A stretch of DNA of 26,730 nucleotides from a virus: IMG/VR virus record IMGVR_UViG_3300025308_000348, positions 1-26,730 of that record. One strand, given 5' to 3'. A model generated the notes under the pieces. That model ran no database searches, was not told the DNA's origin, and worked only from the letters and a program-made list of their open reading frames with translations. Shown here piece after piece: positions 1-26,730 of this stretch. The translations under genes and the position numbers were made by a program. Within the stretch, counting starts at the first letter, position 1; each line of letters opens with the position of its first letter.

Positions 1-537
1 ATGGAAAAGAAAATTAAAAAGTTTTTAGAATTCAACGGCAGAAACATATTGTTTTTAAATGTTGATGGTACGTTCTGGGTTGCAATTAAACCCATTTGTG
101 ATGCTCTTGGGGTTGAATATACCCGTATTTTTAAAAATATAAAAGCAGATAAAACACTAAATCAACTATTGGCTAATCAGCCTATGGTTGGGGCAGATTT
201 AAGGGTAAGAAACATGGTTGCTCTCCCCGAAAAGTATGTTTATGGGTGGCTATTCAGCATAAACAGTGACTCAGACGCGTTGCAAACTTACAAATTAAAG
301 TGTTACGATTTATTATATGATTACTTCCAAGGCGCAGTAACAAAGCGTTCTAACGAATTAACAGAAAAAACATGGGCGGTTCGTCAGGCACAAACCATTC
401 GCGAAAAATTAAAATCAGAAAACGAAGATTATAAACAATTGTGCGAGCTCGAAGGTAAGGTTTTAAAACATTGCCGAAACCTGAAACAAATAGACAAAGA
501 GCTTGTCGATTCGCAGTTAAGCTTATTTATGAACTAA
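1..537 (+). CDS. Phage antirepressor, P22_AR N-terminal type
   Basis: 178 residues. The first ~110 residues resemble the P22 antirepressor N-terminal domain: an LNVDGTFWVAIKPICDALGV stretch (about 19-38), an internal PEKYVYGWLF segment (about 76-85), and a predicted helical, charged C-terminal half. In the P22 family such proteins bind and inactivate lysogeny repressors or act as KilA-N/BRO-like regulators. It is the first gene of the window and the ATG is at base 1, so a more upstream start cannot be excluded. It is followed after 28 bp by a LuxR-type regulator, which fits an early regulatory operon. The family call rests on motif resemblance; the target repressor is not in the window. Confidence 0.8.
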   Translation: MEKKIKKFLEFNGRNILFLNVDGTFWVAIKPICDALGVEYTRIFKNIKADKTLNQLLANQPMVGADLRVRNMVALPEKYVYGWLFSINSDSDALQTYKLKCYDLLYDYFQGAVTKRSNELTEKTWAVRQAQTIREKLKSENEDYKQLCELEGKVLKHCRNLKQIDKELVDSQLSLFMN

Positions 538-541
538 CCGG

Positions 542-559
542 TTCTAACCAAACACCACC
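542..559 (+). promoter_or_regulatory. A/C-rich translation leader, copy 1
   Basis: TTCTAACCAAACACCACC ends 6 nt before the ATG at 566. The identical 18-mer occurs at 4561-4578 and shorter versions precede three other genes. There is no Shine-Dalgarno sequence, so this leader probably replaces it. Confidence 0.6.
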
Positions 560-565
560 TTTATT

Positions 566-1171
566 ATGATAACACAACACCACAATATTGCTCCTGATCT
601 TGGCGGCTTGGGAGCCCAAATCCCCGGGGGAATCGTCGATAAAAATGCAGAGATATTTGCATTAACCGACGGTTCCATTTGGGGAACACACAACGGTAAA
701 GTTACTCCACTGGCTAAAATGAAACCTTTTGTATTGCTCCGCTTAACCAGAACATTCAGGTTCGAAATGGAAGCACAAAATATGTTGCGCGAATACTTTA
801 AATGTGCAACGTATAAAGCCGAAATTCAGCAATGGATTAAATGCAACTTCGGCGGTTTCGACGTGGAGCCAGATTTTGAATCAGGTAAATCGCCTGTTCG
901 TGAGTATTGGAATTGTGGCCGACGTGGAAATTGTATTTGCGAAGGTGTTGTTTGTAAACCTACCTGTATTACAGCAAACAAACTTACGCGCACCGAAGCC
1001 GAAGTAATTAAGTGGATTGCAGAAGGTTTGATTGCCAAAGAAATTGCGAATAAAATGAACATTACCGTAGATACCGCTCACACGCACGAGCGTAATATTC
1101 GTAACAAACTAAAAGTAAACTTCAGGGCTGAGATTTCAAAATTCGCTTATAAAAATCATATCACTTTTTAA
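566..1171 (+). CDS. LuxR-type helix-turn-helix protein with a cysteine cluster
   Basis: 201 residues. The C-terminal ~60 residues are a clear GerE/LuxR-type HTH: LTRTEAEVIKWIAEGLIAKE followed by IANKMNITVDTAHTHERNIR and a NKLKV segment, the usual scissor-like DNA-binding layout. Just before it (about 116-133) lies a dense cysteine cluster, CGRRGNCICEGVVCKPTC, with five cysteines in 18 residues, which could bind zinc or a metal cluster. The N-terminal half (about 30-90) has no family I can name. It has neither a receiver nor an autoinducer domain. Its place next to the antirepressor suggests a phage transcription regulator. DNA binding is well supported; the signal it senses is unknown. Confidence 0.75.
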   Translation: MITQHHNIAPDLGGLGAQIPGGIVDKNAEIFALTDGSIWGTHNGKVTPLAKMKPFVLLRLTRTFRFEMEAQNMLREYFKCATYKAEIQQWIKCNFGGFDVEPDFESGKSPVREYWNCGRRGNCICEGVVCKPTCITANKLTRTEAEVIKWIAEGLIAKEIANKMNITVDTAHTHERNIRNKLKVNFRAEISKFAYKNHITF

Positions 1172-1175
1172 TAAC

Positions 1176-1185
1176 AACCAAACAC
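1176..1185 (+). promoter_or_regulatory. A/C-rich translation leader, copy 2 (short)
   Basis: AACCAAACAC lies 1 nt before the ATG at 1187 and is a shortened form of the leader at 542-559 and 4561-4578. Confidence 0.45.
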
Positions 1186-1186
1186 A

Positions 1187-1594
1187 ATGGGAAACGAAGC
1201 AAATACACCTAAGCCAAAACAACATATTCCACGCAGTTTTAGAAGAAATGTTGATAGAGCAGATGCAAAACTAAAGGAATTTGTATCGAAGTTTTTTGAA
1301 AAATTTAAGTACAACGAAGAAGAACATGATTGGAGCATAAAAACAGGATGGGAATTCGAGTGGTACGATAATCAATGGAAACTTTATTGTGCTAAAAAAC
1401 GATTTTTCCAATTTAGAGATTATTTTAAGCTAAGTGCTTACACGTTAAGAATTCAGTGTATTCTCCAATCAAAATACCAGGGCAAAGCATCGATTCAAAC
1501 TATTCAATATTATATTAAAAAATACAGAAACACAGACGCACAGGGTTTAGCTGCTAAAATTATTGCCGATAACAAATTTGAAATCATAAATTAA
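1187..1594 (+). CDS. Hypothetical phage protein
   Basis: 135 residues, basic and rich in aromatic residues (WSIKTGWEFEWYDNQWKLY in the middle). I do not recognise the family. There is no signal peptide, membrane segment or obvious metal site. The C-terminal part (about 85-130) looks helical, with QTIQYYIKKYRNTDAQGLAAKI. It is preceded by the A/C-rich leader and sits 15 bp after the LuxR-type gene and 13 bp before the DUF4406 gene, so it is probably co-transcribed with them in the early operon. Confidence 0.65.
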   Translation: MGNEANTPKPKQHIPRSFRRNVDRADAKLKEFVSKFFEKFKYNEEEHDWSIKTGWEFEWYDNQWKLYCAKKRFFQFRDYFKLSAYTLRIQCILQSKYQGKASIQTIQYYIKKYRNTDAQGLAAKIIADNKFEIIN

Positions 1595-1607
1595 ACCAAA
1601 CACTACC
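1593..1607 (+). promoter_or_regulatory. A/C-rich translation leader, copy 3
   Basis: AAACCAAACACTACC abuts the ATG at 1608 and overlaps the stop codon of the previous gene. It differs from the 4561 copy by a single base in its CACCACC portion. Confidence 0.5.
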
Positions 1608-2069
1608 ATGAAAAGAAAAACCATTTACCTAAGTATCCCTATTACAGGAATTGAAAATTCAATAGAAAGTCGCGAAAAAGCTGCTTTAACACAGGCTAAT
1701 TACGAGCGGCAGGGATTCATCGTGAATAATCCGCATGTTATTGCCGACGAGCTTACCGAAATTTTAAACCGAATACCTATTGAAGCCGAGAAAATGGCTG
1801 CCGATATCGATTACCTTGCACAATCCGATTTAATGGTATTGTTCCCCGGGTGGCAACAATCAGTAAACTGCCGACTCGAAATTGCCTTCGCATCTATTTA
1901 TAATATCCCTATTTGGGAAGCTGGAACAGATCATCGAATTAATTTTAAAATTAAACTTGAGCCCAATATTATACACACATGTAAAGACTCATGGATATTT
2001 AATCCAATGCACTCCGATGGCAACGATCCCGAGATTAATATTATGGAAAAAGAACTTAAAACTGCTTAA
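1608..2069 (+). CDS. DUF4406 nucleoside deoxyribosyltransferase-like protein
   Basis: 153 residues. The start KTIYLSIPITGIENSIESR matches the DUF4406 opening (a YxxxPxTG-like substrate loop), and MAADIDYLAQSDLMVLFPGW with SVNCRLEIAFASIYNIPIW matches the later part, where an acidic residue and ExAxA helix form the active site in the related nucleoside 2-deoxyribosyltransferases. Such phage proteins are thought to act on nucleosides or nucleotides; the substrate is not known. The DUF4406 core ends near residue 110, and a ~40-residue tail follows. The next gene starts 2 bp after its stop. Family is fairly certain, reaction inferred. Confidence 0.8.
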   Translation: MKRKTIYLSIPITGIENSIESREKAALTQANYERQGFIVNNPHVIADELTEILNRIPIEAEKMAADIDYLAQSDLMVLFPGWQQSVNCRLEIAFASIYNIPIWEAGTDHRINFKIKLEPNIIHTCKDSWIFNPMHSDGNDPEINIMEKELKTA

Positions 2070-2071
2070 CC

Positions 2072-2350
2072 ATGACCGACAGATTTACAAAAACAATAGT
2101 TATTGTTTGCCTTACATCTATACTGTTTATGTTTTTCTACTGGATGGGTTACGAAACAGGAATAAACGACAGTATTGAAATTAGCAACAATGTAATAGAT
2201 GCAGCTTCAGAACCTTATAAAAACAACGCCAATGATACCAGTAAATTTAACCAAACCCGAATTGAGAGCTTCAAAAAGCCAGCTTCTGACACAGTATTGC
2301 CGGCTCGTTTTAGAACAGAAAAAAGCGTACTTCAGAGCTCGCAAAATTAG
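2072..2350 (+). CDS. Small single-span membrane protein
   Basis: 92 residues. A short basic N-terminus (MTDRFTK) is followed by one hydrophobic span (about 8-28, TIVIVCLTSILFMFFYWMGY), then a polar, Asn-rich tail with no recognised motif. This is the shape of a small inner-membrane protein with the tail outside, as in spanin- or holin-accessory-type genes, but no other lysis gene is nearby and the role is unknown. Its last ~50 codons overlap the next reading frame (2199-2447). A single +1 shift at the A-run 2319-2324 would join this membrane span to the coiled-coil end encoded in the other frame. Confidence 0.6.
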   Translation: MTDRFTKTIVIVCLTSILFMFFYWMGYETGINDSIEISNNVIDAASEPYKNNANDTSKFNQTRIESFKKPASDTVLPARFRTEKSVLQSSQN

Positions 2351-2447
2351 AAGAGTAAAACAACTCGAAAAAGAGATATCTGAAATAGCAGACGATATCG
2401 ACTTAATCGACGAAGAACTAAGTAAAATTATTGAATCAAACATTTAG
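2199..2447 (+). CDS. Overlapping reading frame with coiled-coil C-terminus
   Basis: 82 residues from the only ATG that opens this frame; two stop codons lie directly upstream at 2193-2198. The last ~45 residues are strongly helical and charged (KIRRVKQLEKEISEIADDID then LIDEELSKII), a credible coiled coil. The first ~35 residues lie inside the membrane-protein gene in another frame and look less convincing. It ends 4 bp before the DUF5131 ATG at 2452, the spacing expected of a real upstream gene. It may be an out-of-frame overlapping gene, or the C-terminal half of the 2072 gene reached by frameshift or separated by a one-base sequence error. Confidence 0.45.
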   Translation: MQLQNLIKTTPMIPVNLTKPELRASKSQLLTQYCRLVLEQKKAYFRARKIRRVKQLEKEISEIADDIDLIDEELSKIIESNI

Positions 2448-2451
2448 TATT

Positions 2452-3390
2452 ATGACAAAAATAGAGTGGACAAACGAAACATGGAACCCGATAATAGGTT
2501 GCTCAAAAATATCGGAAGGATGCAAAAACTGTTATGCCGAAAAGATGGCAAACAGGTTGGCTTATATGGCAATTAAACAATCGAATTCTGATTTTTTAAA
2601 CATAAACGGAATCGGTGCTTATACGCTGGTTACCCTTGATGGAAAATGGAACGGCAAAACAAAGCTTGTTCCATCCGCATTTAAAAAACCACTTGAATGG
2701 AAAAAACCACGAATGATTTTTATTTGTTCCATGGGCGATTTGTTTCATGAATATGTGCCATTTGAATGGATTGATGCTGTTTTTGCCATAACTCAAAAAT
2801 GCATGCACCACACTTTTCAGGTATTAACCAAGCGACCTGAACGAATGCTCGAGTACTTTAAAAGTCGCGGTATTACAAATCCATATTTAAATGTTTGGTT
2901 AGGTGTTACCACCGAAAACAAGGAAGAAGCAAATAAACGTATTCCGGTGTTGCTAAATATTCCTGCAGCAATTCGTTTTGTTTCTGTTGAACCCATGCTT
3001 AGCAATATTCAATTATCGGGATATACAGACGAAGGTTACGAAAACTTATTAACTGGCGATGTATTTTGCGAAGGAATGAATGAACCTACAAAAAGGAATA
3101 AAATAGACTGGGTTATTTGTGGCGGCGAAAGTGGAACTAATGCACGGCCAATGCATCCTGATTGGGTTGAATCTCTTCAAAATCAATGTAAAGAAACAAA
3201 CACCCCTTTCTTTTTTAAATCGTGGGGCGAATGGGCTCACATTCATGTACTATTATGTAATGCAAAAGGAATAAAAGGTAAAAAATGGTACAACATAGAC
3301 CCTGAAACAGCTTTGTGTAAAATAGGAAAAAGTAAAACCGGAAACCTTATTGATGGTAAAGAATACAAACAATTTCCAACGGTTAAATAA
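2452..3390 (+). CDS. DUF5131 / phage Gp37-Gp68 family protein
   Basis: 312 residues from ATG 2452, chosen over an in-frame ATG at 2431 because MTKIEWTNETWNPIIGCSKI is the typical family opening. The three-cysteine motif CSKISEGCKNCYAE (about 18-31) is intact, followed by the conserved PLEWKKPRMIFICSMGDLFH and VLTKRPERM blocks and, late in the protein, VICGGESGTNARPMHPDWV and FFFKSWGEW. The three cysteines resemble an iron-sulfur binding set of the radical-SAM type, and the family is often found with the 'three-Cys-motif partner' TcmP, which is not seen here. Molecular function is unproven. Confidence 0.9.
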   Translation: MTKIEWTNETWNPIIGCSKISEGCKNCYAEKMANRLAYMAIKQSNSDFLNINGIGAYTLVTLDGKWNGKTKLVPSAFKKPLEWKKPRMIFICSMGDLFHEYVPFEWIDAVFAITQKCMHHTFQVLTKRPERMLEYFKSRGITNPYLNVWLGVTTENKEEANKRIPVLLNIPAAIRFVSVEPMLSNIQLSGYTDEGYENLLTGDVFCEGMNEPTKRNKIDWVICGGESGTNARPMHPDWVESLQNQCKETNTPFFFKSWGEWAHIHVLLCNAKGIKGKKWYNIDPETALCKIGKSKTGNLIDGKEYKQFPTVK

Positions 3391-3391
3391 T

Positions 3392-3637
3392 ATGAGCTAC
3401 GAACTTTTAAAACATGTAACCGACATCGATGTAATTGTTACAATTAATGGAAAGCATCATCATGTTCAACCAAAACCAGGTGTCGAAAAAGACGACATGA
3501 TGAATAAGATGGTTGCTTTAAGATTGCTTCTCGACTCTCATTTTATAAATATCATTTCAGAAGAAGAACTGATCAAATTTGTAAACTCAGGAATCAAAAA
3601 AAGCCGAAAACGCAAAACAACAAAATTAAAACGATGA
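3392..3637 (+). CDS. Hypothetical small basic protein
   Basis: 81 residues from ATG 3392 (MSYELLKHVTDIDVIVTING), which sits 1 nt after the DUF5131 stop; an in-frame ATG at 3350 lies inside DUF5131 and is less likely. The N-terminal ~30 residues look like a beta-hairpin with an HHH run, the middle is helical, and the tail is strongly basic (KKSRKRKTTKLKR), suggesting nucleic-acid contact. No family recognised. The stop overlaps the next ATG (ATGA), so it is translationally coupled to the HNH-like gene. Confidence 0.7.
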   Translation: MSYELLKHVTDIDVIVTINGKHHHVQPKPGVEKDDMMNKMVALRLLLDSHFINIISEEELIKFVNSGIKKSRKRKTTKLKR

Positions 3638-4533
3638 AATCCAGAGCAGCAAAACAACCATTACATCCCGACGAAATAGTTTTTTTAAAAGACAACTTCT
3701 TTAAACTTACAAATGCCCAGCTGTGCGATCACATAAATAATTACCGATCAGTAAAAAACCAATATACCGTTTCTGGATTACGCCACAAATGCCAAGGGTT
3801 AGGTTTGTCTCGAGGAGTTCAAATTCGATGGAGCGAAAAAGATATTATAAAACTTAAAGCCTGGTATAAAATTCTTGGCGATAAGCAAATAGCCGAATTA
3901 CTAAACAATGTTGGCACATCAGGCGGAATAAGAAATGGAGTGAAAATTAAACGATCGTTTACCCGAAAACATATCGATAAAAAAAGAAGGCTTTTAGGAT
4001 TAACAAGAACCGACGAACAAATAAAAAACATAGTTGCAGATAATAAACTTTGTGGCGAATCGAAAAGCTTTACAAAACAAAACAACTTCTGGACTATGGG
4101 AACAAAACCCATATCAAAAGAAAACGATACACGAATATGGAAAGGTCGAAGATATATAAAAATTGATGGCTGGTTTATTCCTTATACCCGATGGTTTTAT
4201 TCAAATTTTATTGGGAAAATTAACAATGGGTTTATCGTTTTTCATACCGATATGGACACCCTAAACGACGAGATAGACAACCTTGAAGTTCGAAAAAGCA
4301 AAAGACTTAGCTCTGATGATTACAAACGTGCCTTAAAATTAATTGAAATCAGGTTAATAAAAGCTCAATCTCGTACATCCCGTTCATGGGACACATTGTC
4401 TAAAGTACAAAAAAGCAATATAATGAAAGATATTTCCAGACTAACTAACATTAAAGAAGAATTAATTAAGCGATTAAACAGTCATGCGATTAAAGAAGAA
4501 AGCAAATATTATGAACCAATAGAAGCATTTTAA
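3634..4533 (+). CDS. HNH-like protein with degenerate nuclease motif
   Basis: 299 residues. The N-terminal ~130 residues contain two helical HTH-like segments (NAQLCDHINN and SEKDIIKLKAWYKILGDKQI), each reminiscent of the DNA-binding part of phage HNH proteins. The middle region WKGRRYIKIDGWFIPYTRWF followed by GFIVFHTDMDTLNDEIDNLE matches the HNH_3 pattern in which a His-Asp-Asn core is followed by NxxxNLE. Here the expected second His-x-Asp-Gly-Asn is HTDMDTLND, so the Asn residues are partly replaced and catalysis is doubtful. The C-terminal third is helical. It starts by a 4-bp overlap with the upstream gene. Homing-endonuclease-like or a domesticated DNA-binding protein. Confidence 0.6.
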   Translation: MKSRAAKQPLHPDEIVFLKDNFFKLTNAQLCDHINNYRSVKNQYTVSGLRHKCQGLGLSRGVQIRWSEKDIIKLKAWYKILGDKQIAELLNNVGTSGGIRNGVKIKRSFTRKHIDKKRRLLGLTRTDEQIKNIVADNKLCGESKSFTKQNNFWTMGTKPISKENDTRIWKGRRYIKIDGWFIPYTRWFYSNFIGKINNGFIVFHTDMDTLNDEIDNLEVRKSKRLSSDDYKRALKLIEIRLIKAQSRTSRSWDTLSKVQKSNIMKDISRLTNIKEELIKRLNSHAIKEESKYYEPIEAF

Positions 4534-4534
4534 A

Positions 4535-4554
4535 CTATGGCCTATTGACCATAG
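4535..4554 (+). terminator. Short stem-loop after the HNH-like gene
   Basis: CTATGG (4535-4540) pairs with CCATAG (4549-4554) around an 8-nt loop, directly after the stop at 4531-4533 and followed by ATAATTTT. The stem is only 6 bp, so this is a weak terminator or an RNA-processing hairpin. Confidence 0.35.
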
Positions 4555-4560
4555 ATAATT

Positions 4561-4578
4561 TTCTAACCAAACACCACC
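4561..4578 (+). promoter_or_regulatory. A/C-rich translation leader, copy 4
   Basis: The 18-mer is identical to 542-559 and ends 4 nt before the ATG at 4583. Confidence 0.6.
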
Positions 4579-4582
4579 ATAA

Positions 4583-4984
4583 ATGAAAAAATGTTTAACT
4601 CACGGATGTAAAAACGAAGCTATAGCTGGCAATTATTGCTTCACGTGTATATCAAAAAAATACAGGGAACGGCATCCGGTTCGGTCGGCATACTTAAATC
4701 TGAAAAACAATGCCAAACGAAGAAACAAATCGTTCACGCTTACATTCGAACAGTTTGAATCGATGTGCGCCGAAACAGATTACATCAGAAAAAAGGGGCA
4801 TAAAAAAAGATCGTACACCATCGATCGCATCGACGAGCAGGGCGGATATTCAATTGACAATATCCAGATATTAACAAACTCTAAAAATGTAAAAAAGTTT
4901 TTGGATTATCGTTACAATGGTGGCAAAATGGAATTTAAGACTGTAACCTTAAAGCCTGCAGTAATCGACAATTGTCCATTTTAA
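4583..4984 (+). CDS. Zinc-finger HNH-like endonuclease
   Basis: 133 residues. It starts with a small zinc-knuckle, CLTHGCKNEAIAGNYCFTC (about 4-22), with four well-spaced cysteines. Further on, SYTIDRIDEQGGYSIDNIQI (about 79-98) followed by LTNSKNVKKF is the pattern of small phage HNH-type proteins in which a DRID replaces the usual DHI and the final NIQ replaces NL. It is half the length of the preceding HNH-like gene and not obviously its duplicate. Function is probably nicking or cutting DNA, for homing or for packaging; this is inference. The start is set by the A/C-rich leader. Confidence 0.65.
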   Translation: MKKCLTHGCKNEAIAGNYCFTCISKKYRERHPVRSAYLNLKNNAKRRNKSFTLTFEQFESMCAETDYIRKKGHKKRSYTIDRIDEQGGYSIDNIQILTNSKNVKKFLDYRYNGGKMEFKTVTLKPAVIDNCPF

Positions 4985-5004
4985 TTAATACTAATTACTA
5001 AAAA

Positions 5005-5484
5005 ATGAAACAAACTTGGGATAATTTATTTGTGGATCTCGACACGTTTGCCACATCAATGAAAGAGTTTTTTGCTATTGTTCCGCGATCACCTGCGTTC
5101 GCTTCAGAAATTAAGAAGCTCGAGAAACAATGGCGAAGCATTCAAAAAAATGTGAATAAGTTCGAAGCTGACTTTAATCCGGCAAAGCCTATAATTATAC
5201 AAATTCCAGACGAATTTAACGGACCAGATTTTGAAGAAGCCTGGCAAGCATGGAAAGATTATCTCGCAGAGCAGCACAATATTGTTATGCTCTCGCGCAT
5301 GGAGTCTCAATCACTTCAGTTACTCCTGGAACTTTCAGAACGCAATAAAACAGAAGCCATGTACATGCTTAAATACGCATCAGCTACAGGATATCCTAAG
5401 TTTTTTAAAGTAAATAAAACCACAGTTAATAATCAAAAACTAAATAGTGATGCAAAAACAACTGACCCGGATTTCGGCAAGTAA
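5005..5484 (+). CDS. DnaD/replisome-organiser-like protein (primosomal loader)
   Basis: 159 residues. The block PDFEEAWQAWKDYLAEQHNI followed by an LLLELSERNKTEAMYMLKYA helix and ATGYPKFFKV resembles the C-terminal 'W..WK.Y..E....' and 'A...I..SI..GW.GF' module seen in phage helicase-loader and DnaD-like proteins. It is directly upstream of, and overlaps by 35 bp, a DnaC-like ATPase gene, which supports a role in primosome assembly. The N-terminal ~70 residues are helical with a possible coiled coil. The ATG at 5005 follows an AT-rich leader with no Shine-Dalgarno. The assignment is by resemblance and context, not by a diagnostic residue. Confidence 0.5.
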   Translation: MKQTWDNLFVDLDTFATSMKEFFAIVPRSPAFASEIKKLEKQWRSIQKNVNKFEADFNPAKPIIIQIPDEFNGPDFEEAWQAWKDYLAEQHNIVMLSRMESQSLQLLLELSERNKTEAMYMLKYASATGYPKFFKVNKTTVNNQKLNSDAKTTDPDFGK

Positions 5485-6136
5485 TAAATCGGATGATATT
5501 ATTTCCAAAGAAACAGAAGAGATATTTGCTCTTAAACAGGATATATATCATAAAAGACTTTTTATAAAATGTACATACGACGAATTTTTAAGACTTGTTA
5601 CGCTAAAGGGTGAACGTATATTTCGCGAACAGGGGCAAAATAAAACATTCGATATCGATAATTACAATAATGATGTTTTAACAAACCTGTATTATTATGC
5701 TGTTGGCGATTCAAAATTCTCAGGCGATCTGCTTAAAGGATTATGGTTTTGGAGTGAAGAATTTGGCACAGGTAAAACAACCATAATGGACATTCTGCGC
5801 GAATTATTTAATGATTACAACAACAAAGTAACTCCATTAACAGAATCAAAAATTCTTCACGAAATAATAACTCGCGAATCGTGCGAATATTTTAGAAAAA
5901 GGGTTTTGTATTTCGATGATTTGGGGCGCGAAATAAAAGAAATTAACGACTTCGGAACAAAAATAAAACCTATTCCAATCATTATTCACTTACGCGAACA
6001 CGAAGGTTCGTGGACACATATTACAGCGCAACGTCCAATATTGCAATTTGAACCTGTATATGGATCAGTAACGATAAACCGCATGATTAAGATGTTTAAT
6101 GAAATCGAATTTAAAGGTAAAACACGCAGAAAATAA
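5450..6136 (+). CDS. DnaC-like AAA+ ATPase, helicase loader
   Basis: 228 residues from ATG 5450; the GTG at 5447 directly before it is an alternative start. The Walker A region reads WSEEFGTGKTT (about 100-110): the GTGKT core is present while the usual first glycine is replaced. Walker B is VLYFDDLGRE (about 152-161), the DDxGxE form typical of DnaC/IstB. A sensor-like segment ending in TINRMIKMFNEIEF closes the domain. Such ATPases load the replicative helicase on single-stranded origin DNA. The gene overlaps its upstream neighbour and its stop overlaps the next start (TAATG), so the three replication genes form one translational unit. Confidence 0.8.
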   Translation: MQKQLTRISASNKSDDIISKETEEIFALKQDIYHKRLFIKCTYDEFLRLVTLKGERIFREQGQNKTFDIDNYNNDVLTNLYYYAVGDSKFSGDLLKGLWFWSEEFGTGKTTIMDILRELFNDYNNKVTPLTESKILHEIITRESCEYFRKRVLYFDDLGREIKEINDFGTKIKPIPIIIHLREHEGSWTHITAQRPILQFEPVYGSVTINRMIKMFNEIEFKGKTRRK

Positions 6137-7368
6137 TGACACGCAAACTCTCAGACATAACTCACGACGACAGGATATTAATCAGTCTCGACCGGATTAA
6201 AAATATTACCGATGCTATTAACGACGAGTTCGATATTAAAATGAATGTTTTCGATAAATCAAAGAGTATAATCGTGCCAAAAAACGATAAATACAAAGAT
6301 GTTCCTATTACGATTGACGAAATATCTCTTCATTTACATTCGGCCGGAGTAAATCATTCCGATACTATACTCAGGAAGATACTGAAATCGCCTTATTATA
6401 CCAAAACATATAATCCTATTATGGATTATTTCAACAGCCTGAAATTCGAAGGTATATCGCACATCGATATCTTATGCGATCATATTAAAGCGCGCGACTT
6501 TGGCGATAAATCAAAAAATTATTATCAGAAACGATTTAACAAACTGTTTAAAAAGTGGCTTGTGGCTGTAGTTGCATGTGCTTTCGAAGTATATAAAAAC
6601 GAAGTGATATTCGGATTGGTACATCCCGACGAAGGCATTGGTAAAAGCTTCTTTTTCGAAATGCTTTCGGCTCCGTTTAAAGATTATTATATTATAATAA
6701 CAGATAAAAAAGAGCAAAAAATAAACATGACAGAAGAGTTTGTTAAAAATGTACTTATAAATTTCGACGAAATGTGCGGTATCGATAAACGAAACCCGGA
6801 AGCGTTTAAAAACCTGTTATCATCTTCAGAGTGTTTAGTAAAAGAACGTAGCGATCCATTTCCTGTAAAACGAAAACGAATAGCTTCAGGATGTTTTACA
6901 TCAAATAAAAACCCCGAAATGGGTGGATTCTTAACACCTGATATGGGCTATCGTAGATTTGGAGTTGTGGAGTTAGATAAAATCGACCATGATTATTCAA
7001 AGAAAGTAGATACAAATCAGTTATGGGCCGAAGCAGTAACCCTTTTTAATTCAAATTACGATTATCAGTTTGCCATTCCCGATTTCGAAGAGTTTAAAGA
7101 GTATAATTCGCGGTTTGTAATTGAAACTCCGGCAATGAAATTAATAAAACTATACTACGAAAAACCGATGGATGGCAACGAACATGAGTGGATGCAGCCA
7201 AAAGAAATAGCTCACGAGCTTATTAGTAGTAACCGTGTTAGGGGTGATTATGTAAATCGAATTTCGCCGGAATCAATTGGTTATGCATTAACCGCTTTAC
7301 ATTTTGATAAAATTTCGAAACGGATTGATGGCTTTCCGCGAAAAGTTTATCACGTGAAAAAATTATAA
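6136..7368 (+). CDS. VapE-like (PF05272-type) replicative ATPase/helicase
   Basis: 410 residues. YNPIMDYFNSLKFEG (about 95-109) is the typical lead-in of virulence-associated E / phage primase-helicase proteins. The P-loop is HPDEGIGKSFFFE (about 163-175) and Walker B is VLINFDEM (about 205-212), followed by the family-specific LSSSECLVKERSDPFPVKRK and SGCFTSNKNPE with DMGYRRFGVVEL, which corresponds to the arginine-finger region. The C-terminal ~60 residues look like a winged helix (EWMQPKEIAHEL). It probably unwinds phage DNA at the origin candidate that begins right after its stop. No primase domain is attached, so the host or another gene must supply primase. Confidence 0.85.
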   Translation: MTRKLSDITHDDRILISLDRIKNITDAINDEFDIKMNVFDKSKSIIVPKNDKYKDVPITIDEISLHLHSAGVNHSDTILRKILKSPYYTKTYNPIMDYFNSLKFEGISHIDILCDHIKARDFGDKSKNYYQKRFNKLFKKWLVAVVACAFEVYKNEVIFGLVHPDEGIGKSFFFEMLSAPFKDYYIIITDKKEQKINMTEEFVKNVLINFDEMCGIDKRNPEAFKNLLSSSECLVKERSDPFPVKRKRIASGCFTSNKNPEMGGFLTPDMGYRRFGVVELDKIDHDYSKKVDTNQLWAEAVTLFNSNYDYQFAIPDFEEFKEYNSRFVIETPAMKLIKLYYEKPMDGNEHEWMQPKEIAHELISSNRVRGDYVNRISPESIGYALTALHFDKISKRIDGFPRKVYHVKKL

Positions 7369-7669
7369 TTATATTTTATATAATATTAAATATCAATCAG
7401 TTATAATAAATAAATAAAACACATGACAAAACAAACAATAAAGTAACCTACTACACTTACTACACTCGTCAAATGTTTTAATTTGCTGAAAAAAAACGTA
7501 GTAGGTTGTAAAAAAACAAACCTACTACATACCCACTACAAACATACTACAGCTATCCTGTGGCATGTGGTTACTACACTTAACTTACAATGTAACAATT
7601 ATTTACAAGCTTGTAGTAAGTAGTAGGTTACTTTCTGTTTTAAATTATTAAAAATTAACTTTTTTCGAT
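7369..7669. other. Candidate phage replication origin (AT-rich element plus iterons)
   Basis: This 301-bp gene-free gap lies between a VapE-like helicase and a DnaA-domain-IV gene. Its first ~70 bp (7369-7440) are almost pure A+T, a plausible unwinding element. Then come about nine copies of a 9-mer of the form NNTACTACA in both orientations (7447-7627), bounded by a 15-bp inverted repeat (7440-7454 and 7620-7634). The stretch 7635-7669 is AT-rich again and leads to the ATG at 7670. Iterons next to an initiator-like gene and an AT-rich stretch are the classic architecture of plasmid and phage origins. Confidence 0.7.
7440..7634. repeat. TACTACA iteron array with 15-bp inverted-repeat ends
   Basis: Plus-strand copies: CCTACTACA 7447, CTTACTACA 7456 (tandem), CCTACTACA 7521, CCCACTACA 7532, CATACTACA 7543 (these three 11 bp apart, one helical turn), GTTACTACA 7570. 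Minus-strand copies: CCTACTACG 7497-7505, CTTACTACA 7612-7620, CCTACTACT 7619-7627. The outermost copies sit in a perfect 15-bp inverted repeat, AAAGTAACCTACTAC at 7440-7454 and its complement at 7620-7634. An inner 10-bp stem GTAGTAGGTT (7499-7508) / AACCTACTAC (7519-7528) can form a hairpin. Confidence 0.85.
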
Positions 7670-8152
7670 ATGGACACACAAACACGGCACCCATTTTTAA
7701 TACACAAACTTAGTCCCCTTGCGGCAATCGGATTATTGCTACCCACTTTTGTAATTGAAAAAGAAGATCCAGATTTCTTCAATTTTGATGCAATTTATTC
7801 AGATGAAATTGAATTTGACTTACTACAAATAGTAGAATTAGTATGTGAATCTACTTCAATTCCTATTGAAGAAATGATAAAAATTAGCAGAAAAAGAGAA
7901 ATTGTTTACTCTCGTCAACTGGCAATGGTAATGGCTTTATTATATACACGGTTTAGTACTACAGTTATTGGGAATCAACTGGGAGGAAAAGATCATGCCA
8001 CAGTGTTACATGCAAAAAAAACAATTATAGACCTTTATGATACTGATTTTAAAATAAAAACACAGGTAGATAATTTAATAACACATTTAAATTTTTTAAC
8101 AAAAAGTAATATGTCTGTTAACATATTAAGAAAAAAAATAATAGGAAGGTGA
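7670..8152 (+). CDS. Stand-alone DnaA domain IV-like DNA-binding protein
   Basis: 160 residues. From about residue 60 it follows the DnaA C-terminal domain: IPIEEMIKISRKREIVYSRQ, then LAMVMALLYTRFSTTVIGNQ, then the signature LGGKDHATVLHAKKTI (about 104-119), which in DnaA (GGRDHTTVLHA) inserts into the DnaA box. There is no AAA+ domain: the first ~55 residues are unrelated and hydrophobic-acidic. So it can bind DNA but not form an ATP-driven initiator filament. It lies directly after the iteron array, which is its probable binding site. It may act as an initiator partner, a host DnaA competitor or a replication regulator. Confidence 0.8.
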   Translation: MDTQTRHPFLIHKLSPLAAIGLLLPTFVIEKEDPDFFNFDAIYSDEIEFDLLQIVELVCESTSIPIEEMIKISRKREIVYSRQLAMVMALLYTRFSTTVIGNQLGGKDHATVLHAKKTIIDLYDTDFKIKTQVDNLITHLNFLTKSNMSVNILRKKIIGR

Positions 8153-8370
8153 TGAATACAACAACAAGAAGAATAATAATATGTACAGAATGCCACGGCG
8201 AAGAGTTTAAAACACACAATGAGTTTCGTGGCCATACCGAAGGATGGTGGCCGGTAGATGTAAAATGCAAAGATTGTAATGGCACAGGAAAAATGATTGA
8301 AACAATAACCATAAACCACGAGCCTTATGTTAACAAAGGTATTTATACCGAGTATTTATCTCCTATATGA
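8152..8370 (+). CDS. Small DnaJ-type zinc-finger protein
   Basis: 72 residues from ATG 8152, which overlaps the preceding stop (TGATG) and is preceded by a rare Shine-Dalgarno-like AGGAAGG at 8144-8150. A CTECHGEEF motif (about 11-19) and a CKDCNGTGKM motif (about 41-50) form the CxxCxG pair of a DnaJ-type zinc finger. No J domain is present. It is translationally coupled to the DnaA domain IV gene, so it may be a replication accessory protein; the role is not known. It is the last gene before the cassette-like region, and its final codons lie in a hairpin (8360-8380). Confidence 0.65.
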   Translation: MNTTTRRIIICTECHGEEFKTHNEFRGHTEGWWPVDVKCKDCNGTGKMIETITINHEPYVNKGIYTEYLSPI

Positions 8371-8499
8371 AATATGGGAGTATAACGACTTAAAGCATAA
8401 GTGCCGTTACAGCGGTTTTGCGTAGCAAAAGTAAAGCTGTAAGGCGCTTCACATGCTGTAATGGCATTTACGCATGGTTACAAACCGTGCGCTAAGTAC
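8360..8499 (+). repeat. Cluster of imperfect palindromes at the left edge of the cassette region (site 1)
   Basis: Three stem-loops follow each other. CTCCTATAT (8360-8368) pairs with ATATGGGAG (8372-8380) over a GAA loop. A long arm 8395-8413 pairs with 8436-8456, with the tip TTTTGC-GTA-GCAAAA at 8416-8430. CGCATGGTT (8471-8479) pairs with AACCGTGCG (8483-8491) over ACA. In addition GCCGTTACAGC (8403-8413) and GCTGTAATGGC (8455-8465) are complementary in 10 of 11 bases. The last stem is followed by GCTAAGTAC (8491-8499), which resembles a mutated GTTRRRY core. It looks like one or two degenerate attC sites. The stretch 8500-8538 holds nothing else recognised. Confidence 0.5.
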
Positions 8500-8538
8500 A
8501 AGATTAAATTAGAATTGCTAAACTAAAATAAATTTTAT

Positions 8539-8754
8539 ATGACAAATGCAGAAAAACGCCTTTTAAAATATGTTTCAAATCCAGATGAATATAATGTTTC
8601 GCACACAACGTTTCCTTGTAGTGTTTCTCATTATGAAATATATCAGAAAAGCAAAGGTATTATAGATATTATAAAAGATATTACTGCAAATAATATGATT
8701 TTAAAAGGAATTATAACACAAGAGCAAATTGATAGAACAAATAGATTTAAATAG
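8539..8754 (+). CDS. Cassette gene 1: hypothetical protein
   Basis: 71 residues (MTNAEKRLLKYVSNPDEYNV at the start; an IIDIIKDITANNMILKGI helix near the end). No family recognised; no membrane segment or metal motif. The size, the isolation between palindromes and the lack of operon-like packing fit a gene cassette cargo gene. Its last codons overlap the left arm of the next palindrome (8738-8748), as often seen in integron cassettes. The left cassette boundary is unclear because site 1 is degenerate. Confidence 0.55.
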   Translation: MTNAEKRLLKYVSNPDEYNVSHTTFPCSVSHYEIYQKSKGIIDIIKDITANNMILKGIITQEQIDRTNRFK

Positions 8755-8787
8755 TATGGTTAAAATTTATTTGCATGTGTTATGGTT
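8738..8787 (+). repeat. attC-like palindrome, site 2
   Basis: L''-like arm CAAATAGATTT (8738-8748) pairs with AAATTTATTTG (8763-8773) in 10 of 11 positions. After 5 nt follows the R'-like core GTTATGGTT (8779-8787), which is the exact reverse complement of AACCATAAC at 9136-9144, the R'' position of the next site. A matching R'' for this site's own cassette was not found with confidence. Confidence 0.65.
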
Positions 8788-8831
8788 TCGTGCTTTGTTA
8801 ATCAGATTGTTACACTTAAAATTATATCAAA

Positions 8832-9131
8832 ATGGATTTATCAACTTACAAATTTCCAGAAGTAACGAAAGCCGATTTAGCCTTTCCAACATTTAACACA
8901 CCAAAAGAATTGGTTTCAGAAGCGGAAAAAAGAAACCCACAAAAGGGAATGAAAAAGTTTTCAGAACTATTTTATAAGGGTGGAAAATTTGACTTTAAGG
9001 ACGATGTTAAAGGAACATGGAAAGAAAATGCTTTTATGTATGCACGTGCTTTAATGGGGTCGTGGGCTCCTAAACATGAACATAAAGAACTTGTTGTCGG
9101 GATGATTTTAGAAGAGTGTCTGGTTCTTTAG
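8832..9131 (+). CDS. Cassette gene 2: conserved hypothetical protein
   Basis: 99 residues, soluble. Blocks such as ADLAFPTFNTPKEL, FSELFYKGGKFDFK and YARALMGSWAPKHEHKE give the impression of a conserved small family common in Bacteroidota accessory DNA, but I cannot assign a function. The gene lies alone inside a 416-bp unit (8780-9195) whose two ends carry complementary 9-mers, GTTATGGTT and AACCATAAC. The stop is 5 nt before the R'' motif, typical for a cassette gene. The 45 bp between core and ATG could hold its promoter. Confidence 0.6.
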   Translation: MDLSTYKFPEVTKADLAFPTFNTPKELVSEAEKRNPQKGMKKFSELFYKGGKFDFKDDVKGTWKENAFMYARALMGSWAPKHEHKELVVGMILEECLVL

Positions 9132-9135
9132 CATG

Positions 9136-9203
9136 AACCATAACGGTGGTAATATGATGCAGCGAAGCGACCCGTAGGGTGCATTATATTACGTGTTATG
9201 TAC
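9136..9203 (+). repeat. attC-like palindrome, site 3 (best preserved)
   Basis: The order is R'' AACCATAAC (9136-9144), spacer GGTGG, L'' TAATATGATGCA (9150-9161), an 18-nt loop, L' TGCATTATATTA (9180-9191, 11 of 12 paired), spacer CGT, R' GTTATGTAC (9195-9203). The loop contains ACCC-GTA-GGGT, a second small hairpin. Unequal spacers on the two sides and the GTT core are hallmarks of integron attC sites. R'' complements the core of site 2, R' complements GTACATAAT at 10074. Confidence 0.75.
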
Positions 9204-9261
9204 TGGTACGGTAAATACAGTACAAAGTTGATTAAAAATACAAACGTAATAATTTTTAAAA

Positions 9262-10068
9262 ATGTGGGATGGCAAATATGCTTTTGAAAAAAGCAAAATA
9301 ATACAAGGTGATTGCCTTGAAAAAATGAAACTGATACCTGATGGAAGTATTGATATGATTTGTTGCGATTTACCATACGGTTTGACTAATAACAAACTTG
9401 ATATTGTAATACCCTTTGAGCCACTTTGGAAAGAGTATTATAGAATACTTAAGCCAAACGGTGCAATAACACTTTATGCACAGGGTTTATTTTATGTGGA
9501 CTTGGTACAAAGCAATAGAAAGCATTTTAGATATGACTTAGTATGGAATAAAGAACTTGTTAGCGGATTTTTAAATGCTAACAGAATGCCATTAAGGGTA
9601 CACGAACAGATAGCTGTTTTTTATAGGAAACTACCTACGTATAACCCACAAATGACAGAAGGAGAGCCGCTACATAGCAAGGGAAACGCTTACAAAGTAA
9701 AAGACCACAAAAACCAGAATTACGGATATTTTAAACAAACAGATGATGAAAGAGCTGGAGAAACTTTGAAGTACCCTAAAAGTATAATTACATTTCAAAA
9801 ACCACACCCAAGTAAGGCAGAACATAGAACAGAAAAAAGTGTTGAATGTAATGAATGGCTTGTAGAAACTTATAGCAACAAAGGTGATTTAGTTCTTGAT
9901 AATACAAGTGGGGTTGGAACACTTGCAGAAGCTTGTATAAATACAAACAGAGACTTTATAATTATTGAGAAAAATCCAATTGACTTTGAAAAAGGCAAAA
10001 ATAGGGTGGGAAAAATTTTTAAAAATTATGGACTTGACCTACAACCTTTATTATATGAACAGATGTAG
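9262..10068 (+). CDS. Cassette gene 3: DNA methyltransferase (N6-adenine or N4-cytosine, beta-type order)
   Basis: 268 residues. KIIQGDCLEKMKLIPDGSID (about 12-31) leads into catalytic motif IV, DLPYG (about 36-40), a D-x-P-Y form common in phage enzymes of this class. The SAM-binding motif I lies late, LVLDNTSGVGTLAEAC (about 210-225), so the order is IV then I, as in beta-class enzymes, with the target-recognition region between (HEQIAVFYRKLPTYNPQMTE). It would methylate adenine-N6 or cytosine-N4 in duplex DNA. No restriction partner is encoded next to it, so self-protection against host restriction or gene regulation is likelier than a restriction-modification system. It is the largest cassette cargo with a clear function. 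Confidence 0.85.
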   Translation: MWDGKYAFEKSKIIQGDCLEKMKLIPDGSIDMICCDLPYGLTNNKLDIVIPFEPLWKEYYRILKPNGAITLYAQGLFYVDLVQSNRKHFRYDLVWNKELVSGFLNANRMPLRVHEQIAVFYRKLPTYNPQMTEGEPLHSKGNAYKVKDHKNQNYGYFKQTDDERAGETLKYPKSIITFQKPHPSKAEHRTEKSVECNEWLVETYSNKGDLVLDNTSGVGTLAEACINTNRDFIIIEKNPIDFEKGKNRVGKIFKNYGLDLQPLLYEQM

Positions 10069-10073
10069 TGCTT

Positions 10074-10097
10074 GTACATAATGTTGCAAGTTATATG
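10074..10097 (+). repeat. Left half of site 4: R''-like core and 19-bp inverted-repeat arm
   Basis: GTACATAAT (10074-10082) complements the left-edge core GTTATGTAC (9195-9203) in 8 of 9 bases. TAATGTTGCAAGTTATATG (10079-10097) is the perfect reverse complement of 10400-10418, 302 bp further on. Confidence 0.7.
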
Positions 10098-10139
10098 TGA
10101 CGGAAAAATTAAGAACATTAATTATACAACCAATAACTT

Positions 10140-10310
10140 ATGAAAAAAATAGAAAAGAAATTAGTTACTGAAAAGCAATTAATTGAAAAAGCAAAAAAAT
10201 TTATGAATAATAATCCTGATTTGTGCAAAGGGGTTAAATCAATGTATCATGTTGCCAATCTAATGGCTAAATTTTGCTTTGAAATTAATGATTTAAAAGA
10301 GAGTTCTTAA
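10140..10310 (+). CDS. Small hypothetical protein inside the split palindrome
   Basis: 56 residues, basic N-terminus (MKKIEKKLVTEKQLIEKAKK) and a helical C-terminus (SMYHVANLMAKFCFEINDL). It could be a small HTH-like or regulatory peptide; no family recognised. It sits between the two arms of a perfect 19-bp inverted repeat (10079-10097 and 10400-10418), i.e. in the loop of a very large attC-like site. The in-frame ATG follows an AAC-rich leader (CAACCAATAACTT) and the codon use resembles the neighbours. Short, so moderate confidence. Confidence 0.45.
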   Translation: MKKIEKKLVTEKQLIEKAKKFMNNNPDLCKGVKSMYHVANLMAKFCFEINDLKESS

Positions 10311-10484
10311 TTTTTATGGCATATGATAACTTAGTTAGAATTAGTTATGTGGATGATCGAACTGGATTTTATTAGAGTATCATATGGCATGAGGGAAGGC
10401 ATATAACTTGCAACATTAGAATTAATTATTTTAGGCATTTTGAGGGCTGAAAGGAAGGAAAAGCGAAGCTGAGCGAATAATTAA
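10311..10484 (+). repeat. Gene-free repeat-rich stretch (sites 4/5)
   Basis: There is no credible gene here. CATATGATA (10320-10328) pairs with TATCATATG (10378-10386). Two core-like GTT sequences, GTTAGAATTA (10334) and GTTATGTGG (10344), lie between them. CATATAACTTGCAACATTA (10400-10418) is the right arm of site 4. TTAGAATTAATTATT (10416-10430) pairs perfectly with AATAATTAATTCTAA (10476-10490), so 10416-10567 behaves as a cassette of about 152 bp without a gene. Its core has C-A-TTAGAA where G-TTAGAA would be expected. Confidence 0.65.
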
Positions 10485-10574
10485 TTCTAACGCTTTGGCT
10501 GTATGGCGAGAGCCGAAGTTTACGAAGGCGAAAAGCCATTCAGATAATGCTTTCGCTATACAGCCTGTTGGCAA
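10485..10574 (+). repeat. attC-like palindrome, site 6
   Basis: R'' TTCTAAC (10485-10491), spacer GCTTT, L'' of 17 nt GGCTGTATGGCGAGAGC (10497-10513), a 35-nt loop containing a GGC-GAAAA-GCC mini-hairpin, L' GCTTTCGCTATACAGCC (10549-10565; 15 Watson-Crick and 2 G-T pairs), one spacer base, R' GTTGGCAA (10567-10574). This core is exactly complementary to TTGCCAAC at 10882-10889. The remaining 10575-10635 holds only AT-rich leader for the next gene. Confidence 0.75.
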
Positions 10575-10635
10575 TTGGACTGCAAGATTAAGTAAGTAAA
10601 ATGTAAATAATTACGAATAATTTAAAATTTTTATT

Positions 10636-10857
10636 ATGACACAACATATATATTTCATAGCACTTGGGGTGTGCTTAGTATTGATAAACTTTAAAATAGA
10701 AAAAATTTTAAAAGCATTATCTGAAAGCCAAAGCGTTGGCAACAAGAAAGGCAAGAAAGAATTTTGCCTTAATTGCCAACATGGAACTGGATATAATTAT
10801 GATTACTGTGCAGATTGTTTGGCTAACAATTTTTATAAATACAAAAAGGCAAAATGA
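10636..10857 (+). CDS. Cassette gene 4: membrane-anchored zinc-ribbon-like protein
   Basis: 73 residues. The N-terminus MTQHIYFIALGVCLVLINFK is a single hydrophobic helix; after a linker (ESQSVGNKKGKK) follows FCLNCQHGTGYNYDYCADCL, a CxxC...CxxC zinc-ribbon pattern (about 43-62). So it would be a membrane-anchored zinc protein with the ribbon in the cytoplasm. I do not recognise the family. It occupies the 406-bp cassette 10568-10973 whose end cores are perfect 8-bp complements. Confidence 0.55.
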   Translation: MTQHIYFIALGVCLVLINFKIEKILKALSESQSVGNKKGKKEFCLNCQHGTGYNYDYCADCLANNFYKYKKAK

Positions 10858-10881
10858 CTTGCCTGACTGCTTGCAGTCTTG

Positions 10882-10980
10882 TTGCCAACGGTCGGTTACA
10901 TGTTGTCGAAAGCCAACCACTACCGCCCGATTCAGCGCACCGCTTTTGTATGGCTTTTGCAATATGTAACATGTTAGCCA
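10882..10980 (+). repeat. attC-like palindrome, site 7
   Basis: R'' TTGCCAAC (10882-10889), spacer GGTCG, L'' of 21 nt (10895-10915, starting GTTACATGTTG and ending AAAGCCA), a 35-nt loop, L' TGGCTTTTGCAATATGTAAC (10951-10970, about 17 paired), spacer AT, R' GTTAGCCA (10973-10980). The GGTNG spacer after R'' is the same as in site 3 (GGTGG). Its R' is complementary to TGGCTAAC at 11918-11925. Confidence 0.75.
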
Positions 10981-11017
10981 TCTGATGCGGATTTTACGAA
11001 CTAAAGTTGATACGAGA

Positions 11018-11821
11018 ATGAATGAAAAAAAAGAAAAAAAAGAGGGGGGATTTTTAGACGTTATTTCTTTGGGAGCAGGAAAGCAAAGTACTTATATGCT
11101 GTTGCAGGCACTTGAAGGTAAATTTAAATATAAACCCGACTTTGCAATATTTAGTGATACTGGTTGCGAACCAGACTATGTTTACTCATATTTTGAATGG
11201 CTTAAAGACCTTGTAAAAACTAAATACAACTTTGATGTTATTGTAGTAAGTGAAGGAAATATTTTGACCGATACGCTTGAATATGTGAACGGCAAAAAGA
11301 AAAGAGTTGCTTCGCTTCCGCTTCGGCTTGGTTCTGGTTGTTTGATAATGCGACAATGTACTAATGATTATAAGATTAAACCACTTAGACAGCATTTACA
11401 AGCCGTAAGGGGTGAAAATAAAATTCGCCTTTGGATTGGCATAAGCCTTGATGAAATGGAGCGAATGAAAGAGAGTAATGTGAAGTACATTAAAAATTAC
11501 TATCCATTAATTGAAAAACAGATACGTATTGACAGTATTGTAGATTGGTATAAGAAAACAAATACACCGGAACCAATGAAAAGTGCATGTTTAATTTGCC
11601 CTTTTCATTCTGATGCTTACTGGAAGCGATTTAAAAAGGTATTTCCGAAAGAATTTAAAAAGGCTTGTGATTTTGACGATGCTATTAGATTATATCCAAA
11701 TTTGAAAAGCAAAGCCTATTTGAGCAAACATTTGAAACCATTAAAAGAAATAGATTTTAGTTATGAAAACAGTTTATTCCCTGAACTTATTGAAGAATGC
11801 GAAGGACTTTGCGGTCTTTAA
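11018..11821 (+). CDS. Cassette gene 5: PAPS-reductase-like PP-loop protein
   Basis: 267 residues from ATG 11018; an in-frame ATG at 10985, four bases after the core, would add 11 residues. The PP-loop is FLDVISLGAGKQSTYMLL (about 12-29; SxGxxS form). ADP-pyrophosphatase-type context follows: FAIFSDTGCEPDYVYSYF (about 43-60), SGCLIMRQCTNDYKIKPL (residues about 106-123), GISLDEMERM, and late ACLICPFHSDAYWKRF. These are hallmarks of phage phosphoadenosine-phosphosulfate reductase-family proteins, whose reaction in phages is unproven. The cysteines suggest thiol or metal chemistry, perhaps sulfur transfer to nucleic acid. No Dnd or Ssp partner genes are seen. A terminator follows the stop. Confidence 0.8.
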   Translation: MNEKKEKKEGGFLDVISLGAGKQSTYMLLQALEGKFKYKPDFAIFSDTGCEPDYVYSYFEWLKDLVKTKYNFDVIVVSEGNILTDTLEYVNGKKKRVASLPLRLGSGCLIMRQCTNDYKIKPLRQHLQAVRGENKIRLWIGISLDEMERMKESNVKYIKNYYPLIEKQIRIDSIVDWYKKTNTPEPMKSACLICPFHSDAYWKRFKKVFPKEFKKACDFDDAIRLYPNLKSKAYLSKHLKPLKEIDFSYENSLFPELIEECEGLCGL

Positions 11822-11827
11822 TCCAAA

Positions 11828-11863
11828 TTGCCCAATAGGGCAAAAGTGCGTGGGCTTTTTTTT
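11828..11863 (+). terminator. Probable rho-independent terminator after cassette gene 5
   Basis: TTGCCC (11828-11833), loop AATA, GGGCAA (11838-11843). Alternatively GCCCA (11830-11834) pairs with TGGGC (11851-11855), which places the T-run 11856-11863 immediately after the stem. The second fold is the better terminator; the two cannot form together. Confidence 0.6.
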
Positions 11864-11897
11864 CTTTTTTGGTCAAATACCCACTAAACTTTATACG

Positions 11898-11925
11898 AGC
11901 CACATCAGTAGCATTTGTGGCTAAC
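11898..11925 (+). repeat. R''-like core of the last cassette (site 8, right half missing)
   Basis: TGGCTAAC (11918-11925) is the exact reverse complement of the left-edge core GTTAGCCA (10973-10980). AGCCACA (11898-11904) and TGTGGCT (11916-11922) can also form a small hairpin. No matching L' and GTT core could be recognised before the next gene at 11958, so the array seems to end or decay here. Confidence 0.55.
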
Positions 11926-11957
11926 TACCTTATAGATTTAGTTCAAAAAATTGCACT

Positions 11958-12194
11958 ATGAATAAAACTATTGAAAATACCAATAAACTATTAAATTTTG
12001 TTTCTAAAAAATTTGAATCAGGAGAATTGAATAATGAAAGTTTAGTGCAATTAATTGAACTATCTGGAAGCTATCTAAATTTAAGAACTATTCCAAAATA
12101 CCAGCATGATACTGGTTTAAGTTATAATGGTGTGAAAAAAAACCGTATAATTAAAGTGCTTTTTAGTGTAAAGTTCGTGATAGATAATGATTAA
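11958..12194 (+). CDS. Small conserved hypothetical protein, possible DNA-binding
   Basis: 78 residues. The end, LNLRTIPKYQHDTGLSYNGV followed by KKNRIIKVLFSVKFVIDND, resembles a small HTH/MerR-like module seen in many Bacteroidota mobile elements (helix-turn then a 'GVKK...VKFVIDND' strand pair). The first ~40 residues are helical and acidic. It is separated from the fibre block by an inverted repeat and a strong terminator, so it is transcribed as the last gene of the accessory segment. Function unknown. Confidence 0.6.
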   Translation: MNKTIENTNKLLNFVSKKFESGELNNESLVQLIELSGSYLNLRTIPKYQHDTGLSYNGVKKNRIIKVLFSVKFVIDND

Positions 12195-12211
12195 AATTTT
12201 AGACAATAGTT

Positions 12212-12236
12212 TTATTAACTAATTTGTTGTTAATAA
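12212..12236. repeat. 8-bp inverted repeat, possible last cassette-type core
   Basis: TTATTAAC (12212-12219) and GTTAATAA (12229-12236) are perfect complements around 9 nt. They have RYYYAAC- and GTTRRRY-like ends but no longer palindrome around them, so they could be an operator or a vestigial core. Confidence 0.35.
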
Positions 12237-12243
12237 CTTATAT

Positions 12244-12277
12244 AATCCTGTACTTGTTAATGAGTACAGGATTTTTT
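12244..12277 (+). terminator. Strong rho-independent terminator
   Basis: AATCCTGTACT (12244-12254) and AGTACAGGATT (12263-12273) form a perfect 11-bp stem with an 8-nt loop, followed directly by T residues to 12277. It separates the accessory segment from the fibre genes. Confidence 0.85.
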
Positions 12278-12286
12278 ATACTTGTA

Positions 12287-12301
12287 TAACCAAATGCCAC
12301 C
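12287..12301 (+). promoter_or_regulatory. A/C-rich translation leader, copy 5
   Basis: TAACCAAATGCCACC differs from TAACCAAACACCACC (4564-4578) in two bases and ends 4 nt before the ATG at 12306, which decides that start over the in-frame ATG at 12294. Confidence 0.5.
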
Positions 12302-12305
12302 AAAT

Positions 12306-12821
12306 ATGAATGAGTTGATATTACCATGCAAATCGTATGTAAAACGATATTTAATTAATAACTATGGCAATCCTGTCGATTTTCGGAAGAACAGGTATTT
12401 TGGCAATTACTTCAAAATGCTCCTTGAACGTAAAATTTGCCAACATAACAAACGCATCCACCTGAAACAATATGGCAAGCAGATTTACAAAAGCGAAGTA
12501 ATTGTTTTTATAGATGATGACACATTTAACCGTTTTGGTTTCGACCTTACTGCACAATCTGTTGTCGATTTCAATATGTTTATCGAAGATTATATTAAAT
12601 CACAATCGCGGGCAATTATTTTTACAGCAAACTCGTTTGGGCAGGCATGGGTCGATGCCATAAGAAACTTTCAGAATGCCTTTGGTTTTAGCGAAGACGA
12701 CTTTTCTACAGAAGCCATAAGAAAGGATTTGCAACGAAACAAGGAAATCTTAGAAATACTTGAAAAAAGTTTCGGGACAAATGTCCCCGATTTTGGGACA
12801 AATGTCTCAAATACAGTTTGA
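12306..12821 (+). CDS. Hypothetical phage protein upstream of the fibre genes
   Basis: 171 residues from ATG 12306. The start ELILPCKSYVKRYLINNYGN and NYFKMLLERKICQHNKRI suggest a conserved Bacteroidota phage family whose function I cannot name. The middle has FNRFGFDLTAQSVVDFNMFI and FGFSEDDFSTEAIRKDLQRN, both helical. The protein ends with a duplicated FGTNV peptide, encoded by two DNA dyads that lie just upstream of the next gene. Translation is set by the A/C-rich leader and transcription must begin after the terminator at 12277 or read through it. Confidence 0.6.
   Translation: MNELILPCKSYVKRYLINNYGNPVDFRKNRYFGNYFKMLLERKICQHNKRIHLKQYGKQIYKSEVIVFIDDDTFNRFGFDLTAQSVVDFNMFIEDYIKSQSRAIIFTANSFGQAWVDAIRNFQNAFGFSEDDFSTEAIRKDLQRNKEILEILEKSFGTNVPDFGTNVSNTV
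12774..12808. promoter_or_regulatory. Tandem dyad pair, possible operator
   Basis: GGGACAAATGTCCC (12774-12787, perfect dyad around AA) and GGGACAAATGTCTC (12795-12808, one arm base different) start 21 bp apart, two helical turns, 17 bp before the fibre ATG at 12825. They also encode the repeated FGTNV peptide, so they may be only a coding repeat. Confidence 0.35.
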
Positions 12822-12824
12822 TTT

Positions 12825-14252
12825 ATGGCTACATATACTAAACCAGCAGATACTATTGGGGGAATAAAAGGATTGTGGTTTATTCCTGTTGACGATGTAG
12901 CATCGTTTGGTGATGTTATTTTAAACGAACTGCAAAGCATTACTTTGCTAAACGGTAAAAGCTGGAAATACATCTATAGCATTTATTCAGATAGGGAGTT
13001 CTACGAAAATAAAAAAGAAAATAAAGAAGGAATATCTTTCGAGAAATCGTTTAAAGCATTCTTCCCTGGTTATTCGGTAGAAAGTCTTTTACAGTTCGAA
13101 GAAATGAAATATACCCGCTTTTGTATAGCTTATCAAGACAATAACTACCTCTTTAAACTTACCGGAACAATTAATAATCCGCTTAACTTTAGATATAAGT
13201 TAATCACCGGAAGCACTGGAGCAGACAATAGTGGTGTTGAATTTGAATTTTACGGGAATAGCAAAATAAGAATCTTAGAAGTAACAAACGAAATATTACA
13301 TGTTTTACCAATTACTTACACCGACTGGTTTTTGCCAAGTATAGATGAACTTCAGGAAATAAAAAACAATCTGTATAATTATGGTCTCGGTTCATTTAAT
13401 TCAGGGTATTATTGGTCTAGTTCAGAATACGATGCAATATCATCATATTGCCTTGATTTCACAGGTTCGGCATCAGTACTTGAAAAAACAGAAACTGCAC
13501 ACGTAAGAGCATGTCGTTCATTTACAGATGTTTCTGGAAAGTATAATTTAAGAGATATAGGCCCTGCCGGGGGATTGATATTTTACATTGATGACACGAC
13601 ATATTATGAAGCAGCTCCTATAGATATTGAAAGGAATACATTTAGTAATATAACAGACAAGGCAATTAGAACAACAGAAACGGCAATTGGAACAGGCGCC
13701 ACAAACACGGCAGCAATTATTGAACAAGCTAGTGGGGCGAATGATTGGTTTTTACCAAGCAAAAACGAGATAGCCGCGATGTATAATAACTTAAAAATTT
13801 ATGGATTAGGAAATTTTACAAATAATTTTTATTGGACATCTAGCGAATATAATGCATCTTATGGTGTTTTATTTAATTTTTCAGATGGTACCAATTCTAT
13901 TTTATATAAAAATTCTTCCATAAGAATAAGGCCTTGCAGGAAATTTACTTCATTAACTCAATATTCTCTAAGAGATATAGGACCTGCCGGTGGATTGATA
14001 TTTTATATAGATGGAAACAATTATTACGAATCTAATCTATATGATCTTGTTGGTATTTGGTCAAATGTTTATCCTGGATTAATTGGAACAACAAGCGCCA
14101 ATATAGGCGAAGGATTGAATAATACGAATGAAATAATAGCTCAGGCAGGCCACATAGATAGTTCGGCGAAGCTGTGCTTAGATTACGATAATAGATACGC
14201 GCACTCATATTCAGCAGCCAAGCTTTGTAACGATTTAGAAATAACAGCATGA
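12825..14252 (+). CDS. Probable fibre/adhesin with Lcl (DUF1566) C-type-lectin-like repeats
   Basis: 475 residues. The first ~150 residues form a domain shared with the next protein (VASFGDV, later FFPG, then GTINNPL and SGVEFEFYGN). Then come Lcl/DUF1566 modules: DWFLPS (about 167-172) to YYWSSSEYD and VRACRSF (about 195-232); a full repeat starting RDIGPAGGLIFYID (about 243-256), DWFLPS (about 307-312), YWTSSEYNA, IRPCRKF; and the first half only of a third repeat (RDIGPAGGLIFYID, about 384-397), ending at SAAKLCNDL. DUF1566 folds resemble C-type lectins and typically bind ligands, so host recognition is likely. The third repeat lacks the WFLPS/YWSSSE half: either a real truncation or loss of an end. 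Overlaps the next gene by 4 bp. Confidence 0.7.
   Translation: MATYTKPADTIGGIKGLWFIPVDDVASFGDVILNELQSITLLNGKSWKYIYSIYSDREFYENKKENKEGISFEKSFKAFFPGYSVESLLQFEEMKYTRFCIAYQDNNYLFKLTGTINNPLNFRYKLITGSTGADNSGVEFEFYGNSKIRILEVTNEILHVLPITYTDWFLPSIDELQEIKNNLYNYGLGSFNSGYYWSSSEYDAISSYCLDFTGSASVLEKTETAHVRACRSFTDVSGKYNLRDIGPAGGLIFYIDDTTYYEAAPIDIERNTFSNITDKAIRTTETAIGTGATNTAAIIEQASGANDWFLPSKNEIAAMYNNLKIYGLGNFTNNFYWTSSEYNASYGVLFNFSDGTNSILYKNSSIRIRPCRKFTSLTQYSLRDIGPAGGLIFYIDGNNYYESNLYDLVGIWSNVYPGLIGTTSANIGEGLNNTNEIIAQAGHIDSSAKLCLDYDNRYAHSYSAAKLCNDLEITA
13549..14013 (+). repeat. Direct repeat within the fibre gene (13549-13593 and 13969-14013)
   Basis: Two 45-bp copies, 420 bp apart, encode LRDIGPAGGLIFYID and are about 41 of 45 bases identical (starting TAAGAGATATAGG). 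This marks a fairly recent internal duplication of the Lcl module. Confidence 0.85.
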
Positions 14253-15475
14253 CAAATATAATCCAGATATCAGAAGTTTTTGCAGGCTTGCGTTCCATTA
14301 AAATTTATAAAACAAGTGATATTGTAGCTTTTGGCGATGTTATAAATGGAGTTGTACAGGGAATAAGTGCATCGGATTATACCGAAATACAATTTTCGCA
14401 AGGTGCGGGTAATTACGAACACGAGAGTAAAAATAACAAATACCTGATTAATGAATCGGGATTTTCAGTCTTTGTTCCAGGAAATGATATTGATCAAATA
14501 CTTCAGTTAATTAATTTAGACAACGAGCGCTTTGTTGTTGTTTTTACCGATAGAAATGGAACTGAGTGGATTGCCGGAACAATTGATAATCCATTAAGAC
14601 TAACAGATAAATACAGCACAGGCAAATCGCCTTCAGATAAGTCGGGGCGCGAATTTATTATATCCGGCAACCAGCTTAAAACAATTTATTCGTTTACGCA
14701 AGTTGATAGTTTTCAGCTTGATTTTTATGTATTTGACATAATTGGAGATGTTGAAAATGCGTTAATTACAATAGGAACACTATCTATTTTAACAAATAGT
14801 GATGGTTGTGCAATATTTAATATTTATGAAGGAACATATAATTATATGATATCTAAGATAGGATATTTAGATAGTGTAGGTTCGGTTGTAATTAGTGGTT
14901 CAAATGTATCAGAAGAAGTAGAAATGAACGGGAGTTGTGAAATAACATTTCACGCTGAATACAATAGCCAAAATCTGGAAAATATATTGATTACGATTAA
15001 AGATATCACAAATACAAATACAATAGATTCGGGGTACACAGATGAAGATGGAGATTATAGTGTTACACTATACGATGATATATATTATATCATCGTTGGA
15101 GAATTACAGTGGGATTTAAAATGTACAAATCATTTTATTACGGCTCCTGTTCCTTCGTATACAGATAATTTAATTATTATTCAAAAAGACTTATGTGCAG
15201 TTACCTTCGCGGTTAAAGATTCTTCTAATAGTCCTATTATAGGTGCAGAAATAGGAGGTGCGTTCTTTGTTTTATACAATGATTTAGATAGTTATTTTGG
15301 TCATCAGGATCATATATTAATAACAAACTCAAATGGGGAAGTAACCGTTAATGAAATTTCAGGAGATTATACTTTTGAAATTAAGAAATCTGGATACTCT
15401 TTTGCCAATCCTGGGAGTGTACTTGTTAACACTTCCGAAAATGAAACAATGACAGTAAATATTGTAATGACATAA
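14249..15475 (+). CDS. Probable fibre/adhesin with Ig-like (carboxypeptidase-regulatory-type) repeats
   Basis: 408 residues. The N-terminal ~150 residues match the same domain as the preceding gene (IVAFGDV, VFVPG, GTIDNPL, SGREFIISGN), so both should attach to the virion in the same way. The rest consists of about three beta-rich repeats of the CarboxypepD_reg/Ig-like type: FDIIGDVENALITIGTLSIL then NSDGCAIFNIYEGTYNYMIS; ITIKDITNTNTIDSGYTDED then GDYSVTLYDDIYYIIV; VKDSSNSPIIGAEIGG then NSNGEVTVNEISGDYTFEIK. Each has the 'S/D-xG then tyrosine' turn typical of these stalk or carbohydrate-contacting domains. No signal peptide, as expected for virion proteins. It starts on the stop of the previous gene (ATGA). 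Confidence 0.65.
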   Translation: MTNIIQISEVFAGLRSIKIYKTSDIVAFGDVINGVVQGISASDYTEIQFSQGAGNYEHESKNNKYLINESGFSVFVPGNDIDQILQLINLDNERFVVVFTDRNGTEWIAGTIDNPLRLTDKYSTGKSPSDKSGREFIISGNQLKTIYSFTQVDSFQLDFYVFDIIGDVENALITIGTLSILTNSDGCAIFNIYEGTYNYMISKIGYLDSVGSVVISGSNVSEEVEMNGSCEITFHAEYNSQNLENILITIKDITNTNTIDSGYTDEDGDYSVTLYDDIYYIIVGELQWDLKCTNHFITAPVPSYTDNLIIIQKDLCAVTFAVKDSSNSPIIGAEIGGAFFVLYNDLDSYFGHQDHILITNSNGEVTVNEISGDYTFEIKKSGYSFANPGSVLVNTSENETMTVNIVMT

Positions 15476-15480
15476 ATTCC

Positions 15481-15521
15481 CTGTCCTTTTTTGCCCGTTT
15501 ATACCTATATAATATTGTTTG
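15481..15521 (+). promoter_or_regulatory. Putative late promoter, copy 1
   Basis: CTGTCCTTTTTTG at 15481-15493 (its TTTG is a -33-like box), 19 bp, then TATTGTTTG (15513-15521), close to the Bacteroidota -7 element TAnnTTTG. The ATG of the prohead protease is 30 bp downstream. The same CTGTCCTTTTTT head precedes genes at 22098 and 25406. Confidence 0.65.
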
Positions 15522-15550
15522 CAAATAGATTATAATCTAATCAGCAAACA

Positions 15551-16837
15551 ATGCATAACCTGATTTCAGAAATACTTTCCGGTGTATGGCTTATTGAACC
15601 ACAAAAAGCAAGTGGTTATTTACCTATTGTGGCCAACCTTTTAAAGGGAGAATCAAACGACCTTATTAAAAACCTAAGCGAAAAAAGGCTAGAAAGCAAG
15701 GCTTTATTGTTTGATGCCGCTACTGGTTATCGTATTTCCGAGTATGGTGTTGCAGATTCACCCGAAAAAGCACCCGAAAATAGCGTTGTTATAATTCCTG
15801 TTGCTGGCCCAATTACCAAATACGATCAGTTTTGCGGACCATCAGGAACAAAAACAAAAGCAGATATACTTCAAAGAGCTGATTCAAACCCAAATATTGT
15901 TGCTGCTATTTTAGAAATTGATAGCGGTGGTGGCGAAGGTGCCGGAACACAGCATTTTGCCCAGGTAATTAAAAACACCAATATGCCGGTTATTGCTTTT
16001 GTTGAAGACATGGCAGCAAGTGCCGCTTATTGGATTGCATCTCAATGCGATATTATTGTTATGCAGGAAAAAACTTCTCAGGTTGGAAGTATTGGTGCAT
16101 ATACAACGTTGGTTGATGTTAAAAGATATTTTAAAAACATTGGCCTTGATATATTAGAGGTATATGCAAAACAATCAACAGAAAAGAATAAGGCTTTTAG
16201 AGAAGCTTTTAATAACGACGACACCTCCTTAATCAAAGATAAAATATCCGAGTTTAATCAGTTTTTTATTAATGATATAAAATCATTTCGCGGCGAAAAA
16301 ATAAAATCAGACCCATTTAAAGGGCAGATGTATTTTGCCGAGCAGGCAGTTGAAATTGGACTTGCTGACGAAATAGGAACGCTGGATTATGCCATTAAAA
16401 TAGCTGCTAATCTCTCAAAAAACTATAATCAAAACCCAGATAAAATGAAAATTAAAGAATCATGGAAAGCTCTTGTGGCTCTTTTCGGATCGGATACAAC
16501 CGAACTTAAAGAAGAAGGAGTTGAAAAAATAAACAATGAGCTTCAAAGCAAAACCGATGAATTGGCAACAAAAACATCGGAAAACAGTCAGTTAAAAACT
16601 GATCTCGAAACCGAAAAAGCTGCTCGTGTAGCTGCCGAAAACTCTCTTAAAACAGAACAGGAAAAGGTGGCAACACTCGAAACCGAAAAAGCTGCTCTCG
16701 AAACAAAACTAGCTGCAAAACCAGCAGTAAGCTCTGCTTCTCCTGAAGGCACAGATCCTAATCCTGTATTAAACTCAATCGAAGAGCCATTTGATGAAGC
16801 CGATGAAGTTGCAAAATCAATCTTAAAACATAAATAA
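15551..16837 (+). CDS. S49/SppA-type prohead protease with scaffold-like tail
   Basis: 428 residues. The N-terminal ~290 residues are an S49 (SppA-like, ClpP-fold) peptidase: ILEIDSGGGEGAG (about 120-132), VEDMAASAAYWIAS (about 150-163) with the nucleophile Ser at about 156, and SQVGSIGAYTTLVDVKRYF. Residues from about 299 (MKIKESWKALVALF) begin a second part, mostly a long coiled coil (ELQSKTDELATKTSENSQLK and onwards) ending in an acidic tail. This protease-plus-scaffold layout is that of lambda gpC/Nu3, which guides capsid assembly and then processes the head. A late promoter lies just upstream, the major capsid gene 3 bp downstream. Confidence 0.88.
   Translation: MHNLISEILSGVWLIEPQKASGYLPIVANLLKGESNDLIKNLSEKRLESKALLFDAATGYRISEYGVADSPEKAPENSVVIIPVAGPITKYDQFCGPSGTKTKADILQRADSNPNIVAAILEIDSGGGEGAGTQHFAQVIKNTNMPVIAFVEDMAASAAYWIASQCDIIVMQEKTSQVGSIGAYTTLVDVKRYFKNIGLDILEVYAKQSTEKNKAFREAFNNDDTSLIKDKISEFNQFFINDIKSFRGEKIKSDPFKGQMYFAEQAVEIGLADEIGTLDYAIKIAANLSKNYNQNPDKMKIKESWKALVALFGSDTTELKEEGVEKINNELQSKTDELATKTSENSQLKTDLETEKAARVAAENSLKTEQEKVATLETEKAALETKLAAKPAVSSASPEGTDPNPVLNSIEEPFDEADEVAKSILKHK
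16445..16837 (+). CDS. Possible in-frame scaffold protein from an internal start
   Basis: ATG 16445 (residue 299 of the protease) would give a 130-residue coiled-coil protein, as lambda Nu3 is made from within gene C. Position exactly at the domain boundary supports it; no Shine-Dalgarno can be seen, so this remains a possibility. Confidence 0.4.
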   Translation: MKIKESWKALVALFGSDTTELKEEGVEKINNELQSKTDELATKTSENSQLKTDLETEKAARVAAENSLKTEQEKVATLETEKAALETKLAAKPAVSSASPEGTDPNPVLNSIEEPFDEADEVAKSILKHK

Positions 16838-16840
16838 AAA

Positions 16841-17839
16841 ATGGCAGACTTAACCAAACCTATTGACATTTCCGCGTTTAACGACGTTGCAAAACGATAC
16901 GAGCAGGAAATAAAACCGCTACCTTTATTAAAGGCCAGCGACGCATTGCAATACATGACTCCAATGACCGGAGTTGCAAACTCGGTTGTGATCACCAAAA
17001 TGAAAAAAGGGGCAATCTCTAAAAAGTACACCGGTACTTTCTCTGCCGATAAAACTATCGGTACTCCAGAACAACGCACATTAACTGTTTACCCTTGCGT
17101 GGCAGAAATGAGCGACGAGCCCGAACGTTATCGCAAAACCTTTATAGATTATATCTATGCCGAAGGTGTTCGCGCCGATGTGGAAGAAGCTAAAAACCAC
17201 CGATTTATTAAGTGGCTTGTTCAGTATGGTATTAGTGTTGCTAGTGAAGAATTGTTCGACGCAATTTTTATTGGCAAGCTAACCAGCGGAGCACGCTTAC
17301 AAGATTCTTTCGATGGTATCGAAGAATTGGTTCGTAAAGCGATTGTTGCAGGCGAAATTGCAACTTCAGAGTTGAACTATTACGATGCTTTAGCAGAGTT
17401 TTCATCTGCAAACATTGGCGATAAGCTGAAAGAAATGTGGAGAATGGCTCACAAATCAATGCGCGACGCTGGTGGCGATATGTTTATGTCTATCGACTTA
17501 GCCGACATGTACGACGATTGGTATCGTGAAGAACACGACAAACCCCCAATGGTTGACGCAGCTGGCCAGTTGTATCTCGAAGGATCGAATGGCAAGTGCC
17601 GCATTGTACGAATGGGCAACTTTAACAACCAACGCGTAATATTGACTACTAAAGACAATATCCGTTGGGGAACCGACAATCCAAACGACATGCAAAACAT
17701 GCGTGCTTTCAATAGCGGTAATCCTTATGTGTTTACAGCAACTATGAAGTGGGTATTCGGATTGCAGTTTGCAACCGTAAACTGGAAAGAGTTTATCGTA
17801 AGCAAACGTTACGACGAATCAAGCGGAAGCGGATCCTAA
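16841..17839 (+). CDS. Major capsid protein, HK97-type candidate
   Basis: 332 residues. It follows the prohead protease directly and has the expected length. An E-loop-like basic stretch (KMKKGAISKKYTGTF, about 54-68) near the N-terminus, a long central helix region (RMAHKSMRDAGGDMFMSIDL, where a conserved 'SxxxADxY'-like capsid block would be), and a beta-rich C-terminus (VILTTKDNIRWGTD, WVFGLQFATVNWKEF) fit an HK97-fold protein. No exact family is recognised. The C-terminal tail SSGSGS is flexible. A perfect 12-bp hairpin follows the stop. The call rests on size and context more than on a motif. Confidence 0.75.
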   Translation: MADLTKPIDISAFNDVAKRYEQEIKPLPLLKASDALQYMTPMTGVANSVVITKMKKGAISKKYTGTFSADKTIGTPEQRTLTVYPCVAEMSDEPERYRKTFIDYIYAEGVRADVEEAKNHRFIKWLVQYGISVASEELFDAIFIGKLTSGARLQDSFDGIEELVRKAIVAGEIATSELNYYDALAEFSSANIGDKLKEMWRMAHKSMRDAGGDMFMSIDLADMYDDWYREEHDKPPMVDAAGQLYLEGSNGKCRIVRMGNFNNQRVILTTKDNIRWGTDNPNDMQNMRAFNSGNPYVFTATMKWVFGLQFATVNWKEFIVSKRYDESSGSGS

Positions 17840-17849
17840 TAAATAATAT

Positions 17850-17876
17850 ACAAAGAGCAGGGTTCCTGCTCTTTGT
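17850..17876 (+). terminator. Perfect 12-bp stem-loop after the capsid gene
   Basis: ACAAAGAGCAGG (17850-17861) pairs with CCTGCTCTTTGT (17865-17876) around GTT. There is no clean T-run behind it, so it may be a partial terminator or an RNA 3'-end protector that lets the capsid transcript be more abundant than downstream genes. Confidence 0.65.
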
Positions 17877-17905
17877 TAACTAAAATTTTAAGAAAGGAAA
17901 TTATT

Positions 17906-18451
17906 ATGGATTTAAGTGATATAACCTACACTTCGGGTCAGGATAACACCGGGGGATTAACCCAGGAGTTTTGGTTTGCGAAAGCATCCGACATTGCCAC
18001 GTGGCCTACTGTAAAAACAAAGGCGTTGGCTACAACGGTAGAAGAGCTGATGAATTATAGTGGAAATTTTACCATGAACAGTGGTAAAAAATTCTTTACA
18101 GGATATCTTACATGGGGCACAGGTGAACTAAAGTGGAGTGCACAAGGTCCCGTTGATAGTAAATCGTTCAAACATAGCTTTGAATTTAGCCGCCCTGGTT
18201 GCAATGCCAATTCTCTAGCTTTACTCGACTTGGTTAAGAATGATAATCTTGTATTCATTGTTCTCGACAAAGATGGAAATAAACGTGTATTGGGATCTGA
18301 ATTTTTGAGTGCTAAACTCGAAAGTGCCGAAGGAACAACCGGCAAATCTGGTGAAGATTCAAAAGCAGATGTAATGACATTTGTTTCTGAGCTACAAGGG
18401 CCACCACGTTTTTACGTGGGAACAGTACCAACAACAGAAGCATCTTCATAA
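17906..18451 (+). CDS. Tail-tube or other virion structural protein
   Basis: 181 residues from ATG 17906 (MDLSDITYTSGQDNTGGLTQ), chosen over an upstream TTG at 17873 that would lie inside the hairpin; AGAAAGGAAA precedes it. The sequence is beta-rich with no helix-dominated region: EFWFAKASDIATWP, KFFTGYLTWGTGELKWSAQG, LVFIVLDKDGNKRVLGSEFL. This resembles tail-tube/major tail proteins of siphoviruses, and it follows the capsid gene as they often do. No diagnostic residue. A decoration protein is the alternative. Confidence 0.6.
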   Translation: MDLSDITYTSGQDNTGGLTQEFWFAKASDIATWPTVKTKALATTVEELMNYSGNFTMNSGKKFFTGYLTWGTGELKWSAQGPVDSKSFKHSFEFSRPGCNANSLALLDLVKNDNLVFIVLDKDGNKRVLGSEFLSAKLESAEGTTGKSGEDSKADVMTFVSELQGPPRFYVGTVPTTEASS

Positions 18452-18460
18452 TTAATATTT

Positions 18461-18853
18461 ATGTGGCGTAAATATTTTACTATAAAAGGAATTAAGCCGG
18501 GACCAGTTGTGTTCCCGGCACCTTTTAATAAAGTGGATTTAAGAAGAAACGATCTTGATCCTGATATGCTTAGAAGAATGTACGAAGCCGATTTGCCATA
18601 TATTAAAATGACAGAAGAAGGCCTTGAACATTTTTATAGCGATAAGGTACTAGAGCTTCGTTATAAAAACGACGACGAGTTATTTAATGCTGCTAACAAT
18701 GCCGAAGAAACAGAATCACTATTTACAGCCAAAGACCTGGTTGCCAAAATAAAAGATGCAGAAACAGAAGAACAAGCCCGCTATTTTTATGGCTTAGGCA
18801 AACAATACAAGTCGGTTAAACAAGCTTTCAATAAAAAATTACAGGTATTTTAA
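18461..18853 (+). CDS. Hypothetical late protein, possibly head-tail joining
   Basis: 130 residues. The N-terminal ~35 residues are beta-like with PGPVVFPAPFNKVDLRR; the rest is helical (LDPDMLRRMYEADLPYIKMT; ETEEQARYFYGLGKQYKSVK). No family recognised. The size and position between a tail-tube-like gene and the glycosyltransferases would suit a connector or chaperone, but that is context only. Confidence 0.6.
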   Translation: MWRKYFTIKGIKPGPVVFPAPFNKVDLRRNDLDPDMLRRMYEADLPYIKMTEEGLEHFYSDKVLELRYKNDDELFNAANNAEETESLFTAKDLVAKIKDAETEEQARYFYGLGKQYKSVKQAFNKKLQVF

Positions 18854-18895
18854 ACCGTAACAGTGGCTCCCAAAGCCACATTTTTCTTTATTATT

Positions 18896-19453
18896 TTGAA
18901 AAAGACATTTCGCATATTACATCCTTACTCGCTGGAGAAGAACTATTTTTTAGCCATCGACGAAGAGATGAATCGTTTACAACCACACGAATGGGGTTGT
19001 ATAATGGACATTGATACCATGCCGCTACAACCCAACTTTGGTCATCAGCTGCAGGAATATATCTACAAATATCCCGATACCGGATTATTTACCTGTTATG
19101 CTTCTCGATGCCATTACACCGTACAGGTGCGCAAAGGTACTAATATGATGAACTCCGACATATTGTATCACAAACGACATTCGGATGCTTGTGCAAAAGA
19201 GTTAAATCTTACAGTTAAAGAAATTGACCGCAAGATTGCCGGACACCTGATGATGATTAAAAAGTCAACATGGGATCTTATACGTGCCGATGTTAAAAAA
19301 CAATGTAGCAGCAAAAAAATACTGGGAGTTGATACTAAAATAAGTCTCGAAATATTAAAACACGGGCTTAAGATAAGGCTTATGCGCGGTATTTACATTT
19401 TCCACTACCTAAGATTAGATACCAATTTTGGATATAAAAATCATTTGTTATGA
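18896..19453 (+). CDS. Glycosyltransferase, GT-A fold
   Basis: 185 residues from TTG 18896 (LKKTFRILHPYSLEKNYFLA); a GTG at 18863 would add 11 unlike residues, so the start is uncertain. HEWGCIMDIDTMPLQPNFG (about 30-48) contains the DxD metal site used by GT-A enzymes; AGHLMMIKKSTW (about 116-127) and GVDTKISLEILKHGLKIRLM (about 142-161) match the acceptor loop and the ED/H-type helix of GT2-like enzymes. It would transfer a nucleotide-activated sugar. It begins the four-gene sugar cluster and overlaps the next gene by 4 bp. Confidence 0.7.
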   Translation: MKKTFRILHPYSLEKNYFLAIDEEMNRLQPHEWGCIMDIDTMPLQPNFGHQLQEYIYKYPDTGLFTCYASRCHYTVQVRKGTNMMNSDILYHKRHSDACAKELNLTVKEIDRKIAGHLMMIKKSTWDLIRADVKKQCSSKKILGVDTKISLEILKHGLKIRLMRGIYIFHYLRLDTNFGYKNHLL

Positions 19454-20232
19454 AAATAATTGGATTAACCAGAATACGTAATGAAGCAGGCATTATACAA
19501 GAAACACTTGATCATATGGCAACGTTTTGTGACGAAGTATATGTTTACGACGATTTTTCGACAGATAATACGGTAGAAATATGTGAAAATCATCCTGTTG
19601 TAAAAGGGATTATAACAGCCAATCATTGGGATACTGATCGTAAACGTGCCGAATGGCAAAACAGGAAATCGGTACTAGAGATGGCTCAAAAATACGCATC
19701 GCCATTCGATTGGTTTGTTTATATGGATGCCGACGAACGTATCGATTTTGATTTTTCTATGCTTAAAGCAATGCCTTTGCAGGTTGTTGGTATAAAAATG
19801 AAGCTTTTCGATTTTTATATTACACCAGAGGATGTTAACCTACACTATAGTGAACGAAAGTATTGTGGTCAGGAATATAGAAATATATTAATGGCTTTTC
19901 GAAACCTTAAAACACTAGATTATTCGTCTCCTGATCAAAGAGAAATACACTTACGAAGCAGTGGGCAGGTTTTAAACATAGGCTATGTTAAGCATTACGG
20001 CAAAGGAATATCTGTTGAGCAGTGGGAAGATACGTGTAACTATTATGCAAATCACTTTCCTAAATATGCGAAGAAATGGAAAGCCAGAAAAGGAAAAGCC
20101 ATACACACCACATCGTCGTTTGGGAGCAAACTTATTCTGTGGGAACAAAGAATAAGTAAAGGCGTTCTTTTAACACCTGAAATAGAAAAACATAACATTT
20201 ATGAAGATATTACTAACGAACCACTGGCTTAA
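19450..20232 (+). CDS. GT2 family glycosyltransferase
   Basis: 260 residues. IIGLTRIRNEAGIIQETLDH (about 3-22) and DEVYVYDDFSTDNTVEIC (about 28-45) give the classic nucleotide-sugar fold; YMDADERIDFDF (about 91-102) carries the DxD metal site. C-terminal KHYGKGISVEQWEDTCNYYA and a basic tail complete a waaE/LPS-type GT2 enzyme. No membrane segment, so cytoplasmic. It starts on the stop of the previous gene (ATGA) and overlaps the next by 32 bp, a tightly coupled cluster. The acceptor (host surface sugar, phage virion protein or DNA) is not shown by the sequence. Confidence 0.85.
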   Translation: MKIIGLTRIRNEAGIIQETLDHMATFCDEVYVYDDFSTDNTVEICENHPVVKGIITANHWDTDRKRAEWQNRKSVLEMAQKYASPFDWFVYMDADERIDFDFSMLKAMPLQVVGIKMKLFDFYITPEDVNLHYSERKYCGQEYRNILMAFRNLKTLDYSSPDQREIHLRSSGQVLNIGYVKHYGKGISVEQWEDTCNYYANHFPKYAKKWKARKGKAIHTTSSFGSKLILWEQRISKGVLLTPEIEKHNIYEDITNEPLA

Positions 20233-21094
20233 GAAGCTGGGTGGATCAGAAACATTTACATACACACTTGCCGGCGAACTTACCCGCCTGGAGCACGAAG
20301 TACATTTGTTTACCAACATACCTGGCGCAATAAGTCAACGTATTTGCTCCGACTTTAGTATTCCGCTTATTACAGATCCACGAACACGCAAATACGATAT
20401 GGTGTTGGCGAATCACAACAGCTGTGTAAGCAAGATTTATCCTACAAATAACAAGGTAGTTCAAACTTGTCACGGAATAGTGCCACAACTGGAACAACCT
20501 TCGTCGTTGGCCGATTTGTTTGTTTCTGTATCGGAAGAAGTGCGAGATCATCTTTTATCTCTTGGTTTTGAATCAACAATTATCCGTAATGGGATCGATT
20601 GTGAACGATTTAAGCCAACCACTAAGTTAAACGGTGAGATTAAAACAGTATTATCATTATCACACTCCGAAGAGCTTAATGAAATGCTTCACAATGCTTT
20701 TGCCGGCCATAAAATACGATTCATTAGCCTGAATAAATTTAAAAACCCTGTTTGGGATGTAGAAAAATACATTAATCAGGCCGATATGGTTGTTTCTCTT
20801 GGCAGGGGTGTCTTTGAAGCAATGGCTTGTGGACGACCAGTACTTGTTTTAGATCACAGGCCATACCAGGACGCAATGGGTGACGGACTACTCACTTTTG
20901 GAAATATCGATAAATCTATTTATAACAACTGTTCTGGCCGCGCATTTAAAAATAAAAACATAAAACCAATGATTGATTTTGCTATCGGGTATTACAGGTC
21001 GTCGATAGGTGAGTGGTGCAGAAATTACGCACTTAAAGAGCTGAATATTATTAATCAAACACAGAAATATTTACAACTTTATGAATCAATTTGA
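20201..21094 (+). CDS. GT4-like (GT-B fold) glycosyltransferase
   Basis: 297 residues. KILLTNHWLKKLGGSETFTY (about 2-21) is the N-terminal GT-B opening with the glycine loop; TCHGIV (about 89-94) and FESTIIRNGIDCERFKP (about 123-139) are the linker motifs typical of GT4; SLGRGVFEAMACGRPVLVLD (about 199-218) is the C-terminal donor-binding E-x7-E-like region. The glutamates are only partly conserved. It starts inside the previous gene (32-bp overlap), so its start is less certain, though the glycine loop demands this N-terminus. Confidence 0.82.
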   Translation: MKILLTNHWLKKLGGSETFTYTLAGELTRLEHEVHLFTNIPGAISQRICSDFSIPLITDPRTRKYDMVLANHNSCVSKIYPTNNKVVQTCHGIVPQLEQPSSLADLFVSVSEEVRDHLLSLGFESTIIRNGIDCERFKPTTKLNGEIKTVLSLSHSEELNEMLHNAFAGHKIRFISLNKFKNPVWDVEKYINQADMVVSLGRGVFEAMACGRPVLVLDHRPYQDAMGDGLLTFGNIDKSIYNNCSGRAFKNKNIKPMIDFAIGYYRSSIGEWCRNYALKELNIINQTQKYLQLYESI

Positions 21095-22016
21095 TGTAGT
21101 TTATGCCATCGGAAACGGTAGCCGGTGGCACGATAACGAGCTCCGATTCTCGTTACGCGCAATAGAAAAAAACCTGAAAGGGGTGCGCAATATAGTTATT
21201 GTTGGTAAACAACCCAATTTTATTGACAAAAACAATGTCATTTTTATTCCTGCAGACGATCCATTACAGTCAAATGCCGATGGCAACATTGCGCTTAAGG
21301 TAATGAAAGCCTGTATGGATGAACGTATATCTGAAGATTTTCTTTTCATTAACGACGATCATATCATTAACGCTCCTATGCATGTTAGCGATATTGGGTT
21401 TTACCATTGTGGTAATTTCGAAAGTTTTCCAGAGACTTTCTGGCATTCTGAATTGCATCGTCAACGTTTAAAAAGAACATACGAAGTGTTAAGAAAAAAA
21501 GGCTATTCAACATTTCATTTCGACATTCATGTGCCCATTATTATTAATAAAAAGAAGTTTTTAGAAATAGTACCTACATTCGATTTTAAATTTGATATCG
21601 GGTATACCATGAAGTCTATTTATGCAAATCCTGTTGTCCCTGCCAATAAAAAAGAACATGTCGGCGATTTGAAGATAAAAATATTTAATTTTAAGACTCT
21701 CGAGAAGCTCAAAGAGATATTCGAATCAGCAACATTCATTTCGTATAACGATAATGGTTTAAACGGGTATTTAAAATACTTCCTGGCCTATTATCTTTCG
21801 TTGCCATCAAAATATGAAACATACGACATGGAAAAAGACCCCGTAATTCATATTTTAGAATATCTGAGCATAGAAAACAGGGATTATAAAAAAGGTGTTG
21901 AATTGTATAATAAATATGGTCGCAATACAAATTTGAAGGTAATATTCAGGCACAAAGAATCGGAAAAAACAAGAGAAAAGCTGATGTATAAGCTTGCGCA
22001 GCTCTGTGAGAGTTAA
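21081..22016 (+). CDS. Stealth-like sugar-phosphate transferase with a C-terminal shared phage domain
   Basis: 311 residues. DVVYAIGNGSRWHDNELRFS (about 5-24), RNIVIVGKQPNFI (about 36-48), and FLFINDDHIINAP (about 87-99) follow the Stealth family CR1/CR2 blocks, which transfer hexose-1-phosphate in bacterial capsule synthesis. The HxD-type residues HFDIHVPIIINKKKF (about 148-162) fit the CR3-like part. The last ~55 residues (DYKKGVELYNKYGRNTNLKV then EKTREKLMYKL) match the N-terminus of the next, non-enzymatic protein. So an enzyme is fused to a domain that also occurs on a likely virion or assembly protein. The transfer reaction is inferred from the family. Confidence 0.75.
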   Translation: MNQFDVVYAIGNGSRWHDNELRFSLRAIEKNLKGVRNIVIVGKQPNFIDKNNVIFIPADDPLQSNADGNIALKVMKACMDERISEDFLFINDDHIINAPMHVSDIGFYHCGNFESFPETFWHSELHRQRLKRTYEVLRKKGYSTFHFDIHVPIIINKKKFLEIVPTFDFKFDIGYTMKSIYANPVVPANKKEHVGDLKIKIFNFKTLEKLKEIFESATFISYNDNGLNGYLKYFLAYYLSLPSKYETYDMEKDPVIHILEYLSIENRDYKKGVELYNKYGRNTNLKVIFRHKESEKTREKLMYKLAQLCES

Positions 22017-22053
22017 CTGTCCTTTTTTAGCAATTGCCATTGTATAACCTTTG
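22017..22053 (+). promoter_or_regulatory. Putative late promoter, copy 2
   Basis: CTGTCCTTTTTTAG (22017-22030) is followed by TATAACCTTTG, whose TAACCTTTG part occupies 22045-22053 and resembles TAnnTTTG. The ATG of the next gene is 44 bp downstream of the TTTG. Confidence 0.6.
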
Positions 22054-22097
22054 AATTTCAAGTTTTAATACATAATTATAAACTAAATTCTAAAAAA

Positions 22098-22832
22098 ATG
22101 ATAAAAGACGAAGTTTTATCCTGGTTACGTGCCGGACAACCTTATGAAGAAGGCGTTGATTTGTATGCAAAACATTGTAATAATGCCACATTGCTTAAAA
22201 ATTTCCAACGTAAAGACACCGAAAGTCGCAAGGAAAAGCTTGCTTATAAGCTGGTAATGAAAGCCGGACTGCCGGAAAAGTTTATTCATGCCAAACCATC
22301 CGATTTGCCAGGGTATAAAGCCACATCTAAGCAATCAGCTCCTCCAAAAAAGGAAACAACACCAGCCCAGCCACAAAAACAAAGCAAAAATAAGTCTGAT
22401 GGCAAACCAATGTTTCGTGATTTGCCAAAAGAAGTTCAGCTTATGATTGTTGAACGCGGTGAAATACAAAAGGAAAGAGCTGCTATTCATGCCCAAATAA
22501 ACGATGTACCAAAACAAGATACCAGGGCAAATAATGCAAAACGTAAAGCACTTGGCGAAAAAGTAGATCAATTAACCGGTCGTATTAACGAACTTAAGGC
22601 TAAAATTGATGCCTACGAAAAAAAACTTACGTTGCCAGCCGAAAAAGCTCCCGAAAAAGATCAAACAAGTGCCCATGATCTTCAACGACTAAATAACCTT
22701 AAGTCGCAACGAACAAAAGCAACAAAAGCCATTGAAGATTTGCCTCCTGGACCAAAAAAAGAAGCTAAAATTAAAAAGCTGTCCGAAATAAACACAGAAA
22801 TTGAGGAGTTGAACAAAAAGCTGGGCAAATAG
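22098..22832 (+). CDS. Coiled-coil structural/assembly protein with shared N-terminal domain
   Basis: 244 residues. The first ~60 residues (YEEGVDLYAKHCNNATLLKN, then RKEKLAYKL) are the domain found at the end of the Stealth-like gene. A linker rich in Pro/Lys/Gln (about 75-105) is followed by a long helical coiled coil (MIVERGEIQKERAAIHAQIN; GEKVDQLTGRINELKAKIDA; KIKKLSEINTEIEELNKKLG). It stands just before the terminase genes with its own promoter. It may be a scaffold-like, portal-associated or terminase-cofactor protein; the sequence does not decide this. Confidence 0.55.
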   Translation: MIKDEVLSWLRAGQPYEEGVDLYAKHCNNATLLKNFQRKDTESRKEKLAYKLVMKAGLPEKFIHAKPSDLPGYKATSKQSAPPKKETTPAQPQKQSKNKSDGKPMFRDLPKEVQLMIVERGEIQKERAAIHAQINDVPKQDTRANNAKRKALGEKVDQLTGRINELKAKIDAYEKKLTLPAEKAPEKDQTSAHDLQRLNNLKSQRTKATKAIEDLPPGPKKEAKIKKLSEINTEIEELNKKLGK

Positions 22833-22838
22833 TTTCGC

Positions 22839-23489
22839 ATGAAGAACTATGTATCAAAAACCGACGATATTTTAATCAAAGAGATTAAAACAAACGGTAC
22901 TGTTTTAGATCGTATTAAAGGGTATATGATATATGGCGAAAGCAGAATTCCTTTAAGCAAAAAAGAAAAAGACGTGCTCGAAAGGCTCGATGCCGCGTTT
23001 ACGCTATTGGTTAATTATAACAGCAACGAGCAGGCTATTCCGTTATTAATGAATCGATTTACAATAAGCCGCGCACAGGCTTACAGAGATGTAAGAGCTG
23101 CACGCGATTTATATGGCGATATTAATAAAACAAGCAAGGAAGCCGACAGAATTATCGCCCTGGAGTGGACAATTAAAACCTTTCAGATGGCAGCCAAGCA
23201 ACGTCCACCAGATCTCGGAAATATGAACAGGGCAATATCAAATTATGTTAAACTTAAGGCTCTCGACAGAGAAGATCCTGAAACATTTAGAGAAGAAGAT
23301 CTGCAGCAACATAATTATTATATGATTTTACAGATTAACGGCGAAAGCCATCAGCTGGATTTGAACGCAAAAGGAATAGAGAAAGTTCCTAAAAAGAAAA
23401 TGTCGCAAATCATTAATACCTTATATAACGAAATAGAAGATGTTGAAGCAGTTGAATTACTAAAAGAAGATGGCAAACAGGACGCTTAA
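22839..23489 (+). CDS. Terminase small subunit candidate
   Basis: 216 residues. Residues about 57-90 (LVNYNSNEQAIPLLMNRFTI then SRAQAYRDVRAARDLYGD) form a helix-turn-helix of the kind used to bind the packaging site, followed by a long helix and then an extended C-terminus (YYMILQINGESHQLDLNAKG) that could contact the large subunit. The gene overlaps the large terminase gene by 20 bp. Small subunits are very divergent, so the call rests on HTH plus position. Confidence 0.75.
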   Translation: MKNYVSKTDDILIKEIKTNGTVLDRIKGYMIYGESRIPLSKKEKDVLERLDAAFTLLVNYNSNEQAIPLLMNRFTISRAQAYRDVRAARDLYGDINKTSKEADRIIALEWTIKTFQMAAKQRPPDLGNMNRAISNYVKLKALDREDPETFREEDLQQHNYYMILQINGESHQLDLNAKGIEKVPKKKMSQIINTLYNEIEDVEAVELLKEDGKQDA

Positions 23490-25134
23490 ATTAAATCCTG
23501 CCCAGTTAATTTCTGTTTTATTAAATCCCAAACACGAGGTTCAGGTTTGGGGTCGTGGAACAGGAAAGTCGAACAGTCAGGGAAACAAGGTAGATCGGAT
23601 CGTTAAATCAATGCCCCGGTCTAGCTCTGTTATGACAGGTAAAACATATATGCAGCTTTTAACCAGGACACTTCCCCCAATGATTTCTTTTTTAGAACGA
23701 ATGGGTTATTTACGTAACCGCGATTTTTTTATTGGTAAAAAACCACCCAAAATATGGGGATGGAGAGAGCCATACGAAGCTCCACTATCATACGAACATT
23801 ATATGGTTTTTGGGAACCCACAAGGATCAGTTGGTTTTCATTTAACTAGTCAGGACAGAGTTGGATCTGGTCGTGGTTTAAACACCGATTTTGAACTTAC
23901 AGACGAAACATTAACCATCGACATTGATCGATATAATAAGGAAATTCATGCAACAAACCGTGGTAATCTTAACAGATTTGGCAAGTTGTCCTGGCATCAC
24001 GGAACACATCATTCAACATCAATGCCATACTCAAACGAGGGCAAATGGCTGCTCGATGCCGGCGATTATTACGAAAAAGAAGCAGGCATTCGTTATAAAG
24101 AACTGTGGAATCGTATTGTAAAAATGCAGTTAGATCTTCTCGAAATAGAAAAACCAAACGAATTTGCTGCTCAATGGAACGAAATACAACGCATACGCAA
24201 AAGAATGACTCCTTTTGTTTCAAAAAAAGGGATGTTATTTACCCTGGCAAATGCGTTTGATAACATCGATAATGTTGGAATGTCATATATTCGTGAGCAA
24301 TACAGAACAACTCCCCGACTAACGTTTTTTATCGAAATTATGAATATGATTGTCGATAAGGTTGAAGATTGTTATTATAACATCAACCTTGAAAAGCAGG
24401 TTTATCACGACAGTTATAATTATAGCTTTATCGATAGCCTGGATTATAACTTTAAAAAGTTAGGATCTCCAGATAGCCGGTTCGATAAAGATGTAGAATC
24501 AAACAAGCCACTTAAGATTGTTCCTGATTGGGGTGCGTCTATATCATTTTTAATAGTTGTCCAGGATAACACATTGGTTGATCCAGATAAGAAGCTTACC
24601 AAGAATTATGTTAAGGAGTTCTTTGCCAAGCCAAATACTGGGCATGTAATGATTGACGATGTTGTTGACGACTTCTGTAAGTATTATCGCTTTCATAACG
24701 ACAGAACAGTTATATATTACAAAGATAAATATGGCGACGAGCGACAACCAAACACAGGAGTTACATACAACCAACAAGCAATAGATAAGTTCCGTAAGCT
24801 TGGTTGGAATGTAATGTTAAAAGAAGACAAAGCCAAGGAACCACCACATCACGAGAAGTATTTGTTATGGACAAATGTGTTTAAAGAGAACAACGAGAAG
24901 TTTCCTGTAGTTCGTATCAATGGCAACAACTGTCAGTTCTTGATTATAGCAATGCAGAACACTAAAGTGATAGAACGAGAAGGACAGTTTAAGAAAGACA
25001 AAACATCTGAACACATAAAGAGCAAAACACCACCAGAAGAAGCAACTCACTCAACAGATGCAGCAGACAAGATCCTTTGGGTAGACTATAACTCTTTATC
25101 GAAAGGAAGCGACTTCATCGCAGCAAGGATATAG
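23470..25134 (+). CDS. Terminase large subunit
   Basis: 554 residues. The ATPase P-loop is WGRGTGKS (about 27-34). Walker B is FELTDET (about 141-147), with the catalytic Glu after Asp145. The nuclease half has VPDWGAS (about 350-356) with the first acidic residue, a middle block FAKPNTGHVMIDDVVDDFCK, and the final acidic pair in HSTDAADKILW (about 527-537). This is the motor that translocates DNA into the prohead and cuts it. Length is normal for the family and no break is seen. It starts inside the small subunit gene. Confidence 0.92.
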   Translation: MANRTLKLNPAQLISVLLNPKHEVQVWGRGTGKSNSQGNKVDRIVKSMPRSSSVMTGKTYMQLLTRTLPPMISFLERMGYLRNRDFFIGKKPPKIWGWREPYEAPLSYEHYMVFGNPQGSVGFHLTSQDRVGSGRGLNTDFELTDETLTIDIDRYNKEIHATNRGNLNRFGKLSWHHGTHHSTSMPYSNEGKWLLDAGDYYEKEAGIRYKELWNRIVKMQLDLLEIEKPNEFAAQWNEIQRIRKRMTPFVSKKGMLFTLANAFDNIDNVGMSYIREQYRTTPRLTFFIEIMNMIVDKVEDCYYNINLEKQVYHDSYNYSFIDSLDYNFKKLGSPDSRFDKDVESNKPLKIVPDWGASISFLIVVQDNTLVDPDKKLTKNYVKEFFAKPNTGHVMIDDVVDDFCKYYRFHNDRTVIYYKDKYGDERQPNTGVTYNQQAIDKFRKLGWNVMLKEDKAKEPPHHEKYLLWTNVFKENNEKFPVVRINGNNCQFLIIAMQNTKVIEREGQFKKDKTSEHIKSKTPPEEATHSTDAADKILWVDYNSLSKGSDFIAARI

Positions 25135-25405
25135 TATAGCTTTATTCATTCTTTAAAACCATTATATTTATTGATATTTATTGATATTTCATATATCTAT
25201 TATTTTAGATATTGGAAATTTCTTTTTGCCATAGGGCGGTAATGCGTGCCACAGTTACAGATTTATGATACGTTTCGGGCTGTTTTTTTTTATAATAAAA
25301 TAAACATCAAATTTTTAAGACTTAATTTTTGAGAAAACAACCGTAAAAATTGCCTGTCCTTTTTTTTGAGAACTCTATAAGCCCATATTTGAATAAAAAA
25401 AGATT
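25135..25405 (+). other. Gene-free interval before the portal pair
   Basis: 271 bp, no gene. It contains a tandem ATTTATTGAT-type repeat around 25168-25188, a T-rich run near 25285-25293, and the third late-promoter copy at 25354-25391. The rest is AT-rich without recognised structure. Confidence 0.6.
25354..25391 (+). promoter_or_regulatory. Putative late promoter, copy 3
   Basis: CTGTCCTTTTTTTT starts at 25354; a TTTG lies at 25388-25391, 34 bp on, matching the 33-37 bp spacing in the other two copies. The TA part of the -7 box is poorer here. The ATG at 25406 is 15 bp downstream of the TTTG. Confidence 0.5.
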
Positions 25406-25681
25406 ATGCCAGGTACTATAAGGCTCGATCAGTTGCTTAATGAATGGGATAAAATTAAAACCGGTGACGTTGACGCATCGTTCTCTATAGCTTTTATAAC
25501 AAAGAACGGTGAGTATAGATATTATAAACGCGCGGTTAAATCTGGTGCAAACATGAATTTAAAAGATAACGAAATGCGCGGATGTATTCCTATTGATGGA
25601 GAAGGCAAAAACAACGGGCATTATACCGCCATTAGTATTTGGAAAATAGTAGAGTTTAACCAACAGAAAGTTGTTTTATAA
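25406..25681 (+). CDS. Hypothetical small protein before the portal gene
   Basis: 91 residues: an N-terminal helix (IRLDQLLNEWDKIKTGDVDA), then beta-rich stretches (FSIAFITKNGEYRYYKRAVK; TAISIWKIVEFNQQKVVL). No family recognised. Its stop overlaps the portal ATG (TAATG), so it is co-translated with it and probably has a virion or assembly role. Confidence 0.65.
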   Translation: MPGTIRLDQLLNEWDKIKTGDVDASFSIAFITKNGEYRYYKRAVKSGANMNLKDNEMRGCIPIDGEGKNNGHYTAISIWKIVEFNQQKVVL

Positions 25682-26730
25682 TGAAAGTATCTTGGAATAA
25701 AGACGGCGACCCAATGTTTGCTGCTGGTAGTAACAGTATTGTTTCGGCAAAAGAAATTACAACCGCAAGCCCTAAGTCTACTACCGTAAAAGAAAATAAA
25801 GACAACGAGATAAAGATTGACAATTATATTATTGCTGCGTGGTTTGAGCCGGGTAACGATTTTCCAAACAATACCTTAATGCCTTATTTAAGAAAATCTC
25901 CTGCGCTTCGATCGGGTATTGATTACAAGATTGCGCTCCATGTTGGGCAAGGATTGTACGCTGTAAAAGTTACGGATTATAACCAGGATGGATCTGAAAT
26001 AACAGAACCCTACTTTAACCCCGCGCTTGATAAGTTTATTAACTCGCGAATGATTACAAAATACAGAGCAGACGCATACCAGAATCTTTTTGAATATGCC
26101 ATGGCTTTCCCACAGATTATAATGAACAAAAGCGGAAATACTTTTGCAACCATTAAAAGTATTGACGCTCCATGGTGTAGGTTTACCAAGAAAGAAAACG
26201 GTGTTATTAAAAAATGCTTGATATCTTCGTTGTGGCCCGATGTTTCTGGTAAAGAAGATTACGAGGTAGTTGATGTTATTGATCTCGAAGGCACCGAAGA
26301 CGAAATATTGGCAAGAGCAAAAGAACTGAAAAACTTTATTTATCCATTAAATAAAAACACCACCGGAAACATTTACTACCAGCTCCCTTCGTGGGACAGT
26401 GCTCGTGAATGTAAACATCTTGATATAAGCATTAAAATAGGTGAGTTTTTAATGTACATGTTCGACAACCAGATGAGCATAAAGTACCACATTAAAATAC
26501 CTTATGCTTATTGGGATAAGAAATACCCTAAAGAAGATTATGTTTCGAATGAGCAAAAGACCGAGCGAAAAGCTAAAATACAAGCCGATCTTGATGCTGT
26601 TGAACAAAATCTTACTACAACAAAAAATGCAAAGAAAGCCATTATAACACACTTCGAACTTAACCCACAGGGAAAGCCAGAAGAAAAGTGGGAGATTGAT
26701 GTTATTGAAGATAAGTTTAAATCGGATGAG
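25681..26730 (+). CDS. Portal protein, cut by the window end
   Basis: 350 residues visible in an open frame that runs off the window, with ATG 25681 overlapping the preceding stop. Features of Bacteroidota phage portals: an N-terminal tail (MKVSWNKDGDPMFAA), then FPNNTLMPYLRKSPALRSGI, GIDYKIALHVGQGLY and a helical ITKYRADAYQNLFEYAMAFP block, a typical stem/clip-like region with IKSIDAPWCRFTKKENGVIK, and a coiled coil (EQKTERKAKIQADLDAVEQN) near the end. The position after the terminase supports a DNA-entry ring at the capsid vertex. Confidence 0.75.
   Translation, partial: MKVSWNKDGDPMFAAGSNSIVSAKEITTASPKSTTVKENKDNEIKIDNYIIAAWFEPGNDFPNNTLMPYLRKSPALRSGIDYKIALHVGQGLYAVKVTDYNQDGSEITEPYFNPALDKFINSRMITKYRADAYQNLFEYAMAFPQIIMNKSGNTFATIKSIDAPWCRFTKKENGVIKKCLISSLWPDVSGKEDYEVVDVIDLEGTEDEILARAKELKNFIYPLNKNTTGNIYYQLPSWDSARECKHLDISIKIGEFLMYMFDNQMSIKYHIKIPYAYWDKKYPKEDYVSNEQKTERKAKIQADLDAVEQNLTTTKNAKKAIITHFELNPQGKPEEKWEIDVIEDKFKSDE

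Follow-up and report, generated by a model that had tools for sequence, protein, structure and literature searches.

Positions 8380 to 11925 of the window, the whole stretch of 26,730 nucleotides analysed here, hold an integron-type array of gene cassettes, carried by a temperate phage of Bacteroidota; its integrase has either been lost or was never there. The array is best read, with a probability of about 0.8, as a CALIN-like remnant of a lineage of phage integrons. A first-pass annotation of the sequence had already proposed a CALIN-like cassette array inside a phage, and the cores, a chance test and a covariance model (CM) have borne this out. At a wider level, Bacteroidota phages quite probably carry a self-contained class of integrons, composed of a recombinase that lacks the IntI-specific additional domain (I2), an attI-like site 5' of the recombinase gene and hairpin-first cassettes recombining via the coding strand. 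This class would be the mirror image of chromosomal integrons and would draw on a separate phage cassette pool, while the chromosomes would hold matching, largely unrecognised integrons.

The window corresponds to G000:C14:87098-113827 in a source genome of 3.66 Mb that is 99% complete. Two copies of a 16-bp repeat, TTTGTGGTACCACCTG, are found, one at C14:86075 and the other at C14:133291, where it borders a tRNA-Phe gene and has a tyrosine integrase on the minus strand next to it. The repeat pair, the tRNA gene and the adjacent integrase place the window inside an integrated prophage of 47.2 kb. Rfam and tRNA scans of the window found nothing. As in other CALINs, the genes of the array are small and co-directional, with one or a few in each unit (Table 1). 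The parts at 8755-8778 and 10083-10491 are degenerate and fall outside the regular scheme.

Table 1. Features of the array and of its 3' boundary (window coordinates; CM, viral attC covariance model).
Feature	Position	Strand	Evidence or remarks
attC-like site 1, R'' GTATAAC ... R' GTTACAA	8380..8486	+	CM match 8380-8483, 26.3 bits, E 1.5e-4
71-aa ORF, first cassette	8539..8754	+	No matching tail core found; site after ORF truncated
Half attC, truncated, before second cassette	8755..8778	+	Sequence; stem looked for, none found
Cassette unit GTTATGGTT...AACCATAAC	8779..9144	+	99-aa ORF 8832-9131, phrog_36680 (function not known)
attC site 2	9138..9201	+	CM 39.9 bits, E 5e-8; folding top -11.7 vs bottom -8.1 kcal/mol
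Cassette unit GTTATGTAC...GTACATAAT	9195..10082	+	N6/N4 DNA methyltransferase 9262-10068, PF01555 1.7e-20
Irregular unit, 15-nt inverted ends (perfect or nearly), 56-aa ORF 10140-10310	10083..10414	+	Could alternatively be an attC with the gene in its loop
77-bp unit without ORF, ends ATTAGAATTAATTATT / AATAATTAATTCTAAC	10415..10491	+	
attC site 3	10485..10573	+	CM 32.8 bits, E 3e-6
Cassette unit GTTGGCAA...TTGCCAAC	10567..10889	+	73-aa ORF 10636-10857; ends pair 17/20 nt
attC site 4, extrahelical T in 5' arm	10883..10979	+	Stem scan, reciprocal cores both sides
Cassette unit GTTAGCCA...TGGCTAAC	10973..11925	+	PAPS-reductase-family ORF 10985-11821, phrog_424 3e-38
Possible attI remnant GGCTAAC|TACCTTATAGATTTAG	11918..11942	+	Position where relatives have integration site
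78-aa ORF	11958..12194	+	phrog_18952 6e-6; occupies place of integrase in sister phage

The ten core words on which the first-pass annotation had rested its proposal all stand where it had placed them (10/10). Two of them, GTTGGCAA and TGGCTAAC, have nearby second copies, at 10735 and 10820 in the order listed. Extended matching nevertheless favours the partners originally assigned, and the stretch at 10567, GTTGGCAA-TTG-GACTGCAAG, matches the tail that ends at 10889, which reads GTTGGCAA-CAA-GACTGCAAG when reverse-complemented. The reciprocal GTT/AAC cores, which lie at both cassette ends as in a CALIN, far exceed chance: between 8370 and 11930, nine GTT-started 8-mers recur downstream as their reverse complement, while 500 dinucleotide shuffles give 2.3 +/- 1.6 and never reach nine, and each of 17 other 3.56-kb segments of the same phage gives one to three. 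When hairpin and reciprocity are counted jointly, the array contains three instances against 0.04 in the shuffles (0/500) and none in any of the 17 control segments. The five-unit scheme initially drawn from these cores is only partly retained. The cores are present, but the stretch 10083-10491 is irregular: two units with 15-nt inverted ends abut there with no hairpin between them. The 77 bp between the cores of the 15/15 pair hold no gene.

Pairing between the two ends of a cassette extends beyond the core. In a comparison of the leader with the reverse-complemented tail in 26 chromosomal and 39 viral cassettes, positions 1-9 agree almost fully, a mismatch is conserved at positions 10-11 (position 11 agrees in 0/26 chromosomal units) and agreement returns from position 12 to about 15, with the cassette ends pairing to about 17 nt. 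The window cassettes follow the same rule, most clearly in GTTGGCAA-(TTG/CAA)-GACTGCAAG, with 17 of 20 nt. Arranged as in the predicted excised circles, the window sites fold into one long stem, the top strand being the better one in all three.

With regard to the attC sites themselves, a covariance model was trained on 36 sites from other viral contigs, the window being excluded. This model, our version of the attC check that had been suggested for the array, matches sites 1, 2 and 3 of Table 1, all on the plus strand, and finds no further match elsewhere in the 26.7-kb window. Stem scan and CM taken together give four sites with the R''/L''/L'/R' layout, of which the independent CM finds three; the CM misses site 4, and no complete attC was found after 11925. 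The window sites have phage-type spacers of about 5 and 2 and top-strand wobbles, as does the phage lineage. A CM search of the host genome, in which 150 of 1229 candidates were scored, gave one chromosomal attC of genus type on contig C4, a match that is no census since this search missed even the window's own sites.

The polarity of the sites sets phage and chromosomal arrays apart. The longer spacer lies on the R'' side (spacer5 > spacer3, in gene direction) in 57 of 59 viral sites and 3 of 3 window sites, against 1 of 51 chromosomal sites, and wobble pairs favour the top strand by 89:10 in viral sites and the bottom strand by 76:10 in chromosomal ones. By folding energy, the top strand is the more stable in 55/59 viral sites and in 3/3 from the window, and the bottom strand in 34/49 chromosomal sites. 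A recount of polarity by unit agrees with the spacer and wobble counts. Furthermore, the viral CM matches chromosomal arrays on the minus strand only (17/17). In phage arrays that were not used for training, 23 of its 26 matches are on the plus strand, and two of the remaining three belong to an oppositely oriented part of contig L258. One expectation of the first-pass annotation is not supported: the G^TT core had been assigned to a cassette with its hairpin downstream of the gene, whereas phage polarity is inverted and a natural insertion in contig L192 carries its hairpin upstream. Provided that recombination uses the strand that folds better, as it does in classical integrons, the hairpin of a phage cassette would stand before the gene.

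This natural insertion becomes apparent when L192 is aligned with L193. L192 contains 455 bp extra, flanked by 2198 and 2082 identical bases, and the two records differ by exactly one cassette at an AAC| junction, which answers the call for a search for cassette gain or loss at the cores of related phages. The insert comprises a hairpin, a GTTAAGCAG leader, a 62-aa ORF and a tail CTGCTTAAC, and lies exactly between GCCTAAC and TACGTGATATATAG (junction AAC|TACGTGATATATAG). As judged from these sequences, the insertion is of the hairpin-first form and has an attI-like target, AAC|TA..ATATATA, as the polarity predicts. No integrase was found in the L192 and L193 contig records. The end of the window array, GGCTAAC|TACCTTATAGATTTAG, resembles this insertion site (AAC|TACGTGATATATAGATTAAG). 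An attI-like site is conserved in chromosomal and phage relatives, and the window match to it is weak, with a weight-matrix score of 4.4 bits against 10.5-20.9 for true sites and rank 14 of 1169 AAC positions. Indels between L196 and L197 were also considered as cassette events and were ruled out, as they are not attC-bounded. Most of the comparison contigs are of metagenomic origin.

Cassettes related to those of the window occur in other phages, and for both the 99-aa and the methyltransferase cassettes the homology breaks at the cores, as had been foreseen. The left end of the 99-aa cassette is present in the 462-kb phage LR756500 and in six IMG/VR contigs, starting exactly at GTT and following hairpins other than the window's; the right end TTAGCATGAACCATAAC is common to most of these seven viral records, and the genes in between mostly differ. 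A search of the array DNA against the phage collection returned methyltransferase matches and one informative match, to the huge phage LR756500, starting at the GTT of the 99-aa cassette. The DNA homology of the methyltransferase cassette with L201 runs from 9194 to 10081, which is the unit itself, and ends at the cores. Reciprocal arrays are found in LR756500, L167, L174/L178, L217 and others. On the question of which flanking hairpin, left or right, accompanies a gene, these homologues give no simple answer. L223 and L225 have a unit in common and neither of its hairpins, so a gene and its hairpin are sometimes separated. It is the L192/L193 insertion that points to a hairpin travelling with the gene downstream of it.

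No integron integrase or relative of one was found in the window, as originally noted; a 78-aa ORF lies directly 3' of the array instead. The sister phage G059, whose terminase is 76% identical to that of the window phage, has its own array at 24236-28340, followed directly by a 267-aa integrase without I2. Different cassettes had been expected at the same place in this phage, and this was refuted, as only about 160 bp are found there and the array lies elsewhere, beside the integrase. A 169-kb phage shows the same order, with an array followed by a 289-aa I2-less integrase. A search with these two integrases showed that 26 IMG/VR contigs, the sister phage included, encode an I2-less IntI-like recombinase. 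Reciprocal arrays precede the integrase in 11 of these contigs and follow it in none. The array genes of these contigs point towards the integrase, except in part of L258, and many of the contigs have AAC-TA..ATATATA between the last tail and the integrase.

The host genome also encodes an integrase related to these, which meets the suggestion that an IntI-type recombinase be looked for there. This recombinase has 381 aa, stops 70 bp short of the end of contig C2 and is assigned to NCBIfam NF040815 ('site-specific tyrosine recombinase/integron integrase'), scoring 213 bits on TIGR02249 (cut-off 265); its named relatives are mostly from Bacteroidota. Its best PDB match by sequence is VchIntIA (2a3v), in which 57 aa stand where the host enzyme has 15, and a Foldseek search with its model (pLDDT 78.6) also puts 2a3v first. 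The chromosomal enzymes have W-x(6-8)-W repeats at the N-terminus, a candidate replacement for the additional domain, whereas the two phage enzymes are without these repeats. In the family, the first active-site Arg motif and HxLRH are separated by 86-92 aa (90-92 in nearly all of the family), against 133-134 in six classical IntI, and on sequence evidence the host and related-phage integrases are without the I2 domain. Classical IntI form their own clade with support 100/100, and the I2-less integrases fall outside it. Chromosomal relatives have reciprocal attC arrays downstream of the integrase, where visible, with genes pointing away and a conserved TATAAAC[AT]AG|TTA often between integrase and array. 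No arrays were found beside alphaproteobacterial XerA-type controls. The idea that only a host integrase would serve is not supported, since the sister and related phages encode their own beside the array; the host may nevertheless have supplied the enzyme for the window array.

The observed sites, cores and their chance test, polarity, integrase families and positions, together with the one natural insertion, suggest how such a system might work. A cassette of the lineage would begin with a hairpin site, continue with a short leader and a single small gene, and end in a tail core. The leader and the tail, as inverted copies of about 17 nt, would on excision as a circle close round the hairpin into one long stem, and an IntI-related tyrosine recombinase without the additional domain would recombine the folded single strand with the attI-like AAC|TA..ATATATA. 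This target would lie at the end of the array that faces the integrase; in many phages the recombinase gene comes directly after the array. The recombinase of the phage lineage is related to the host chromosome's own integrase, and either might have served the prophage. Since the phage sites mirror the chromosomal ones, it is the coding strand that folds better in the window and that is probably recombined, and each hairpin would travel with the gene downstream of it.

Other explanations have to be weighed against a remnant of a phage-integron lineage. The phage could have taken its cassettes from a chromosomal integron of the host via the host integrase, which would make the array an ordinary CALIN. 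The IntI-like integrase of the host, situated so close to a contig end, and the genus-type chromosomal attC on C4 are in keeping with this, as is the knowledge that phage CALINs exist and that some of them are substrates of a class 1 integrase (PMC9892861). It is nonetheless unlikely, given that the window sites have the polarity of phages and not that of the host genus, that a search of viral records found cassette relatives in other phages and that the sister phage has both its own integrase and its own array.

Remnants of small transposons or MITEs, with terminal inverted repeats that mimic attC cores, seem very improbable. Units with inverted ends of 8-17 nt, the nearly perfect 15-nt ends of the units at 10083-10491 and the sharing of a unit without its hairpins by L223 and L225 would all fit such elements. 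Conversely, the ends vary between units and match within each unit, the units are separated by hairpins that obey a fixed rule of spacers and wobbles, and a transposase was seen neither among the window ORFs nor by Pfam. The CM matches and the L192/L193 insertion, a hairpin plus unit at an attI-like site, make this reading unlikely. Least credible of all is the reading that the hairpins resemble terminators and separate unrelated accessory genes of the phage, the core matches being due to chance; the hairpins do sit between co-directional genes, but neither the core count in the shuffles nor the joint signal in the control segments ever reached that of the array, and within the window the CM is specific to the array region.

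The integron lineage, if so read, bears on several assumptions. Surveys select integrases by the additional domain of IntI, which has been taken as a mark of integron recombination and as necessary for it. That arrays with reciprocal attC chains and an attI-like site adjoin I2-less integrases suggests that the domain is dispensable or replaced by something else, and that the integrons of Bacteroidota and their phages are undercounted. The published integron surveys compared here require the domain, and for Bacteroidetes the complete integron named with IntegronFinder 2.0 is that of Salinibacter, which would explain why Bacteroidota integrons have been missed. A phage integrase with a separate, mirror-oriented cassette pool would be a trade route for anti-restriction methyltransferases and other accessory genes, and such a pool would be a natural experiment on attC strand choice and cassette orientation.

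Phage CALINs have already been published by Qi et al. 2023 (PMC9892861), and one of the published examples comes from a Bacteroidota (Polaribacter) phage. Like the window, these CALINs have attC-type sites, small cassettes that include DNA methyltransferases and no adjacent integrase. The survey recognised integrases by IntegronFinder, that is, by the IntI-specific domain, and the parts of it compared here describe no I2-less phage integrase, no upstream array with genes facing the integrase and no inverted attC polarity. These three features look new with respect to the open-access papers compared here. As in classical integrons, the cassettes of the lineage mostly hold a single gene, the cores are of the RYYYAAC/GTTRRRY type, R' and R'' of one cassette are reciprocal, the hairpin sites are asymmetric between strands, and a tyrosine recombinase has an attI-like site next to it. 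The lineage differs from classical integrons in that its recombinases lie outside the IntI clade and have the 86-92 aa spacing in place of the 133-134 aa of IntI with the additional domain, in that the cassette ends pair to about 17 nt and in that phage sites mirror the usual polarity, the better-folding strand of attC being the bottom one relative to the gene in classical integrons and the top one in the window. The Bacteroidota chromosomal arrays (L050-L055, L087, L089, L099, L108, L120 and others) share with the phages a related I2-less integrase, the same attC spacer and wobble rule and the extended cassette ends, but have array and attI-like site 3' of the integrase and the opposite attC polarity, an arrangement of which the phages are the mirror image.

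A family of cassettes with a member in the window and relatives at several other loci (see table) presents constant ends, GTTATGGTTTCGTGCTTT...TTAGCATGAACCATAAC, which enclose many unrelated small genes, with the right end, TTAGCATGAACCATAAC, supplying stop codons in two frames. Such constant ends around varied genes are relevant to gene acquisition by cassettes. Small ORFs are also found within the loops of attC-like hairpins, at three loci.

Reciprocal cassettes form a long chain in a huge phage of 462 kb (LR756500.1, 380000-429000; L081), in which no PF00589 recombinase was found. In another locus, L258, two cassette arrays lie upstream of one phage integrase in mutually opposite orientations, and in both of them attC polarity seems to go with the direction of the genes. 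In several assemblies, contigs end within a few hundred bases of the integrases, on the array side, and arrays are therefore probably under-assembled systematically.

Elsewhere in the window, two long ORFs (12825-15475) are probable tail-fibre genes. The first contains repeated GPAGGLIFYID-type modules. Over this region the sister phage shows similarity that is repeated and rearranged. Three clustered ORFs at 19450-22016, amid structural genes, have the appearance of sugar- or glycosyltransferases.

Coordinates of the features (G, genomes; L, comparison loci; rc, reverse complement)
Feature	Location	Further members
Constant-end cassettes	window 8779-9144	L074, L162-L167, L217, L221-L227
ORF in hairpin loop	G059 rc 27945-28240	
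ORF in hairpin loop	L074 5234-5345	
ORF in hairpin loop	window 10074-10440	
Contig breaks, array side	G000:C2, G004, G005, G041, G055	viral L237, L238, L242, L245, L251, L254
Integrases with N-terminal repeats	L013:9429-10574	L060, L059, L038

Chromosomal integrases (L013 and its relatives L060, L059 and L038) carry one to three copies of an N-terminal repeat, ~45 aa long, whose core is W-x(6-8)-W; this repeat is absent from the two phage enzymes (267 aa in the sister phage G059, 289 aa in a 169-kb phage). These repeats may resemble HARP-type fork-binding domains.
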